NCBI RefSeq assembly: GCF_900102015.1
Contig: NZ_FNAT01000004.1
Coordinates: 308,443-372,442, forward strand
DNA: 64,000 nucleotides
Direction: 5' to 3'
Source: Limimaricola pyoseonensis
GTDB lineage: Bacteria > Pseudomonadota > Alphaproteobacteria > Rhodobacterales > Rhodobacteraceae
A program made the translations under genes and the position numbers. Of this stretch, positions 1-64,000 are shown one piece after another; positions within the stretch are counted from its first letter, which is position 1; the number at the start of each line of letters is the position of its first letter. Under the pieces are notes generated by a model. That model had not been told where the DNA came from. It did not search any database and saw nothing but the letters and a program-made list of their open reading frames with translations.

Positions 1-408
1 GTGCGCATCCACTACACCGGCACTCTGAACGACGGCCAGACCTTCGATTCGAGCGAAGGCCGCGAGCCGCTCGAGTTCCAGGTCGGCTCGGGCCAGATCA
101 TCCCCGGCCTCGACCAGGCGATGCCCGGCATGGAAGTCGGCGAGACCAAGACCGTCGAGGTGGCCTGCGAGAACGCCTACGGCCAGCCCGACCCGAACGC
201 CCGCCAGTCGGTGCCGCGCGACTCGATCCCCGACAACATCCCGACCGATCCGGGCACCCGCCTGCAGATGCAGACCCCGCAGGGCCAGGTCGTGCCGGTC
301 ACCGTGATCGAGGCCGATGCCGAGCAGGTGACGCTCGACGCGAACCACCCGCTGGCCGGTCAGGACCTAACCTTCAAGGTCGAGCTCGTGGGCGTCGACC
401 CGGCCTGA
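1..408 (+). CDS. FKBP-type peptidyl-prolyl cis-trans isomerase (SlyD-like), 5' partial
   Basis: The product would catalyse cis-trans isomerisation of X-Pro peptide bonds and act as a folding helper. The reading frame is open from the first base, and its opening residues V-R-I-H-Y-T-G-T-L match the interior of the FKBP fold, so a short N-terminus (probably about ten residues) lies before the window. Visible FKBP hallmarks are YTGTL, FDSS, the G-S-G-Q-I-I-P-G-L active-site stretch (about residues 29-37) and GMEVGE. The second half (about residues 65-130) corresponds to the insert-in-flap domain of SlyD-type proteins. There is no His-rich metal-binding tail. A strong terminator follows, so this is the last gene of its unit. 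The family is sure; the exact paralogue is not. Confidence 0.9.
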   Translation: MRIHYTGTLNDGQTFDSSEGREPLEFQVGSGQIIPGLDQAMPGMEVGETKTVEVACENAYGQPDPNARQSVPRDSIPDNIPTDPGTRLQMQTPQGQVVPVTVIEADAEQVTLDANHPLAGQDLTFKVELVGVDPA

Positions 409-427
409 GCCGCGACAGCCTTTTCGG

Positions 428-464
428 AAAAGGCCCCGGCAGCACCCGCTGCCGGGGCCTTTTT
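428..464 (+). terminator. Rho-independent terminator after the FKBP gene
   Basis: A perfect 12-bp stem (432-443 with 448-459) around a 4-base loop, preceded by AAAA and followed by TTTTT. A second small hairpin, GCCTTTT-CGG-AAAAGGC (418-434), overlaps its left arm. Confidence 0.9.
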
Positions 465-502
465 CATGTGAACACGGCCGCCCGATGGCCTAGGAGGGGG
501 CC

Positions 503-826
503 ATGCCTGCCCTGATCGTCTACCTCACCGCGGCCCTGTTCGAGATCGCCGGCTGCTTCGCGGTCTGGGCGTGGTGGCGGGCCGGGGCCTCGGCCTGGTG
601 GCTGGCGCCCGGCGCCGCGGCGCTGGCGGGCTTCGCGGGCCTGCTCGCGCTCAGCCCCGCCGCCTTCGCGGGGCGCGCCTTCGCGGCCTATGGCGGGGTC
701 TACATCGCGGCGTCGCTGGGCTGGCTGTGGGTCGTGGAGGGGCAGCGCCCCGACCGGTTCGACGCGGCCGGGGGGCTGGTCTGCCTGCTGGGCGCGGCGC
801 TGATCCTGTGGGGACCGCGCGGCTAG
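503..826 (+). CDS. YnfA/UPF0060 family membrane protein
   Basis: A 107-residue, very hydrophobic protein with about four predicted membrane helices. Its organisation matches the YnfA/UPF0060 family of small inner-membrane proteins: an early E-I-A-G-C-F motif, G-G-V-Y-I-A in the third helix, and G-Q-R-P-D-R-F-D before the last helix. Some relatives resemble small multidrug resistance pumps, but the substrate here is unknown. A strong Shine-Dalgarno (AGGAGG at 492-497) supports the ATG at 503. Its stop codon overlaps the stop of the convergent VOC gene through a shared CTAG. Confidence 0.9.
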
Positions 827-1251
827 CCCTTTTGCGCGGCCATCGCGGCCTGCATCTTCTCCATGTCCATCCAGCCGGTCTCGAGCACGTTGCCGTCGGG
901 GTCGCGGATGGTGCGGCCATACATGAAGTCGCCATGCTCGACCTTCTTGCCGGTGTCGGAGCCGCCATGCGCGAGCGCGGCCTCGACGATGGCATCGACC
1001 GCCGCGCGGCTGTCGCGCGGGATCGCCACCAGCACGCCGGTGGCCTCGCGCGGGTCGGCGACGGGGCCGGGCGAGAAGCCCGCGAAGGTGTCGCGGTCGA
1101 GCAGCATCAGGCAGACGCCGTCGGTGACGCGCATGCAGGCGGTGTGATCGCCGGAGAACTGCGCCACCACCGAGAAGCCGAGGCCCTCGTAGAAGGCGCG
1201 GGCGCGCGCGGCGCTCTCGACCGGCAGGTTGACGTAGACGGGCTGTGACAT
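823..1251 (-). CDS. VOC family (glyoxalase/bleomycin-resistance fold) protein
   Basis: A 142-residue single-domain protein of the vicinal oxygen chelate superfamily. It opens with V-Y-V-N-L-P-V, followed by the [11 protein letters not shown] helix. It ends with [10 protein letters not shown], the usual C-terminal strand carrying a metal-ligand Glu. These folds occur in glyoxalases, dioxygenases and antibiotic-binding proteins; nothing in the sequence or neighbourhood gives a substrate. I chose the ATG at 1251 (M-S-Q-P-V) because a GAGG sits about nine bases upstream. An in-frame upstream start at 1266 would add M-R-G-F-A. It is convergent with the YnfA gene. Confidence 0.8.
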
Positions 1252-1312
1252 GGCGAAACCTCGCAACGGGGAACAGGTGCCCCGAAGCTAGACCGTCGCC
1301 GGGCGAGTCGTC

Positions 1313-2098
1313 TCAGAGATTCTCGCTCTGGGGCATGCCGAGCACGTGGTAGCCGCCATCGACATGCACGATCTCGCCGGTGGTGCAGGCGGCCGCGTCC
1401 GAGCAGAGGTAGAGCGCGGTGCCGCCGACCGCCTCGAGCGTGGCGTTGGCGCGCATCGGCGCGTTGGCGTCGGTGTGCTTGAAGGTCTTGCGCGCGCCGC
1501 CGATCGCCGCGCCCGCCAGCGTCTTCATCGGGCCGGGCGAGACCGCGTTGACGCGGATGCCCTCGGGGCCGAGATCGTTGGCGAGGTAGCGCACGGAGGC
1601 CTCGAGCGCCGCCTTGGCGACGCCCATCACGTTGTAGAACGGCGTCACCTTGTTCGAGCCCTGGTAGGTCAGGGTGACGATCGAGCCGCCCGCGCTCATC
1701 AGCGGATGGGCGCGGCGCGCCACGTCGATCAGCGAGTAGCAGGAGATGGTGAGCGAGTTGCGGAAGTTCTCGCGCGAGGTGTTGATGAAGCGGCCGGCCA
1801 GCTCGTCCTTGTTGGAATAGGCGATGGCGTGGACGAGGAAGTCGAGCCGGCCCCAGCGGTCCTCGATCTTCTTGAAGGCCGCGTCGAGCGAGGCGTCGTC
1901 GGTGACGTCGACATCGAGCAGGAAGTCCGAATCGAGCTGCGCCACCAGCGGCGCGACGCGCCGCCCGAAGGTCTCGCCCTGATAGGAGAAGGCCAGCTCG
2001 GCGCCCGCGCCGTGCAGCGCCTTGGCGATCCCCCAGGCGATCGAACGGTCGTTCGCCACGCCCATCACCAGACCGCGCTTGCCCACCATCGACATCAT
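1313..2098 (-). CDS. fabI: Enoyl-[acyl-carrier-protein] reductase FabI
   Basis: Catalyses the NAD(P)H-dependent reduction of trans-2-enoyl-ACP, the last step of each fatty-acid elongation cycle, in the cytoplasm. It is about 260 residues with a short-chain dehydrogenase fold. An N-terminal K-R-G-L-V-M-G-V-A nucleotide-binding strand is followed by the FabI-type catalytic spacing Tyr155-x6-Lys162 (Y-N-V-M-G-V-A-K). S-P-G-P-M-K-T-L-A-G matches the substrate loop. It is the third gene of fabA-fabB-fabI, 22 bases after fabB. Three Met codons lie at the N-terminus (2098, 2095, 2089), so the start is uncertain by up to three residues. FabI is the usual target of triclosan-type inhibitors; no resistance-type change can be judged here. 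Confidence 0.95.
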   Translation of the reverse strand: MMSMVGKRGLVMGVANDRSIAWGIAKALHGAGAELAFSYQGETFGRRVAPLVAQLDSDFLLDVDVTDDASLDAAFKKIEDRWGRLDFLVHAIAYSNKDELAGRFINTSRENFRNSLTISCYSLIDVARRAHPLMSAGGSIVTLTYQGSNKVTPFYNVMGVAKAALEASVRYLANDLGPEGIRVNAVSPGPMKTLAGAAIGGARKTFKHTDANAPMRANATLEAVGGTALYLCSDAAACTTGEIVHVDGGYHVLGMPQSENL

Positions 2099-2120
2099 GT
2101 CACCGTCTCCGCCTTGTTGC

Positions 2121-3350
2121 TCAGCCGTGGTAGCGCGACAGCAGCATCGAGCCGTTGGTGCCGCCGAAGCCGAAGCTGTTGGTCATCACCGTGTCGAGCC
2201 CGGCATTCTCGCGCAGCTCGGTCGCGATCTCGCCCTCGTGGATGCCCTCGGCGAGGTTCTCCACGTTGATCGAGGGCGCGATGTAGTCGCCCTTGAGCAT
2301 CAGCAGGCAGTAGATCGCCTCCTGCGCGCCGGTGGCGCCCTGGCTGTGGCCGGTCATCGACTTGGTCGAGGAGATCGGCGGGGTCTGGCCCTCGCCGAAG
2401 ACGCGGCGCACCGCCTCGACCTCGCCGACATCGCCCACGGGCGTCGAGGTGCCATGCGCGTTGATGTAGTCGACCTTGCGGCCCTCGGGCAGGGTGTTCA
2501 GCGCCAGCCGCATCGCCCGCTCGCCGCCTTCGCCCGAGGGCGCGACCATGTCGTGGCCGTCCGAGGTCGCGGCGAAGCCGGTCACCTCGGCGTAGATCTT
2601 GGCGCCGCGCGCCAGCGCCCGGTCGAGATCCTCGAGCACCACCATGCCGCCGCCGCCGGCGATCACGAAGCCGTCGCGGTCGCGGTCGAAGGCGCGGCTG
2701 GCCTTCTCGGGGGTGTCGTTGAACTTCGAGGACATCGCGCCCATCGCGTCGAACAGGCACGACAGCGTCCAGTCGAGCTCCTCGCCGCCGCCGGCGAACA
2801 TCAGGTCCTGCTTGCCCATCATGATCTGCTCGGCGGCCGCGCCGATGCAGTGCAGCGAGGTCGAGCAGGCCGAGGTGATCGAGTAGTTGATGCCCTTGAT
2901 CCTGTAGGCGGTGGCGAGGTTCGCCGAGACCGTCGAGGACATGCCGCGCGGCACCATGAGCGGGCCGATCCGCTTGGGGCTGCCGGATTTCAGCACGGTC
3001 TGGTGCGCCGAGAACAGGTTCGAGGTCGAAGGACCGCCGGAGCCCGCGATCAGGCCCGAACGCTCGTTCGAGATGTCGGCCTCCTCGAGGCCGGCATCGG
3101 CGATCGCCTGGCTCATCGACAGGTAGGCATAGGCCGCGCCGGGGCCCATGAAGCGCAGCGTGCGCTTGTCGATATGCTCCTTGGGGTCGAGCTTCAGCGT
3201 GCCGGCGACGCGGCTGCGGAAGCCGTATTCGGCCATTTCCTCGGAGGCCTCGATGCCCGAGCGGCCGGCGCGCAGGGCGGCGTCGACCTCCTGCGCGGTG
3301 TTGCCGATGGGCGAGACGACCCCGAGGCCGGTGACGACGACGCGACGCAT
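2121..3350 (-). CDS. fabB: Beta-ketoacyl-[acyl-carrier-protein] synthase I FabB
   Basis: Condensing enzyme of type II fatty-acid synthesis. With FabA it defines the anaerobic unsaturated fatty-acid branch. It has 409 residues, close to the roughly 405 of characterised FabB proteins. The Cys-His-His triad is visible: Cys162 in T-S-A-C-S-T-S, His299 in N-A-H-G-T-S-T-P, and His335 in [10 protein letters not shown]. The C-terminal S-F-G-F-G-G-T-N loop is present. The ATG at 3350 follows a near-perfect AAGGAGG. It lies 20 bases downstream of fabA and upstream of fabI, so the three genes form one operon. Confidence 0.97.
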
Positions 3351-3370
3351 GGCGCCTCCTTCCTTGTGGT

Positions 3371-3880
3371 TCAGCTCTCGGAGAGAGCGACCTTCATGTC
3401 CTTGACCTGGTAGATGACCTCGCCATCGGCCTCGACCCGGCCGTCGGCGACGCCCATGGTCAGCCGGCGGGTCTGCACGGCCTTGGTGAAATCGACGTGG
3501 TAGGTCAGCAGCTTGCGGTCCGGGCGGACCATGCCGGTCAGCTTCACCTCGCCGACGCCCAGCGCGTAGCCGCGGCCCTGCCAGCCGCGCCAGCCGAGGT
3601 TGAAGCCGGTCAGCTGCCACAGCCCGTCGAGGCCGAGGCAGCCGGGCATGATCGGGTTGCCCGGGAAGTGGCACTCGAAGAACCACAGGTCGGGCTTGAT
3701 GTCGAACTCGGCCACGACATGGCCTTTGCCATGCGCGCCGCCGTCGCCGGAGATGTCGGTGATCCGGTCCATCATCAGCATCGGCGGCTCGGGAAGCTGC
3801 GCGTTGCCCGGGCCGAACAGTTCACCGCGCGCGCATTTCAGGAGCGCGTCCTTGTCGAACTGGGTCGGATACTCTGCCAT
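3371..3880 (-). CDS. fabA: 3-hydroxydecanoyl-[ACP] dehydratase/isomerase FabA
   Basis: Bifunctional dehydratase and trans-2/cis-3 isomerase that introduces the double bond for unsaturated fatty acids. Its 169 residues match the family size. The active-site His71 lies in [19 protein letters not shown] and is paired with Asp85, both as in E. coli FabA. It is the first gene of fabA-fabB-fabI and is divergent from irr. Because FabA and FabB occur together, the organism should make unsaturated fatty acids by the anaerobic pathway, giving vaccenate, the main fatty acid of this bacterial group (established knowledge). Confidence 0.97.
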
Positions 3881-3918
3881 GGGGCCCCGTGATGTTTGCG
3901 GTTTCGCTTTCCCGAGGC

Positions 3919-3946
3919 TGTATCACCCGCTCGCGCGGAAGGGCAA
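3919..3946 (-). promoter_or_regulatory. Predicted promoter of fabA-fabB-fabI
   Basis: Read on the minus strand: -35 TTGCCC (3946-3941), 16-base spacer, -10 GATACA (3924-3919). Initiation near 3912 would give a leader of about 30 bases. Inferred by eye only. Confidence 0.45.
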
Positions 3947-3989
3947 GGGCGGCGGGCGCGCGGTACGCTGCCGGGATCCGCGCGAAACG

Positions 3990-4018
3990 TTGAATTCCGG
4001 CGCGATCTGCGCCATATC
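3990..4018 (+). promoter_or_regulatory. Predicted promoter of irr, likely leaderless
   Basis: -35 TTGAAT (3990-3995), 17-base spacer, -10 CATATC (4013-4018). The irr ATG is at 4028 and no Shine-Dalgarno precedes it, so the transcript probably starts at or within about three bases of the start codon. Confidence 0.5.
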
Positions 4019-4027
4019 TGGCCTGTC

Positions 4028-4453
4028 ATGACGAATGCCCACACCACACCCGCCCGCCGCGGCGCCGACTGGCTGGCCACCGCCGGGCTGCGCCCGACGC
4101 GGCAGCGGCTCGCGCTCGCGGCACTGCTGGTGGGCGACGGGCACAACCGGCACGTGACCGCCGAGAGCCTGTTCGAGGCGGCCTCCAAGGCCGGGCACAA
4201 GGTGTCGCTCGCCACGGTCTACAACACGCTCTCGGCCTTCTGCGCCGCGGGGCTGATGCGCGAGATCACGGTTGACGGCTCGAAGAGCTACTTCGACACC
4301 GACATGTCGGATCACCCGCATTTCTACTGGGAGGACGAGGCGCGGCTGTCCGACGCCCCGGCCGAACAGCTGGAGATCTCGCGGCTGCCCGACGCGCCCG
4401 AGGGCGCGGAGATCGCCAAGGTCGACGTGGTGATCCGCCTGCGCCGCCGCTAA
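4028..4453 (+). CDS. irr: Iron response regulator Irr (Fur superfamily)
   Basis: A 141-residue Fur-fold transcription factor. A winged helix occupies about residues 14-80, including L-R-P-T-R-Q-R-L and the recognition-helix region L-A-T-V-Y-N-T-L. It is followed by G-S-K-S-Y-F-D-T and the short His motif D-H-P-H-F (95-99). The combination H-N-R-H-V-T-A-E plus V-D-G-S-K-S-Y-F-D-T is characteristic of alphaproteobacterial Irr rather than Fur, Mur or Zur. Irr represses or activates iron and heme genes under iron limitation (established for the family). The ATG at 4028 is chosen because the Irr domain starts just after it; upstream in-frame sequence is GC-rich and non-conserved in appearance. It is divergent from fabA. 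Confidence 0.9.
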   Translation: MTNAHTTPARRGADWLATAGLRPTRQRLALAALLVGDGHNRHVTAESLFEAASKAGHKVSLATVYNTLSAFCAAGLMREITVDGSKSYFDTDMSDHPHFYWEDEARLSDAPAEQLEISRLPDAPEGAEIAKVDVVIRLRRR

Positions 4454-4503
4454 GCGCCCGCCGCCCGCCACCGGCCGCGCAAGGCGGCCCCGGGGTCATC
4501 TGC

Positions 4504-4532
4504 TTGCAGCCTCGCGCCGCCGGGCCTAGCCT
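4504..4532 (+). promoter_or_regulatory. Predicted promoter of proC
   Basis: -35 TTGCAG (4504-4509), 17-base spacer, -10 TAGCCT (4527-4532). The stretch from 4525 to 4540 is 14/16 identical to the sequence ending at the A of the arginine leader ATG (41745-41760). Confidence 0.5.
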
Positions 4533-4559
4533 CGCGCGCAAACGCAAGGAGGATGCTCC

Positions 4560-5375
4560 ATGAACATGGATGACGTAGCGCGCCGCGGTCTGGTGCTTCT
4601 GGGATGCGGCAAGATGGGCTCGGCGATGCTGGCGGGCTGGCTCGAGGGCGGGCTGCCGCGGCAGTCGGTGACCGTGCTCGACCCCAAGCCCTCGGACTGG
4701 TTGCAGGACCAGGGCATCCGGCTCAACGAGGAGTTGCCCGAGGACCCGGCGATCGTGCTGGTGGCGGTCAAGCCGCAGATGATGGGCGACGCGCTGCCCT
4801 CGATGCAGGCCAAGGGCAACGGCACGACGCTGTTCGTCTCGGTCGCCGCCGGCACGCCGATCGCCACCTTCGAGAAGGCTCTGGGCGAGAAGACCCCGAT
4901 CGTGCGCGCCATGCCCAACACCCCCTCGGCGATCGGCCGCGGCATCACCGCGATCATCGGCAACGACCACGCCACGGCCGAGCAGGTCGACCTCGCCGAG
5001 GCGCTGCTGAAGGCGGTGGGGCAGGTCGTGCGGCTGGAGCGCGAGGAGCAGATGGACGGCGTCACCGCCGTGTCGGGCTCGGGCCCGGCCTACGTGTTCC
5101 ACCTGATCGAGACGATGGCCAAGGCCGGCGAGGAGCAGGGGCTTTCGCCCGAGCTGGCGCTGCAGCTCGCCACCGCCACCGTGGCGGGCGCGGGCGCGCT
5201 GGCGGACGGCTCGGACCAGCATCCGGGCACGCTGCGCGAGAACGTGACCTCGCCCAACGGCACCACGCAGGCCGCGCTCGACGTGCTGATGAACGAGACG
5301 GACGGCTTCCCGGTGCTTCTGAGCCGGGCGCTCAAGGCCGCCGCCGACCGCTCGCGCGAGCTTGCGAATGGGTGA
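4560..5375 (+). CDS. proC: Pyrroline-5-carboxylate reductase ProC
   Basis: Reduces pyrroline-5-carboxylate to proline with NAD(P)H, the last step of proline synthesis. It has 271 residues. The Rossmann fingerprint L-G-C-G-K-M-G appears at residues 14-20. A-V-K-P-Q and M-P-N-T-P follow, and the family signature region S-G-S-G-P-A-Y-V and S-P-N-G-T-T is present in the C-terminal helical domain. A strong AAGGAGGA precedes the ATG. Its end overlaps the start of the CsaA-like gene by 8 bases, so the next two genes are probably co-transcribed. Confidence 0.95.
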   Translation: MNMDDVARRGLVLLGCGKMGSAMLAGWLEGGLPRQSVTVLDPKPSDWLQDQGIRLNEELPEDPAIVLVAVKPQMMGDALPSMQAKGNGTTLFVSVAAGTPIATFEKALGEKTPIVRAMPNTPSAIGRGITAIIGNDHATAEQVDLAEALLKAVGQVVRLEREEQMDGVTAVSGSGPAYVFHLIETMAKAGEEQGLSPELALQLATATVAGAGALADGSDQHPGTLRENVTSPNGTTQAALDVLMNETDGFPVLLSRALKAAADRSRELANG

Positions 5376-5721
5376 GGCGCGGACCCCGGAGATCGTCTTC
5401 GACGACTTCGCCAAGGTGGACATCCGCGCGGGCAAGGTGACCCGCGCGGAGCCCTACCCGGAGGCGCGGAAGCCCGCGATCAAGCTCTGGGTCGATTTCG
5501 GCCCGGAGATCGGTGAGAAGCGCTCCTCGGCGCAGATCACCGCGCATTACGACCCCGAGCTGCTGGTCGGGCGGCAGGTGCTGGCGGTGGTGAACTTCCC
5601 GCCGCGCCAGATCGGCAAGTTCGTCTCCGAGGTGCTGGTTCTGGGCCTGCCGGACGAAAGCGGCGGCATCGTGCTGGTCGGACCCGACCAGCCCGTGCCC
5701 GCGGGAGGGCGGCTGTCATGA
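5368..5721 (+). CDS. CsaA-like tRNA-binding domain protein
   Basis: A 117-residue stand-alone OB-fold of the EMAP-II/MetG C-terminal type. Residues F-D-D-F-A-K-V-D-I-R-A-G-K-V start the domain. A-I-K-L-W-V-D-F-G, S-S-A-Q-I-T and V-N-F-P-P-R-Q-I-G follow in the expected order. Characterised relatives (CsaA, Trbp111) dimerise and bind tRNA or have chaperone activity; the role here is inferred. The start at 5368 overlaps the proC stop. The end overlaps the next start as ATGA, which indicates translational coupling. Confidence 0.85.
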   Translation: MGEARTPEIVFDDFAKVDIRAGKVTRAEPYPEARKPAIKLWVDFGPEIGEKRSSAQITAHYDPELLVGRQVLAVVNFPPRQIGKFVSEVLVLGLPDESGGIVLVGPDQPVPAGGRLS

Positions 5722-6680
5722 CCCGCAAGACGCTTCTGGTGACGCGGCCGCTGCCGCAATCGGTGCTCGACGCCTGCGCGCGCAGCTTCGACGCCACCTT
5801 CCGCGACGCCGACCGCGGCCTGACCGAGGCCGAGGCGGCCGAGGCATTGCAGAGCTACGACGCGATCCTGTGCACGCTGGGCGACCGGTTCACCGCGAAG
5901 GCCTTCGAAGAGGCGGGCGAAATCCGTTGCGGCGTGCTCGCCAATTTCGGGGTGGGCTACAACCACATCGACACGCAGGCGGCGCGCGCCGCCGGCGTCG
6001 CGGTGTCGAACACGCCCGACACGGTGACGGATGCCACCGCCGATATCGGCATGACGCTGCTTCTGGCCACCGCGCGCCGCGCGGGCGAGGGCGAGCGGCT
6101 GGTGCGGGCGGGCGAATGGTCCGGCTGGGCGCCGACGCAGATGCTGGGGCGGCACGTCACCGGCAAGACGGTGGGCATCGTCGGCATGGGCCGGATCGGG
6201 CAGGCGGTGGCCAAGCGCTGCGCGCTCGGCTTCGACATGCAGGTGCTCTACCACAACCGCTCGCCCAAGGCGGTGCCGCTGCCGGTGATGCAGGTGGGCG
6301 ACCTCGAGGAGCTGATGGGCTCGGCCGATTTCGTGGTGGTGACCGTGCCGGCGACGCCCGAGACCCGGCACCTGATCAGCCGCGAGATGATCGCCGCGAT
6401 GAAGCCCGAGGGGGTGTTGATCAACATCGCCCGCGGCGACGTGGTCGACGAAGAGGCGCTGATCGAGGCGCTGGAGGCGGGCCGGATCGGCGGCGCCGGG
6501 CTCGACGTCTACGAGAACGAGCCGCAGGTGCCCGAGCGGCTGCGCGCGCTCGACAACGCGGTGCTGCTGCCGCATCTCGGCACGGCGGCGCTCGAGGTGC
6601 GCGAGGCGATGGGGCGGATGGCGCTCGACAACGCCATCGCCTGGGCGCGCGGCGGCGCGCTGCCGCAGCTGGTCAACTGA
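5718..6680 (+). CDS. D-isomer-specific 2-hydroxyacid dehydrogenase (glyoxylate/hydroxypyruvate reductase type)
   Basis: A 320-residue NAD(P)-dependent dehydrogenase interconverting 2-keto acids and D-2-hydroxyacids. The catalytic-domain motif G-V-L-A-N-F-G-V-G-Y-N-H-I-D precedes the Rossmann motif G-M-G-R-I-G. The catalytic Arg (N-I-A-R-G-D-V-V-D-E), Glu (Y-E-N-E-P) and His (L-P-H-L-G-T-A) are all present. The R-S-P-K after the second strand (H-N-R-S) suggests NADPH preference. Overall it resembles glyoxylate or hydroxypyruvate reductase, but the substrate cannot be fixed from sequence. It is coupled by ATGA to the CsaA-like gene. Confidence 0.88.
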   Translation: MTRKTLLVTRPLPQSVLDACARSFDATFRDADRGLTEAEAAEALQSYDAILCTLGDRFTAKAFEEAGEIRCGVLANFGVGYNHIDTQAARAAGVAVSNTPDTVTDATADIGMTLLLATARRAGEGERLVRAGEWSGWAPTQMLGRHVTGKTVGIVGMGRIGQAVAKRCALGFDMQVLYHNRSPKAVPLPVMQVGDLEELMGSADFVVVTVPATPETRHLISREMIAAMKPEGVLINIARGDVVDEEALIEALEAGRIGGAGLDVYENEPQVPERLRALDNAVLLPHLGTAALEVREAMGRMALDNAIAWARGGALPQLVN

Positions 6681-6683
6681 TCC

Positions 6684-7268
6684 TCAGGCGGGGCGGTCGC
6701 CGATCGCCTCGCGAAAATGCTTGCGGCAGAGCGAGACGTAGCGGTCGTTGCCGCCGATCTCGACCTGGTCGCCGGCCATGGCGACGCGGCCCTCGGCATC
6801 CTTGCGCACCACCATGGTGGCCTTGCGGCCGCAATGGCAGATGGTGCGGACCTCGCGCATCTCGTCGGCGAGCGCCAGAAGCGTCGCCGAGCCGGGGAAG
6901 AGGTGGCCGAGGAAATCCACCCTGAGGCCGTAGCACATCACCGGCACGCGCAGGTCGTCGACCGCGCGGGCCAGCTGCCAGACCTGATCGGGCGAGAGGA
7001 ACTGCGCCTCGTCGACGAAGACGCAGGCGCAGGGCGTCTCGAGCCTGTGCCTGATCTTCTCGAACAGGTCGTCGCCCGCGTCGAAGGTATCGGCCGCAGA
7101 CCCGATGCCGATGCGGCTCTTGATGAAGCCCTCGCCGGAGCGGTTGTCGAAGCGCGCGGTGAGCAGGTAGGTCTGCATGCCCCGCTCGGCGTAGTTGTGC
7201 GCCGCCTGCAAAAGCACCGTCGACTTGCCGGCGTTCATGGTGGAGTAGTTGAAGTAGAGCTTGGCCAT
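6684..7268 (-). CDS. tdk: Thymidine kinase (type II)
   Basis: Phosphorylates thymidine to dTMP in pyrimidine salvage. Its 194 residues have a P-loop M-N-A-G-K-S-T (residues 11-17), the Walker-B-like V-F-V-D-E-A-Q-F and the lid/zinc region with C-H-C-G-R-K-A and a C-terminal C-R-K-H. These are the features of the bacterial/human TK1 family. It is convergent with the upstream dehydrogenase, only three bases from its stop. The terminator of the next minus-strand gene lies just before its start, so tdk should have its own promoter. It complements the cdd-deoA-deoB salvage genes near the end of the window. Confidence 0.95.
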   Translation of the reverse strand: MAKLYFNYSTMNAGKSTVLLQAAHNYAERGMQTYLLTARFDNRSGEGFIKSRIGIGSAADTFDAGDDLFEKIRHRLETPCACVFVDEAQFLSPDQVWQLARAVDDLRVPVMCYGLRVDFLGHLFPGSATLLALADEMREVRTICHCGRKATMVVRKDAEGRVAMAGDQVEIGGNDRYVSLCRKHFREAIGDRPA

Positions 7269-7286
7269 GGGCCGAGCACATACAAA

Positions 7287-7315
7287 GGGCGGCGCGTCGT
7301 GACAACGCGCCGCCC
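7287..7315 (-). terminator. Terminator of the hibernation-factor/cold-shock gene
   Basis: A perfect 11-bp GC stem (7287-7297 with 7305-7315, 7-base loop). On the minus strand it is followed by TTTG. It ends the unit that begins at 7954 and insulates tdk. Confidence 0.75.
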
Positions 7316-7322
7316 GTGGTCA

Positions 7323-7366
7323 GCAAGAGTTTTCCAAAACTCTTGCAAATTCCTTCGAAGGAATTT
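7323..7366. repeat. Two adjacent AT-rich perfect palindromes
   Basis: An 11-bp inverted repeat with a 2-base loop (7323-7346, arms G-C-A-A-G-A-G-T-T-T-T) abuts a 20-base perfect palindrome (7347-7366, centred on TTCGAA). Both are far more AT-rich than their surroundings and lie between the hpf-like stop and its GC terminator. They may be a repetitive extragenic element or an RNA 3'-end structure; I saw no second copy in this window. Confidence 0.8.
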
Positions 7367-7369
7367 CGG

Positions 7370-7954
7370 TCAGGCGTGCGAGGGCACCTCGCCGTTCATC
7401 TGCATCCGGCCGATCGGGCGGACCGAGGTGGCCTGCGGGCCCATGCCGTTCGGTCCGTCATCGACGATCGACAGCTCGACCGGCATGTCCTTCTCGAGCT
7501 TCTCGAAGCCGTCCTCGATCACGCTGGCCTTGTGGAACCAGATGTCGCGGCCATCCAGCGTCTCGATGAAGCCGTATTCCGAGAAGAGCTGCCGCACCCG
7601 GCCCTGCGGCGGGCCGTCATGGGCCTTCACCTCGCCCTGCTTCTTCTGGGCGGCGTGTTCGAGGCGGCGTTCCATCGCGTAGAAGGCGTCGTTCACGGCC
7701 GCGTAGGGGTCGTGCTTGTCGCCTTGGCCGGGGTCCTGGCTGACCACCAGCTCCTTGCCCGGCACGCGGCACTCGATCCGCACGTGGTAGCCCTTGTGGC
7801 CGCCTTGGCTCTTGTGCGGCACCTCGACCACGACGTGGCAGCTGGTGATGTGGTCGTGGAACCGCTCCAGCTTGGCGGCGCGGGTGCGGATGCGCTGTTC
7901 GAGCCCGTCGGAGCTTTGCATGTTGTGGAAGGCGATCTCGAGGGGGGTGTCCAT
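7370..7954 (-). CDS. Ribosome hibernation factor (HPF/RaiA)-cold-shock domain fusion protein
   Basis: A 194-residue protein with two parts. Residues 1 to about 105 match the HPF/RaiA ribosome-binding fold, including M-D-T-P-L-E-I-A-F-H-N-M, R-I-R-T-R-A-A-K-L-E-R-F and D-P-Y-A-A-V-N-D-A-F. Residues from about 122 onward form a cold-shock domain (G-R-V-R-Q-L-F-S-E-Y-G-F-I-E and D-I-W-F-H-K-A-S-V). HPF proteins bind the decoding centre and inactivate 70S or 100S ribosomes in stationary phase; CSDs bind single-stranded RNA. The usual HPF C-terminal dimerisation domain is not seen, and the CSD takes its place. GGAGAG upstream supports the ATG at 7954. It lies downstream of carB on the same strand. 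Confidence 0.85.
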   Translation of the reverse strand: MDTPLEIAFHNMQSSDGLEQRIRTRAAKLERFHDHITSCHVVVEVPHKSQGGHKGYHVRIECRVPGKELVVSQDPGQGDKHDPYAAVNDAFYAMERRLEHAAQKKQGEVKAHDGPPQGRVRQLFSEYGFIETLDGRDIWFHKASVIEDGFEKLEKDMPVELSIVDDGPNGMGPQATSVRPIGRMQMNGEVPSHA

Positions 7955-8019
7955 GCGTCTCTCCGTTCGTTCATGTACGCCGGAGAAACGCATGGATGGA
8001 TCGGCCGTTCCGGACGGCG

Positions 8020-11349
<3,330 letters not shown>

Positions 11350-11405
11350 GGGACCCTCGCGCTGCTGTCGCGCGCCCAGGGGAGGCGGGCGCGCAAATCG
11401 TCGCG

Positions 11406-11433
11406 GTTATAGAGATGGGGCGGTGCGACGCAA
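11406..11433 (-). promoter_or_regulatory. Predicted carB promoter
   Basis: On the minus strand: -35 TTGCGT (11433-11428), 16-base spacer, -10 TATAAC (11411-11406). A leader of about 50 bases would precede the carB ATG. Confidence 0.5.
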
Positions 11434-11527
11434 GGCCTGTCGGTCCCCCTAGGGAAACACGGCGCGGCCCCCCTGTCGCGCGCGGGGCTGCGGATGTATC
11501 GGGGGAGGGGCAGAACGGCGAGGCAAG

Positions 11528-12640
11528 ATGCGGATCGGGTTCGATACGGGTCCATCGGGGCGGGGCGCGCAATTCGTGGCGCCCGAGCGGCTGATCGAGG
11601 CGTGGCGGCCCGAGGGTGTCGTGCCGGCGCTGATGGCGCTCGAGGCGGCGCGGGCCGAGGGCGCGTGGCTCGCGGGCTATGCCAGCTACGAGCTGGGCTA
11701 CGCGCTGGAGCGGCGGCTGGCGCCGCTCCTGCCCGAGACGCGCCGGCTGCCGCTGCTGCGCTTCGGCGTCTACCCGGCGGGGCCCGCCGACTGGTCGCCA
11801 GAACCCGGCCCGGCCAGCCTCGGGGATTTCGCCCCGCGCTGGACGCAGGCCGAACACGCCGCCGCGCTGGCCCGCGTGCGCGGCTATATCGGCGCGGGCG
11901 ACATCTACCAGGCCAACCTGACCTTCCCGCTCGACGCGGAGTGCACGGGCCGCCCCGAGGCTCTCTTTGCCGCGCTGTCGAGGGGCCAGCCGGTCGGGCA
12001 TGGCGCGCTGGTCGAGCAGGAGGGGCTGCCCGCGCTGCTGTCGCGCTCGCCCGAGCTGTTCTTCGAGACCGATGCCGCAGGCCGGATCGAGACTCGGCCG
12101 ATGAAGGGCACGCGGCCGCGCGGGGCCACGCCCGAGGAGGACGCGGCGCACCGGGATTTCCTGGCCACGGACGAGAAGAACCGGGCCGAGAACCTGATGA
12201 TCGTCGACCTGCTCAGGAACGATCTGAGCCGGGTCGCGGTGCCGGGCAGCGTCGCGGTGCCGAAGCTGTTCTCGGTCGAGACCTATGCCAGCCTGCACCA
12301 GATGGTCAGCACGGTGGCCGCGCGGCTGCGGCCCGGCGCGGGGCTGGGCGCGATCCTCGCGGCGCTGTTTCCCTGCGGCTCGATCACCGGCGCGCCGAAG
12401 CTCAGGGCGATGGAGATCATCCGCGAACTGGAGCCCTGGCCGCGCGAGGCCTATTGCGGCGCGATCGGCTGGGCCGCGCCGGACGGGCGGTCGTCGTTCA
12501 ACGTGGCGATCCGCACGCTGATGGTCGAGGAGGGCCGGGCGGTGCTGAATGTCGGCGGCGGCATCGTCTGGGACAGCGAGGCCGGCTCGGAATGGGACGA
12601 GGCGTTGTGGAAGACGCGCTTCGCCCGCATGCTCGACTGA
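11528..12640 (+). CDS. pabB: Aminodeoxychorismate synthase component I
   Basis: Converts chorismate and ammonia to 4-amino-4-deoxychorismate in p-aminobenzoate and folate synthesis. It has 370 residues and is a compact chorismate-binding domain. G-D-I-Y-Q-A-N-L-T-F, the active-site Lys in R-P-M-K-G-T-R-P-R-G, and G-S-I-T-G-A-P-K-L-R-A-M-E are all visible. The M-K-G-T motif with Lys distinguishes PabB from TrpE-type enzymes. It is followed 38 bases later by a class IV aminotransferase, the expected pabC partner, so the pair covers two steps. The start has a weak GAGG upstream. Confidence 0.93.
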   Translation: MRIGFDTGPSGRGAQFVAPERLIEAWRPEGVVPALMALEAARAEGAWLAGYASYELGYALERRLAPLLPETRRLPLLRFGVYPAGPADWSPEPGPASLGDFAPRWTQAEHAAALARVRGYIGAGDIYQANLTFPLDAECTGRPEALFAALSRGQPVGHGALVEQEGLPALLSRSPELFFETDAAGRIETRPMKGTRPRGATPEEDAAHRDFLATDEKNRAENLMIVDLLRNDLSRVAVPGSVAVPKLFSVETYASLHQMVSTVAARLRPGAGLGAILAALFPCGSITGAPKLRAMEIIRELEPWPREAYCGAIGWAAPDGRSSFNVAIRTLMVEEGRAVLNVGGGIVWDSEAGSEWDEALWKTRFARMLD

Positions 12641-12678
12641 GCCTGCCACTTCACTCTGCAAATACTCATGGCCCGCCG

Positions 12679-13296
12679 ATGTCGTCCGAGACCCCGCCGA
12701 AGATCATAGAGACGCTGGGCGCGCATCCGGGCGAGGGCGCGCGCCGGCTTGCGGCGCATCTCGACCGGATGGCCGGCACGGCGGCGGAGCTGGGCTACCC
12801 GTTCGACCGGGATCGCGCCGAGGCGCTGCTCGATCTCTCGCCGGAACACCCGCTGCGCTGCCGCCTGACGCTGGACGCCGACGGCGCGTTCGAGCTGACC
12901 ACCGCGCCGCTCGCGCCGAACCCGGATGAGTGGCGGGTGGCGATCCACCCTCAGCGGCTCGACCCGGACGACCCGTGGCTCGGACGCAAGACCACGCACC
13001 GGGCGCTTTACGACGCGGCGCGCGCCGCGCTGCCCGAGGGGGTGGACGAATGGCTGTTCCTCAACCGGCGCGGGGCGCTGTGCGAGGGCACGATCACCAA
13101 CCTCTTCGTCGAGAAGGGCGAGGCGCGGCTGACGCCGGCGCTGTCCTGCGGGCTGCTGCCCGGCGTGCTTCGGGCCGAGCTTCTGGTGCAGGGCTGGCGC
13201 GAGGCGGCGCTGGCGGTCGAGGATCTCGACGGTGCGCGGCTGTGGCTGGGCAATTCGCTGCGCGGTCTCATTCCGGCGCGGCTGGTGGTTGCCTGA
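12679..13296 (+). CDS. pabC: Aminodeoxychorismate lyase-like class IV aminotransferase
   Basis: A 205-residue PLP enzyme of fold type IV, shorter than the roughly 270 of E. coli PabC. The likely PLP-binding Lys is in L-G-R-K-T-T-H-R. The cofactor-phosphate region includes E-G-T-I-T-N-L-F and the glycine-rich [10 protein letters not shown]. Its position directly after pabB supports elimination of pyruvate from aminodeoxychorismate to yield p-aminobenzoate. A branched-chain or D-amino-acid transaminase role cannot be excluded by sequence alone, but the neighbourhood argues against it. Confidence 0.82.
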
Positions 13297-13309
13297 CCCC
13301 CCGGCTTGC

Positions 13310-13338
13310 TTGACATCGGGGGTCCAACCCGGTGTATC
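13310..13338 (+). promoter_or_regulatory. Predicted aspS promoter
   Basis: Perfect -35 TTGACA (13310-13315), 17-base spacer, weak -10 TGTATC (13333-13338), about 30 bases before the aspS ATG. Confidence 0.55.
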
Positions 13339-13369
13339 GGCGCGACACCCGCCGAAAGGGACGAATTCC

Positions 13370-15145
13370 ATGCACGCCTACCGCTCCCACACCTGCGCCG
13401 CCCTGACCCGCGAGAATGTCGGCGACACCGTCCGGCTCTCGGGCTGGGTGCACCGGATCCGCGACCATGGCGGCATCCTGTTCATCGACCTGCGCGACCA
13501 TTACGGCATGACGCAGGTGCTGTGCGATCCCGACAGCGCCGCCTTCGCCGAGGTCGAGAAGCTGCGCTCGGAGTGGTGCATCCGCATCGACGGCGAGGTG
13601 AAGGCGCGCGACCCGGAGCTGGTGAACCCGAAGCTGCCCACCGGCGAGATCGAGGTCTTCGTGCGCGGCGTCGAGGTGCTCGGCCCCTCCAAGGAGCTGC
13701 CGCTGCAGGTGTTCGGCGACCAGGACTACCCGGAAGAGACCCGTCTCAAGTACCGCTATCTCGACCTGCGCCGCGAGCACATGCAGCGCAACATGGCGCT
13801 GCGCTCGGACGTGGTGCGCTCGATCCGCCAGCGGATGTGGGACCAGGGCTTCCGCGAGTACCAGACGCCGATCATCACCGCGTCCTCGCCCGAGGGCGCG
13901 CGCGACTTCCTCGTGCCTTCGCGCCTGCATCCGGGCAAGTTCTACGCGCTGCCGCAGGCGCCGCAGCAGTTCAAGCAGCTGCTGATGGTGTCGGGCTTCG
14001 ACAAGTACTTCCAGATCGCGCCCTGCTTCCGCGACGAGGACCCGCGCGCCGACCGTTCGCCCACCGACTTCTACCAGCTCGACATGGAGATGAGCTTCGT
14101 CGAGCAGAAGGACGTGTTCGACACGATCCAGCCGGTGATGACCGGCGTGTTCGAGGAGTTCGGCGGCGGCCGCAAGGTCGATGAGGACTGGCCGCTGATC
14201 TCCTACAAGGACGCGGCGCTGTGGTACGGCACCGACAAGCCGGACCTGCGCAACCCGATCAAGATGCAGGACGTCTCCGAGCATTTCCGCGGCTCGGGCT
14301 TCGCGATCTTCGCCAAGCTCCTTGAGCAGGACGGCACGCAGATCCGCGCCATCCCCGCGCCCACGGGTGGCAGCCGCAAGTTCTGCGACCGGATGAACGC
14401 CTTTGCCCAGAAGGAAGGCCTGCCGGGCATGGGCTACATCTTCTGGCGCGAGGCGGAGGGCGGCATGGAAGCCGCGGGACCGCTCGCCAAGAACATCGGC
14501 CCCGAGCGCACCGAGGCGATCCGCCAGCAGCTGGGCCTCGGCGTCGGCGACGCGGCGTTCTTCCTCGGCGGCAAGCCCGAGGCGTTCGAGCGCGTCGCGG
14601 GCAAGGCGCGGGTGGTGATCGGCGAGGAGCTGGGGCTGACCGAGACCGACCGCTTCGCCTTCGCCTGGATCGTCGACTTCCCGATGTACGAGAAGGATGA
14701 CGAGGGCCGGATCGACTTCAGCCACAACCCGTTCTCGATGCCGCAAGGCGGCCTCGAGGCGCTGAACGGCGACCCGCTCGAGGTGCTGGGCTTCCAGTAC
14801 GACCTCGCCTGCAACGGCTACGAGCTCATTTCGGGCGCGATCCGGAACCACAAGCCGGAGATCATGTTCAAGGCCTTCGAGGTCGCGGGCTACGGCGAGG
14901 ACGAGGTGCGCAAGCGCTTCGGCGGCATGGTCAACGCGTTCCAGTACGGCGCGCCCCCGCATGGCGGCTGCGCGGCGGGCATCGACCGCATGGTGATGCT
15001 GCTCGCGGATGAGGCCAACATCCGCGAGGTGATCCTCTTCCCGATGAACCAGCGGGCCGAGGACCTGATGATGGACGCGCCGTCCGAGCCCACCAACGAG
15101 CAGCTGCGCGAGCTGCGGCTGCGCGTTCTGCCGCCCGAGAACTGA
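13370..15145 (+). CDS. aspS: Aspartyl-tRNA synthetase
   Basis: Charges tRNA-Asp. It has 591 residues, the size of bacterial AspRS with an inserted GAD domain. An N-terminal OB anticodon-binding fold ([12 protein letters not shown]) is followed by class II motif 2 ([19 protein letters not shown]) and motif 3 ([13 protein letters not shown]). The His33-Gly-Gly stretch resembles non-discriminating bacterial AspRS, which also charges tRNA-Asn; that is an inference and would require GatCAB elsewhere. The ATG at 13370 follows GAAAGGG. A DUF1993 gene begins five bases after the stop. Confidence 0.97.
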
Positions 15146-15150
15146 TCGCG

Positions 15151-15651
15151 GTGAGCCGGACGCTCGCCCTGGCCCGGTCGTCGGCGCTGCATGCGCTGGA
15201 CCGGGCCGGGGCGCTGCTGACCGTCGGCGCCGAGGCGGGCTGCCTCGAGGCGCGGCTGGTGCCGGACCAGTTCTGCTTCGCCGAGCAGATCGACATCGTG
15301 GCGGGCTTCGCGCTGCGCGCGACGCTGCCGCTGATCGGGCAGGCGGTGGACGAGCGCGAGCCGGTCCTCGACGCCGAGGGGCTCGCCGCCCGGCTGGCCG
15401 AGGCGAAGGCCATCGTCGAGGCCCTGCCGGACGCGCCTTTGGTCGAGCATGTCGTCCATCGCGCGGGCTTTGCCGATCTCGTGCAGCCGCCCGACGACTA
15501 CCTCGCCCGTTTCGCGCTGCCGAACCTGTGGTTCCACCTTGCGATGGCGCATGCGATTTTGCGGGCGCGCGGGCTGCCGGTGGGCAAGGCCGATTTCGAC
15601 GGGCTGCACGGCTACCCCGAGGGGTTCAGCTGGGTCGGCGAAGCGGACTAG
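15151..15651 (+). CDS. DUF1993 family protein
   Basis: A 166-residue protein of the DUF1993 family, a DinB-like four-helix bundle of unknown function. Features matching the family are L-E-A-R-L-V-P-D-Q-F-C-F-A near residue 35 and the C-terminal Y-L-A-R-F-A-L-P-N-L-W-F-H-L-A-M-A-H-A-I-L-R, ending in G-L-P-V-G-K-A-D-F. The start is a GTG at 15151, five bases after aspS, so it is probably translated from the aspS transcript. Its TAG stop overlaps the convergent dgkA stop through CTAG. No enzymatic residues are recognised. Confidence 0.8.
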   Translation: MSRTLALARSSALHALDRAGALLTVGAEAGCLEARLVPDQFCFAEQIDIVAGFALRATLPLIGQAVDEREPVLDAEGLAARLAEAKAIVEALPDAPLVEHVVHRAGFADLVQPPDDYLARFALPNLWFHLAMAHAILRARGLPVGKADFDGLHGYPEGFSWVGEAD

Positions 15652-16007
15652 AGCACCAGACCGCCCAGCACGCAGAGCCATGCCAGCCCGACCGCCGCGC
15701 CCGCCACGGCGACGGCGGCGCTGCCGGAATCCTTGGCCTGCTTGGCCAGATCGCGGCGTTCCTCCGAGACGTCGTCGACCACCCGCTCGATCGCGGTGTT
15801 GAGACATTCGAAGGCCAGCACCAGCACGCCGCCCATGATCAGCATGCCGCGTTCGCCCGCCGAGAGCGGCAGCAGGAAGGCGAGGCCGGCCGAGACGATG
15901 TTGGCCCACATCCACTGGTGCAGGCTGCCCTCGGTGCGCCAGACATGCTTGAGGCCCTGCCAGGACCAGACCGCGCGCATCCGCACCCGTTCGAAATGTT
16001 CGCGCAT
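15648..16007 (-). CDS. dgkA: Diacylglycerol kinase, prokaryotic type
   Basis: A small integral-membrane lipid kinase that recycles diacylglycerol to phosphatidic acid. It has 119 residues, three hydrophobic segments and the family signature E-C-L-N-T-A-I-E-R-V-V-D-D. That signature holds the Glu and Asn active-site residues. D-L-A-K-Q-A-K-D-S-G-S-A-A-V-A matches the following conserved helix. I placed the start at 16007 (M-R-E-H-F-E-R), since the upstream frame is Arg/Ser-rich and would extend past the family length. Convergent with the DUF1993 gene. Confidence 0.92.
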   Translation of the reverse strand: MREHFERVRMRAVWSWQGLKHVWRTEGSLHQWMWANIVSAGLAFLLPLSAGERGMLIMGGVLVLAFECLNTAIERVVDDVSEERRDLAKQAKDSGSAAVAVAGAAVGLAWLCVLGGLVL

Positions 16008-16107
16008 CGCTTGGGCCCCGGCCGTTTCGTGCCAAGATGGCGCGCGGGGCGTGGGAAGCCAAGTCGGCCGCGCGATGCCGATGCCGTCACGTTGTGCTGA
16101 TTTGGCC

Positions 16108-16135
16108 TTACTGCGCCGCGCGCATGCGCTAGATC
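16108..16135 (+). promoter_or_regulatory. Possible promoter of the hemolysin III gene, leaderless type
   Basis: -10-like TAGATC (16130-16135) lies six bases before the ATG at 16142. A weak -35, TTACTG (16108-16113), sits at 16-base spacing. No Shine-Dalgarno with normal spacing is present. Confidence 0.3.
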
Positions 16136-16141
16136 GGGGGC

Positions 16142-16798
16142 ATGACACCGCAACACGAAGACTATCCCGCCTATGCCCGTTCCGAGCGTATCGCCGACGG
16201 GGTGATCCACGCGCTCGGCGTGAGCTTCGCGCTTGCCGGCGCGGTGCTGCTGATCGTGTTCTCGGCGCTGGCGGCCGAGGCGCAGGCGGGCCGCATCGCC
16301 GCCGTGGCGATCTATGGCGGCGCGCTGATCGCGACCTTCACGGCCTCGGCCTTCTACCACATGACGCCATGGACCGGTCTCAGGCCGGTGCTGCGCCGGA
16401 TCGACCACGCGGCGATCTATCTCAAGATCGCCGGCACCTACACGCCGCTCGTGGTGCTGATCGGCACGGCCTTCGCCTATGGCGTGCTGGCGGTGGTCTG
16501 GACCGTGGCGCTGGGCGGGGCGGTGGCGAAGCTCTTCTTCTGGAAGAGCCCCGGCAAGCTCGGCCCGACGCTCTACCTGCTTCTGGGCTGGCTCAGCGTG
16601 GCGCTGGTCTGGTCGATCGCGATGACGCTGCCGGTGGCTTCGACCACCTTGGTGGTGATCGGCGGGCTGCTCTACTCGGGCGGCGTGGTGTTCTTCCTGT
16701 GGGAGAAGCTCAAGTTCTCCAACGCGATCTGGCACGGCTTCGTGCTGGCGGCCTCGGCCTGCTTCTTCGCCGCGATCGCGGTGGGGGTGCTGAGCTAG
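16142..16798 (+). CDS. Hemolysin III family (TrhA/PAQR) membrane protein
   Basis: A 218-residue protein with about seven membrane helices, of the hemolysin III/PAQR family. Conserved polar residues are in the expected places: A-S-A-F-Y-H, then R-R-I-D-H-A-A-I-Y-L-K-I-A-G-T-Y-T-P, and I-W-H near the last helix. These Ser/His/Asp residues form a putative zinc hydrolase site in PAQR members. The E. coli homologue TrhA is linked to membrane-energetics homeostasis, and the hemolysin name is historical. It stands alone between dgkA and an M48 peptidase gene. Confidence 0.9.
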   Translation: MTPQHEDYPAYARSERIADGVIHALGVSFALAGAVLLIVFSALAAEAQAGRIAAVAIYGGALIATFTASAFYHMTPWTGLRPVLRRIDHAAIYLKIAGTYTPLVVLIGTAFAYGVLAVVWTVALGGAVAKLFFWKSPGKLGPTLYLLLGWLSVALVWSIAMTLPVASTTLVVIGGLLYSGGVVFFLWEKLKFSNAIWHGFVLAASACFFAAIAVGVLS

Positions 16799-16814
16799 CA
16801 CCCCCTTTTCGTCG

Positions 16815-17588
16815 TCAGAGCCCGGCGGCGGTGCGCCGGACGATCTCCATGCGCTGCGCGTTCGGCGGGTGGGTGCCGAGGAAGCGGTCGCCCGGATCGG
16901 GGATGCGAAGGAAGAACTGCGCGCCGCGCACCGGGTCGTAGCCCGCCTGCTTGGTGATGACGGTGCCGAGGGCGTCGGCCTCGAGCTCGAAATCCTTGGA
17001 ATAGGTGCGCGCGCCGAAGCCCGCGCCGAGCTGCTGGGCGGTGCGCACCAGCCCCTCGTTGCCGCCGCCGAGCTGGCCGGCGATCTGGCCGAAGACGGTG
17101 GCGCCGATGGTGGCGTTGCGGCTCTGGCGGTCGAGATGGCCGGCGATGTGATGCGCGGCCTCGTGGCTGAGTACGAAGGCCAGCTCGTCGGCGTTCGCGA
17201 CCTCGTTGAGCAGCGCGACCGTGAAGGCCAGGAGCGGCCGGCCGCGCGAATCGCGGGTCTGGAAGGCGTTGGCGGGCAGGCCGGGGCGGTCGTCGACGAC
17301 GATGCGGAAGTCGCAGTCGAGCGCCGGCGCGTTGGCGCGGCAGACCTGCTCGGCCACCGGTTCGACCCGTTCGACCACCTGCACGAAGTTGCGCGCCGCG
17401 GCGCGCGCCTCCTGCGGGCTGGGCACCGGGCCGGGGCCCTTGGAGACCGTCACCTCGGCGGGGGCGGGCGCGCCCGGGCGGGTGACGGTGGTGGTGCGCT
17501 GCGGACCGTTGGGCCCGGCGACCGGCGGCGCGCAGGCGGCGAGGCCGAGGCCGGAGGCCAGTGCGAGAACGAGAAGGCGTGACATCAT
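16815..17588 (-). CDS. M48 family metallopeptidase, lipoprotein
   Basis: A 257-residue predicted outer- or inner-membrane lipoprotein. The signal peptide ends in the lipobox L-A-A-C (Cys19). The zinc peptidase motif is H142-E-A-A-H146, with the third ligand Glu203 in F-E-L-E-A-D-A. A Pro/Ala-rich linker (residues 20-60) separates lipid anchor and catalytic domain. The C-terminal G-T-H-P-P-N-A-Q-R is typical of BepA/LoiP-like peptidases acting in envelope quality control. There is no TPR domain, unlike BepA. Two Met codons are adjacent, so the start could be one residue later. Confidence 0.88.
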   Translation of the reverse strand: MMSRLLVLALASGLGLAACAPPVAGPNGPQRTTTVTRPGAPAPAEVTVSKGPGPVPSPQEARAAARNFVQVVERVEPVAEQVCRANAPALDCDFRIVVDDRPGLPANAFQTRDSRGRPLLAFTVALLNEVANADELAFVLSHEAAHHIAGHLDRQSRNATIGATVFGQIAGQLGGGNEGLVRTAQQLGAGFGARTYSKDFELEADALGTVITKQAGYDPVRGAQFFLRIPDPGDRFLGTHPPNAQRMEIVRRTAAGL

Positions 17589-17705
17589 CGGCAGAAAATC
17601 CGGTCCGTCATGGGAGGTTGCGGGCCGATCCTAGCCGCGCCCCCCGGCACGGGCCACCCCCGGCGACGGGCCGCTCACGCGATCGGCATCGCTTCGCCGG
17701 CGCGC

Positions 17706-17735
17706 TTGCCTCCCGGCCCGGGGCGGGCCTAGGCT
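17706..17735 (+). promoter_or_regulatory. Predicted leaderless promoter of the 78-residue protein gene
   Basis: -35 TTGCCT (17706-17711), 18-base spacer, -10 TAGGCT (17730-17735), then six bases to the ATG at 17742. Confidence 0.45.
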
Positions 17736-17741
17736 GGGGCC

Positions 17742-17978
17742 ATGTTCACCATCGAGCACGATTTCGACGCCACCGTTGTCACCCTCGTCGACGAGGGGGG
17801 CGTCAACCTGCAGGAAGACGTCACCGTCTGCGCCTTCGAGGATTGCGTGACGGTCGAGCAATACGATGCCCGCCGCGACGCGGTGGTGCGGATCACGCTG
17901 TCGCTGCACCAGGCGCGCGAGCTGGCCGCGGCGCTGAACCTGCCCGAAGGGATCTACCGGGCGCGCCGGGACGGCTGA
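17742..17978 (+). CDS. Conserved-looking small protein of unknown function
   Basis: A 78-residue acidic soluble protein, mostly beta by appearance. It opens M-F-T-I-E-H-D-F-D-A-T-V-V-T-L-V-D and ends with a short helix L-H-Q-A-R-E-L-A-A-A-L-N-L-P-E-G. I do not recognise a family. Codon use is that of the neighbourhood (G/C third positions), and a good promoter sits immediately upstream, so I regard it as real. Two Cys residues (C-A-F-E-D-C) could bind metal, but there is no other evidence. Nothing adjacent suggests a pathway. Confidence 0.65.
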   Translation: MFTIEHDFDATVVTLVDEGGVNLQEDVTVCAFEDCVTVEQYDARRDAVVRITLSLHQARELAAALNLPEGIYRARRDG

Positions 17979-18036
17979 CGCCGCGCCTCCGCGCGGATCG
18001 CCATGCGTATTTGCGGAAGGGTGTAGCGGGGCCGCG

Positions 18037-18294
18037 CTACTGCGCCTCGGACCGGGCGGGCAGGGCGTGGCCCTCCGCGCGCCAGATCTCGGCGCCGCGC
18101 CGCGCCAGCGGCGTGAGATCCTGCGCCTCGTCCGTCTCCATCATCGCGAAGAGCCGGTCGCGCATGCGCGGCTCCCAGTAGCTGCGCAGATGGGCGGCCA
18201 CGCGTTCGGCGCGGTCGCCCGGCGGCTGGCTTTCGAAGAAGGTGGCGATCTGGTTCGCCATGCGGATCAGCTTGGTGTCGGTGTCAGAGGACAT
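18037..18294 (-). CDS. fdsD: NAD-dependent formate dehydrogenase delta subunit
   Basis: An 85-residue accessory subunit found only with fds-type soluble formate dehydrogenases. It has K-L-I-R-M-A-N-Q-I-A-T-F-F at the N-terminus, then H-L-R-S-Y-W-E-P-R-M-R and L-T-P-L-A-R-R-G at the end, the typical FdsD pattern. It is the last gene of the operon and overlaps fdhD by 11 bases. In Rhodobacter capsulatus the delta subunit is needed for assembly of active enzyme (established knowledge). Confidence 0.92.
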   Translation of the reverse strand: MSSDTDTKLIRMANQIATFFESQPPGDRAERVAAHLRSYWEPRMRDRLFAMMETDEAQDLTPLARRGAEIWRAEGHALPARSEAQ

Positions 18295-19090
18295 GGGCGC
18301 TCCCGATGCGGGCGGAATGGGTGTAGATGCGGGTGCCGTGGCGATTGTGGGTGACGAGCGCGATGCCGCAGGCCTCGGCCAGACGCACGGCCGGCGCGGT
18401 GGGCTGCGAGACCGACAGTATCAGCGGCGCGCCGATCATCGCGGTCTTCTGCACCATCTCGAGGCTGAGCCGCGAGGTCAGCACCACCGCGCCCGCGCGC
18501 GGATCGGTGCGCTGCGCCGCCATCGCACCGGCGAGCTTGTCGAGCGCGTTGTGGCGGCCGACATCCTCGCGCGCGAGCACGATGCCGCGGCCCGGCAGGT
18601 AGAACCCGGCGGCGTGGACGGCGCGGGTCTCGTCGTGGATCGGCTGCAGCGCGCGCAGACCCTCGAGCGCGGCGGCGATCTCGGCGGGCGCCAGCACGAG
18701 GTCGGAGGCCGGCACGGGCGGGACCGGGCGCGCGGCCTGTTTCAGGCTGTCGATGCCGCACAGGCCGCAGCCGACGGGGCCCACCTGCGCGCGGCGGCGG
18801 GCGTCGAGCGCATCGCGCTTCTCCTCGGGCAGCCAGATCCGGGCCTCAATGCCGTCCTCCTGCGCGACGATCTCGACCTCGCCGATCTCGTGCGCGCCCG
18901 CGAAGCCCTCGGTCAGCGTGAAGCCGCGCGCGAAATCCTCGAGATCGGCGGGGGTGGCCATCATCACCGCCTGGGTCGAGCCGTTGTAGACCACCGCGAC
19001 CGGCGTCTCCTCGGGCAGGGCGACGGGGGCGGCGGCCGCCCCCGGCGCATGCGCCGCGACCCGGCGGACGGGGTGCGGGCGCTGGCTCAT
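18284..19090 (-). CDS. fdhD: Formate dehydrogenase accessory sulfurtransferase FdhD
   Basis: Transfers sulfur from a cysteine desulfurase to the molybdenum cofactor bis-MGD, which is needed before insertion into formate dehydrogenase. It has 268 residues. The active-site Cys loop is G-C-G-L-C-G. The E-D-V-G-R-H-N-A-L-D-K motif and the S-R-L-S-L-E-M-V-Q-K substrate region follow. The equivalent gene in Rhodobacter is called fdsC. The chosen ATG at 19090 overlaps the fdsA stop as ATGA; an upstream in-frame extension within fdsA has no family similarity. Placement inside the operon ties it to this enzyme. Confidence 0.95.
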   Translation of the reverse strand: MSQRPHPVRRVAAHAPGAAAAPVALPEETPVAVVYNGSTQAVMMATPADLEDFARGFTLTEGFAGAHEIGEVEIVAQEDGIEARIWLPEEKRDALDARRRAQVGPVGCGLCGIDSLKQAARPVPPVPASDLVLAPAEIAAALEGLRALQPIHDETRAVHAAGFYLPGRGIVLAREDVGRHNALDKLAGAMAAQRTDPRAGAVVLTSRLSLEMVQKTAMIGAPLILSVSQPTAPAVRLAEACGIALVTHNRHGTRIYTHSARIGSAHVL

Positions 19091-22038
19091 TCCGCCGCCG
19101 GCAGGATGCGGCGCGACCGGTCGGCCTGCGCCGCGTAGTCCTCCTGCCACTCGGAGGGGCCGTTCGAGGGGCTCACCTGCACTGCCGTCACCTTGTATTC
19201 CGGGCAGTTGGTCGCCCAGTCCGAGAAGTCGGTGGTGATGACGTTGGCCTGCGTCTTGGGGTGGTGGAAGGTGGTGTAGACCACGCCGGGGCTGACCCGG
19301 TCGGTGATCTCGGCCCGCAGCGTCGTCTCGCCCGAGCGCGAGGCGAGGCGGACGAAGTCGCCCTCGCGCACGCCGCGGGTCTCGGCGTCGTGCGGGTGGA
19401 TCTCTAGCACGTCCTCCTCGTGCCAGCGGGAGTTCTCGGTCCGCCGCGTCTGCGCGCCGACATTGTACTGCGACAGGATCCGCCCCGTGGTCAGCAGCAG
19501 CGGGAAGCGCGGGCCGGTCTTCTCGTCGGTGGCGACGTATTCGGTGCGGATGAAGCGGCCGCGGCCGCGCACGAAACCGTCGATATGCATGAGCGGCGTG
19601 CCCTCGGGCGCGGCGTCATTGCAGGGCCACTGCACCGAGCCCTTCTCCTCCAAAAGCTCGTAGCTGACATGGGCGAAGCTCGGCGTGGTTGCGGCGATCT
19701 CGGCCATGATCTGCGCCGGGTGGGTGTAGGTCCAGCCCGCGCCCATCGCGTTGGCGAGAAGCTGCGTCACCTCCCAGTCGGCATAGCCGTTCTTCGGGGC
19801 CATCACCTTGCGCACGCGGTTGATGCGGCGCTCGGCATTGGTGAAGGTGCCGTCCTTCTCGAGGAAGGTGGAGCCCGGCAGGAAGACATGCGCGTAGTTC
19901 GCGGTCTCGTTCAGGAACAGGTCCTGCACGATCACGCAGTCCATCGCGGCGAGGCCGGCGGCCACGTGCTTGGTGTCGGGGTCGGATTGCAGGATGTCCT
20001 CGCCCTGGCAGTAGAGGCCCTTGAAGGTCCCATCCACCGCCGCGTCGAGCATGTTGGGGATGCGCAGCCCCGGCTCGTGGTCGATCTCGACGCCCCAGAG
20101 GCTTTCGAACACCTCGCGCGCCTCCGCGCCCGAGACGTGCCGGTAGCCCGGCAGCTCGTGCGGGAAGGAGCCCATGTCGCAGGAGCCCTGCACGTTGTTC
20201 TGGCCCCTGAGCGGGTTCACCCCCACGCCCTTGCGGCCGATATTGCCGGTCAGCATGGCGAGGTTGGCGATGCCGATGACGGTGGTCGAGCCCTGGCTGT
20301 GCTCGGTGACGCCGAGGCCGTAATAGATCGCGCCGTTGCCGCCCGTGGCGTAGAGGCGCGCGGCCTCGCGCAGATCCTTCGCGGACACGCCGGTCAGCAG
20401 CTCGACCGCCTCCGGCGAATGCCGGTCCTCGGCGACGAACTCGACGTAGTCCTGGAATTCCTCCCAGTCGCAGCGGTTGCGGATGAAGGCCTCATCGTAG
20501 AGCCCCTCGGTCACGATCACATGCGCCATGGCGGTCACGACCGCGACGTTGGTGCCGGGACGCAGCGGCAGGTGATGGGCCGCCTCGACATGCGGCGAGC
20601 GCACGAGGTCGATGCGGCGCGGGTCGACGACGATCAGCTTCGCGCCCTCGCGCAGCCGCTTCTTCAGGCGCGAGGCGAAGACCGGGTGGCCGTCGGTCGG
20701 GTTGGCGCCGATGACCACGACGACGTCGCTGTCCTCGACCGAGTCGAAGTCCTGCGTGCCGGCGGAGGTGCCGTAGGTCTGGCCGAGGCCGTAGCCGGTG
20801 GGCGAGTGGCAGACCCGGGCGCAGGTGTCGGTGTTGTTGTTGCGGAAGACGGCGCGGGCCATCTTCTGCACGAGGTAGGTCTCCTCGTTGGTGCAGCGCG
20901 ACGAGGTGATGACGCCGATCGACTTGCGGCCGTGGGTTTCCTGGATGCCGCGCATCCGGTCGGCGGCGAAGGCGATGGCCTCGTCCCACGACACTTCGCG
21001 CCACGGCTCGTCGATGCGGTCGCGGATCATCGGGTTCAGGATGCGGTCCTTGTGGGCGGCGTAGCCATAGGCGAAGCGGCCCTTGACGCAAGAGTGGCCG
21101 CGGTTGGCCTTGCCGTGCTTGTAGGGGGTCATGCGGACCAGCTCGTCGCCGCGCATCTCGGCCTTGAAGGAGCAGCCGACGCCGCAATAGGCGCAGGTGG
21201 TGACGACGGCGCGGTCGGGCGTGCCGATCTCGGCCACCGACTTTTCCTGCAGCGTCGCGGTCGGGCAGGCCTGCACGCAGGCGCCGCAGGAGACGCAATC
21301 CGAGGTCATGAAGTCGTCGAGTTTCATGCCCGCCGAGACCCGGCTGTCGAAGCCGCGGCCTTCGATCGTCAGCGCGAAGGTGCCCTGCACCTCCTCGCAG
21401 GCCCGCACGCAGCGCGAGCAGACGATGCATTTGCTGGGATCGAAGGAGAAGTAGGGGTTGCTGTCGTCCTTGGGCACGTATTGCGGGTTGGAGATGCCCT
21501 CGGGCTGGCGCAGCCGCGCCTCGGCTTGGGAGCGCGCGCCGCTGCCCGAGGGATCGTAGTGGTTGTCGCCCGGCGTGTAGCGCACGTCGCGCAGGCCGAC
21601 GGCGCCGGCCATGTCCTGCAGCTCGCAATCGCCGTTGGCGGCGCAGGTCAGGCAGTCGAGCGGGTGGTCGGAGACGTAGAGCTCCATCACCCCGCGCCGC
21701 AGCTTCCTGAGCTTCTCGTTCTGGGTGCGGACCACCATGCCCTCGGCCACGGGTGTGGTGCAGGACGCCGGCGTGCCGCGCCGGCCCTCGATCTCGACCA
21801 CGCAGAGCCGGCAGGAGCCGAAGGCCTCCATGTTGTCCGACGCGCAGAGCCGCGGCACCTCGATGCCCAGCTCGGCTGAAGCGCGCATGACGCTCGTGCC
21901 TTCGGGCACGGTGACGGAAAAGCCGTCGATGCTGAGCGTCACCATGGTCGTGGAGGTCGAGGCGGGCGTGCCGAGATCGCGGTCGTCCTTGAGACCGGTG
22001 CCGCCCGGCCCGTCGAAGGGGATGAGAAAGTCCTTCAT
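19087..22038 (-). CDS. fdsA: NAD-dependent formate dehydrogenase alpha (catalytic molybdenum) subunit
   Basis: Oxidises formate to CO2 at a bis-MGD molybdenum (or tungsten) centre in the cytoplasm. It has 983 residues. The N-terminal [2Fe-2S] domain has Cys65, 76, 79 and 93. A His-Cys cluster follows (H125, C129, C132, C138). Two ferredoxin-type [4Fe-4S] sites have Cys204/207/210/214 and Cys248/251/254/258, and the Mo-proximal cluster has Cys282/285/289/317. The active site is Cys410-His411 in C-A-R-V-C-H-S-P, with Cys (not selenocysteine) as Mo ligand. It matches the oxygen-tolerant Rhodobacter/Cupriavidus enzyme. ATGA overlaps join it to fdsB and fdhD. Confidence 0.97.
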   Translation of the reverse strand: MKDFLIPFDGPGGTGLKDDRDLGTPASTSTTMVTLSIDGFSVTVPEGTSVMRASAELGIEVPRLCASDNMEAFGSCRLCVVEIEGRRGTPASCTTPVAEGMVVRTQNEKLRKLRRGVMELYVSDHPLDCLTCAANGDCELQDMAGAVGLRDVRYTPGDNHYDPSGSGARSQAEARLRQPEGISNPQYVPKDDSNPYFSFDPSKCIVCSRCVRACEEVQGTFALTIEGRGFDSRVSAGMKLDDFMTSDCVSCGACVQACPTATLQEKSVAEIGTPDRAVVTTCAYCGVGCSFKAEMRGDELVRMTPYKHGKANRGHSCVKGRFAYGYAAHKDRILNPMIRDRIDEPWREVSWDEAIAFAADRMRGIQETHGRKSIGVITSSRCTNEETYLVQKMARAVFRNNNTDTCARVCHSPTGYGLGQTYGTSAGTQDFDSVEDSDVVVVIGANPTDGHPVFASRLKKRLREGAKLIVVDPRRIDLVRSPHVEAAHHLPLRPGTNVAVVTAMAHVIVTEGLYDEAFIRNRCDWEEFQDYVEFVAEDRHSPEAVELLTGVSAKDLREAARLYATGGNGAIYYGLGVTEHSQGSTTVIGIANLAMLTGNIGRKGVGVNPLRGQNNVQGSCDMGSFPHELPGYRHVSGAEAREVFESLWGVEIDHEPGLRIPNMLDAAVDGTFKGLYCQGEDILQSDPDTKHVAAGLAAMDCVIVQDLFLNETANYAHVFLPGSTFLEKDGTFTNAERRINRVRKVMAPKNGYADWEVTQLLANAMGAGWTYTHPAQIMAEIAATTPSFAHVSYELLEEKGSVQWPCNDAAPEGTPLMHIDGFVRGRGRFIRTEYVATDEKTGPRFPLLLTTGRILSQYNVGAQTRRTENSRWHEEDVLEIHPHDAETRGVREGDFVRLASRSGETTLRAEITDRVSPGVVYTTFHHPKTQANVITTDFSDWATNCPEYKVTAVQVSPSNGPSEWQEDYAAQADRSRRILPAAE

Positions 22039-23576
22039 TCGGCGGCCTCCCTGGTGTTGGCGTGGAAATCGTCGGGGAAATGCGTCAGCGCCGACATGAC
22101 GGGGTAGGGGGTGAAGCCGCCCAGGGCGCAGAGCGAGCCGTCCTTCATGGTATCACACAGATCGGTCAGCAGCGGGATCGCCGCCGCGTCGCCGCGCGCG
22201 ATGCGGTCGACCGTCTCGACGCCGCGCACCGCGCCGATCCGGCAGGGCGTGCACTTGCCGCAGCTCTCGACCGCGCAGAACTCCATGGCGAAGCGGGCCA
22301 TCGACAGCATGTCGGCGCTGTCGTCGAACACCACCACGCCGGCATGGCCGATCAGCCCGCCCTGGCCGTCGAACTCCTCGTAGCCGAAGGGCGTGTCGAA
22401 GAGGTCGCGCGGGAAATAGGCGCCCAAGGGGCCGCCGACCTGCACCGCCTTCACGGGGCGGCCCGAGGCGGTGCCGCCGCCGATCTCGTCCACGAGCGCG
22501 CCGAGGCTCATGCCGAAGGCGGTCTCGAACAGCCCGCCGAACTTCACGTTGCCCGCGATCTGGATCGGAATGGTGCCGCGCGAGCGCCCGAGGCCGAAGT
22601 CGCGGTAATGCGCGGCGCCCTTTTCGAAGATCACCGGCACGGTGCCGAGCGAGATGATGTTGTTGACCACGGTGGGCTTGCCGAGAAAGCCCTCGATCGC
22701 CGGCAGCGGCGGCTTGGCGCGCACCACGCCGCGCTTGCCCTCGAGGCTGTTCAGAAGCGAGGTCTCTTCGCCGCAGACATAGGCGCCGGCGCCGACGCGG
22801 ACCTCCATGTCGAAGGCGTGCCGCGAGCCCAGCACCGAAGTGCCCAGCACGCCGCGGGCGCGGGCGATGCGGATCGCCTCGCGCATCACGTGGATCGCCT
22901 CGGGGTATTCCGAGCGCAGGTAGATGTAGCCCCTGGTGGCGCCGACGCAGATCCCGGCGATGGCCATGCCCTCGATCAGGCTGAACGGGTCGCCCTCCAT
23001 CAGCATCCGGTCGGCGAAGGTGCCTGAATCCCCCTCGTCGGCATTGGCGACGATGTATTTCTGGTCGGCCTGCGCCTTCTGCACCGTGTCCCACTTGATG
23101 CCGGTCGGGAAGCCGGCGCCGCCGCGGCCCCTGAGCCCGCTTTCCTTCATTTCCTCGATCATCTCCGGACCGGTCATGCCGAGCGCGCGGCGCAGCCCCT
23201 CGAGGCCGCCATGCGCCTCGTAGGCGTCGAGCGAGAGCGGGTCGATCACGCCGACGCGGGCGAAGGTCAGGCGGGTCTGGCGCTTGAACCAGTCGATCTC
23301 CTCGGTCGGGCCGAGCGCGAGCGGGTGCTCGCCCCAATCGGCGTCGAACAGCGCCTCGACGTCGCGCGGGCCCACCGGGCCGAAGGCGTGGCGGATGCCG
23401 TCCTTCTCGACCTCGACCAGCGGCTCGAGCCAGAGCATCCCGCGCGAGCCGTTGCGGACCAGATCGACCTCGATGTCGCGGATGCGGGCCTCGGCCATGA
23501 CCGCCTCGGCCACCTTCTCGGCGTCGACGGCGAGGGCGGCGGCGTCGCGGGGAACGTATACCTTCAGCGCGCTCAT
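22035..23576 (-). CDS. fdsB: NAD-dependent formate dehydrogenase beta (FMN/NADH) subunit
   Basis: Passes electrons from the iron-sulfur chain to NAD+. It has 513 residues and is homologous to NuoF/HoxF. Its fingerprints are the NADH/FMN motif G-R-G-G-A-G-F-P-T-G-I-K-W and the N-A-D-E-G-D-S-G-T-F-A-D-R stretch. Y-V-C-G-E-E-T-S-L and the [4Fe-4S] motif E-S-C-G-K-C-T-P-C-R-I-G are also present. An N-terminal thioredoxin-like region precedes the flavin domain. The start at 23576 (M-S-A-L-K-V-Y) overlaps fdsG as ATGA; longer in-frame extensions run through fdsG in another frame and are not real. Confidence 0.97.
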   Translation of the reverse strand: MSALKVYVPRDAAALAVDAEKVAEAVMAEARIRDIEVDLVRNGSRGMLWLEPLVEVEKDGIRHAFGPVGPRDVEALFDADWGEHPLALGPTEEIDWFKRQTRLTFARVGVIDPLSLDAYEAHGGLEGLRRALGMTGPEMIEEMKESGLRGRGGAGFPTGIKWDTVQKAQADQKYIVANADEGDSGTFADRMLMEGDPFSLIEGMAIAGICVGATRGYIYLRSEYPEAIHVMREAIRIARARGVLGTSVLGSRHAFDMEVRVGAGAYVCGEETSLLNSLEGKRGVVRAKPPLPAIEGFLGKPTVVNNIISLGTVPVIFEKGAAHYRDFGLGRSRGTIPIQIAGNVKFGGLFETAFGMSLGALVDEIGGGTASGRPVKAVQVGGPLGAYFPRDLFDTPFGYEEFDGQGGLIGHAGVVVFDDSADMLSMARFAMEFCAVESCGKCTPCRIGAVRGVETVDRIARGDAAAIPLLTDLCDTMKDGSLCALGGFTPYPVMSALTHFPDDFHANTREAAE

Positions 23577-24052
23577 GCCCCGGCCTCCGAAAGCAGGGCC
23601 TCGAGACGGGTCTCGTCGAGGCGGGCGACGACGCGGCCGTCGAGCATCGCGGCGGGGCCGGTGGCGCAGAGGCCGAGGCAGTAGACCGGCTCCAGCGTCA
23701 CGCCGCCATCGGCGGTGGTGCCGTGCCAGTCGACGCCGAGCTTGGCGCGGGCGGCGTCCTCGATCCGCTTGCCGCCGCGGGCCTGGCAGGCCTCGGCGCG
23801 GCAGATCTTCAGCATGTGCCGGCCGGCGGGCGCGTCGCGGAAGTCGTGGTAGAAGCTCACCACGCCGTGCAGTTCGGCGCGGCTGATGTTCAGAGCCTCG
23901 GCGATCAGCGGCAGCGTTTCCTGTGGAACATGGCCCCATTCGGCCTGCACCGCGTGCAGGATCGGCAGCACCGGCCCCTCGAGCCCGGCATGCTCGGTCA
24001 GGATGGCATGCAGGCGCGTCTCGATCTCTGCGGGGGCTGGCGGTGGCGGCAT
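23573..24052 (-). CDS. fdsG: NAD-dependent formate dehydrogenase gamma ([2Fe-2S] NuoE-like) subunit
   Basis: A 159-residue thioredoxin-fold [2Fe-2S] protein, homologous to NuoE. The ligands are in I-C-R-A-E-A-C and Y-C-L-G-L-C, with typical NuoE spacing. V-Q-A-E-W-G-H-V-P matches the helical N-terminus. It is the first gene of fdsG-fdsB-fdsA-fdhD-fdsD and has a strong AGGAGGAG ribosome-binding site. The complex as a whole yields NADH from formate, useful for C1 or methylated-compound oxidation, or the enzyme could run as a CO2 reductase. Upstream lies a LysR-type dyad and regulator. Confidence 0.96.
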   Translation of the reverse strand: MPPPPAPAEIETRLHAILTEHAGLEGPVLPILHAVQAEWGHVPQETLPLIAEALNISRAELHGVVSFYHDFRDAPAGRHMLKICRAEACQARGGKRIEDAARAKLGVDWHGTTADGGVTLEPVYCLGLCATGPAAMLDGRVVARLDETRLEALLSEAGA

Positions 24053-24129
24053 CGGCTGGCTCCTCCTCTTGGATGCTGCGCATCAAGAGCGCCGATGCGC
24101 GCAAAATCAATATCGAATATCCGTGCCGC

Positions 24130-24146
24130 GATAGAGAACTTCTATC
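24130..24146 (-). promoter_or_regulatory. Candidate LysR operator of the fds operon
   Basis: A perfect dyad with 6-bp arms (GATAGA / TCTATC) and a 5-base spacer, containing ATA-N9-TAT, about 80 bases before fdsG. It overlaps the stop codon of the lysR gene. A second imperfect dyad (ATAT-N3-ATAT, around 24108-24120) lies between it and fdsG. Confidence 0.5.
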
Positions 24147-25029
24147 AATCGAGGCTGAACCGCCGCGCCTCCGCCAGCAGCGCCTCGACCAGCGGACCAT
24201 GCGGCTCGCGCCACGGCGCGATCAGGCCGATCTCGTGCGCGGCGTCGGGCGCGGTGAGCGGCCGGGCGACCAGTGGCTGGCCGCGCAGGAAGATCTCGGC
24301 GGCCCGCTCGGGCAGGATCGTCACCCAGCCGGCGGTGAGCACATGGCTGATCAGCACGATGGTGGAGTTGGTCTCCACCCGCGGCGCGACCTCGACCCCG
24401 GCGGCGCGCAGGTGGCCGGCGACGATACGGCGGTTCTGCATGTCGGGGGTGAGCAGGCACAGCTCGGCCGTCGCGAGGTCGGCCCAGCGCAACGGCTCGA
24501 TCCGCGCCAGCGCCGCGTCGGACCGCATCACCGCCACGTAGCGCTCGGTGTAGAGCGGTTGGGTCACGACCCGGCCGAGCGGCTCGCCGTCGAGATAGCC
24601 GATCCCGGCATCGGCCTCGTGATCCTCGATCGCGGACAGGAGCTCGGCCGTGGTGGCCGAGCGCAGCGCGAAGCGCAGCTTGGGATGGGCGGCCGAGACG
24701 CGGGCGGTGAGCCGGGCCACCGCGCCCAGCGCGGTCGGGATCACCGCCAGCCGCAGCGTGCCGGTCAGCCCCTCGCGCGCGGCGCGCAGCTCTTCCTTCA
24801 TGCCGCGCATGTCGCCGGTGATGCGCCGCGCCCAGGCCAGCACCCGCTCGCCTTCCGGCGTCAGCCCCTGGAAGCGCGAGCCGCGCACCACCAGCTTGAC
24901 GCCGAGCGTGTCCTCGAGCTGCCGGATCGCGGCCGAGAGGGTGGGCTGGGTCACGCCCATCGCCTCGGCCGCGCGACCGAAATGCCGCGCCTTGGCCAGC
25001 GCGAGGAACATCTCGAGCCGCTCGATCAT
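24145..25029 (-). CDS. LysR-type transcriptional regulator, probable fds activator
   Basis: A 294-residue LTTR. The N-terminal winged helix (residues 1-60) reads M-I-E-R-L-E-M-F-L-A-L-A-K-A-R-H-F-G-R-A-A-E. It contains V-T-Q-P-T-L-S-A-A-I-R-Q-L-E in the recognition helix. A linker helix and periplasmic-binding-like effector domain follow. The gene is immediately upstream of fdsG on the same strand, 92 bases away, and a LysR-like dyad lies in between. Homologues sit in the same place beside fds operons in other bacteria, so it most likely senses formate or a related signal; the effector is inferred, not seen. Confidence 0.85.
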   Translation of the reverse strand: MIERLEMFLALAKARHFGRAAEAMGVTQPTLSAAIRQLEDTLGVKLVVRGSRFQGLTPEGERVLAWARRITGDMRGMKEELRAAREGLTGTLRLAVIPTALGAVARLTARVSAAHPKLRFALRSATTAELLSAIEDHEADAGIGYLDGEPLGRVVTQPLYTERYVAVMRSDAALARIEPLRWADLATAELCLLTPDMQNRRIVAGHLRAAGVEVAPRVETNSTIVLISHVLTAGWVTILPERAAEIFLRGQPLVARPLTAPDAAHEIGLIAPWREPHGPLVEALLAEARRFSLD

Positions 25030-25445
25030 GGCCGGCCCCGGCGCTTCGGGGCGCGCGGCGATTCACCGATCGGTCCCCGATCGGGGCGCAAAAGCGGGGC
25101 CCGACTGTCGCAAAAGGCGAGTCGGCCCGCCGCCCGGCCCCATCGGAGCGGGTGCGGTCGATCACGTTTTATCATCCCGAAGGGCATGAATGAAACCGGA
25201 ACATGTCGGGTATATGCCTCCCGGCGAAAGCAAAGTGAAGGGTCGAAACTCCGGTGCATCAGATCCTTGCGCGCAGGTTCCGCGGCGCCGCGGCGCAGCA
25301 TGGCGATGTCGCCGGGTCATGTCCCGATAATACTTGCAAACCGACGTTCTTCGCAAAAGGATCGCGGCACAACCACGCCCGCAAAGGGCGGTTCGACCCC
25401 GGCGCCGCGGCTCCGCCCGGCGCCCCCAGCAACAGGGAAGACCTC
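25030..25445. other. Intergenic stretch without a convincing gene
   Basis: Between the LysR gene and oppA. Short open frames here have no family resemblance. It holds GC-rich inverted repeats (around 25278-25292) and isolated -10-like elements (GATAAT at 25326, TATATG at 25211). I could not pair these with credible -35 sequences. The oppA and lysR promoters must lie here. Confidence 0.5.
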
Positions 25446-27089
25446 ATGACGTTGAAGACGCATCTTCTGGCCGGCACCGCGGCGCTGCTCGCCATGACCG
25501 GCGCGGCCTATGCCGAGAGCCACGCGATGACCGAGCACCCCGAGACCGGGGAGAAGCTCGCCACCGACCAGACCTTCACCTACCGCGTGCTCGACGAGTT
25601 TCCGTCGATCGACCCGAACCTGATCGAGGACGTCGAGGGCAGCCATATCGGCCGCAACCTGTTCGAAGGCCTGATGAACCAGGACGCCAAGGGCGACGTG
25701 GTGCCCGGCGTGGCCACCGGCTACGAGGTCTCCGAGGACGGCCTGACCTACACCTTCACCCTGCGCGACGACGCCAAGTGGTCGAACGGCGAGCCGGTCG
25801 TGGCCGGTGACTTCGTCTACTCCTGGCGCCGCGCCGCCGATCCGGCGACCGCCTCCGAGTACCAGTGGTACATGGGCCTGATGAAGCTCGCCAACATCGA
25901 CGAGGTCATCGCCGGCGACAAGTCGCCCGAGGAGCTCGGCGTCGAGGCTGTGGACGACCACACCCTCAAGGTCACGCTGTCGCAGCCGCTGCCCTACTTC
26001 CCGCAGATGGTGACCCACACCACCACCTTCCCGGTGCCGCAGGCCACCATCGAGGAGCATGGCGACGCCTGGACCCAGCCCGGCAACATGGTCTCGAACG
26101 GCGCCTACGTGCTCGCCGACCGCGTGCCGCAGGAATACATCACGCTCCAGAAGAACCCCGAGTACTGGGACGCCGAGAACGTCATCATCGAGGAAGTCAC
26201 CGCGCTCGTCATCAACGACGAGAACCAGGCGCTGACCCGCTACCTCGCCGGCGAGTTCGACCAGACCGACGTGCCCGCGGGCCAGTTCCCGCGCCTGTCG
26301 CAGGAATATCCCGAGCAGGCCGTCTCGGTGCCGAACCTGTGCTCCTACTACTACAACCTGAACGTGTCGGACTCGGGCCCCGAGGCGCTGGCCGACCCGA
26401 AGGTCCGTGAGGCGCTCTACCTCGCCATCGACCGCAACGTGATCACCGAGAACGTGCTCGGCGGCGGCCAGGAGCCGGCCTACACGCTGACCCACTGGGC
26501 CACCGCGGGCTTCGAGGTGCCGTCGATCGAAGTGGCCGAGATGAGCCAGCAGGAGCGCAACGAGCGCGCCGCGCAGCTGATGTCGGAGGCCGGCTACGGC
26601 AAGGACGGCGAGCCGCTGACGCTCGACATCCTCTACAACACCTCCGAGTCCCACAAGCAGGTCGCAACCGCGATCAGCCAGATGTGGAAGCAGACCCTGG
26701 GTGTCGAGACCACGCTGGCCAACATGGAGTGGCAGACCTTCCTGACCGAGCGTCACGAGAAGAACTACGAGATCGCCCGCGCCGGCTGGTGCGCCGACTA
26801 CAACGAGGCGTCCTCGTTCCTCGACATCATGCAGACCGAGTCGTCCTACAACGACTCCGGCTTCTCGAGCGAGGCCTATGACAAGCTGATGGCCGACGCG
26901 ACCACCGCCGAGGATCCGCTGCCGCTCTACACCGAGGCCGAGACCATCCTCACCGCGGAGTTCCCGATCCTGCCGATCTACCACTACGCGACGGTGTTCA
27001 TGATGGACGAGAACATCAAGGGCTACCCGCTCGAGAACGCGCAGGACAACTGGTACGCCAAGGATCTCTACCGCGTCGCGGGCGAGTAA
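25446..27089 (+). CDS. oppA: Oligopeptide/dipeptide ABC transporter substrate-binding protein
   Basis: A 547-residue periplasmic binding protein of SBP family 5. A Sec signal peptide ends A-A-Y-A before E24. F-T-Y-R-V-L-D-E-F-P-S-I-D-P-N-L-I-E, D-G-L-T-Y-T-F-T-L-R-D-D-A-K-W-S-N-G-E-P and Y-Y-Y-N-L-N are family landmarks. It feeds peptides to the OppBC permease energised by OppDF encoded downstream. AGGGAAG precedes the ATG; in-frame codons upstream are not part of the protein. The cargo could be peptides or other solutes; Opp is the closest overall resemblance by length and gene order. Confidence 0.9.
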   Translation: MTLKTHLLAGTAALLAMTGAAYAESHAMTEHPETGEKLATDQTFTYRVLDEFPSIDPNLIEDVEGSHIGRNLFEGLMNQDAKGDVVPGVATGYEVSEDGLTYTFTLRDDAKWSNGEPVVAGDFVYSWRRAADPATASEYQWYMGLMKLANIDEVIAGDKSPEELGVEAVDDHTLKVTLSQPLPYFPQMVTHTTTFPVPQATIEEHGDAWTQPGNMVSNGAYVLADRVPQEYITLQKNPEYWDAENVIIEEVTALVINDENQALTRYLAGEFDQTDVPAGQFPRLSQEYPEQAVSVPNLCSYYYNLNVSDSGPEALADPKVREALYLAIDRNVITENVLGGGQEPAYTLTHWATAGFEVPSIEVAEMSQQERNERAAQLMSEAGYGKDGEPLTLDILYNTSESHKQVATAISQMWKQTLGVETTLANMEWQTFLTERHEKNYEIARAGWCADYNEASSFLDIMQTESSYNDSGFSSEAYDKLMADATTAEDPLPLYTEAETILTAEFPILPIYHYATVFMMDENIKGYPLENAQDNWYAKDLYRVAGE

Positions 27090-27107
27090 CTCCTGAATGA
27101 AAGACCG

Positions 27108-27141
27108 CCGCGCCCCCCGGCCCGAGCGCCGGGGGGCGCGG
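27108..27141 (+). other. Stable intercistronic hairpin between oppA and oppB
   Basis: A perfect 14-bp GC stem (27108-27121 with 27128-27141, 6-base loop) without a T-run. This is probably an mRNA-stabilising or partial-termination structure that lets oppA be expressed above the permease genes. Confidence 0.7.
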
Positions 27142-27178
27142 TCCATTTCCGCAGGACGCGGAAACGAGGTATCATCCC

Positions 27179-28102
27179 ATGCTCAATTACGTTCTCAGAC
27201 GCGTCGCGATCGCGATTCCGACGATCCTTCTGCTCGTCGTCATCTCCTTCGTTCTGATGTATTCGGCGCCCGGCGGCCCGTTCAACTCCGAGCGCCCGCT
27301 GCCCGCCCAGGTCATGGCCAACATCGAGGCGCGCTACGGGCTCGACCAGCCCTACTGGAAGCAGATGTTCGACTATGTCTGGAACGTGGTCGTGCATTTC
27401 GACTTCGGCCCCTCCTTCCAGTACCGTGACCGCACCGTCAACGACGTGATCGCGCAGGGCTTCCCGGTGACGCTCACCTACGGCTTCTGGAGCTTCGTCG
27501 TGGCGCTGGTGGTCGGCGTCTCGCTCGGCGTGGCCGCGGCCGTGCGTCACAACTCCTGGCTCGACTACCTCGCCGTCGGCATCTCGATCGGCGCGCAGGT
27601 GCTGCCGAACTTCGTGATGGCGCCGATCCTGGTGCTGGTGTTCACGCTGTGGCTGGGCTGGCTGCCGGGCGGCGGCTGGCAGGGCGGACAGGTCGAGTAC
27701 ATCATCCTGCCGGTGATCGCGCTGTCGACCTCCTACATGGCCTCGATCGCCCGGATCACCCGCTCCTCGATGCTCGAGGTGCTCAACGCGGGCTTCATCC
27801 GCACCGCGCGGGCCAAGGGTCTGCCGACCAGCCGGATCATCTGGAAGCACGCGCTGAAGCCGACGATGCTGCCGGTGCTGTCCTATCTCGGGCCCGCCTT
27901 CGTCGGCATGATCACCGGCTCGGTCATCATCGACGTGTTCTTCTCGACCGGCGGCATCGGACAGTTCTTCGTCAACTCCGCCTTCAACCGCGACTACTCG
28001 GTCATCATGGGGATCACCATCCTCGTCGGTGTGCTGACCGTCACGTTCAACCTCGTGGTCGACCTGCTCTATGCCTGGATCGACCCGAAGATCCGCTACT
28101 GA
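27179..28102 (+). CDS. oppB: Oligopeptide ABC transporter permease OppB
   Basis: A 307-residue inner-membrane subunit with six predicted helices. It opens L-N-Y-V-L-R-R-V-A-I-A-I-P-T-I-L. The cytoplasmic EAA loop L-N-A-G-F-I-R-T-A-R-A-K-G-L-P contacts the ATPases. M-I-T-G-S-V-I-I-D-V-F-F-S-T-G-G-I-G is the usual C-terminal region. It lies between oppA (89 bases upstream, with a hairpin) and oppC, and forms the heterodimeric channel with OppC. Confidence 0.93.
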   Translation: MLNYVLRRVAIAIPTILLLVVISFVLMYSAPGGPFNSERPLPAQVMANIEARYGLDQPYWKQMFDYVWNVVVHFDFGPSFQYRDRTVNDVIAQGFPVTLTYGFWSFVVALVVGVSLGVAAAVRHNSWLDYLAVGISIGAQVLPNFVMAPILVLVFTLWLGWLPGGGWQGGQVEYIILPVIALSTSYMASIARITRSSMLEVLNAGFIRTARAKGLPTSRIIWKHALKPTMLPVLSYLGPAFVGMITGSVIIDVFFSTGGIGQFFVNSAFNRDYSVIMGITILVGVLTVTFNLVVDLLYAWIDPKIRY

Positions 28103-28115
28103 GGAGGGGGGTCCC

Positions 28116-29048
28116 ATGTCGCTCAATCCCGATCCCGACACCGCCGACCGCCTGCTCGGCGCGCAGGCCGCCGCCGAGGTCAAGGGCCGCTCCCTGTGGA
28201 AGGACGCGCGCCAGCGCTTCATGCGCAACCGCGCGGCCGTGGCCGGGCTGGTGGCGCTGGTGCTGATCTGCATCTTCGCCTTCTTCGGCGGCTTCCTCGC
28301 GCAGTACGAGCCCGACTATGTCGACTTCTCGCTGATCGGCGCCAACGCCGCGCAGGGCGTGCCGTCGTTCGAGACCGGCCACTACTTCGGCACCGACTCG
28401 AGCGGGCGCGACCTCTATGCGCGGACCGTGCAGGGCACGCGCATCTCGCTGCTCGTGGGCATCGTCGGTGCCGGCGTCGCGGTGATCGTCGGCACGCTCT
28501 ACGGCGCGATCGCGGGCTATACCGGCGGGCGCACCGACGGCGCGATGATGCGCACCGTCGATATCCTGATGTCGGTGCCCTACATGTTCGTGCTGATCCT
28601 GATGCTGGTGATCTTCGGCCGCTCGATTCTGATGCTGTTCATCGGCATCGGCCTGATCTCGTGGCTCGACATGTCGCGCATCGCCCGCGGCCAGACGCTG
28701 ACCATCAAGGGCAAGGAGTTCGTCGAGGCGGCCCATGCCACCGGCGTGCGCCCGATGACCATCATCCTGCGCCACATCGTGCCGAACCTGCTGGGCCTCG
28801 TCATCGTCTACGCGACGCTGCTGGTGCCGCAGATGATCATCACCGAGAGCTTCATCAGCTTCCTCGGCCTCGGCATCCAGGAGCCCAACACCTCGCTCGG
28901 CGCGCTGATCTCCAACGGCGCCAGCAACATGCAGTACGGCGTGATCTGGCAGCTTGCCTTCCCGCTGTTCTTCTTCGTCGTCACGCTCTTCGCCTTCTTC
29001 TTCGTCGGCGACGGCCTGCGCGACGCGCTCGACCCGAAGGATCGCTGA
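28116..29048 (+). CDS. oppC: Oligopeptide ABC transporter permease OppC
   Basis: A 310-residue permease. A cytoplasmic N-terminus leads to the first helix (A-G-L-V-A-L-V-L-I-C-I-F-A-F-F). T-G-H-Y-F-G-T-D-S-S-G-R-D, conserved in OppC/DppC, follows. The EAA loop is V-E-A-A-H-A-T-G-V-R-P. The true start is the ATG at 28116, preceded by GAGGAGGGG; an earlier in-frame start would lie inside oppB. Its stop overlaps the oppD start (TGATG). Confidence 0.93.
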   Translation: MSLNPDPDTADRLLGAQAAAEVKGRSLWKDARQRFMRNRAAVAGLVALVLICIFAFFGGFLAQYEPDYVDFSLIGANAAQGVPSFETGHYFGTDSSGRDLYARTVQGTRISLLVGIVGAGVAVIVGTLYGAIAGYTGGRTDGAMMRTVDILMSVPYMFVLILMLVIFGRSILMLFIGIGLISWLDMSRIARGQTLTIKGKEFVEAAHATGVRPMTIILRHIVPNLLGLVIVYATLLVPQMIITESFISFLGLGIQEPNTSLGALISNGASNMQYGVIWQLAFPLFFFVVTLFAFFFVGDGLRDALDPKDR

Positions 29049-30022
29049 TGGCACTGCTCGATATCGAAGACCTCCGCGTCACCTTCACCACCGGCGACGG
29101 CGAGGTGAACGCCGTCAACGGGGTGAGCTTCTCGGTCGAGGAGGGCGAGACGCTCGCCATCGTCGGCGAGAGCGGCTCCGGCAAGAGCCAGACCGCCTTC
29201 GCGGCGATGGGCCTTCTGGCGCGCAACGGCCGCGCCACGGGGCAGATCCGCTACGACGGGCGCAACCTTCTGGACCTCAAGCCGCGCGAACTGAACCGGG
29301 TGCGCTCCGAGGAGATCGGCATGATCTTCCAGGACCCGATGACCTCGCTCAACCCCTACATGCGGATCTCCGAGCAGATGGCCGAGGTGCTGACGCTGCA
29401 CAAGGGGCTGTCGAAGAAGCAGGCCATCGACGAGGCCGTGCAGATGCTCGACGCGGTGAAGATCCCCGATGCGAGGAACCGCATCGGCATGTTCCCGCAC
29501 GAGTTCTCGGGCGGGATGCGGCAGCGGATCATGATCGCCATGGCGCTTTTGTGCCGGCCGCGCCTGCTGATCGCCGACGAGCCGACCACCGCGCTCGACG
29601 TGACGGTGCAGGCGCAGATCATGGAGCTGATGGCCGAGATCCGGCAGGAGTTCGGCACCGCGATCATCCTGATCACCCATGACCTCGGCATCGTCGCCGA
29701 CACCTGCGAGCGCACGCTGGTGATGTATGGCGGCCAGATCATGGAGAAGGGGCCGACCGAGGAGCTGTTCGAGCGCCCGACCCATCCCTACACGCTGGGC
29801 CTGCTGCGCGCCGTGCCGCGGATCGACCGCGACGACGAGACGCTCTCGACCATCGCCGGCGAGCCGCCGGACATGACCCGGCTGCCCAAGGGGTGCCCCT
29901 TCACGCCGCGCTGCGCCTGGGCGCATGGGCCGTGCCCGACGGTGCGCCCCGATCTCGCGGCCGCGAACGGCTACCCGGCGTTGCGCCGGGCCTGCCATGC
30001 CCCCGTCGAGGAGGTGAAGTGA
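29048..30022 (+). CDS. oppD: Oligopeptide ABC transporter ATPase OppD
   Basis: A 324-residue ABC ATPase. Walker A is G-E-S-G-S-G-K-S-Q, the signature is F-S-G-G-M-R-Q-R and Walker B is L-L-I-A-D-E-P-T-T-A-L-D. A C-terminal Opp/Dpp-type extension has Cys residues (G-C-P-F-T-P-R-C-A-W-A, then C-P, C-H) that bind a [4Fe-4S] cluster in related proteins. It pairs with OppF. Overlaps of one base with both oppC and oppF indicate tight coupling. Confidence 0.94.
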   Translation: MALLDIEDLRVTFTTGDGEVNAVNGVSFSVEEGETLAIVGESGSGKSQTAFAAMGLLARNGRATGQIRYDGRNLLDLKPRELNRVRSEEIGMIFQDPMTSLNPYMRISEQMAEVLTLHKGLSKKQAIDEAVQMLDAVKIPDARNRIGMFPHEFSGGMRQRIMIAMALLCRPRLLIADEPTTALDVTVQAQIMELMAEIRQEFGTAIILITHDLGIVADTCERTLVMYGGQIMEKGPTEELFERPTHPYTLGLLRAVPRIDRDDETLSTIAGEPPDMTRLPKGCPFTPRCAWAHGPCPTVRPDLAAANGYPALRRACHAPVEEVK

Positions 30023-31251
30023 TGACCGACCGCAAGGACGAGACCAAGCCGCACCAGGCCCCGGGCCGCGACGCGGCCGCCGACCCGACGCCGGGCGCGC
30101 CGCCCGCCTCCGGCACCCCCGCGGCGACCCCGCCTTCGCCGGAGCCTGCGGACGTCGCGCACAAGGACGCGCCGGTGGCCGGGGAGGCCGAGGGCACCGG
30201 CACCAAGCAGTACACCGGCGCGATCGAGAACCCGATCCTGCGGGTGGACGACCTGCGCGTGGCCTTCGACATCCGCCCGCGCGGCGCCTGGCCCTGGACG
30301 CCGTCGAAGAAGCTGCACGCCGTGGGCGGCGTCAGCTTCGACCTCGCGCCGGGCGAGAGCCTCGGCGTGGTGGGCGAGAGCGGCTCGGGCAAGTCGACGC
30401 TGGCGCGCGCCATCGTCGGCACTATCGGCTCGACCGGCGGCCGGATCGAGTTCGAGGGCGAAGACCTCGCATCGATGTCCGAGCGCCAGCGCCGCGCGCA
30501 CCGCAAGGACGTGCAGATGGTGTTCCAGGACCCGCTGGCGGCGCTGAACCCGCGCATGACCGTGGGCGACATCATCGCCGAGCCGCTGATCACCCACGAG
30601 CCCAAGACCCCGCGCAAGGAGGTCCGCCGCCGTGTGGCCGAGCTGATGGAGCGGGTCGGGCTGCTGCCCAACCTCGTCAACCGCTACCCGCACGAGTTCT
30701 CGGGCGGGCAGTGCCAGCGCATCGGCATCGCCCGCGCGCTGATCCTCAAGCCGAAGCTGCTGATCTGCGACGAGCCGGTCTCGGCGCTCGACGTGTCGGT
30801 GCAGGCGCAGGTGGTGAACCTGCTCAAGGAACTGCAGCGCGACATGGGGCTGGCGATGATCTTCATCGCGCACGACCTGTCGGTGGTGAAGCACATCTCC
30901 GACCGGATCGTGGTGATGTATCTCGGCCGGGTGATGGAGGTGGCGCCGTCCAAGATGCTCGCCACCGAGCCCGAGCACCCCTATACGCAGGCGCTGATCG
31001 CCTCGGTGCCGATCCCCGACCCGGTGCTCGAGCGGCAGCGCCAGCGCCCGGTGCTGGGCGGCGAGCTGCCCTCGCCGATGAGCCCGCCCTCGGGCTGCGT
31101 GTTCCGCACCCGCTGCCCCAAGGCGAAGCCCGACTGCGCGCAAGGTTTGCCGCCGATGCTCGACCTCGGCGGCGGTCACCGCGTGGCCTGCCCCTATCAC
31201 GAGGAGCCGAGCGTGCTCGACGCCGCGCGCCAGAGCCGCAGGGCCGGCTGA
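30022..31251 (+). CDS. oppF: Oligopeptide ABC transporter ATPase OppF with N-terminal extension
   Basis: A 409-residue ABC ATPase, longer than the roughly 330 usual for OppF. Residues 1 to about 68 are a low-complexity Pro/Ala/Asp/Glu-rich tail with no fold. The ATPase follows: Walker A G-E-S-G-S-G-K-S-T, signature F-S-G-G-Q-C-Q-R, Walker B L-L-I-C-D-E-P-V-S-A-L-D. It ends with the Cys-containing C-terminal domain (G-C-V-F-R-T-R-C-P, D-C-A, C-P-Y). The ATG overlaps the oppD stop and has GAGGAGG upstream, so the long start is credible. A clear terminator follows, closing the operon. Confidence 0.92.
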   Translation: MTDRKDETKPHQAPGRDAAADPTPGAPPASGTPAATPPSPEPADVAHKDAPVAGEAEGTGTKQYTGAIENPILRVDDLRVAFDIRPRGAWPWTPSKKLHAVGGVSFDLAPGESLGVVGESGSGKSTLARAIVGTIGSTGGRIEFEGEDLASMSERQRRAHRKDVQMVFQDPLAALNPRMTVGDIIAEPLITHEPKTPRKEVRRRVAELMERVGLLPNLVNRYPHEFSGGQCQRIGIARALILKPKLLICDEPVSALDVSVQAQVVNLLKELQRDMGLAMIFIAHDLSVVKHISDRIVVMYLGRVMEVAPSKMLATEPEHPYTQALIASVPIPDPVLERQRQRPVLGGELPSPMSPPSGCVFRTRCPKAKPDCAQGLPPMLDLGGGHRVACPYHEEPSVLDAARQSRRAG

Positions 31252-31287
31252 GGGCACTAGGTCCGAACGCCTAGCCAGCACAATGAG

Positions 31288-31315
31288 AGGGGAGGCCGCG
31301 CGCCTCCCCTTTTTC
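31288..31315 (+). terminator. Terminator of the opp operon
   Basis: A 9-bp stem, AGGGGAGGC (31288-31296) with GCCTCCCCT (31302-31310), followed by TTTTTC. Confidence 0.88.
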
Positions 31316-31326
31316 TTCGGGGCCGC

Positions 31327-31692
31327 TCAGTGCGCGAGCAGGGCGCGCGCCGCCGCGACGAGCTCCTGCGGCCCGTAGGGCTTCTGCACGCAGGGGCAGG
31401 CGGAAAAGCCGTTGGCCAACCCCTTGGCGGCGTAGCCGGTGGCGAAGGCGAAGGGGATGCGCCGCGCGCTCAGCGCCTCGGCCACCGGGTAGCTCGTGGC
31501 GTCGCCGAGATTGACGTCGAGGATCGCGAAGTCGAAGCGGGTCGCCTCGACCGCGGCCAGCGCCTCGGCGAGCCGCATCGCCACGGTGACCTCGCAGCCC
31601 GCCTCGATCAGCACGTCCTCGCCGAGCATGGCGACGAGGCTCTCGTCCTCGACCAGCAGCACCCGCGCACCTATGAGGGCCGCGTCAGACAT
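31327..31692 (-). CDS. Single-domain response regulator receiver
   Basis: A 121-residue CheY-like receiver without output domain. Acidic pocket E15-D16, phospho-acceptor Asp59 (I-L-D-V-N-L-G), switch Thr85 (A-T-G-Y) and Lys104 (Q-K-P-Y) are all present. The start overlaps the 3' end of the HWE kinase by eight bases, so the kinase is the likely phosphodonor. The pair resembles CheY-like proteins associated with HWE/HisKA2 kinases in alphaproteobacteria. Downstream partners are unknown; it may act as a phosphate sink or via a protein partner. Confidence 0.9.
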   Translation of the reverse strand: MSDAALIGARVLLVEDESLVAMLGEDVLIEAGCEVTVAMRLAEALAAVEATRFDFAILDVNLGDATSYPVAEALSARRIPFAFATGYAAKGLANGFSACPCVQKPYGPQELVAAARALLAH

Positions 31693-32737
31693 GCAGGCTC
31701 GCCCCGGCGCTGGGATCGAGGCCGAGCGCGTCGGGCAGGCGCGGCAGCACCATCTCGATCCGGCAGGACAGCCCCTCAGGGAGGAACTCCACCTCGGCGC
31801 GGCCGCCGAACTCCATCGCCACCTGCCGCTCGATCAGCCGCAGCCCGAAGCCGCGGCGGGTGGGGGGCGTGACCTCAGGTCCGCCGCGCTCCTCCCAGAG
31901 CAGCGTGAGGTGGAGCGCGCCGTCATCGGCGGGCTCGGCCCGCCAGCGCAGCGCCACCTGGCCCGCGCCGTCGCGCAGCGCGCCGTGCTTCACGGCGTTG
32001 GTCCCGAGCTCGTGCAGCGCCATCGACAGGCTGACCGCGGCCTTGGGATGCACCGCGACATCCGGGCCCGAGACCGCGATCCGGCCCGGCGCGATGGCAT
32101 CGGCGGCCTGCGCCGCGATCAGGCCCAGCGAGGCGCCGCTCCAGGCGCTGTCGGTCAGCACGTTGTGCGCCCGCGACAGGGTCGACAGGCGGCCCGAGAA
32201 ACGCTCGAAGGCGCCGGCGTCGCTGTCCTTGAAGGTCTGCCAGGCGATCGACTGCACCGTGGCGAGCGTGTTCTTCACCCGGTGGTTCAGCTCGTTCACC
32301 AAGAGCCGCTGCCGTTCCTGCGCGCGCTTGTCCTCGGTGATGTCGCGCACCTCGATGATGGTGCCGATGGTGTGGCTCTCGGCGTCGCGGATCGGGCTGG
32401 CGGTGAAGGCGACCGGGTAGAAATGCCCGTCGCGATGCACGAAGATCTCCTCGCCCCGGGTCTGGTTGTGCTCGGGGAAGGCGCGGTCGATGGCGCATTC
32501 GTGCAGCGGGAAGGGCCGCCCGTCGGGATAGGTGTGGTGGATGATGTCGTGCAGCGGCCGGTCCAGCGCCATGACCTCGGCCAGCGTCCAGCCGGTGAGC
32601 TCCTCGGCGGCGCGGTTCATGTAGATGCAGCGCTGCCGGTCATCCATCAGGAAGATGGAGACGCTGGCATTGTTCAGCACCGCCTGCAGCCGGCGATGGG
32701 TGTCGTCGAGAGGGCGCGCGGCGTGCGTGTCCTGCAT
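31685..32737 (-). CDS. PAS-HWE sensor histidine kinase
   Basis: A 350-residue cytoplasmic kinase with no membrane helix. Residues about 14-135 form a PAS/PAC domain (V-L-N-N-A-S-V-S-I-F-L-M-D to E-V-R-D-I-T-E). The phosphoacceptor box holds His152 (N-E-L-N-H-R-V-K-N-T-L-A-T-V-Q-S). The N-box is H242-E-L-G-T-N247, and W281-E-E283 supplies the W-x-E that names the HWE family. The PAS lacks the N-C-R-F-L motif of LOV photosensors, so light sensing is unlikely. It overlaps the receiver gene by eight bases and forms a two-gene module. Confidence 0.9.
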   Translation of the reverse strand: MQDTHAARPLDDTHRRLQAVLNNASVSIFLMDDRQRCIYMNRAAEELTGWTLAEVMALDRPLHDIIHHTYPDGRPFPLHECAIDRAFPEHNQTRGEEIFVHRDGHFYPVAFTASPIRDAESHTIGTIIEVRDITEDKRAQERQRLLVNELNHRVKNTLATVQSIAWQTFKDSDAGAFERFSGRLSTLSRAHNVLTDSAWSGASLGLIAAQAADAIAPGRIAVSGPDVAVHPKAAVSLSMALHELGTNAVKHGALRDGAGQVALRWRAEPADDGALHLTLLWEERGGPEVTPPTRRGFGLRLIERQVAMEFGGRAEVEFLPEGLSCRIEMVLPRLPDALGLDPSAGASLHV

Positions 32738-32832
32738 GTGAGTCGATGTCCCCGAGAAACGCCCGATCCGGGCGAGACTGCCACCGCCCGGCTTCCCGGG
32801 CCAGCGGCCATTTCAGGACGATTTAGTGCGCC

Positions 32833-32861
32833 GGGCGGGGCGGCAACAGGGCGCCCCGCCC
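32833..32861 (-). terminator. GC hairpin downstream of rimO
   Basis: A 9-bp stem, GGGCGGGGC (32833-32841) with GCCCCGCCC (32853-32861). No T-run follows on the minus strand, so its termination efficiency is doubtful. Confidence 0.4.
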
Positions 32862-32890
32862 AATATCGATCACAAGGCGGTTTGCCGCGC

Positions 32891-34297
32891 TCAGCTGCCG
32901 ACCGGGCGGCCCCAGAGGTCGTATTCGCCGGCCTCGTCCACCTCGACGGTCAGCATGTCGCCGGGCTTGAGGATCTCGAAGCCCTCGTCGATGAACAGGT
33001 TGCCGTCGATCTCGGGCGCGTCGGCCATGGTGCGGCAGGTCGCGGCCTCGGCGTCGACCTCGTCGACGATGACCTGCATCCGGGTGCCGACCTTGGCGGC
33101 GAGCTTGGCCTCGGAGATCGCCTGCGCCTTCTGCATGAAGCGCTCCCAGCGCTCCTGCTTGACCTCCTCGGGGACGTGGTCCGGCAGGTCGTTCGAGCGC
33201 GCGCCGGCGACGTTCTCGTACTGGAAGCAGCCGACCCGGTCGAGCTGCGCCTCGTCGAGCCAGTCGAGCAGGTACTCGAACTCGGCCTCGGTCTCGCCGG
33301 GGTAGCCAACGATGAAGGTCGAGCGCAGGGTGATGTCGGGCGCCATCGCCCGCCACGCCGCGATCTCGTCGAGCGTCTTCGCCGAGGCCGCGGGCCGCGC
33401 CATGCGCTTGAGCACATCCGGGTGGCCGTGCTGGAACGGAATGTCGAGATAGGGCAGCAGGCCCGAATCCGGGTCCGCCATCAGCGGGATCAGGTCACGC
33501 ACATGCGGGTAGGGGTAGACGTAGTGCAGCCGCACCCAGGCGCCGAGGGAGCCCAGATCGCGCGCGAGGTCGGTGATGTGGGCGCGGTGGCCGCGCTCCT
33601 CGGCGTGGCGGATGTCGAGCCCGTAGGCCGAGGTGTCCTGGCTGATCACCAGAAGCTCGCGCACGCCGGCCTCCACGAGCTTTTCCGCCTCGCGCATCAC
33701 CGCATGGGCCGGGCGGCTCTGCAGCCGGCCCCGCATGTCGGGGATGATGCAGAACTTGCACTTGTGATTGCAGCCCTCGGAGATCTTCAGGTAGCTGAAA
33801 TGCCGCGGCGTGAGCGAGACGCCCGAGGCCGGCAGCAGGTCGACGAAGGGGTCGGGGCTGGGCGGCACCGCGCCATGCACCGCGTCGAGCACCTGCTCGT
33901 ACTGGTGCGGGCCGGTCACGGCGAGCACCTTGGGGTGCGCGCCGGTGATGTAGTCGGGCTCGGCGCCGAGGCAGCCGGTGACGATGACCTTGCCGTTCTC
34001 CTTCAGCGCCTCGCCGATCGCCTCAAGGCTTTCGGCCTTGGCGCTGTCGAGAAAGCCGCAGGTGTTGACGATCACCGCGTCGGCGCCGGAATAGTCGGGG
34101 CTGATCGAGTAGCCCTCGGCCCTGAGCCGTGTCAGGATCCGCTCGCTGTCCACCAGCGCCTTGGGGCAGCCCAGGGAAACCATGCCGATGGTCGGCTGGC
34201 CCGGGCGCGCGGGATGGACGAGACGCGCCTTGGGCGCGTCCTCGTCGAAACGCGCCTTCGGCGCGATGTCAGGGCGGAGATTCGGCGGGTTCTGCAT
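32891..34297 (-). CDS. rimO: Ribosomal protein uS12 methylthiotransferase RimO
   Basis: A radical-SAM enzyme that methylthiolates the conserved Asp of ribosomal protein S12. It has 468 residues. The N-terminal UPF0004 domain begins [16 protein letters not shown] and contains further cluster Cys in N-T-C-G-F and T-G-C-L-G-A. The radical-SAM triad is [13 protein letters not shown] domain closes the protein. V-S-L-G-C-P-K-A/N-x-V-D distinguishes RimO from MiaB. About 35 residues before the domain are extra and Pro/Ala/Arg-rich. The start lies 20 bases after sitD, so it may be transcribed with sitABCD. Confidence 0.94.
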
Positions 34298-34317
34298 CCG
34301 GCGCGATCTAATCGCTC

Positions 34318-35163
34318 TCAGGCCTTCTGGGAAGCCCCGCCGTTCTCCCGCCGCCGGATCGTGATCGACTTCCAGACGAAGGCCGCGATGAAGATCAGCG
34401 TCAGCCCGAGGATGATGGTCGGCGCCGGCGCGCTGTCGATCCAGAAGCTCGCGTAGATCCCGCCCCAGCTCGCCGCCAGCGTCACCGCCACGGCCACCGC
34501 CAGCATCGCGCCGAAGCGGCGGGTGACGAGGAAGGCGATGGCGCCGGGCGCGATCAGGAGGCCGATGGCGAGGATGATGCCCACGGCAGAGAGCGTCGAG
34601 ACGATGGTCAGCGACAGGAGCGCGAGCATCCCGTAGTGGAACAGCGCCACCGGCAGGCCCAGCGCGCGCGCCTGACCGGGATCGAAGGCGTGCAGCATCA
34701 GGTCGCGCCAGCGCAGCAGCAGCGCGAGGCTCACCCCCCCGCCGACGATGCCGGCGGTCCAGAGGTCGGTGGCGTCGATGCCGAGCATGTTGCCGAACAG
34801 GATGTGGTCGAGATGCACCTCGCTCTCGATCCAGGTGTAGAGCACGAGGCCGATGCCGAACATGCCCGAGAAGACCACGCCCATCACCGTGTCCTGCTTG
34901 ATCCGGCTGTGATCGGTCAGGAAGCCGGTGGAAAGCGCGCAGGCCATGCCGGCGAGAAAGGCGCCCAGAAGCAGCGGCAGGCCGGTGATGTAGGCCAGCA
35001 CGATGCCGGGCAGCACCGCGTGGCTCACCGCGTCGCCCATCAGCGCCCAGCCCTTGAGCACCAGAAAGCATGACAAAAGCGCGCAGGGCACGGCGATCAG
35101 CCCGCCGATCACGAAGGCGTCGCGCATGAAGTCGAGCTGGAAGGGAAGCAGCCAGTCGCTCAT
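34318..35163 (-). CDS. sitD: Mn/Fe ABC transporter permease SitD
   Basis: A 281-residue ABC-3 family permease with about eight membrane helices. The conserved [14 protein letters not shown] motif lies in the first third, and [13 protein letters not shown] in the second half. It is a tandem paralogue of sitC next door. The start at 35163 forms an ATGA overlap with sitC. It ends 20 bases before rimO. Confidence 0.9.
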
Positions 35164-36008
35164 AGCGCGGCCCTCGCGCGGGCGCGGGCGGCGAGCCAGC
35201 CGTGTTTCGGGGCGAAGAGGAAGGCCATGAGGAAGATGAGGGTCTGCAGCGTGATGATCACCCCGCCGGTCGCGCCGTCGAGGAAGAAGGAGGCATAGGC
35301 GCCGACGAAGCTGGTAATCGAGCCCAGCGCGACGGCGATGACGATCAGCCGCGGGAAGCGGTCGGTCAGCATGTAGGCGGTCGCGCCCGGCGTCACCACC
35401 ATGGCGATGACGAGGAAGGCGCCCACCGTCTGCAGCGCCGCGACGCAGGCCGCCGACAAGAGCACGAAGAACACGAAGCGCAGGAGCCCCGGACGCAGGC
35501 CGACGGAGCGCGCGTGGTTCTCGTCGAAGAAGGCGACCATCAGGTCCTTCCACTTCAGGAGCAGCACCCCGAGGCAGACCGCGCCGATAATCGCGAGCTG
35601 GAGCGTGTCCTCCGGCGTGATGGCGAGGATGTTGCCGAGGATGATGGTCTGCACGTCCACCGGCGTCGGCGAGACCGAGACCATGAACAGCCCCAGACCG
35701 AAGAAGCCGGTGAAGATCAGCCCGATGATCGTGTCTTCCTTGAGCCCTGTGCGCTCGTTGAGGAACAGCATCGCGCCTGCGGCGAGGCCGCCCGACAGGA
35801 ACGCGCCCAGCGCGAAGGGCAGGCCCAGCATGTAGGCCCCCGCGACGCCCGGCACGATCGAATGCGAGAGCGCATCGCCGATCAGCGACCAGCCCTTGAG
35901 CATGAGATAGGCCGACAGGAACGCGCAGACCGCGCCCACGAGGGCCGAGACCCACATCGCGTTCAGCATGTAGCCGTAGGTGAAGGGCAGAGTGAGCGTC
36001 TCGATCAT
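35160..36008 (-). CDS. sitC: Mn/Fe ABC transporter permease SitC
   Basis: A 282-residue ABC-3 permease. [16 protein letters not shown] and [13 protein letters not shown] are the motifs equivalent to those in Sit[14 protein letters not shown] is the first helix. Overlaps by four bases with both sitB and sitD show the operon is tightly coupled. With SitD it forms the membrane channel for divalent Mn or Fe. Confidence 0.92.
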
Positions 36009-36889
36009 CGCCCGCCGCCCCCGGAGCGCTGCTCCTCGTCGTAGAAGACCAGCGGCCGCTCGTCGTCGGACAGGATTCGCAGCTTGCGCTTGTCCGCGTC
36101 GGAATGCAGGTCGGCGCCGCCCAGAACGAAGTGCCGCAGCACGCCGCCGAAGGCGCGCTCGAGGTTGGGCCGGGTGAAGACCTCCGCCGTCGGGCCATGC
36201 GCCAGAACCGTGCCCTTCACCAGCACGGTACGGTCGCAGAATTCGGGCACCGAGCCGAGGTTGTGGGTCGAGACCAGCATCACCCGGCCCTCGTCGCGCA
36301 GCTCCTTCAGAAGCTTGATGATCGCCTCCTCGGTCTGCACGTCGACCCCGGTGAAGGGCTCGTCGAGCAGGATGACGCGGCCGTCCTGCGCCAGCGCGCG
36401 GGCCAAAAAGACCCGCTTGCGCTGGCCGCCCGACAGCTCGCCGATCTGGCGGTGGCGGAAGTCGGACATGCCGACGCGCGCCAGCGCCGAGGTGACCGCG
36501 TCGCGGTCGGCGGGACGCGGGCGGCGCAGGAACCCCATGCGGCCGTAGCGGCCCATCATCACCACGTCCTCGACCAGCACCGGGAAGGACCAGTCGACCT
36601 CCTCGGCCTGCGGCACGTAGGCGACCAGCCCGGTCTTCAGCGCCTGCCTGACCGGCCGGCCGAGGATCGAGATCGACCCCCGCGCCAGCGGCAGGAAGCC
36701 CATGATCGCCTTGAAGAGCGTGGACTTGCCGGCACCGTTGACGCCGACCAGCGCGGAGATGGTGCCCTCGGGCAGGGCGAAGCTGGCGGCCCGCAGTGCG
36801 GTGACGCCGTTGCGATAGGAGACGGTGACGTCGCGCGCGTCGATCCCCGCGCCGAGATCCGCCTCGGGTGCTGTCGCGCGCATGTCCAT
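36005..36889 (-). CDS. sitB: Mn/Fe ABC transporter ATPase SitB
   Basis: A 294-residue ABC ATPase of the metal-chelate type. Walker [10 protein letters not shown], signature L-S-G-G-Q-R-K-R and Walker [12 protein letters not shown] are present. [13 protein letters not shown] is typical of the MntB/SitB/ZnuC group. A roughly 40-residue C-terminal extension continues past the ATPase. Its start overlaps the sitA stop (TGATG). Confidence 0.93.
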
Positions 36890-37791
36890 CAGCCGGCCTT
36901 TTCCTCTCCGTTCAGCCCGTCGGCGATCGTCTCGGTGGTGACCCGCAGCAGGTCGAGATAGCTCGGCACCGGACCGCCCGCCTCGGACAGAGAATCAACG
37001 TAAAGCTCGCCGCCGTAAAGGGCACCGGTTTCGCGGGCGACCTGTTTCGCGGGGTCGGTGTTGACCGTGCTTTCGCAGAACACCGCCGGGATGTCGTGCT
37101 CGCGCACGCCGTCGATCACCGCGCGCACCTGCTGCGGCGTGCCGGTGGCGTCGGCGTTGATCGGCCAGAGATACAGCTCGCGCAGGCCGAGGTCGCGGGC
37201 GAGGTAGCTGAAGGCGCCCTCGCAGGAGACGAGCCAGCGCCGGCTTTCGGGCACGCGCTCGATCTCGGCGCGCAGCGGCTCGATCGCGGCGGAGATCTCG
37301 GCCTTGTAGGCCTCGGCGTTGGCGGCATAGGTCTCGGCGTTCTCCGGGTCGGCCTCGCTCAGCGCGTCGCGGATGTTGTCGACGTAGATCAGCGCGCTGT
37401 CGGGGCTCATCCAGGCATGCGGGTTGGGCTTGCCGTCATACTCGCCGCCCGAGATCGAGATCGGCTCGATCCCCTCGCTCAGCACCGCCGAGGGCTTGTC
37501 GCCGGCATTGTCGAGGAACTGCTCGAACCACAGCTCGAGATTCATCCCGTTCCACAGAATCAGATCGGCGTCGCGCGCGCCGAGGATGTCGCGCGGGGTG
37601 GGCTGGTAGTTGTGGATCTCGGCGCCGGGCTTGGTGATCGAGACGACCTCGGCGGCGTCGCCCGCGACGTTGGCCACCATGTCGGCGATCACCGTGAAGG
37701 TGGTCGCGACGGTGAGCTTGTCGTCGGCGAGCGCCGGGGCGGCGATCAGCGACAGGCCGAGGGCGAGGGGCAGGGGGCGCGACAGGCGCAT
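36889..37791 (-). CDS. sitA: Mn/Fe-binding periplasmic protein SitA
   Basis: A 300-residue cluster A-I (SBP_9) metal-binding protein with a signal peptide ending A-L-A before D23. By position and spacing the metal ligands are His60, His125 (N-P-H-A-W), Glu191 and Asp266. That is the His-His-Glu-Asp set of Mn/Fe proteins, not the His-rich-loop zinc type. GGAGGAG lies eight bases before the ATG at 37791. It is the first gene of sitABCD and is preceded by two Mur-like palindromes, so Mn repression is expected. Confidence 0.94.
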
Positions 37792-37825
37792 GGGTGAGTC
37801 TCCTCCACGGGTCAGGGTCAACGCG

Positions 37826-37855
37826 AATAGATGCGAATGGTTCGCAGGAAGTCAA
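37826..37855 (-). promoter_or_regulatory. Predicted sitABCD promoter
   Basis: Minus strand: -35 TTGACT (37855-37850), 18-base spacer, -10 TCTATT (37831-37826). The proximal Mur-like palindrome fills the spacer. Confidence 0.6.
37832..37846 (-). promoter_or_regulatory. Mur box (MRS)-like palindrome, promoter-proximal
   Basis: A perfect inverted repeat TGCGAA-TGG-TTCGCA lying between the predicted -35 and -10 of sitA. It resembles manganese-responsive sequences bound by Mur in rhizobia and Rhodobacter. A bound repressor here would occlude RNA polymerase. Confidence 0.7.
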
Positions 37856-37860
37856 CTGGA

Positions 37861-37877
37861 TTGCAAATAATTCGCAA
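37861..37877 (-). promoter_or_regulatory. Mur box (MRS)-like palindrome, distal
   Basis: A near-perfect dyad TTGCAAATAATTCGCAA whose centre is 30 bp (about three helical turns) from the centre of the proximal box, just upstream of the -35. Confidence 0.7.
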
Positions 37878-37908
37878 AAGCAGACCGGAAGGGCCCGTGC
37901 CGCAACGA

Positions 37909-37938
37909 AAAAGGGGCCGCGCGGTGGCGGCCCCTTTT
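37909..37938. terminator. Bidirectional terminator between sitA and gcrA
   Basis: A perfect 12-bp stem (37909-37920 with 37927-37938), with an A-run before and a T-run after, so it can act for gcrA on the minus strand. Confidence 0.85.
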
Positions 37939-37960
37939 GGGTCGTCTCAGTGATGCGGCC

Positions 37961-38521
37961 TCAGCGCCGGCGGTCGCGGCGCGAGCTCATCGGCTGGAAG
38001 GCGACGCCGACATGCGCCTCGCAATAGGGTTTGCCCTGCTGCACCGGCAGGCCGCAGAACCAGAAATCGTCGGTGGCGGGGTCGCCCACGGGCCATTTGC
38101 AGGTGCGCTCGGTCAGCTCCATCAGCGACAGCTTCTTGGCGCCCTTCTCCACCTCGGAGACCTTGGCCAGCGCCTCGGGGCTGATCTCGTTGGCCGAGGG
38201 CTGCGGCGGCAGCGGCTGGCCGGCGGGGATGATCGCGCGCCGGGCCTGGCTCATCGGGATCGGGGCCTTTTCCTGCTCGGGCTGGTCGGTGGCCTCGGGC
38301 TCGGGCTGGGCGGCGGCCTCGGTGGCCGGCGCCTCGGCCGGCTTGGCGGTGGGCTGCGGCGTCGGCGCGACGCCGGCGCGGTTCGACAGGCCCAGCCGGT
38401 GTACCTTGCCGATCACCGCGTTGCGGGTGACGCCGCCGAGTTCCTTGGCGATCTGGCTGGCCGACTGGCCTTCGTTCCACATTCTCTTGAGCGTCTCGAC
38501 GCGCTCGTCGGTCCAGGACAT
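37961..38521 (-). CDS. gcrA: GcrA cell-cycle regulator
   Basis: A 186-residue sigma-70 cofactor that binds DNA near CcrM methylation sites in alphaproteobacteria. The N-terminal helix-turn-helix (residues 1-45) begins M-S-W-T-D-E-R-V-E-T-L-K-R-M-W, with G-V-T-R-N-A-V-I-G-K-V-H-R-L-G-L as recognition region. A Pro/Ala/Gln linker (about 50-110) follows. The Cys-bearing C-terminal part, C-K-W-P-V-G-D-P and F-C-G-L-P then Y-C-E-A-H, contacts sigma. GGAGG lies seven bases before the ATG at 38521. Confidence 0.95.
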   Translation of the reverse strand: MSWTDERVETLKRMWNEGQSASQIAKELGGVTRNAVIGKVHRLGLSNRAGVAPTPQPTAKPAEAPATEAAAQPEPEATDQPEQEKAPIPMSQARRAIIPAGQPLPPQPSANEISPEALAKVSEVEKGAKKLSLMELTERTCKWPVGDPATDDFWFCGLPVQQGKPYCEAHVGVAFQPMSSRRDRRR

Positions 38522-38690
38522 CAATGGCCTCCGATCGGTTGGGCGGTCGGCCCGCCGTTTCAGTTGCGACGCACCGATCTACCCGGTGCCGGGCGGCAGT
38601 TCAACCCGGCTGGCGCGCGATACGGCCCAAGCTGCGGGCTTGCCACGCCGGCTCTCGCGGCTACAACCCGGGCCCAGGAGGCGCATATAT

Positions 38691-39494
38691 ATGAGCATCG
38701 ACACCGACCACGGCATCCGCCGCTTCGGACGCTTCAACAGATTGGGAACGACGACGCTGGCGATCCGCGAGATCCGGCGCTTCCTCAACGTCTGGGCGCA
38801 GACGGTGATGGCGCCGCTGATCAACGCCGCGCTGTTCCTCTTGATCTTCACCATCGCCATCGGCCCGCGCCGCGGCGACGTGATGGGGGTGGAGTTCCTG
38901 CATTTCCTCGCGCCGGGCCTCCTGATGATGACGGTGATCCAGCAGGCCTTCGCCAACACCTCGTCCTCGCTCGCCTCGGCGAAGGTTCAGGGCAACATCG
39001 TCGACACGCTGATGGCGCCCTTGTCCTCGGCCGAGGTGCTGGCGGGCTATGTCGCGGGCTCGGTGGCGCGCGGCCTGATCGTCGCGGTGGTGATCGCCAT
39101 CGGCGTCTGGATCTTCCTTGGCGTCGGTCTCGCGCATCCGCTCTGGGCCGTGACCTTCTGGCTCCTGGGCTCGGTCTTCATGGGGGCGCTGGGCCTCATC
39201 GCCGGGATCTACGCGCAGAAGTTCGACCAGCTCGCCGCGATCACCAACTTTCTCGTCACGCCGCTGGCCTTCCTGTCGGGCACCTTCTACTCGATCGAGG
39301 CGCTGCCCGAGTTCATGCAGGTGCTGAGCCGGGTGAACCCGTTCTTCTACCTGATCGACGGCGCGCGCTACGGCATGATCGGCGTCTCGGACGGCTCGCC
39401 CTTCCTTGGCCTCGCGGTGATGCTGGTCTCCTGCGCGGCGATCCTCGGCTTCGCCTGGGCCTGGCTCGAGCGCGGCTACCGGCTCAAGCCGTGA
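38691..39494 (+). CDS. ABC-2 type transporter permease
   Basis: A 267-residue membrane protein with six predicted helices. F-L-A-P-G-L-L-M-M-T-V-I-Q-Q and P-L-A-F-L-S-G-T-F-Y-S-I-E-A-L-P-E are landmarks of the ABC-2/NodJ-like permeases that export polysaccharides, lipids or drugs. The cognate ATPase is not adjacent: upstream is divergent gcrA, downstream a GNAT gene. AGGAGG precedes the ATG at 38691, and in-frame codons upstream belong to the opposite gcrA region. The DrrAB-type exporter nearby is on the other strand and has its own permease, so this one may use an unlinked ATPase. Confidence 0.85.
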   Translation: MSIDTDHGIRRFGRFNRLGTTTLAIREIRRFLNVWAQTVMAPLINAALFLLIFTIAIGPRRGDVMGVEFLHFLAPGLLMMTVIQQAFANTSSSLASAKVQGNIVDTLMAPLSSAEVLAGYVAGSVARGLIVAVVIAIGVWIFLGVGLAHPLWAVTFWLLGSVFMGALGLIAGIYAQKFDQLAAITNFLVTPLAFLSGTFYSIEALPEFMQVLSRVNPFFYLIDGARYGMIGVSDGSPFLGLAVMLVSCAAILGFAWAWLERGYRLKP

Positions 39495-39952
39495 GCCTGC
39501 TGCGCGCCGCCGTTCCCGCCGACTTCGAGCGGCTGGCGGTCGGGCTGCCGCCGCAGGGGCTGTTCCTGCCCGAGCCGGGGCTGGTGACGGTGCCGGTGGC
39601 GATGCTGCTGGCGCGGCGCTGCGAGGATCTGCGCGCCCGGCAGGGCTGGGGCGCCTGCCTGATCGTCGAGCAGAAGCTGCTGGTGGGCTTCGTCGTGCCG
39701 AAGCCCGCCGACGCCGAGGACCGGGCCGAGTTCGGCTACGCGATCTCGCCCGAGCAGCGCGGGCGCGGGCTGGCGGGGCGGGCGGTGGCGGCGTTCTGCG
39801 ATCTGGCCGCCGAGCGCGGGCTCTCGGCGCTGATCGCCGAGACCGACCCCGGCAACGCCGCCTCGATCCGGGTGCTCGAGCGCAACCAGTTCCGGCCGGT
39901 GCCGCAGGCCCGCCCCGACCGGCTGCGCTGGGAGCGTCAGTTCCTGCGGTAG
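39491..39952 (+). CDS. GNAT family N-acetyltransferase
   Basis: A 153-residue acetyl-CoA-dependent acyltransferase. The acetyl-CoA pyrophosphate loop is S-P-E-Q-R-G-R-G-L-A-G-R-A-V. It is followed by the A-E-T-D-P-G-N-A-A-S-I-R-V-L-E-R-N-Q-F pattern typical of ribosomal-protein-alanine-type GNATs. The substrate is unknown. The start is a GTG overlapping the permease stop (GTGA), so translation is coupled. Its 3' end overlaps the convergent permease gene by 16 bases. Confidence 0.85.
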   Translation: MSLLRAAVPADFERLAVGLPPQGLFLPEPGLVTVPVAMLLARRCEDLRARQGWGACLIVEQKLLVGFVVPKPADAEDRAEFGYAISPEQRGRGLAGRAVAAFCDLAAERGLSALIAETDPGNAASIRVLERNQFRPVPQARPDRLRWERQFLR

Positions 39953-40728
39953 AGCCAGAGCACCAGCGGCGCCAGCGCCAGCGTCAGCAGGGCGGGCGAC
40001 AGGAGCGCGAGGCCGATCTCGCCCAGCGTCGCGGTGCCCGCCATCAGCGAGCGCATCGCCGTGGTCATGGTCGAGATCGGGTTCACCTCGACGAAGGCGC
40101 GGAGCCAGTCGGGCATGGTGACCGGGTCGACCATGATGTTCGAGGCGAAGGTGACCGGGAACAGCACCGCGAAGCCCAGCGTCATCACCGTCATCGGCGT
40201 GCGCACCACCAGCCCCAGCACGATGAAGATCCAGCCCCAGCCGAAGCCCACCGCCAGCAGCAAGAGCCACGAGGCGAAAATGCCCGCCGCCCCGGCCTCC
40301 GGCCGGTAGCCGAGGCCCAGCCCGATGCCGAGGATGATCGCGCCCGCGATGGTGTGGCGCAGCATGTCGCCCACCATCAGCCCCGCGAAGGGCGCGAGCG
40401 GCCAGATCGGCAACGACCGGAAGCGGTCGAACAGCCCCTTGGAGAGATCGGTCGAAAGCCCCATGCCGGAATAGACGGTGTTGAACACCGTGGTCTGCAC
40501 TAGGATGCCGGGGATGAACCACTGCAGGTAGGCCAGCGACGAGCCCGCCAGCGCGCCGCCGAAGATGAAGGTGAAGAGCAGCGTGAACATGATCGGCGTC
40601 ATCACGAGGTCGAACATCTGTTCGGGCACGTGGCGGAACTTCAGCACCGCGCGCCAGGCGAAGGTGACGGCGTTCGACAGCGCCGAGGGCGCGGCGGGGC
40701 GGGGGCCGCGGGGCAGGGGGATGCTCAT
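39937..40728 (-). CDS. DrrB-type ABC-2 exporter permease
   Basis: A 263-residue permease with six hydrophobic segments, resembling the DrrB family of daunorubicin-type exporters. Features are F-D-L-V-M-T-P-I-M-F-T-L-L-F-T-F-I-F, the S-T-D-L-S-K-G-L-F-D-R-F-R-S-L-P-I loop, and F-A-S-N-I-M-V-D-P-V-T-M-P-D-W-L near the end. Coupled by ATGA to the ATPase gene upstream. The exported compound is unknown; many such pairs in environmental bacteria are generic drug or lipid exporters. Confidence 0.87.
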   Translation of the reverse strand: MSIPLPRGPRPAAPSALSNAVTFAWRAVLKFRHVPEQMFDLVMTPIMFTLLFTFIFGGALAGSSLAYLQWFIPGILVQTTVFNTVYSGMGLSTDLSKGLFDRFRSLPIWPLAPFAGLMVGDMLRHTIAGAIILGIGLGLGYRPEAGAAGIFASWLLLLAVGFGWGWIFIVLGLVVRTPMTVMTLGFAVLFPVTFASNIMVDPVTMPDWLRAFVEVNPISTMTTAMRSLMAGTATLGEIGLALLSPALLTLALAPLVLWLYRRN

Positions 40729-41657
40729 GCCGCCTCCCGGCCCGTCAGGGCGAAGAACACCTCGTCGAGGCTCGGCGCGCCGAGCGAGAACTCCGACAGC
40801 CGGATGCCCGCCTCCGACAGCCGCGCCAGATGCGCCGCCGCCTCCGCGTCGTCGGCCACCGGCACCGAGAGCCGCGCGCCCTCCGGATCGGGCTGGGCCT
40901 GCTCGCCCATCAGCGCCAGCGCGTGATCGCGCTGCGCGGCCTCGGCCGGGGTGACGTGCAGCATGCCGGAGCCGGTCTGCGCCTTGAGTTCGCGGCTGGT
41001 GCCCTCGGCGATCTTGCGGCCGTGGTCGATCACCGCGATGCGGCCCGCCAGCTGGTCGGCCTCCTCGAGATACTGGGTGGTGAGCAGGATCGTCACGCCC
41101 TCGGCCGCGAGGCCGCGGATCAGCCGCCAGACGCCGGCCCGCGCGGTCGGGTCGAGCCCGGTGGTCGGCTCGTCGAGAAACAGCACGCCCGGCGTCACCA
41201 CCAGCGAGGCGGCGATGTCGAGCCTGCGCCGCATCCCGCCCGAGTAGTCCTTCACCTGCCGCTTCGCCGCGTCCGAGAGGTCGAAGGCCTCGAGCAGCTC
41301 GGCCGCCCGTACACGCGCCGCGCGCCACGAAAAGCCCCAGAGCCGGGCCAGCATGACGAGGTTCTCGCGCCCCGTCAGATCCTCGTCGAGCGAGGCGAAC
41401 TGCCCGGTCATGGCGATCGCGCCGCGCACCCTGTCGGGGTGACGCGAAAGGTCGTGGCCCAGCACCGTCGCCTCGCCGTCATCGGGGCGCAGAAGCGTCG
41501 CGAGCATCCGCAACAGCGTGGTCTTGCCCGCGCCGTTCGGGCCGAGGATGGCGAAGATCATGCCGCGCGGCACGTCGAGATCGACGCCGTCCACCGCCCT
41601 CAGCCCGCCGAAGCTGCGCGCGAGCCCGCGCGCGCGGATCGCCAGATCGTCCTGCAT
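40725..41657 (-). CDS. DrrA-type ABC exporter ATPase
   Basis: A 310-residue ATPase of the daunorubicin-resistance type. Walker A G-P-N-G-A-G-K-T-T, signature Y-S-G-G-M-R-R-R, Walker B V-L-F-L-D-E-P-T-T-G-L-D and switch His replaced by Gln (T-T-Q-Y-L-E-E-A-D) are all typical of DrrA. Its C-terminus ends A-P-S-L-D-E-V-F-F-A-L-T-G, the CREEM-like region that binds DrrB. It starts a two-gene operon and is divergent from the arginine leader and argD. Confidence 0.9.
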   Translation of the reverse strand: MQDDLAIRARGLARSFGGLRAVDGVDLDVPRGMIFAILGPNGAGKTTLLRMLATLLRPDDGEATVLGHDLSRHPDRVRGAIAMTGQFASLDEDLTGRENLVMLARLWGFSWRAARVRAAELLEAFDLSDAAKRQVKDYSGGMRRRLDIAASLVVTPGVLFLDEPTTGLDPTARAGVWRLIRGLAAEGVTILLTTQYLEEADQLAGRIAVIDHGRKIAEGTSRELKAQTGSGMLHVTPAEAAQRDHALALMGEQAQPDPEGARLSVPVADDAEAAAHLARLSEAGIRLSEFSLGAPSLDEVFFALTGREAA

Positions 41658-41746
41658 CCCGTCCCCCGTATGCGGTTCGCGCGCAGCCTAGCACGCGGCG
41701 CGGCGGCGGGGTCGGATTTCCTCTTTCCGCCGCCGCGTTCCTCGCC

Positions 41747-41752
41747 TAACGT
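41747..41752 (+). promoter_or_regulatory. -10 element of the predicted leaderless arg leader transcript
   Basis: TAACGT, seven bases before the ATG at 41760. Positions 41745-41760 match 14/16 bases with the proC -10/start region (4525-4540). The -35 is weak (TTTCCG at 41724-41729, 17-base spacer). Confidence 0.4.
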
Positions 41753-41759
41753 CGCGCGC

Positions 41760-41804
41760 ATGACGCAGGGCTTCGCCAAGACCGGTCTCCGACGCCGACG
41801 CTGA
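41760..41804 (+). CDS. Putative arginine leader peptide [14 protein letters not shown]
   Basis: A 14-codon ORF whose last four sense codons are Arg (CGA CGC CGA CGC), directly followed by TGA, 107 bases before argD. CGA is a minor Arg codon in such GC-rich genomes, which would sharpen sensing of charged tRNA-Arg. It fits the design of ribosome-mediated attenuation leaders. The predicted transcript start is at its A, as known for the trpL leader of rhizobia. The stop codon runs into a 14-base perfect palindrome. I could not draw a convincing mutually exclusive terminator, so the mechanism is open. Confidence 0.5.
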
Positions 41805-41816
41805 AACGATCGTTTC
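41803..41816 (+). promoter_or_regulatory. Palindrome GAAACGATCGTTTC at the leader stop
   Basis: A 14-base perfect palindrome beginning inside the leader TGA, about 95 bases before argD. As RNA it can form a 5-bp hairpin with a GATC loop that a ribosome stalled at the Arg codons would cover. It could instead be a protein operator; palindromes this short also arise by chance. Confidence 0.4.
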
Positions 41817-41910
41817 GCGCGGGGCTTGCCACGCGTCATTTCCTTCCGCGACAATTGACTCGCCCCTGCCGCAGCGGCATCAACGGGGCCTCCGCCACAG
41901 GACCATTGCC

Positions 41911-43095
41911 ATGATCCCCTCGATCCTGCCGACCTACAACCGCGCGCCCCTGGCCTTCGTGAAGGGCGAGGGCAGCTGGCTGGAGGCGGAGGACGGGCGG
42001 CGATACCTCGATCTCGGGGCGGGCATCGCGGTCAACGCGCTGGGCCATGCCAACCCCGATCTCGTCGCGGCGCTGACCGAGCAGGCGCAGGCGGTCTGGC
42101 ACGTCTCCAACCTCTACCGCATCCCGGCACAGCAGCGGCTGGCCGACGCGCTGGTCGAGAAGACCTTCGCCGACACCTGCTTCTTCACCAATTCCGGCAC
42201 CGAGGCGATGGAACTCGCGGTGAAGATGGCGCGCCGGTACTGGCACGAGAAGGACCAGCCCGAGCGCACGCGCATCCTGACCTTCGCGGGCGCCTTCCAC
42301 GGCCGCTCCTCGGCCGCGATCGCGGCGGTCGGCACCGAGAAGATGACCAAGGGTTTCGGCCCGCTGCTGCCGGGCTTCCAGCAGCTCGCCTGGGGCGACC
42401 ACGAGGCCCTGCGCGAGGCCGCGGCGCAACCGGACGTCGCCGCCATCCTGATCGAGCCGGTGCAGGGCGAGGGCGGCATCCGCCCGGTGCCCGACCACTG
42501 CCTGAAGGGACTGCGCGACCTCTGCGACGAGACCGGCGCGCTGCTGATCTTCGACGAGGTGCAGTGCGGCATGGGCCGGACCGGCAAGCTCTTCGCGCAT
42601 GAATGGGCCGGCGTGCGCCCCGACATCATGATGGTCGCCAAGGGCATCGGCGGCGGCTTCCCGCTGGGCGCGGTGCTGGCGACCGAGGCCGCCGGCGCGG
42701 CGATGACCGCCGGCACGCATGGCTCGACCTATGGCGGCAACCCGCTGGCCTGCGCGGTCGGCGCCAAGGTGATGGAGATCGTCGGCGACGACGCCTTCCT
42801 CGAGACGGTGCGCGCCCGGGCCGGGCGGCTGCGCCAAGGGCTCGAAAGCCTCGTCGCGCGGCATCCCGAGCTGTTCGAGGAGGTGCGCGGCGCCGGGCTG
42901 ATGCTGGGTCTCAAGTGCAAGGACGCGCCCGCGGGCTTCGTGCAGGCGGGTTATGCCGAGGGCGTGCTGACGGTGCCGGCCGCCGACAACGTGGTGCGGC
43001 TGCTGCCGCCGCTCAACATCGGCGAGGCCGAGATCGACGCGGCGCTGGCGCGGCTCGACGCCGCCGCGGGCCGGGTGCGGGCCGATGCCGCCTGA
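41911..43095 (+). CDS. argD: Acetylornithine/succinyldiaminopimelate aminotransferase
   Basis: PLP-dependent class III aminotransferase making N-acetylornithine from N-acetylglutamate semialdehyde. It has 394 residues. [35 protein letters not shown] and the PLP lysine in [11 protein letters not shown] are all in place. The end overlaps the GNAT start by 11 bases, and argF follows, so this is an arginine operon. No strong Shine-Dalgarno is evident, which would fit control by upstream leader structure. Confidence 0.95.
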
Positions 43096-43582
43096 GTACC
43101 GCTTCCGGCCGCTGGTCCTCGCGGACCGGGCGCTGTTCGAGCACTGGCTCGCGCAGCCGCACATCGCCGGCTGGTGGGGCGACGCCGAAACCGAGTGGGC
43201 GCTGATCGAGGAGGACTGGCGCGAGGGGCGGCCGATCGACATGCGGATCGTCGAGATCGGCGGTCACCCCTTCGCCTATACCCAGGACTACGAGGCGCAT
43301 GCCTACGACATGCCGCATTACGCCGACCTGCCGCGCGGGGCGCGCGGCATGGACAGCTTCCTCGGCGATCCGGCCTATCTCGGGCAGGGCCATGGCGCGG
43401 GCTTCATCCGCGCCCGGGCGCGTGAGCTGCTCGAGGCCGGGGCGCCGCTGGTGGCGGTCGACCCGGCCACCGACAACCAGCGCGCCATCGCCGCCTATCG
43501 CCGCGCCGGCTTCCGAAGCGTCGGCACCCGCACCTCCGAGGACGGCACGCCGGTCCGCCTGATGACGCTGGAGCGCGACTGA
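43085..43582 (+). CDS. GNAT acetyltransferase, aminoglycoside 6'-acetyltransferase-like
   Basis: A 165-residue acetyltransferase of the GNAT_8/AAC(6')-like subgroup. It begins [10 protein letters not shown], then [29 protein letters not shown] and [19 protein letters not shown]. This family also includes siderophore hydroxylysine acetyltransferases. Position inside argD-argF, overlapping argD by 11 bases, suggests a substrate among ornithine/lysine-like amines, but that is inference. Antibiotic resistance cannot be claimed from sequence. Confidence 0.82.
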
Positions 43583-43658
43583 GGCGCGGCGTCCTTCCCC
43601 CGATCACGATCGCAGCCGGGGCGCGGCCCCCGCACCCGACCAGACAGAAAGACCCGAC

Positions 43659-44585
43659 ATGAACCACTTCCTCGACATCCTGCCCACCGCCACCGACGAT
43701 CTCAGGTCGATGATCGACCATGCCCGCGCCATGAAGGACGCCCGCAACGGCCGCCCGAAGGGCAAGGCCGACGACGAGATGCCGCTCGATGGCCGGATGG
43801 TGGCGCTGATCTTCGAGAAGCCCTCGACCCGCACGCGGGTGAGCTTCGATGTCGGCGTGCGGCAGATGGGCGGCGAGACCATGGTGCTGTCGGGCGCCGA
43901 CATGCAGCTCGGCCATGGCGAGACCATCGCCGACACCGCCCGCGTGCTGTCGCGCTATGTCGACCTGATCATGATCCGCACCTTCGAGGAGCAGACGCTG
44001 ATCGAGATGGCCGAGAACGCCACCGTGCCGGTGATCAACGGCCTGACCAACCGCACCCATCCCTGCCAGATCATGGCCGACATCATGACCTTCGAGGAGC
44101 ATCGCGGCCCGATCCGGGGCCGCAAGGTGGTCTGGTCGGGCGACGGCAACAACGTCTTCGCGAGCTTCGCCCATGCCAGCGCCCGGTTCGGCTTCGACCT
44201 TGTGTTCACCGGGCCCAAGCCGCTCGACCCCGACCCCGAGATCCTCGATGCGGTGCGCGACGCCGGCGGCCGGGTCGAGATCGTGCGCGACCCGATGCAG
44301 GCGGTCGAGGGGGCCGACCTCGTCGTCACCGACACCTGGGTGTCGATGCACGACCCGCAATCCGCGAAGGAGCGGCGCCACAACCAGCTGCGCGGCTACC
44401 AGGTCAATTCCGAGCTGATGGGCCGGGCCAAGCCCGACGCGCTCTTCATGCACTGCCTGCCCGCGCATCGCGACGACGAGGCGACGAGCGAGGTGATGGA
44501 CGGGCCGCATTCGGTGATCTTCGACGAGGCCGAGAACCGGCTGCACGCGCAGAAGGCGGTGATGCGCTGGTGCCTCGGCGTATGA
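43659..44585 (+). CDS. argF: Ornithine carbamoyltransferase
   Basis: Joins ornithine and carbamoyl phosphate to citrulline. It has 308 residues. Carbamoyl-phosphate-binding [17 protein letters not shown], ornithine-site D-T-W-V-S-M and H-C-L-P-A-H-R are all visible. It lies 76 bases after the first GNAT gene. It shares an ATGA overlap with a second GNAT. Together with carB this covers the middle of arginine synthesis; argB, argC, argG and argH are not in the window. Confidence 0.96.
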
Positions 44586-45091
44586 TGCCGGCCTTCCGCC
44601 TCGTGCCGCTGGCGGTCGCGGATGCCGCGCCGCTCGCGGCCTTCGAGGCGGCGAACCGCGACTGGTTCGAGCAAAGCGTGCCGCCGCGCCCCGAGGCGCA
44701 TTTCGATGCGGACGCGCTGGACGAGATCCTGCGCGACCTGCTCGAAGGCCCGGAGGCCGGGAGCCAACGGCTGTTCCTGATCCGCGGCGCGGCGGACGAG
44801 ATTCTCGGCCGCATCAACCTGACCGGCATCGAGGGCGGCACGGCGCAGGTCGGCTACCGGGTCGGGGCGGCGCAGGCGGGGCGGGGTCTTGCCCGCGCGG
44901 CGCTGGGCGCGATGGTGCAGGCCGCGCCCGGCCTCGGGCTGTCGCGGCTCGAGGCCCGCGTGGCCAAGGGCAACCCGGCCTCCGAGCGGGTGCTGCGGGC
45001 CAACGGCTTTGCGCCGACGGGGCGGAATCTGCCGGAGGTGGAGCTGCACGGCGCCCCGCTGACGGTCACGCACTACGCGCGGGCGGTGTGA
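44582..45091 (+). CDS. GNAT family N-acetyltransferase (RimJ/RimL-like)
   Basis: A 169-residue protein. It starts [10 protein letters not shown]. The acetyl-CoA site [15 protein letters not shown] is followed by [22 protein letters not shown], the RimJ/RimL-type pattern. Two ATG codons in a row (44582 and 44585) overlap the argF stop, so translation is coupled. The function is unknown; RimJ/RimL homologues acetylate N-termini of ribosomal proteins, but many relatives act on small amines. It ends the arginine operon. Confidence 0.82.
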
Positions 45092-45156
45092 CGGGAGGCG
45101 GCGGGCGAGCGACGCGACCGGCGGAAACGCCGTTCTTACACTCCGCCGCAATCGCC

Positions 45157-45606
45157 TCAGAGGTCGCGCAGGATCTCGCGCAGCCCGTCCTCGGTGACCA
45201 GCCGCGCCGCCGCCTTGGCGCTGACCCAGCGCCGGTCGCGGCGCTTGCGCTCGGGATAGTCGTCGAGCACCAGCTTGGCCTTCACCTCGAACACGCGGGT
45301 GACGCAGATCTCCTCGTCGCCGTGATCGGAGAGCTTGACCGAGACGAAGGTGCCGATCGGCTTGCGCTTGACCTTACCCTCGCGCACGCCGGCCTCTTCC
45401 CAGGCCTCGATCAGCGCGGCCTCGCGGTCGGTCTTGCCCTCCATCGGCCAGCCCTTGGGCAGGATCCATCGCCCGGTCGAGGAGGTGACCAGCAGCACCT
45501 CGCGCTTGCCCTTCTCGTTCTTGCGGTGGCATAGCGCCGCAAGCTGACGATGGACATGCGAAATGTAGCGGCCGGGCCGGTCGTCCAGCATGTCCTTGGG
45601 GCTCAT
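45157..45606 (-). CDS. Nudix hydrolase (DIPP-like)
   Basis: A Nudix-fold hydrolase of about 149 residues. The box reads G-W-P-M-E-G-K-T-D-R-E-A-A-L-I-E-A-W-E-E-A-G-V. It keeps the metal-binding E-A-W-E-E-A-G-V end but has Lys for the usual Glu at position 7 and Ile for the Arg at position 15. The preceding W-I-L-P-K-G resembles diadenosine/diphosphoinositol polyphosphate hydrolases. Start candidates are 45663, 45627 and 45606. A TTGACT/TATGTT promoter would initiate downstream of 45663, so I prefer 45606 (M-S-P-K-D-M-L-D-D). Substrate unknown. Confidence 0.8.
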   Translation of the reverse strand: MSPKDMLDDRPGRYISHVHRQLAALCHRKNEKGKREVLLVTSSTGRWILPKGWPMEGKTDREAALIEAWEEAGVREGKVKRKPIGTFVSVKLSDHGDEEICVTRVFEVKAKLVLDDYPERKRRDRRWVSAKAAARLVTEDGLREILRDL

Positions 45607-45651
45607 CTCGTCTGCCTCGTCAACCATGGTGTTCTTGTTTTTGTGACACGC

Positions 45652-45679
45652 AACATAACGCATGACACAGGTAAGTCAA
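45652..45679 (-). promoter_or_regulatory. Predicted promoter of the Nudix gene
   Basis: Minus strand: -35 TTGACT (45679-45674), 16-base spacer, -10 TATGTT (45657-45652), in a locally AT-rich stretch (about 45610-45720). Confidence 0.5.
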
Positions 45680-45723
45680 ACTGACCAATCCACGCAATGC
45701 AACACAAGTTGCCCTAGCGTGAC

Positions 45724-48135
45724 TTATTGGCCGCGGGGCTTGGCGCGCAGGGTCGGCGCGGCCTCGGTCGGGTCCTCGGGCCAGGGGTGGCGCGGGTAGC
45801 GGCCGCGCATGTCCTTGCGCACGTCGGCATAGGAGCTGGCCCAGAAGCCCGGCAGGTCGTCGGTCACCTGCACCGGCCGCCCGGCGGGCGACAGAAGCGT
45901 CAGCTTCAGCGCCGTGCCGCCCACCGTCGGGTGCCGGGTCACGCCGAACAGCTCCTGCAGCCGCAGCGCGATCTCAGGCGGCTGGCTGTCGTAGTCGATC
46001 GGCACCTGCCGCCCGAGCGGCGTGGTGAAGGCCGGCGGCGCCTCGCGGTCGAGAAGCTGCGTCTGGTTCCAGTCGAGCATCGCCCGCCAAGGCCCGAGCA
46101 GGTCGAAGCCCTTCCAGTCGTACGCGCTGCGGGTCCTGCCGAGGAAGGGCAGGAGCCAGCCCTCCAGCGTCGCCATCAGCGCCTCGTCCGAGAGGTCCGG
46201 CAGCTCGGCGCCGCCGTCGCGCAGCAGCATTACCCGGGCGCGGAAGCGTTGCGCGGCGGGCGAGGGGCGCAGCCCGAGCTGGCGCACGCCCTCGAGCATG
46301 GCGCGCGCCACCGCTTCGTCGGGCGCCTCGCGCCAGATCCGGTCCGACAGCGCGATGGCGCCGAGCCGCTCCTGCAGCCGCGCCGTGACGCGGCCCTCGC
46401 GCTTCGACCATTCGCAGACGGAGACCTCCTCGATCCGGTCGGCGAAGAGCTCGCGCAGCTCGGTCTCCTCGATCCGCGCCGCCTGCCGGATCTTCGCCTC
46501 GGTTGCGTCGCCCGAAAGATCCGTCGCCACGATCAGCCGCGCGCCCGCCAGCGGGTCCGAGGCCTCCATCATCGCCCCCTTGCCGCCGGAGAGCAGCCAG
46601 CGCGGGTCGTCGCCGGGGCGGCGCAGCCCGATCCGGTCGGGATAGGCCAGCGCCGCCATCGCGCCGACCGAGAGCGCCGGGCCGTCGGCGCGGCCTCTTG
46701 CCAGCCGCTTCGCCTCGTCGCGCACCCGCGCCAGCACGCCCATGTCGGGCGCGGCGGGCAGGTCGCGCGCGCCTTTCGCGGCGCGCAGCCGCAGCCCGAG
46801 ATCGCTGCCCGCGCCGCGCAGCGGGTCGCGCTCGCCCATCAGCGCGGCGAGCGGCGCCGCCTGCGCGCCCGCCACCTCCAGCATGTGGCCCAGACGCGGA
46901 TGCAGCGGCAGCGCCGCGAGCCGGCAGCCATGCGGCGTGATCGTGCCCATGCCGTCGAGCGCGCCGAGATCGCGCAAGAGCGCCTTGGCCTCGGCCAGCG
47001 CCGGGCCGGGCGGCGGCGTCAGGAAGGGCAGGGCGTCCGAGCCCCATTGCGCCAGCTCGAGCGCCAGCGGCGCGAGGTCGGCGCTGGCGATCTCGGGGTC
47101 GGGGAAGGCCGAAAGCGCGCCTTCCTCGCCGCGGGTCCAGAGCCGGTAGCAGACGCCCGGCGCGACCCGGCCGGCACGGCCCGCGCGCTGCGCGGCCTCG
47201 GCGCGGGTCACCTTCTCGGTCACCAGCCGCGACATGCCCGAGCCCGGATCGAAGCGCGCCCGCCGGGCGCGGCCGGCATCGACCACGACGCGGATGTCGG
47301 GGATGGTGAGCGAGGTCTCGGCGATCGCGGTGGCCAGCACCACACGGCGAATCTCGCCGCCGGGCTCCAGCGCGGCGGCCTGCTGCGCGGGCGGCAGCGC
47401 GCCGTAGAGCGGCAGGATCTCGCAGGCCGGCAGGCGCGACGACAGCAGCCCCTGCACCCGCCGGATTTCGCCCTCGCCGGGCAGGAACACCAGAACGCCG
47501 CCCTCGGCCTCGGTCACGGCGCGCTCGACCAGCGCCGCCGTCTCTGCCTCCAGCCGCGCGCGGGGGCCGAGCGGCCTGTCGAGCCAGCGTGTCTCGACCG
47601 GGAAGCTGCGGCCCTCGGAGGTGACGACCGGCGCGCCCATCAGCTCGGCCACGGGGCCCGCGTCGAGCGTCGCCGACATGGCGATCAGCACGAGGTCCTC
47701 GCGCAGCGCGCCGCGGATCTCGAGGCAGAGCGCGAGGCCGAGATCGGCGTTGAGCGAGCGTTCGTGGAACTCGTCGAAGATGACGGCGCCGACGCCCGGC
47801 AGCTCGGGGTCTGACTGGATCATCCGGGTCAGGATGCCCTCGGTCACCACCTCGATCCGCGTGGCCTTCGAGACCTTGGATTCGCCGCGGATGCGGAAAC
47901 CCACCGTCTCGCCCACGCGCTCGCCCAGCGTCTTGGCCATGCGCTGCGCCGCCGCCCGCGCGGCAAGGCGGCGCGGCTCGAGCATGACGATGCGGCCGGG
48001 GATGCGGTCGAGCAGGGCCAGCGGAACCCGCGTCGTCTTGCCGGCGCCGGGCGGCGCCTGCAGCACCGCCTGGCCCGCGCGCGCGACGGCCGAGATCAGC
48101 TCGGGCAGGGCGTCGTCGATCGGCAGTCGGGTCAT
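45724..48135 (-). CDS. hrpB: ATP-dependent helicase HrpB
   Basis: An 803-residue DEAH-box superfamily 2 helicase. Motif I A-P-P-G-A-G-K-T-T, motif II D-E-F-H-E-R-S, motif III S-A-T-L-D, and motif VI Q-R-A-G-R-A-G-R are in order. The HA2 region and the HrpB-specific C-terminal domain (L-P-V-D/I-D-Y-D-type I-D-Y-D-S-Q-P-P near the end) complete it. HrpB homologues are RNA helicases of uncertain role, not connected with the Hrp secretion system. It is monocistronic, between the Nudix gene and rpmB on the same strand. Confidence 0.95.
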   Translation of the reverse strand: MTRLPIDDALPELISAVARAGQAVLQAPPGAGKTTRVPLALLDRIPGRIVMLEPRRLAARAAAQRMAKTLGERVGETVGFRIRGESKVSKATRIEVVTEGILTRMIQSDPELPGVGAVIFDEFHERSLNADLGLALCLEIRGALREDLVLIAMSATLDAGPVAELMGAPVVTSEGRSFPVETRWLDRPLGPRARLEAETAALVERAVTEAEGGVLVFLPGEGEIRRVQGLLSSRLPACEILPLYGALPPAQQAAALEPGGEIRRVVLATAIAETSLTIPDIRVVVDAGRARRARFDPGSGMSRLVTEKVTRAEAAQRAGRAGRVAPGVCYRLWTRGEEGALSAFPDPEIASADLAPLALELAQWGSDALPFLTPPPGPALAEAKALLRDLGALDGMGTITPHGCRLAALPLHPRLGHMLEVAGAQAAPLAALMGERDPLRGAGSDLGLRLRAAKGARDLPAAPDMGVLARVRDEAKRLARGRADGPALSVGAMAALAYPDRIGLRRPGDDPRWLLSGGKGAMMEASDPLAGARLIVATDLSGDATEAKIRQAARIEETELRELFADRIEEVSVCEWSKREGRVTARLQERLGAIALSDRIWREAPDEAVARAMLEGVRQLGLRPSPAAQRFRARVMLLRDGGAELPDLSDEALMATLEGWLLPFLGRTRSAYDWKGFDLLGPWRAMLDWNQTQLLDREAPPAFTTPLGRQVPIDYDSQPPEIALRLQELFGVTRHPTVGGTALKLTLLSPAGRPVQVTDDLPGFWASSYADVRKDMRGRYPRHPWPEDPTEAAPTLRAKPRGQ

Positions 48136-48217
48136 GGGGCGCGGCTCATGGGGCTGGCCGGGCGGGGGCGCGGGCCGCCCTCCGGCGCGTCGGGAAAACG
48201 GGGTGGCGGACGCGAAA

Positions 48218-48248
48218 AGGCCCGGCGCCTCGCGTGAGGGCCGGGCCT
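48218..48248 (-). terminator. Terminator of rpmB
   Basis: A 9-bp stem (AGGCCCGGC 48218-48226 with GCCGGGCCT 48240-48248), extended inward by CCTC/GAGG. Read on the minus strand it ends in TTTT. Confidence 0.8.
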
Positions 48249-48271
48249 GCGATTCGCGTCCGCGAAGGAAC

Positions 48272-48559
48272 TCAGGCCTCGGCGGCGGCCTTGGCGAGCT
48301 CTTTCTTGACCTTCAGCGCGGCGGGCGACAGGTCCTCTTCCTTCGCCTTGGCGAGGAAGGCGTCGAGGCCGCCACGGTGATCGACCGAGCGCAGCGCGTG
48401 CGAGGAGACGCGGAACTTGAAGCCGCGGCCCAGCGCGTCCGACAGCAGGGTCACGTCCTGCAGGTTCGGCAGGAAGCGGCGGCGGGTCTTGTTGTTGGCG
48501 TGGCTGACATTGTTGCCAGTCATCGGGCCTTTTCCGGTCAGTTCGCAACGGCGCGACAT
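48272..48559 (-). CDS. rpmB: 50S ribosomal protein L28 (bL28)
   Basis: A 95-residue ribosomal protein. It opens [20 protein letters not shown] and continues with [24 protein letters not shown] follows, as in alphaproteobacterial L28. Only one Cys is present, so it is the zinc-ribbon-free (C-minus) type. GAAGGAAAAG is upstream of the ATG at 48559. It is followed by its own terminator. Confidence 0.97.
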
Positions 48560-48682
48560 GGTCTTTTCCTTCGTGTCTCGGGGCCTGGCAGTCACCCGCG
48601 CCCGGAGGCACGGATACGGCGTCGGCAACGGGGCCGGGCCATGAATTCGGTCAGGGGGCCATACGGGGATTCCGCTGGCGCG

Positions 48683-49684
48683 TCAAGCGCCGCGCAATGC
48701 CTGCCGCAGCGGCTCCAGCGCCGCCCGCGCCGCCGCCGCCGGCGCGCTCTCGCCCGAGGCCGCCGCCGCGCGCAGCCGGTCGAGCCGGGCGGCCAGCGCC
48801 CGATCCTCGCGCAGAAGGTCGACGACGCCGGCGCGCAGCTCCTCCTCGAACCACTGCCCGGCCTGTTCGGCCCGCCGCCGCGCGGTGATGCCGGTCTCGC
48901 GCCGCCATTCCGCCAGCCGCTCCACCTCGGCCCAGGCCTCGGCCACGCCTTCGCCGGTGCGGGCCGAGACGCAGCGCGCCATGGGAAAGTCGTCGGGGTC
49001 GATCTCCCGCTTGCGCAGGAGCCGCAGCGCGCCGGCATAGTCGGCCTGGGTGCGCCGCGCCTCGGCCGCCAGATCGCCGTCCGCCTTGTTGACGAGGATC
49101 AGGTCGGCGATCTCCATGATGCCGCGCTTGACGCCCTGCAGCTCGTCGCCGCCGGCAGGCGCGAGCAGCAGCAGGAAGATGTCGGTCATGCGCGAGACCA
49201 GCGTTTCGGACTGGCCCACGCCCACCGTCTCGACCAGCACCACGTCGAAGCCCGCCGCCTCGCACAGCAGAAGCGCCTCGCGGCTGCGGCGCGCGACGCC
49301 GCCCAAGTGCCGCGCGGCGGGGGTGGGGCGGATGAAGGCGGCGCGTTCGCGGCTCAGCCGCTCCATCCGCGTCTTGTCGCCGAGGATCGAGCCGCCCGAG
49401 CGCGCCGAGGACGGGTCGACCGCGAGGACGGCCACCTTCTGCCCGCCCTCGACCAGCCGCAGGCCCAGCGTCTCGGTGAAGCTCGACTTGCCGACGCCGG
49501 GCGTGCCCGACAGCCCCACCCGCAGCGCGCCGGGGCGGTCGGGGTCGGCCAGCCGGTCGAGAAGCGCCTCGGCCGCGGCGCGGTGGTCGGGGCGCGTGCT
49601 CTCGACCAGCGTGATGCCGCGGCTCAGCGCGCGCCGTTCCCCGGCCGCGATGCGGGCCGCCAGATCCTCGATCTCGATGCTCAT
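48683..49684 (-). CDS. meaB: Methylmalonyl-CoA mutase-associated G-protein chaperone MeaB
   Basis: A 333-residue G3E-family GTPase that guards and reloads the B12-dependent methylmalonyl-CoA mutase. The P-loop G-T-P-G-V-G-K-S-S is followed by [10 protein letters not shown] and [21 protein letters not shown] and the base motif N-K-A-D come next. The mutase gene is not in the window, but prpE at 56857 provides the propionyl-CoA branch. An ArgK-type name is also used for this family. Start at 49684 (M-S-I-E-I-E-D-L). Confidence 0.92.
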
Positions 49685-49722
49685 GCGCCCCTTGTCGCGG
49701 GGCGCGCGCGCGCTGTCCAGCC

Positions 49723-50022
49723 TCAGCGGCAGATCGCTTCGGCGCGGTCGGCGAAGCTGCGATAGCGCTTCCAGAACGCCTCCGAGCCGTTTTCCTGCCG
49801 CGTGTCCTGCGCCCGCTGCGGGTCGTCGAAAAACTTCGCCGCCCGGCGCTGTTCGCCCCAGCTCAGCGACTGGTCCGCCACGCCCTGCACGCAGGAACAC
49901 AGATTGATGTTCGCCGCCGAGCGCCCGCTCGACATGCAGGCCTTGCTGATCGGCCCCGAGGGCCGGCCGCCGCCGCAGGCCGCCAGCGCCGCGAGCGCCA
50001 TGATACCGATGATGATGCGCAT
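49723..50022 (-). CDS. Small lipoprotein of unknown function
   Basis: A 99-residue protein with a signal peptide and the lipobox L-A-A-C (Cys16), so it should be lipid-anchored in the envelope. The mature part has four Cys (A-C-M, L-C-S-C and I-C near the end) that could form disulfides. It also has [10 protein letters not shown] and [13 protein letters not shown]. It resembles short Rhodobacterales lipoproteins, which I recall being labelled arginine transporter in some annotations; I see nothing supporting transport. It is divergent from lepA. Confidence 0.75.
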
Positions 50023-50194
50023 GCCCGTATCCCCGTGATCGCCCCGGTTCGCCCGGGATTCTCGATCCTGCTCTACCGCCGGTCATCATGCCCGAGCCAT
50101 GGCCGCTCCGCAATTCGTGAGAGGCGGGGTACGGCTTCGCACCTTCACATCGGCGTGAGCCCGCAAGCCCCCTCCGCCGTGCCCTCGCGCCCCA

Positions 50195-50223
50195 TTGACC
50201 GGATGCCCGAAGCCCTGCATATG
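50195..50223 (+). promoter_or_regulatory. Predicted leaderless promoter of lepA
   Basis: -35 TTGACC (50195-50200), exact 17-base spacer, -10 CATATG (50218-50223), then six bases to the ATG at 50230. No Shine-Dalgarno is present. Confidence 0.55.
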
Positions 50224-50229
50224 CGGGCC

Positions 50230-52029
50230 ATGACCGAGCTTTCGCACATCCGCAACTTCTCCATCGTGGCCCATATCGACCACGGCAAATCCACCCTCGC
50301 CGACCGGCTGATCCAGTCGACGGGCACGGTGCAGGACCGCGAGATGAAGGCGCAGCTCTTGGACAGCATGGATATCGAGCGCGAGCGCGGCATCACCATC
50401 AAGGCGCAGACCGTCCGCATCGACTACAAGGCGCTGAACGGCGAGTCCTACGTGCTGAACCTGATCGACACGCCCGGCCATGTCGACTTCTCCTACGAGG
50501 TCTCGCGCTCGATGCGCGCGGTCGAGGGGTCGCTCCTGGTGGTCGATTCGACCCAAGGGGTCGAGGCGCAGACGCTCGCCAACGTCTACCACGCCATCGA
50601 CGCCGACCACGAGATCGTGCCGGTGCTGAACAAGATCGACCTGCCGGCCTCCGAGCCCGACCGCGTGAAGGAGCAGATCGAGGACGTGATCGGCATCGAC
50701 GCCTCCGAGGCGATGCTGGTCTCGGCCAAGACCGGCGTCGGCATCCGCGAGACGCTCGAGGCGATCGTTCACCGCCTGCCCGCGCCCAAGGGCGACCGCG
50801 AGGCGCCGCTGAAGGCGATGCTGGTCGACTCGTGGTACGACCTCTATCTCGGCGTGGTCGTTCTGGTGCGGATCATGGACGGCGTGCTGAAGAAGGGCGA
50901 CCGGGTCAAGTTCATGCAGAACGACACGGTGCACCAGGTCGACCGGATCGGCGTGTTCAAGCCCGGCATGCTTCCCGTGGACGAGCTGGGGCCGGGCGAG
51001 ATCGGCTTTCTCACCGCCTCGATCAAGCAGGTGCGCGACACCAAGGTCGGCGACACCATCACCCATGAGAAGAAGGGCGCCGAAAAGCCGCTGCCGGGCT
51101 TCGCGCCCTCCGTGCCGGTGGTGTTCTGCGGCCTCTTCCCGGTCGACAGCGCCGAGTTCGAGGACCTGCGCAACGCCATCGAGAAGCTGGCGCTGAACGA
51201 CGCGTCCTTCTCCTCCGAGATGGAGACCTCGGCGGCGCTGGGCTTCGGCTTCCGCTGCGGCTTCCTCGGCCTTCTGCATCTCGAGGTGATCCGCGACCGG
51301 ATCGAGCGGGAATACGGCATCGACCTGATCACCACCGCGCCGTCGGTGGTCTACCACGTCCACATGCGCGACGGCACGATGCACGAGCTGCACAACCCCG
51401 CCGACATGCCCGACCTCACCCATGTCGACCACATCGAGGAGCCGCGCATCAAGGCGACGATCATGGTGCCGGACGACTATCTGGGCGACGTGCTCAAGCT
51501 CTGCCAGGACCGCCGCGGCATCCAGGAGGAGCTGACCTATGCCGGCTCGCGGCCGCTGGTGGTCTACGACCTGCCGCTCAACGAGGTGGTGTTCGACTTC
51601 TACGACCGTCTGAAATCGGTCACCAAGGGCTATGCCAGCTTCGATTACCAGATCACCGGCTACCGGCAGGACAACCTGGTGAAGATGCAGATCCTCGTGA
51701 ACGACGAGCCGGTCGACGCGCTGTCGATCATGGTGCACCGCGACCGCGCCGAGAGCCGCGGCCGGGCGATGGTGGAGAAGCTCAAGGAGCTGATCCCCCG
51801 CCACATGTTCAAGATCCCGATCCAGGCCGCGATCGGCGGCAAGGTGATCGCCCGCGAGACGCTGTCGGCGATGCGCAAGGACGTGACGGCCAAGTGCTAC
51901 GGCGGCGACGCGACCCGCAAGCGCAAGCTCTTGGACAAGCAGAAGGCGGGCAAGAAGAAGATGCGCCAGTTCGGCAAGGTGGACATCCCGCAGGAGGCGT
52001 TCATCTCCGCGTTGAAGATGGATGGGTGA
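50230..52029 (+). CDS. lepA: Elongation factor 4 (LepA)
   Basis: A 599-residue translational GTPase that acts on stalled or initiating ribosomes. The G1 motif is [10 protein letters not shown]2/G3 R-G-I-T-I and D-T-P-G-H-V-D-F, G4 N-K-I-D and G5 S-A-K-T. The LepA-specific C-terminal domain ends [20 protein letters not shown]. The ATG at 50230 gives [10 protein letters not shown], the family start. An in-frame ATG at 50221 overlaps the -10. The protein is intact; a degenerate second copy of its last 150 bases follows at 52101. Confidence 0.97.
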
Positions 52030-52057
52030 ACAGCCGATCCGTTCTGGAAACCCGTCG

Positions 52058-52086
52058 AAACCTCCGGCTCCCACGGCCGGGGGTTT
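52058..52086 (+). terminator. Hairpin after lepA
   Basis: An 11-bp stem with one A-G mismatch (52058-52068 with 52076-52086), ending in GGTTTAC. Likely the lepA terminator. It sits between the intact tail and the degenerate copy. Confidence 0.5.
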
Positions 52087-52100
52087 ACTTTGGGCGCACA

Positions 52101-52250
52101 GTTGTGACAGCCAAATGCTATGGCGGCGACGTGTCCTGCGAGCGCAAGTTCTAGGATAAGCAAGGGGCGGGCAAGAATAAGGTCGGTCGGTTCAGGAGGG
52201 TCGATGTTCTGCAGGAAGCGTCTATCTCTGCGCTGAAGGTGGACAGGTAA
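52101..52250 (+). pseudogene. Degenerate copy of the lepA 3' end
   Basis: These 150 bases align without gaps to 51880-52029, the last 49 codons and stop of lepA. By hand I count 112 identical positions of 150. Translated in register they read [11 protein letters not shown], then the copy's counterparts of the lepA residues up to a stop aligned with the lepA stop. They are interrupted by one in-frame TAG at 52152-52154. Many differences are G/C to A/T. It has no start and cannot make LepA. It directly abuts the low-G+C gene on the opposite strand. It may be a remnant of a recombination or integration event that brought in that gene. Confidence 0.85.
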
Positions 52251-53018
52251 TCACATCTCCATTTGCTTAATCAACTGCTGGATCAGCTCTTGCTTCATCG
52301 CGTTATTATTGCGTGGTGATGGAGCCTGGATGTACTCGACCGCTTTAAAATGATCTCCTCTCTTTCTGTTTTGCGGGGGCTCCAGAGATTCGATAAGTAT
52401 AGCCTCAAAAGCGGCGACAACTTTTTCCATTTCAAAGCTGGGGGCGGAACCCTTCAGCTTCCCGTGAGCATCGACTTCTTTTAATCCAAACCACGAAAAT
52501 CTTTCCCAGCGTCCATTGAGTCGGTCGCGAGTGTGTTCATACAACCTTTGGCCAAGTGGGCGATCTATCGAGCGACCAACATAAATTACACGTCCTCGAT
52601 CATGAAGTAAGTAGATGCCAACTTGATCGCAAAAGTCTATAGGATCGGAGTCTTCTTGCTGCTTTCCCATTAATTTGGGAGCGCGCTTCCAGTCCACCTC
52701 GGTTGCACGCCAATACATTCCAATAGAAGTCACGATCCCAGCAGCGCTTTCTTCGGTCTCCGGTTTTTGATTGCTTTCTTTGTATAGCTTCTCTCGAAGG
52801 GTGTAGTAACCTCGTTCAGTTTTTAGGAACGTGTCGTTTCCGTTATTGATAGACCTGCTAATTGTGGAGGCAACAGTATTTGCTGGTGTTGCGCCTAGGC
52901 TCCGCCGCATCTTGTTCTTTGCGATCACCTCGGCAATTTCGGCAAAATGCATTGGTTCATCGGCAGCTCTCAGTACCTCTATAATAGAGGACTCCCAGTT
53001 TGAATTTCTCTTTGCCAT
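52251..53018 (-). CDS. HARE-HTH/GIY-YIG nuclease domain protein
   Basis: A 255-residue two-domain protein. Residues about 8-76 fit the HARE-HTH winged helix: S-I-I-E-V-L-R-A, M-H-F-A-E-I-A-E-V-I, T-V-A-S-T-I-S-R-S-I and G-Y-Y-T-L-R-E. Residues about 132-222 are a GIY-YIG nuclease: G-I-Y (134-136), Y-V-G (146-148), Arg158, His162, metal Glu205 (F-E-A-I-L-I) and Asn217. HARE-HTH modules are linked to sensing modified DNA and to restriction systems. Two 60-base lines of the gene are only 25/60 G+C, and AT-ending codons are common, so it was acquired. AGGAAAAG precedes the ATG at 53018; an upstream ATG at 53054 lacks one. Confidence 0.85.
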   Translation of the reverse strand: MAKRNSNWESSIIEVLRAADEPMHFAEIAEVIAKNKMRRSLGATPANTVASTISRSINNGNDTFLKTERGYYTLREKLYKESNQKPETEESAAGIVTSIGMYWRATEVDWKRAPKLMGKQQEDSDPIDFCDQVGIYLLHDRGRVIYVGRSIDRPLGQRLYEHTRDRLNGRWERFSWFGLKEVDAHGKLKGSAPSFEMEKVVAAFEAILIESLEPPQNRKRGDHFKAVEYIQAPSPRNNNAMKQELIQQLIKQMEM

Positions 53019-53099
53019 GAAACTTTTCCTGAATATTCTATGGCAAGACTGCACGATGGGTCTATTTACTGCAAGTCAAAGTTGTAATTCCTGCAAGAT

Positions 53100-53309
53100 C
53101 TACCCCCGCCCACTCTTCTCCTGCAGCGCGTCGATCCGCTCGCTGGCTTCGGCCTTGGTCAGCCCGTCGTCGAACTCTTCTCCGGCCTCCTCGCACAGCG
53201 TCTTGAGATAGCTCGCCTGCGCGCCGGTCATCGGCTCGTCGCCGGTGACCCAGTTCTCCGGGTCCTTCTCGGCGTTGCCCTGCGGGTGGCTCTTCGGGTC
53301 GTCGGTCAT
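53100..53309 (-). CDS. DUF3072 domain protein
   Basis: A 69-residue protein of the DUF3072 family. The diagnostic region P-M-T-G-A-Q-A-S-Y-L-K-T-L-C-E-E-A-G-E leads into L-T-K-A-E-A-S-E-R-I-D-A-L-Q. This resembles the SAP-like helical motif of the family, which is of unknown function. The N-terminal third is polar and probably flexible. GGAGG precedes the ATG. A paralogue lies at 61238-61435. G+C returns here to the genomic level, so it marks the right edge of the low-G+C segment. Confidence 0.85.
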   Translation of the reverse strand: MTDDPKSHPQGNAEKDPENWVTGDEPMTGAQASYLKTLCEEAGEEFDDGLTKAEASERIDALQEKSGRG

Positions 53310-53414
53310 GTCGCGTCCTCCATGTCTGGAGTTCGTACAATGTTCCGTACGCCGCCCGGTTCCCCGCGCCGGTGGTCACACCGGCGCGAGGCCTCCGCCG
53401 GACCCGCGTGACGC

Positions 53415-54161
53415 CTAGGCCAGGAACGCCTTGACCGCCGCCTCGACCTCGCGCGGCTTCTCGGCGTGCAGCCAGTGCCCCGCGCCCTCGATCACTTCGA
53501 ATCCGGCTTCGGGAAACAGCGCCCGGATGCGGTCGTGGTGGTCCTCGGAGACATAGGCCGAGTTCGCCCCCGACAGGAACAGCGCCGGGCCGTCGAAGCG
53601 GCCGTCGATCTCGGGAAAGCCGAGAATGGTCTCCATGTCGCGCTCGAGCACGTCGAGGTTCAGCTTCCAGCGCTTTTCCTGCAGGTCGAGCGACTGCAGG
53701 AAGAACGCCGCCGTCGCGGCCTCGAGATCGCCCATCATCTCGGTCGCGTCGGAGCGGCTGGCGATGGCCTCGAGGTCGACCTGCTTCATCTTGCGGATGT
53801 TGTCGATCTGGTCGTGCCCGTAAGCCACCGGCGCGATGTCGGCCACGACGAGGCGGCGCACGAGTTCCGGCCGGGTCAGCGCCAGCACCATCGACGCCTT
53901 GCCGCCCATGGAATGGCCCAGCACGTCGGCGCAGCCGTGATGCTCCAGCACCTCGGCCAGATCCTCGGCCATGCCGTGATAGTCATGCGTCTCGGTCCAG
54001 TGGCTGTCGCCGTGGTTGCGCATGTCGACGGAGATCACCTGCCGGTCCTGCCCGAGACGGCGCGCGATGACGCCCCAGTTGCGGGCCGAGCCGAACAGGC
54101 CGTGGACGATCAGCAGGGGCGGGCGGTCGGAGGGCTCTCCGGTGAGGATGGTGTTCAGCAT
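53415..54161 (-). CDS. Alpha/beta hydrolase (YbfF-like esterase)
   Basis: A 248-residue alpha/beta-fold hydrolase. Oxyanion-hole region I-V-H-G-L-F-G-S-A-R-N-W-G precedes the nucleophile elbow G-H-S-M-G-G-K (Ser of the triad). The catalytic His is in G-A-G-H-W-L-H-A-E-K-P. S-V-D-M-R-N-H-G-D-S and the strand-7 Asp region complete the pattern. Among known relatives it looks most like the acyl-CoA/short-chain esterase YbfF. The ATG at 54161 begins M-L-N-T-I-L-T-G-E; in-frame sequence before it is not part of the fold. Confidence 0.88.
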   Translation of the reverse strand: MLNTILTGEPSDRPPLLIVHGLFGSARNWGVIARRLGQDRQVISVDMRNHGDSHWTETHDYHGMAEDLAEVLEHHGCADVLGHSMGGKASMVLALTRPELVRRLVVADIAPVAYGHDQIDNIRKMKQVDLEAIASRSDATEMMGDLEAATAAFFLQSLDLQEKRWKLNLDVLERDMETILGFPEIDGRFDGPALFLSGANSAYVSEDHHDRIRALFPEAGFEVIEGAGHWLHAEKPREVEAAVKAFLA

Positions 54162-54201
54162 GGTTGGGGTTGTAGCGCGTGCCGTGGCGGACGCCAGCCC
54201 A

Positions 54202-54229
54202 TTGAGCCGGGGCGCGCGCGGCGCTACCA
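54202..54229 (+). promoter_or_regulatory. Possible leaderless promoter of the 124-residue protein gene
   Basis: -35 TTGAGC (54202-54207), 16-base spacer, -10 CTACCA (54224-54229), six bases to the ATG at 54236. Confidence 0.35.
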
Positions 54230-54235
54230 AGAGAT

Positions 54236-54610
54236 ATGAACCGCACGACGATAAATGGCTGGGCGCGCGAGATTTCCCGTCTTCTGGACGATCGCGCCGG
54301 GGTGGGGGGCCGCGACCTCGCCGCGCGGCTCGACCGTGCCGCACCGGTGCTGCCGCCCGAGATCCTCGCCCGCGCCCGTTTCCTCGCCGCCGCCGAGACG
54401 GTGTCGCGCCTGCCCGAACGCGCCGAGGCGATCGATCTCGAACGGGTCGAGACCGCCTATGTCACGGTGCAGAGCTGGCTGATGGCCGAGGAGCCCGAGG
54501 CGCTGCGCCACGCGCTGCGCCGGGCGGTCTGGATGCGGCGCGCCCGTCAGGCGGCGTCGATCCTCTTGGCCGCGCTGATCGCGGGCCTGTTGTGGCGCGG
54601 GATCGCCTGA
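54236..54610 (+). CDS. Hypothetical protein with C-terminal membrane anchor
   Basis: A 124-residue protein I do not recognise. It is largely helical and Ala/Arg/Leu-rich. The last 20 residues (A-S-I-L-L-A-A-L-I-A-G-L-L-W) form one membrane helix preceded by Arg residues, so the soluble part should stay in the cytoplasm, tail-anchored. Third-position G/C use matches a real gene of this genome. It lies between the esterase (divergent) and glyA (convergent). Confidence 0.6.
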   Translation: MNRTTINGWAREISRLLDDRAGVGGRDLAARLDRAAPVLPPEILARARFLAAAETVSRLPERAEAIDLERVETAYVTVQSWLMAEEPEALRHALRRAVWMRRARQAASILLAALIAGLLWRGIA

Positions 54611-54626
54611 CCCCGCGCCCTTCGCC

Positions 54627-55922
54627 TCAGAGGTTCGGGTAGAGCGGGAAGCGCTGGCAGAGCTCCTCGACCTCACCGCGCACCTTCTCCTCGACCTCGG
54701 CGTTGCCCTCGGGCCCGTTCTTGGCGAGCCCGTCCACCACCTCGACGATCCAGTCGGCGATCTGGCGGAACTCGGCCTCGCCGAAGCCGCGCGTCGTGCC
54801 CGCGGGCGAGCCGAGCCGGATGCCGGAGGTCACCGCCGGCTTCTCCGGATCGAACGGGATGCCGTTCTTGTTGCAGGTGATGTGGGCCCGGCCCAGCGCG
54901 TCCTCGGTGGCGTTGCCCTTCACGCCCTTGGGCCGCAGGTCCACGAGCATCAGGTGGCTGTCGGTGCCGCCCGTCACGATGTCGAGCCCGCCCTTCATCA
55001 GCTGGTCGGCCAGTGCCTGGGCGTTCTTCACGACCTGCTGCTGGTAGGTCTTGAACTCGGGCTTCAGCGCCTCGCCGAAGGCCGCGGCCTTGCCGGCGAT
55101 GACATGCATCAGCGGCCCGCCCTGGATGCCCGGGAAGATGGCCGAGTTGCACTTCTTGGCGATCGCCTCGTCATCGGTGAGGATCATGCCGCCGCGCGGA
55201 CCGCGCAGCGTCTTGTGCGTGGTGGTGGTGGCGACATGGGCGTGCGGGAAGGGCGAGGGGTAGATGCCCGCCGCGACCAGCCCGGCGAAGTGGGCCATGT
55301 CGACGAGCAGGTAGGCCCCGACGCTGTCGGCGATCTCGCGCATGCGCGCGAAGTCGATGATCCGCGGGATGGCCGAGCCGCCGGCGATGATCATCTTCGG
55401 CTGGTGCTCGGTCGCGAGCTCCTGGATCCGGTCGTAGTCGATCTGCTGGTCCTGCTGGCGCACGCCGTACTGCACCGCGTTGAACCACTTGCCCGACTGG
55501 TTGGGCTTGGCGCCGTGGGTCAGGTGGCCGCCCGCGTCGAGGCTCATGCCGAGGATGGTGTCGCCGGGCTGCAGGAGCGCCTGGAACACGCCCTGGTTGG
55601 CCTGGCTGCCCGAGTTCGGCTGCACGTTGGCGAAGCCGCAGCCGAAGAGCTGCTTGGCGCGGTCGATGGCGAGGTTCTCGGCCACGTCGACGAACTGGCA
55701 GCCGCCGTAGTAGCGCCGGCCCGGATAGCCCTCGGCATACTTGTTGGTCAGCACCGAACCCTGCGCCTCGAGCACCGCGGCCGAGACGATGTTCTCGCTG
55801 GCGATCAGCTCGATCTCGTGGCGCTGGCGGCCCAGCTCGTCGGTGATCGCCTGCGCGAGTTCGGGATCGCGGGTGGCGAGCTTCTCGGTGAAGAAGCCGT
55901 CGTCGCGGGTGGGGGCATTCAT
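54627..55922 (-). CDS. glyA: Serine hydroxymethyltransferase
   Basis: PLP enzyme converting serine and tetrahydrofolate to glycine and 5,10-methylene-THF, the main one-carbon source. It has 431 residues. [20 protein letters not shown] and [11 protein letters not shown] appear in the N-terminal half. The PLP Lys is in [15 protein letters not shown] chose the ATG at 55922 because GAGG lies eight bases upstream. A GTG at 55931 would add three residues. It has no operon partner here, being convergent with the small membrane-protein gene. Confidence 0.97.
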
Positions 55923-56082
55923 CTCGGACACCTCGTACGGGGTTGCGTCGCCGCTCTCTTACCGCAGGGGGCAGGGGCCCAAAAGCCCCGAAACCGACGC
56001 CGGGGCAACCGGTCGCGCCGCGCGGGTTGCGTTTCGCGCCGCGCTGACCGAGAAATTCGGGGCACGGAGCGGGGGACCGGAT

Positions 56083-56847
56083 TTGGCACGAGAACGCATC
56101 GCCTTCCTGGCCAGCGAGGCAGGGATCGCGCAGGAGACCTGCGCCCGCCTCGCGCAGCGTTACGGCCATTACCCGATCGAGGAGGCGGAGGTGGTCGTGG
56201 CGCTGGGCGGCGACGGCTTCATGCTGCAGACGCTGCACGCCACCGAGGCCTGCGACATCCCGGTCTACGGCATGAATCGCGGCACGGTCGGCTTCCTGAT
56301 GAACGCCTTTTCCGAGGACGAGCTGCCGGCGCGGCTCGCCGCCGCCGAGGAGGCGATTCTCAACCCGCTCGCCATGCTGGCCGAGACGGTCGATGGCACG
56401 CAGCACCGGGCGCTGGCGATCAACGAGGTCAGCCTGCTGCGGGCCGGGCCGCAGGCCGCCAAGCTCAAGGTGATCATCGACGAGCGGGTGCGGCTCGAGG
56501 AGCTGGTCTGCGACGGGGCGCTGGTGGCGACGCCGGCGGGCTCGACCGCCTACAACTATTCCGCCTACGGGCCGATCCTGCCGATCGGGGCGGACGTGCT
56601 GGCGCTGACCGCGATCGCGCCCTTCCGGCCGCGGCGCTGGCGCGGCGCGCTGCTGCCGACGCAGGCGCGGGTGCGCTTCGAGGTGCACGACCCGGCCAAG
56701 CGGCCGGTGATGGCCGATGCCGACAGCCGGGTGGTGCGCGACGTGGCCTGGGTCGAGATCCATTCCGAGCCGCGGGTCGGGCACCGGATCCTGTTCGACC
56801 CTGGCCACGGGCTCGACGAACGGCTGATCCGTGAACAGTTCGCCTGA
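56083..56847 (+). CDS. nadK: NAD kinase
   Basis: Phosphorylates NAD to NADP. It has 254 residues in the compact alphaproteobacterial form. Hallmarks are the diphosphate motif V-A-L-G-G-D-G-F-M-L, the N-R-G-T-V-G-F-L-M loop, N-E-V and T-P-A-G-S-T-A-Y-N-Y-S. No ATG lies near the domain start. The TTG at 56083, giving M-A-R-E-R-I-A-F-L-A-S, best fits family N-termini and has GGGGGA upstream. Longer in-frame starts would overlap glyA. A hairpin spanning both stop codons separates it from prpE. Confidence 0.9.
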   Translation: MARERIAFLASEAGIAQETCARLAQRYGHYPIEEAEVVVALGGDGFMLQTLHATEACDIPVYGMNRGTVGFLMNAFSEDELPARLAAAEEAILNPLAMLAETVDGTQHRALAINEVSLLRAGPQAAKLKVIIDERVRLEELVCDGALVATPAGSTAYNYSAYGPILPIGADVLALTAIAPFRPRRWRGALLPTQARVRFEVHDPAKRPVMADADSRVVRDVAWVEIHSEPRVGHRILFDPGHGLDERLIREQFA

Positions 56848-56862
56848 GCCGAAGGCTCAGGC
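56842..56862. terminator. Hairpin spanning the nadK and prpE stop codons
   Basis: A perfect 9-bp stem (56842-56850 with 56854-56862, GAA loop). It contains the nadK TGA in one arm and the prpE stop in the other; a compact bidirectional 3'-end structure. Confidence 0.6.
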
Positions 56863-58767
56863 GGTCTTCGCCGCCGGCGCGCCGCCATAGCCGAGCGGCA
56901 CCAGCGCGTCGCGCAGCTCCTCGAGAATCGCCGGGTCGTCGATCGTCGCGGGCACCTTGACCTCGGCCCCGTCGGCCAGCTGCGCCATGGTGGCGCGCAG
57001 GATCTTGCCCGAGCGCGTCTTGGGCAGCCGCTCGACCACCACGGCGAGCTTGAAGGCGGCCACAGGCCCGACCTTCTCGCGCACGAGGTCGACCGCCTCG
57101 GCGGCGATCTCGGAGGCGGGGCGGGCGCAGGTGCGGTTGAGGCACAGAAAGCCCATGGGGATCTGGCCCTTGAGCGGGTCGGCGACGCCGATCACCGCGC
57201 ATTCGGCGACGTCCGGATGCTCGGCCAGCACCTCCTCCATCGTGCCGGTCGAGAGCCGGTGCCCGGCGACGTTGATCACGTCGTCGGTGCGCGCGAGGAT
57301 CGAGACATGGCCGCTCTCGGCCACGAGCCCGGCATCGCCAGTCTCGTAGTAGCCCGGGAAGCTCTCGAGATAGCTGCGGCGGAAGCGCGCCTCGTCGTGC
57401 CACAGCCCCGAAAGCGTGCCCGGCGGCAGCGGCAGTTTCAGCGCGACGCGGCCCAGCTCGCCGCGCGGCTTCTCGTGGCCCGACCCGTCGAGGATGCGCA
57501 GGTCGTAGCCCGGCATCGGCACGCCGGCCGAGCCGTCGCCGACCGGCAGCGCCTCGATCCCCGCCGGGTTGCCGCAGATCGTCCAGCCGGTCTCGGTCTG
57601 CCACCAGTGGTCGTAGACCGGCACCCGCGCCACCTCGCGCGCCCAGGCCACGGTGTCGGGGTCGGCGCGCTCGCCGGCAAGGTAGATCGCGCGCAGCCGC
57701 GACAGGTCGTGCTCGCCGGCGAGCCGGCCCGAGGGATCCTCGCGCTTGATGGCGCGCAGCGCCGTCGGCGCGGTGAAGAAGGCCGAGACCTTGTTGCGGG
57801 CGATGGCGCGCCAGAAAGAGGCGGCGTCGGGCGTGCCCACGGGCTTGCCCTCGAACACCACGGTGGTGTTGCCGTGCACCAGCGGCGCGTAGCAGATGTA
57901 GCTGTGGCCCACGACCCAGCCGACATCGGAGGCCGCCCAGAACACCTCGCCCGGCGCGACGCCGTAGATGTTGCGCATGCTCCAGTGCAGCGCCACGAGA
58001 TGCCCGCCGGTCGGGCGCACCACGCCCTTGGGCTTCCCGGTCGTGCCGGAGGTGTAGAGGATGTAGGCGGGGTGGTTCGCCTCGACCGGCACGCAGTCGG
58101 CCGGCTCGGCCTCCTCCTGGAAGTCGTGCCACTCGAAGTCGCGGCCGTGCTCGATGCCGGCCATGGCCTGCGGGCGCTGCAGGATGACGCAGAACTCGGG
58201 GCTGTGCTCGGCCTCGCGCAGCGCCTGGTCCAGCAGCGGCTTGTAGGCCACGACGCGGTTCGGCTCGATGCCGCAGGAGCCCGCGAGGATCGCCTTGGGC
58301 TTGCAGTCGTCGATCCGCACCGCCAGCTCGCGCGCCGCGAAGCCGCCGAACACCACCGAGTGGATCGCGCCGATCCGGGCGCAGGCCAGCATCGCCTCCA
58401 GCGCCTCGGGGATCATCGGCATGTAGATGACGACACGGTCGCCCTTGGTCACGCCGCGCGCCTTGAGCGCGCCGGCCAGCCGCGCCACCCGGCCCAGAAG
58501 CTCGCCATAGGTGATCTCGGTGCGGCTTTCGGTGACCGGGCTGTCATGGATGATCGCCACGTCATGGGCGCGGCCCGCGGCCACGTGCCGGTCGACGGCG
58601 TTGTGGCAGCCATTGACCATCCCGTCCGGGAACCACTCGTAGAGCGGCGCCTTCTCGGAGCTGAGCGCGCGGGTCGGCGCCCGGTGCCAGTCGATCGCCT
58701 TGGCGGCCTGCATCCAGAACCCCTCGGGGTCCCGGCGCCACGCCTCGTAGGTCTCCGCGTAGGTCAT
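56857..58767 (-). CDS. prpE: Propionyl-CoA synthetase
   Basis: AMP-forming ligase converting propionate, ATP and CoA to propionyl-CoA. It has 636 residues. C-H-N-A-V-D-R-H-V and K-A-I-L-A-G-S-C-G-I-E-P-N-R-V-V are PrpE-like and differ from acetyl-CoA synthetase. ATP-binding Y-T-S-G-T-T-G-K-P-K-G-V, Y-D-H-W-W-Q-T-E-T-G and the C-terminal catalytic Lys in P-K-T-R-S-G-K-I-L-R are intact, so it can be regulated by lysine acylation. With MeaB it points to the methylmalonyl-CoA route. It also matches enzymes that activate acrylate or 3-hydroxypropionate during DMSP breakdown in marine relatives; that role is inferred. Confidence 0.93.
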   Translation of the reverse strand: MTYAETYEAWRRDPEGFWMQAAKAIDWHRAPTRALSSEKAPLYEWFPDGMVNGCHNAVDRHVAAGRAHDVAIIHDSPVTESRTEITYGELLGRVARLAGALKARGVTKGDRVVIYMPMIPEALEAMLACARIGAIHSVVFGGFAARELAVRIDDCKPKAILAGSCGIEPNRVVAYKPLLDQALREAEHSPEFCVILQRPQAMAGIEHGRDFEWHDFQEEAEPADCVPVEANHPAYILYTSGTTGKPKGVVRPTGGHLVALHWSMRNIYGVAPGEVFWAASDVGWVVGHSYICYAPLVHGNTTVVFEGKPVGTPDAASFWRAIARNKVSAFFTAPTALRAIKREDPSGRLAGEHDLSRLRAIYLAGERADPDTVAWAREVARVPVYDHWWQTETGWTICGNPAGIEALPVGDGSAGVPMPGYDLRILDGSGHEKPRGELGRVALKLPLPPGTLSGLWHDEARFRRSYLESFPGYYETGDAGLVAESGHVSILARTDDVINVAGHRLSTGTMEEVLAEHPDVAECAVIGVADPLKGQIPMGFLCLNRTCARPASEIAAEAVDLVREKVGPVAAFKLAVVVERLPKTRSGKILRATMAQLADGAEVKVPATIDDPAILEELRDALVPLGYGGAPAAKTA

Positions 58768-58871
58768 GTCCGTCCTCCTCGGGACGGAATCCTACGCCCC
58801 GGCAAGGCCTTCGGGCAAGCGCGATGCGGCTGCGGAAGGGGTAGGGGGCGGCGGACCGCCCCCGTGCGTCC

Positions 58872-61172
58872 TCAGCCGTAATGCGCGACCGGCGTGCCGG
58901 CGACGGCGGACATGTTCAGAAGGCCGCGCGCGGTGATCGAGGGGGTGACGATATGGGCGCGGTTGCCCATGCCCATCAGGATCGGCCCGACCTCGAGGCC
59001 CGCGCCCTTCATCTTCAGGATGTTGCGCACGCCCGAGCCGGCATCGGTCGAGGCGAAGACGAGGCAGTTCGCCGCGCCCTCGAGCCGCGCGCCGGGGAAG
59101 ATGCGTTCGCGCAGCTCGGGGTCGAGCGCCGCGTCGACATGCATCTCGCCCTCATAGGCGAAGTCGCGCGGCGTGCCGTCGAGGATCTCGAGCGCGCCGC
59201 GCATCCGGCGGCCCGAGGAGATGTCGAGATTGCCGAACTGCGAATGCGAGCAGAGCGCGATCTGCGGCACCAGCCCGAAGCGGCGGACATGGCGGGCGCA
59301 GCCGATCACCGTCTCGGCGATCTGCTCGGGGCTGGGCTCGGCATGGACCTGCGTGTCGGCCACGAAGAGCGGCCCGTCCTCGAGGATCATCAGCGACAGC
59401 GCCCCCACCGGGCGCAGCGTCCGGGTGCCGAGCACCTGCTCGATGTAGTTCAGGTGCCACAGATACTGGCCGAAGGTGCCGCAGATCAGGCTGTCGGCCT
59501 CGCCGCGCTGCACCATCACCGCGGCGATCGCGGTGGTGTTGGTGCGCATCACCGCCTTGGCGATGTCGGGCGTCGCGCCGCGCCGGGCCATGAGGTCGTG
59601 ATAGGTGCCCCAGTAGTCGCGGTAGCGCGGGTCGTTCTCGGGGTTGACGATCTCGAAGTCGATGCCGGGGCGGATGGTCAGGCCGTAGCGCTCGCAGCGG
59701 GTCTCGATCACCTCCGGGCGGCCGATCAGGATCGGCGTGTCGGTGGTCTCCTCGATGATCGCCTGCGAGGCGCGCAGCACGCGCTCGTCCTCGCCCTCGG
59801 CGAAGACGATCTTGCGGGTGGAGGAGCGCGCCGCCTCGAACACCGGGCGCATCAGCATCGCCGACTTGAACACCGAGCCGTCGAGACGGCGCTTGTAGGC
59901 GGCGAGATCCTCGATCGGGCGCTCGGCCACGCCGGTCTCCATCGCGGCGCGGGCCACGGCGGAGGCGACGACGCCCATCAGCCGCGGGTCGAAGGCCTTG
60001 GGGATCAGGTAGTCGCGCCCGAAGGTCATCTGCTCGCCGCTATAGGCGGCGGCGGCCTCGGCCGAGGTGGTGGCGCGCGCCAGCGCCGCGATGCCCTCGA
60101 TGCAGGCGATCTTCATCTCGTCGTTGATCGTGGTCGCGCCGACGTCGAGCGCGCCGCGGAAGATGAAGGGGAAGCACAGCACGTTGTTGACCTGGTTCGG
60201 CCGGTCCGAGCGCCCGGTCGCGATGATCGCGTCGGGCTTCACCTCGCGCGCCAGCTCCGGCAGGATCTCGGGCGTCGGGTTCGCCAGCGCGAAGATGATC
60301 GGGCTGTCGGCCATGCGCGCGACCATCTCGGGCTTGAGCACGCCGGGGCCGGAGAGGCCGAGGAACAGGTCGGCGCCGTCGATCACGTCGTCGAGGCCGC
60401 GCGGCCCGCCCGGCTGGGCATAGGCCGCCTTCTGCGGGGTCATGTCCGCCTCGCGGCCCTCGTGGACGAGGCCGGCGAGGTCGCACAGGTAGACGTTCTC
60501 GCGCTTCACCCCGAGCTTCAGCAGCATGTCGAGGCAGGCGATGCCCGCCGCGCCGCCGCCGGTCGAGACGACCTTGACGTCGGCGAAGTCCTTCTTGGCG
60601 ACGCGCAGCGCGTTGGTGGCCGCGGCGCCCACCACGATGGCCGTGCCGTGCTGGTCGTCGTGGAAGACGGGGATGTTCATCCGCTCGCGGCAGATCTTCT
60701 CGACGATGAAGCAGTCGGGCGCCTTGATGTCCTCGAGGTTGATCGCGCCGAAGGTCGGCTCGAGCGCGCAGACCAGCTCGGCCAGCTTCTCGGGGTCGGT
60801 CTCGTTCAGTTCGATGTCGAAGCAGTCGATGTTGGCGAACTTCTTGAACAGGACCGCCTTGCCCTCCATCACCGGCTTGGAGGCGAGCCCGCCGATGTTG
60901 CCCAGCCCCAGCACCGCCGTGCCGTTGGTGACGACGCCCACGAGGTTGCCGCGCGCGGTGTAGTCGCGGGCGGTGTCGGGGTTGTCCTTGATCTCGAGGC
61001 AGGCCTCGGCGACGCCGGGCGAGTAGGCGCGCGACAGGTCGCGGCCATTGGCCAGGGGCTTGGTCGCGCGGATCTCGAGCTTGCCGGGCTTCGGCAGCCG
61101 GTGATAGTCGAGCGCGGCCTGCCGCAGGCTGTCCGAGGCGCTGCGGGCGGTGTCGTCGGTGCTGTCGGCCAT
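58872..61172 (-). CDS. maeB: NADP-dependent malic enzyme with phosphotransacetylase-like domain
   Basis: Decarboxylates malate to pyruvate with NADP+ reduction. It has 766 residues in two parts. The malic-enzyme catalytic and NADP domains run to about residue 430 ([39 protein letters not shown]). A phosphate acetyl/butyryltransferase-like domain follows to the end. In E. coli and rhizobia the second domain is regulatory, responding to acetyl-CoA, and lacks transferase activity. A dyad GGTTTA-N4-TAAACC lies 27 bases before the start and may be an operator. Confidence 0.96.
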
Positions 61173-61198
61173 CGCGGGTCTCTCCCTGAAATCGGAAT

Positions 61199-61214
61199 GG
61201 TTTAGCCTTAAACC
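61199..61214. promoter_or_regulatory. Operator-like dyad upstream of maeB
   Basis: A perfect inverted repeat with 6-bp arms GGTTTA/TAAACC and a 4-base spacer, in an AT-richer patch between maeB and the DUF3072 gene. Confidence 0.4.
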
Positions 61215-61237
61215 TTTTCCGAAGGGTCGCGAAAGCC

Positions 61238-61435
61238 CTACTTGTCGGCTTGCGCGCGCAGCGCGTCGATCCGCTCGACGGCCTGCGCCTCGGTGAGCGA
61301 GGTGTCGAATTCCTCGCCGGTCCGTTCGCAGAGCTGGCGCAGCTCGGCGGCCTGCTCTTCGGTCATCGGCGCGTCGGGGTTCTCGGCCGTGCGGGCCTCG
61401 GTCTCGGGCAGCACGCCCTTGTTGGGTGGCATCAT
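61238..61435 (-). CDS. DUF3072 domain protein, second copy
   Basis: A 65-residue DUF3072 protein. P-M-T-E-E-Q-A-A-E-L-R-Q-L-C-E-R-T-G-E-E-F-D and L-T-E-A-Q-A-V-E-R-I-D-A-L-R align directly with the copy at 53100-53309. The N-termini differ. GGAAGGAA supports the ATG at 61435 (M-M-P-P-N-K-G). It lies upstream of maeB on the same strand and divergent from cdd. Function unknown. Confidence 0.82.
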   Translation of the reverse strand: MMPPNKGVLPETEARTAENPDAPMTEEQAAELRQLCERTGEEFDTSLTEAQAVERIDALRAQADK

Positions 61436-61554
61436 GGCGTTTCCTTCCGTGATGCCGTCAGAACCGGCGGAGGCGCGCAGGAGTTCCGCGAGGGTGGGCT
61501 TGCATCGCAAGGGGCCGCGCGCGACAGTTTCCGGCAAATCTCTCGGAGGTCCCC

Positions 61555-61947
61555 ATGTCGCTGGTCGAAGATGCACGCCGCGTGCGCGAGAACGCCTATG
61601 CCCCTTATTCGCGCTTCAAGGTCGGCGCGGCGATCCGCGCCACCTCCGGCGCCACCTATCTCGGCGTGAACGTCGAGAACGTCGCCTACCCGGAAGGCAC
61701 CTGCGCCGAGGCCGGGGCGATCGCGGCGATGTGCGCGGCGGGCGACAGCGAGATCGCCGAGGTGGCGGTGATCGCCGACAGCCCGGTGCCGGTTTCGCCC
61801 TGCGGCGGCTGCCGCCAGAAGCTCGCCGAGTTCGGCCGCGGCGACGTGAAGGTCACGCTCGCCACCACCGACGGCGCGACGCGCGAGACCACGCTGGCCG
61901 AACTGCTGCCCGGCGCCTTCGACCAGACCCAGATGGAGCGCGCCTGA
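61555..61947 (+). CDS. cdd: Cytidine deaminase
   Basis: Deaminates cytidine and deoxycytidine for salvage. It has 130 residues and is the homotetrameric short form. Zinc and catalytic residues are visible in T-C-A-E-A-G-A (Cys-x-Glu) and P-C-G-G-C-R-Q (Cys-x2-Cys). A-Y-A-P-Y-S-R-F-K-V-G-A-A-I is the usual N-terminal strand. GGAGGT precedes the ATG. It is the first gene of cdd-deoA-deoB, with a one-base overlap to deoA. Confidence 0.96.
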   Translation: MSLVEDARRVRENAYAPYSRFKVGAAIRATSGATYLGVNVENVAYPEGTCAEAGAIAAMCAAGDSEIAEVAVIADSPVPVSPCGGCRQKLAEFGRGDVKVTLATTDGATRETTLAELLPGAFDQTQMERA

Positions 61948-63251
61948 TGCGCGCGGCCGCCCTGATCGCGGCGCTGAGGCGCGGCGAGCGCCCGCCGGCC
62001 GAGGCCGTCAGGGGCTTCGCGGCGGGGCTGGCCGACGGCTCGGTCTCGGACGCGCAGGCCGGCGCCTTCGCCATGGCGGTCTGCCTCAACGGCCTGGGCG
62101 AGGCCGGCCGCGTCGCGCTGACCGAGGGGATGCGCGACAGCGGCGACCGGCTCGCCTGGAGCCTGCCGGGCCCGGTGCTCGACAAGCATTCGACCGGCGG
62201 GGTGGGCGACTGCGTGTCGCTGCTGCTGGCCCCGGCGCTCGCCGCCTGCGGCGTCTACGTGCCGATGATCTCGGGGCGCGGGCTCGGCCATACCGGCGGC
62301 ACGCTCGACAAGCTCGAGGCGGTGCCGGGGCTCTCGACGCAGGTGGACGAGGGCCGGCTGCGCGAGATCACCCGGGACATCGGCTGCGCCATCGTCGGCG
62401 CGACGGGCCGCATCGCGCCCGCCGACAAGCGGCTCTACGCGATCCGCGACGTCACCGGCACGGTCGATAGCATCGACCTGATCACCGCCTCGATCCTGTC
62501 GAAGAAGCTCGCCGCGGGGCTCGAGGGCCTCGTGCTCGACGTCAAGGTCGGCTCCGGCGCCTTCATGAAGACCGAAGACGAGGCGCGCGCTTTGGCGCAG
62601 GCGCTGGTATCCACCGCCAACGGCGCGGGCTGCCCGACGGCGGCCTTCCTGACCGACATGGACCAGCCGCTCGCGCCCGCCCTCGGCAACGCCACCGAGA
62701 TGGCGGTGATCATGCGGGTGCTGTCGGGCGAGCGCCACGTCGCGCCGCGGCTGCACGACCTGACCGTCAGCTTGGGCGGGCGGCTCCTGGCGCTCGCGGG
62801 CGGCGCGGAAGGCGAGGGCGAGGAGAAGATCGCCCATGCCATCGCCTCGGGCGCCGCGCTGGAGCGCTTCGCCCGGATGCTGCACGCGCTGGGCGGACCG
62901 TCCGACATGGCGGAGAACTGGCAGGCGCATCTGCCGCGCGCCGCGGTGATCCGCGAGGCGAAGGCCGAGAGCGACGGCCATCTCGCCGCGATCGACGGCG
63001 AGGCGCTGGGCCGGGCCGTGGTGGGCCTGGGCGGCGGCCGCAAGGTCGAGAGCGACGTGATCGACCCGGCTGTCGGGCTGACCGGCGTGGCGCGGCTCGG
63101 CGCCAAGCTTTCAGCCGGCGACCCGCTGCTGACCATCCACGCGCGCGACGCCGCCGAGGCCGAGGAGGCCGAGCGCGCGGTGCGCGCGGCGATGACGCTC
63201 GGCGCCGCGCCGGACCTCTCCGACCTCGTACGCGAAAGGATCGACCCATGA
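61947..63251 (+). CDS. deoA: Thymidine phosphorylase
   Basis: Cleaves thymidine with phosphate to thymine and 2-deoxyribose-1-phosphate. It has 434 residues. The signature is [28 protein letters not shown] follows, and the substrate loop contains [12 protein letters not shown]. Overlap TGATG with cdd and ATGA with deoB places it in the middle of a salvage operon. The tdk product at 6684 works in the opposite direction on the same nucleoside. Confidence 0.96.
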
Positions 63252-64000
63252 GCCGTGCCTTCCTTCTGGTGATGGATTCCGCCGGGATCGGCGGCGCGCC
63301 CGACGCGGGCGAGTTCTTCAACGGCGAGGTGCCCGACACCGGCTCGAACACCATCGGCCACATCGCCGAGGCCTGCGCCGCGGGTCGCGCCGAGGAGGGC
63401 CGCTCCGGCCCGCTGAAGCTGCCGAACCTCGACCGGCTCGGCCTCGGCCGCGCCATCGCGCTGGCCTCCGGCCTTGAGGCGCCGGGGCTCGACGCCGCGC
63501 CCGAAGGCGCATGGGGCGCGGCGACCGAGGTTTCGAACGGCAAGGACACCCCCTCGGGCCACTGGGAGCTTGCGGGCGTGCCGGTGCCGTGGGACTGGCA
63601 CTATTTCCCCAAGGAGGTCCCGGCCTTCCCGACCGAGGTGACGCGCGCGCTGATGCAGGCCGCCGGCACCGACGGCATCCTCGGCAACCGCCACGCCTCC
63701 GGCACGGCGGTGATCGAGGAGGAGGGCCCCGAGCACATGAGCACCGGCTGGCCGATCTGCTACACCAGCGTCGATAGCGTGCTGCAGATCGCCGCGCATG
63801 AGGAGCGCTTCGGCCTCGACCGGCTTCTGGACATGTGCCGCGAGGTGGCGCCGCTCCTGCACGACATGAAGGTCGGTCGGGTCATCGCCCGGCCCTTCGT
63901 CGGCGACGAGAAGACCGGTTTCACCCGCACCGCCAACCGCCGCGACTTCGCCATCGCCGCGCCGGGGCGCACGCTGCTCGACGCCGCGAAGGGCGCGGGG
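63248..64000 (+). CDS. deoB: Phosphopentomutase, 3' partial
   Basis: Converts deoxyribose-1-phosphate to deoxyribose-5-phosphate, the step after DeoA. About 251 residues are present before the window ends; the full protein should be about 400. Metal ligand Asp in [18 protein letters not shown], and the phosphorylated Thr region [10 protein letters not shown] are visible. So is the cap domain with F-P-T-E-V. The ATG overlaps the deoA stop (ATGA). It is truncated only by the window edge. Confidence 0.95.

Follow-up and report, generated by a model that had tools for sequence, protein, structure and literature searches.

A solitary HARE-HTH/GIY-YIG gene beside lepA: a candidate restriction-type defence nuclease at a cargo hotspot

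The window, a stretch of 64,000 nt from Limimaricola pyoseonensis, carries downstream of lepA a minus-strand gene at 52251..53018. It runs from an ATG at 53018 to a stop codon at 52251 with no internal stop and encodes 255 aa; the span given in the preliminary description proved exact, one uninterrupted frame. The ORF list, the translation, Pfam, residue conservation and the predicted structure mark it as a HARE-HTH/GIY-YIG nuclease gene. By ORF reading, it is flanked on one side by lepA (plus strand, stop at 52029) and on the other by a small protein and a hydrolase gene, which we take to encode an alpha/beta hydrolase. lepA (elongation factor 4; 50230..52029, plus strand) is intact and is the anchor of the hotspot considered below. 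Its ORF covers 50035-52029, with a likely start at 50230 by reading, and the translation is 86% identical to L015 over ORF residues 42-665.

The nuclease gene lies in an AT-rich cargo island 3' of the lepA stop (52030..53102, with edges drawn from G+C contrast). Its G+C content of 0.48, compared with 0.62-0.79 in 500-nt windows outside the island, bears out the foreign composition first attributed to it. The position at a duplicated gene end was likewise confirmed. The functional lepA 3' tail (51873..52032, plus strand; the reference copy of repeat family D1) is followed by a spacer (52033..52093), in which a G+C-rich hairpin and then TTT look terminator-like by eye, and by a second, decayed lepA 3' tail (52094..52253, plus strand), which contains an in-frame stop and whose end coincides with the stop codon of the nuclease gene. 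The two copies are 74% identical over 160 nt, and the E value of 7e-28 in the self-comparison indicates that the duplication is not due to chance. The claim that the gene was acquired is supported. Several lepA tails match the decayed copy about equally, so it may stem from a donor or be a displaced resident. Reading the island by eye revealed no recombinase gene, and the ORFs of 46000-60000, judged in the same way, include no recognisable methylase, in line with the earlier statement that none is nearby.

The N-terminal part of the protein (residues 10-76; 52791..52991, minus strand) matches the HARE-HTH model PF05066 at E 4.3e-13, with 49.9 bits against a curated cut-off of 25.9, and is thus a member of this winged-helix family. 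The full-length protein was modelled with confidence (pLDDT 89.6, pTM 0.65): helices and a winged part make up the N-terminus, the linker near residue 85 is poorly ordered, and the nuclease domain follows. A Foldseek search with this model returned mainly winged-helix proteins, with the DpnI chain 4kyw_A at rank 15 and the RpoE-RpoC model 9a6y at rank 29; none of the matches fell under E 0.001. HARE-HTH domains also occur in human ASXL proteins (Pfam description and papers).

The assignment of the C-terminal part (residues 96-235; 52314..52733, minus strand) stayed below threshold in the Pfam, NCBIfam, PHROGs and PDB sequence searches. The two Pfam GIY-YIG matches of the window protein were both under cut-off (PF20815, E 0.026, 14.9 against 22.4 bits; PF01541, E 0.036, 14.8 against 22.6 bits), and further sub-threshold matches were a PHROG named endonuclease (E 0.1) and UvrC in the PDB (1yd6_A, E 0.15). 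GIY-YIG nucleases are marked by a GIY and a YIG motif followed in order by Arg, His, Glu and Asn. The whole set is found in this order in the window protein, as G134-I/V-Y136, Y146-V-G148, R158, H162, E205 and N217. We aligned the protein with 68 of the 80 kept homologues described below (alignment A5), leaving out L148 (in-frame stop), L209 (broken frame) and L146 (start uncertain), as well as nine others for brevity. Gly134, Tyr146, Gly148, Arg158, His162 and Glu205 are conserved in all 69 rows, and Tyr136 and Asn217 in 68. The stretch RW(D/E)RFSWFG (170-178), invariant in the 69 rows except at position 172, is a hallmark of the family. When the nuclease domain was modelled separately (pLDDT 87.3, pTM 0.82), eight of its ten best PDB matches were GIY-YIG enzymes, all weak and none under E 0.001. 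The best were Hpy188I (ranks 1-3), a type II restriction enzyme of the GIY-YIG class, together with the GIY-YIG domain of UvrC; a T4 EndoII chain ranked 17. By motif order, conservation and predicted structure, the C-terminal domain is predicted to be a divergent GIY-YIG nuclease. The combination of HARE-HTH with GIY-YIG that had been read from the letters is therefore borne out by the PF05066 match and the residues kept in 68 or 69 of the rows; in the profile search proposed at that stage, HARE-HTH came out over the Pfam cut-off and GIY-YIG under it.

An alignment-guided scan of GTDB genomes, using a three-row alignment, found 220 relatives among 251 candidate stretches; a single-protein scan of the same genome contigs found 0. 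The best 80 of the 220 were kept. They are 41-51% identical to the window protein, span both domains (tblastn) and have a mean length of 260 aa. These 80 carry 18 phylum labels, many from metagenome bins and some possibly wrong, which are mixed in several supported tree clades. In 60 of the 80, the gene has a G+C content more than 0.04 below that of its own locus. Within the family of the window genome, any match at E 1e-3 was found in 11 of 295 genomes and a full-length one in two, the window's own genome and G049 (50% identity). In the class, relatives are rare (6 of 289 genomes, three of them without the HARE-HTH part). The 669 ORFs within 5 kb of the 80 loci contain no recurrent neighbour, the largest cluster occurring at 4 loci and the next at 3. 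The nuclease gene travels alone, and the family is widespread and horizontally spread as a single gene.

This survey strongly supports the stand-alone nature proposed for the gene. As a search for defence genes around the homologues, it established the solitary gene and yielded no recurrent neighbour; an HsdM-like cluster (by eye) was seen at 3 of the 80 loci. A type II restriction-modification arrangement was likewise looked for, and no cognate methylase recurs beside the nuclease. Hpy188I, whose solved structures rank 1-3 among the weak fold matches of the nuclease domain, is a type II enzyme; the window protein differs from it in carrying HARE-HTH and in lacking a partner methylase. A repair function like that of UvrC or Cho would accord with the weak resemblance of the domain model to the UvrC GIY-YIG domain, but it is hard to reconcile with so patchy a distribution (2 full-length genes in 295 family genomes), a foreign composition and the lack of a recurrent neighbour of any kind, and we regard it as highly improbable. 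Two further arrangements were noted among the relatives. In G023 (L016:8379-8948) and G149 (L017, about 8781-9254), GIY-only relatives follow large ORFs that resemble restriction or helicase operons by eye. A possible mobile unit is seen at L194 (7341-7907) and at a second locus (probably L191), where 46 nt separate the homologue from the end of an upstream gene that looks resolvase-like by eye.

Relatives are also carried by mobile elements. One full-length relative was found among plasmids, on the small plasmid pDMC2 of Solidesulfovibrio (37% identity). Among viral contigs, the three-row alignment found 0 relatives and the 69-row alignment four; one of these four, from a predicted viral contig, is full-length and lies close to a gene that by eye resembles serine recombinases. 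GIY-only relatives without HARE-HTH lie beside the portal gene in Synechococcus phages, and the viral contig L292 (3556-7652) has a single-domain relative between terminase-like and portal-like genes (by eye). Single-domain GIY-YIG relatives in the phage portal region are seen at L292:3556-7652 and L004:6019-8379, and the portal and terminase neighbours suggest a packaging-region nuclease group related to the window nuclease domain. With T4 endonuclease II and such phage genes, the window protein shares the domain and a tblastn match to a phage gene annotated as endonuclease II; T4 endonuclease II and the phage genes near portal or terminase are single-domain and lack HARE-HTH. From these relatives one could argue that the gene was once used by a phage or plasmid as a weapon against rival DNA, comparable to T4 endonuclease II, and was left behind in the chromosome without necessarily benefiting its host. 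The GIY-only genes near the phage portal and the flanks in L292 speak for such an origin, as do the full-length relatives on pDMC2 and on the viral contig. Yet the full-length relatives lie mainly on genome-assembly contigs (the best 80 of 220, compared with one viral and one plasmid), some of which may themselves be plasmids or prophages, and the gene is intact with a conserved active site. A stranded weapon is therefore improbable in our view.

The nuclease recurs at lepA in five Rhodobacterales genomes: that of the window, G049, Gemmobacter (L141), a Paracoccus bin (L148) and Pseudooctadecabacter (L144), the last by its hydrolase side only, because the contig ends before lepA. The homologue ends within about 85 nt of lepA in G049, 7 nt in Gemmobacter and 10 nt in the Paracoccus bin, where it carries an in-frame stop. 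In the tree, the five lepA-linked genes need three changes and form one clade in 0 bootstrap trees. All five fall inside one 7-row Paracoccaceae subclade (support 91/82) and are more clustered than in 499 of 500 shuffles. Given the three changes together with the single subclade and the clustering, the pattern may equally reflect repeated capture or common ancestry at lepA followed by relocation or loss.

The same distribution bears on a selfish reading, in which a free-standing homing nuclease would cut near lepA and copy itself in. GIY-YIG nucleases include homing enzymes, and the gene is solitary, patchy, mobile and at lepA in the five genomes. However, unrelated genes fill the same lepA site elsewhere, so the site is independent of the nuclease. 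Moreover, two of the seven rows of the subclade (L140 and L142) lie away from lepA, and beyond it no lepA was found within the available flanks, tblastn detecting lepA at 2 of the 80 loci. We consider homing decidedly improbable. The duplicated tail is not a feature of the nuclease family either, since repeats at homologue borders occur at 11 of 82 loci compared with 15 of 128 control stretches.

Next, the lepA 3' end was surveyed in its own right. An island was counted when AT-rich DNA of at least 450 nt lay within 1500 nt of the lepA stop, with the DNA 2-4.4 kb downstream as the G+C reference. Islands follow lepA in 37 of 72 loci, with a median start at position 0 from the stop; a looser criterion gave 46 of 75. 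Four of the 76 lepA loci were dropped for having at most 1400 nt downstream. Sixteen of the 72 had been chosen for gene carriage, a second lepA-tail match or top similarity, and 14 of these were positive, hence the separate figure of 23 of 56 for the unselected part. The 60 survey genomes are a non-random sample, the upper part of a list ranked by similarity to the window lepA tail with a few skipped. When the test was shifted downstream in the same loci, 3 of 72 and 0 of 72 were positive. As controls we took 30 loci each of two genes presumed to be glyA and maeB, with upstream coding DNA as the G+C reference; islands followed 1 of the 28 glyA and 0 of the 29 maeB loci that were long enough. 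Most islands contain one or two genes, in both orientations, and many begin within a few nucleotides of the lepA stop. At this spot G107, which belongs to the same genus as the window genome, carries another gene, whose HEPN match stays under threshold. In the bacterial family of the window genome, which we infer to be Rhodobacterales, the 3' end of lepA is a cargo hotspot.

Of 76 further loci, 5 have a decayed lepA tail close to the lepA stop (a weak match in one case); the four strong cases and the window share the order lepA, spacer, decayed tail, cargo. In G038 the best match of the decayed tail is the genome's own lepA (with L067 in a tie). In G231, lepA and the decayed tail are separated by a small ORF (L070:3117-3413) that looks GIY-YIG-like by eye.

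Two site-specific mechanisms were considered and rejected. For an integrase that displaces a lepA tail to the far end, only near-side copies scored clearly above the reverse-strand background in the tested loci, and a far-tail candidate in L061 (299-354) was borderline, with a score of 16.4 and a reverse-strand maximum of 19.6. For an integron cassette array, the motifs GTTRRRY/RYYYAAC showed no clear excess in 38 islands, occurring per 200 nt at 0.18 at the left edge, 0.26 at the right edge, 0.21 in mid-cargo and 0.18 far away. The edges of these 38 islands share no clear motif. Hairpins are present at 16 of 38 left and 12 of 38 right edges, compared with 2 of 38 in mid-cargo and 4 of 38 at far positions; the edge hairpins are probably terminators. 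A search for a vehicle of lepA tails matched five viral contigs, all of which hold a nearly full-length lepA, as well as 15 phage and 60 plasmid records. One study describes integrase-less hotspots at core genes, with exchange by homologous recombination (PMC5635113). As in that account, fast-varying cargo sits beside a core gene and no recombinase is seen; unlike it, the lepA-stop side is constant across genera while the other side varies, and decayed lepA tails are present. By this analogy, homologous recombination at lepA would be the simplest mechanism, although alone it would not explain why only the lepA side is constant.

The islands contain 42 cargo ORFs of at least 100 aa, one of which is the G049 homologue; 30 were scanned singly, and 35 together with the two HARE/GIY proteins in a joint scan. 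Pfam matched 17 of the 30 at E 0.01 and left 13 without a match. Domains over cut-off include SIR2_2, TIR_2 with an AAA domain, FRG, RelA_SpoT and a T6SS_Tle1-like catalytic domain, two 8xMP proteins, DUF3800 and DUF2971, and a DUF5615/PIN_10 protein adjoining a DUF433/MerR protein; a PLD-like domain and HEPN were under cut-off. PADLOC models at E 1e-5 matched seven of the 30 (PDC-S33, PDC-S15, RmrA, PDC-S31, PDC-S25/ThsA, PDC-M32A and PDC-S59), the RmrA match being weak and confined to the HTH; we take PDC entries to be predicted rather than proven systems. With 7 of 30 matched by PADLOC and 13 of 30 by no Pfam model, the hotspot is not purely a site of known defence. Apart from the two HARE/GIY proteins, the cargo includes one group of four related proteins (26-33% identity to one another) and another two pairs (about 29%); the same families seem to have been captured more than once. 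The group of four (L070, L088, L100 and L132, in G231, G020, G284 and G035), spread over four genera and with one sub-threshold DUF5677 match, is a recurrent uncharacterised family. One pair comprises related proteins of about 400 aa, 29% identical, that are solitary cargo in two genera (L084:367-1536 in G050 and L124:399-1661 in G154); both have an HTH match, under cut-off in L124, and no other known family.

The defence role first suggested for the nuclease can now be judged against this setting: the hotspot speaks for it indirectly, as it holds some known or candidate defence cargo elsewhere in the family, whereas the window protein itself had 0 matches in PADLOC-DB at E 1. Among the 69 family members, two to four have weak PADLOC matches (PDC-S14 models, best E 7.5e-5). 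For a solitary, mobile gene at an immune-like site that couples a winged-helix reader with a GIY-YIG nuclease, the simplest reading is a restriction-type factor. From its genomic context, we somewhat favour the view that the nuclease is a solitary, horizontally spread restriction-type defence enzyme. The N-terminal HARE-HTH winged helix would bind, and probably inspect, duplex DNA, and the C-terminal GIY-YIG domain would cut nearby. The single gene would spread between bacteria and be captured at the lepA 3' end, where solitary AT-rich genes, several with an immune-like character, appear to be taken up in Rhodobacterales. The enzyme would probably serve to cut incoming phage or plasmid DNA; both nuclease activity and defence are inferred for a protein predicted from sequence and models.

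The most likely target would be DNA with a base modification that the host does not make, though modification as the trigger is speculative, resting on predictions for HARE-HTH domains. The window genome encodes one N6/N4 methylase, presumably CcrM-like, and one C5 cytosine methylase (G000:C17:127579-128577; L287). In the 34 carrier genomes searched, of 35 loci given out of the 80, we found an N6/N4 methylase in 31 and a C5 methylase in 16. Because host methylases are so common, a broad 6mA or 5mC target, which would include the host's own DNA, is disfavoured, and any modification read would then likely, if speculatively, lie in a narrow context or be a phage hypermodification. The frequency with which carriers encode amino- and C5-methylases can also be turned against modification altogether: a restriction-type defence nuclease might be triggered by sequence, by DNA structure or by intermediates of replication and would spare the host, whose sites are rare or masked. 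HARE-HTH is present in the polymerase subunit RpoE, which is not known to read modified bases, and the RpoE-RpoC model was among the fold matches. Set against such a trigger, enzymes with this architecture (winged helix plus GIY-YIG) depend on m6A (PMC11037411), and in Dnd systems a HARE-HTH fused to a nuclease has been proposed to read modifications (PMC10853773). We think a trigger other than modification rather unlikely.

Nucleases of a related kind are already known. PMC11037411 describes Ahi29725I and Apa233I, modification-dependent winged-helix GIY-YIG nucleases active on Dam-methylated DNA in vitro, which share with the window protein an N-terminal winged helix, a C-terminal GIY-YIG domain and the rarity of adjacent methylase genes. 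The likeness is one of architecture. In contrast to these enzymes, the window protein resides in a host that encodes the presumably CcrM-like methylase named above. The same paper treats HARE-HTH as related to, and distinct from, the winged helix studied there, with an extra helix inserted, and as likelier to sense cytosine modification (PMC11037411). Fusions of HARE-HTH to restriction-endonuclease-fold domains appear in Dnd and BREX surveys (PMC10853773, PMC12839542). Through these, the fusions of Aravind and Iyer (2012) are likewise a HARE-HTH joined to a nuclease and proposed readers of modified DNA; there the nuclease is a REase domain (PD-(D/E)XK in the BREX paper) within Dnd or BREX loci, whereas the window protein is a GIY-YIG protein and solitary. 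Neither a HARE-HTH/GIY-YIG fusion nor a lepA hotspot was reported among the matches listed from the open-licence literature, which excludes Aravind and Iyer (2012).

Taken as a whole, the proposal is twofold: that the lepA 3' end in Rhodobacterales serves, with no recombinase involved, as a hitherto undescribed landing site where solitary immune genes each abut a functional or decayed lepA tail, and that one recurrent cargo is a new, phylum-crossing single-gene restriction family in which HARE-HTH would steer GIY-YIG to modified foreign DNA. In this combined form we advance it tentatively, as possible rather than probable. If true, it would add a compact one-gene restriction family, with 18 phylum labels and no proper model in PADLOC, and it would make testable the idea that HARE-HTH domains, including those of human ASXL, read modified DNA. 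The lepA hotspot, with 13 of 30 cargo proteins lacking a Pfam match at E 0.01, may furthermore serve as a simple source of uncharacterised single-gene defence candidates.
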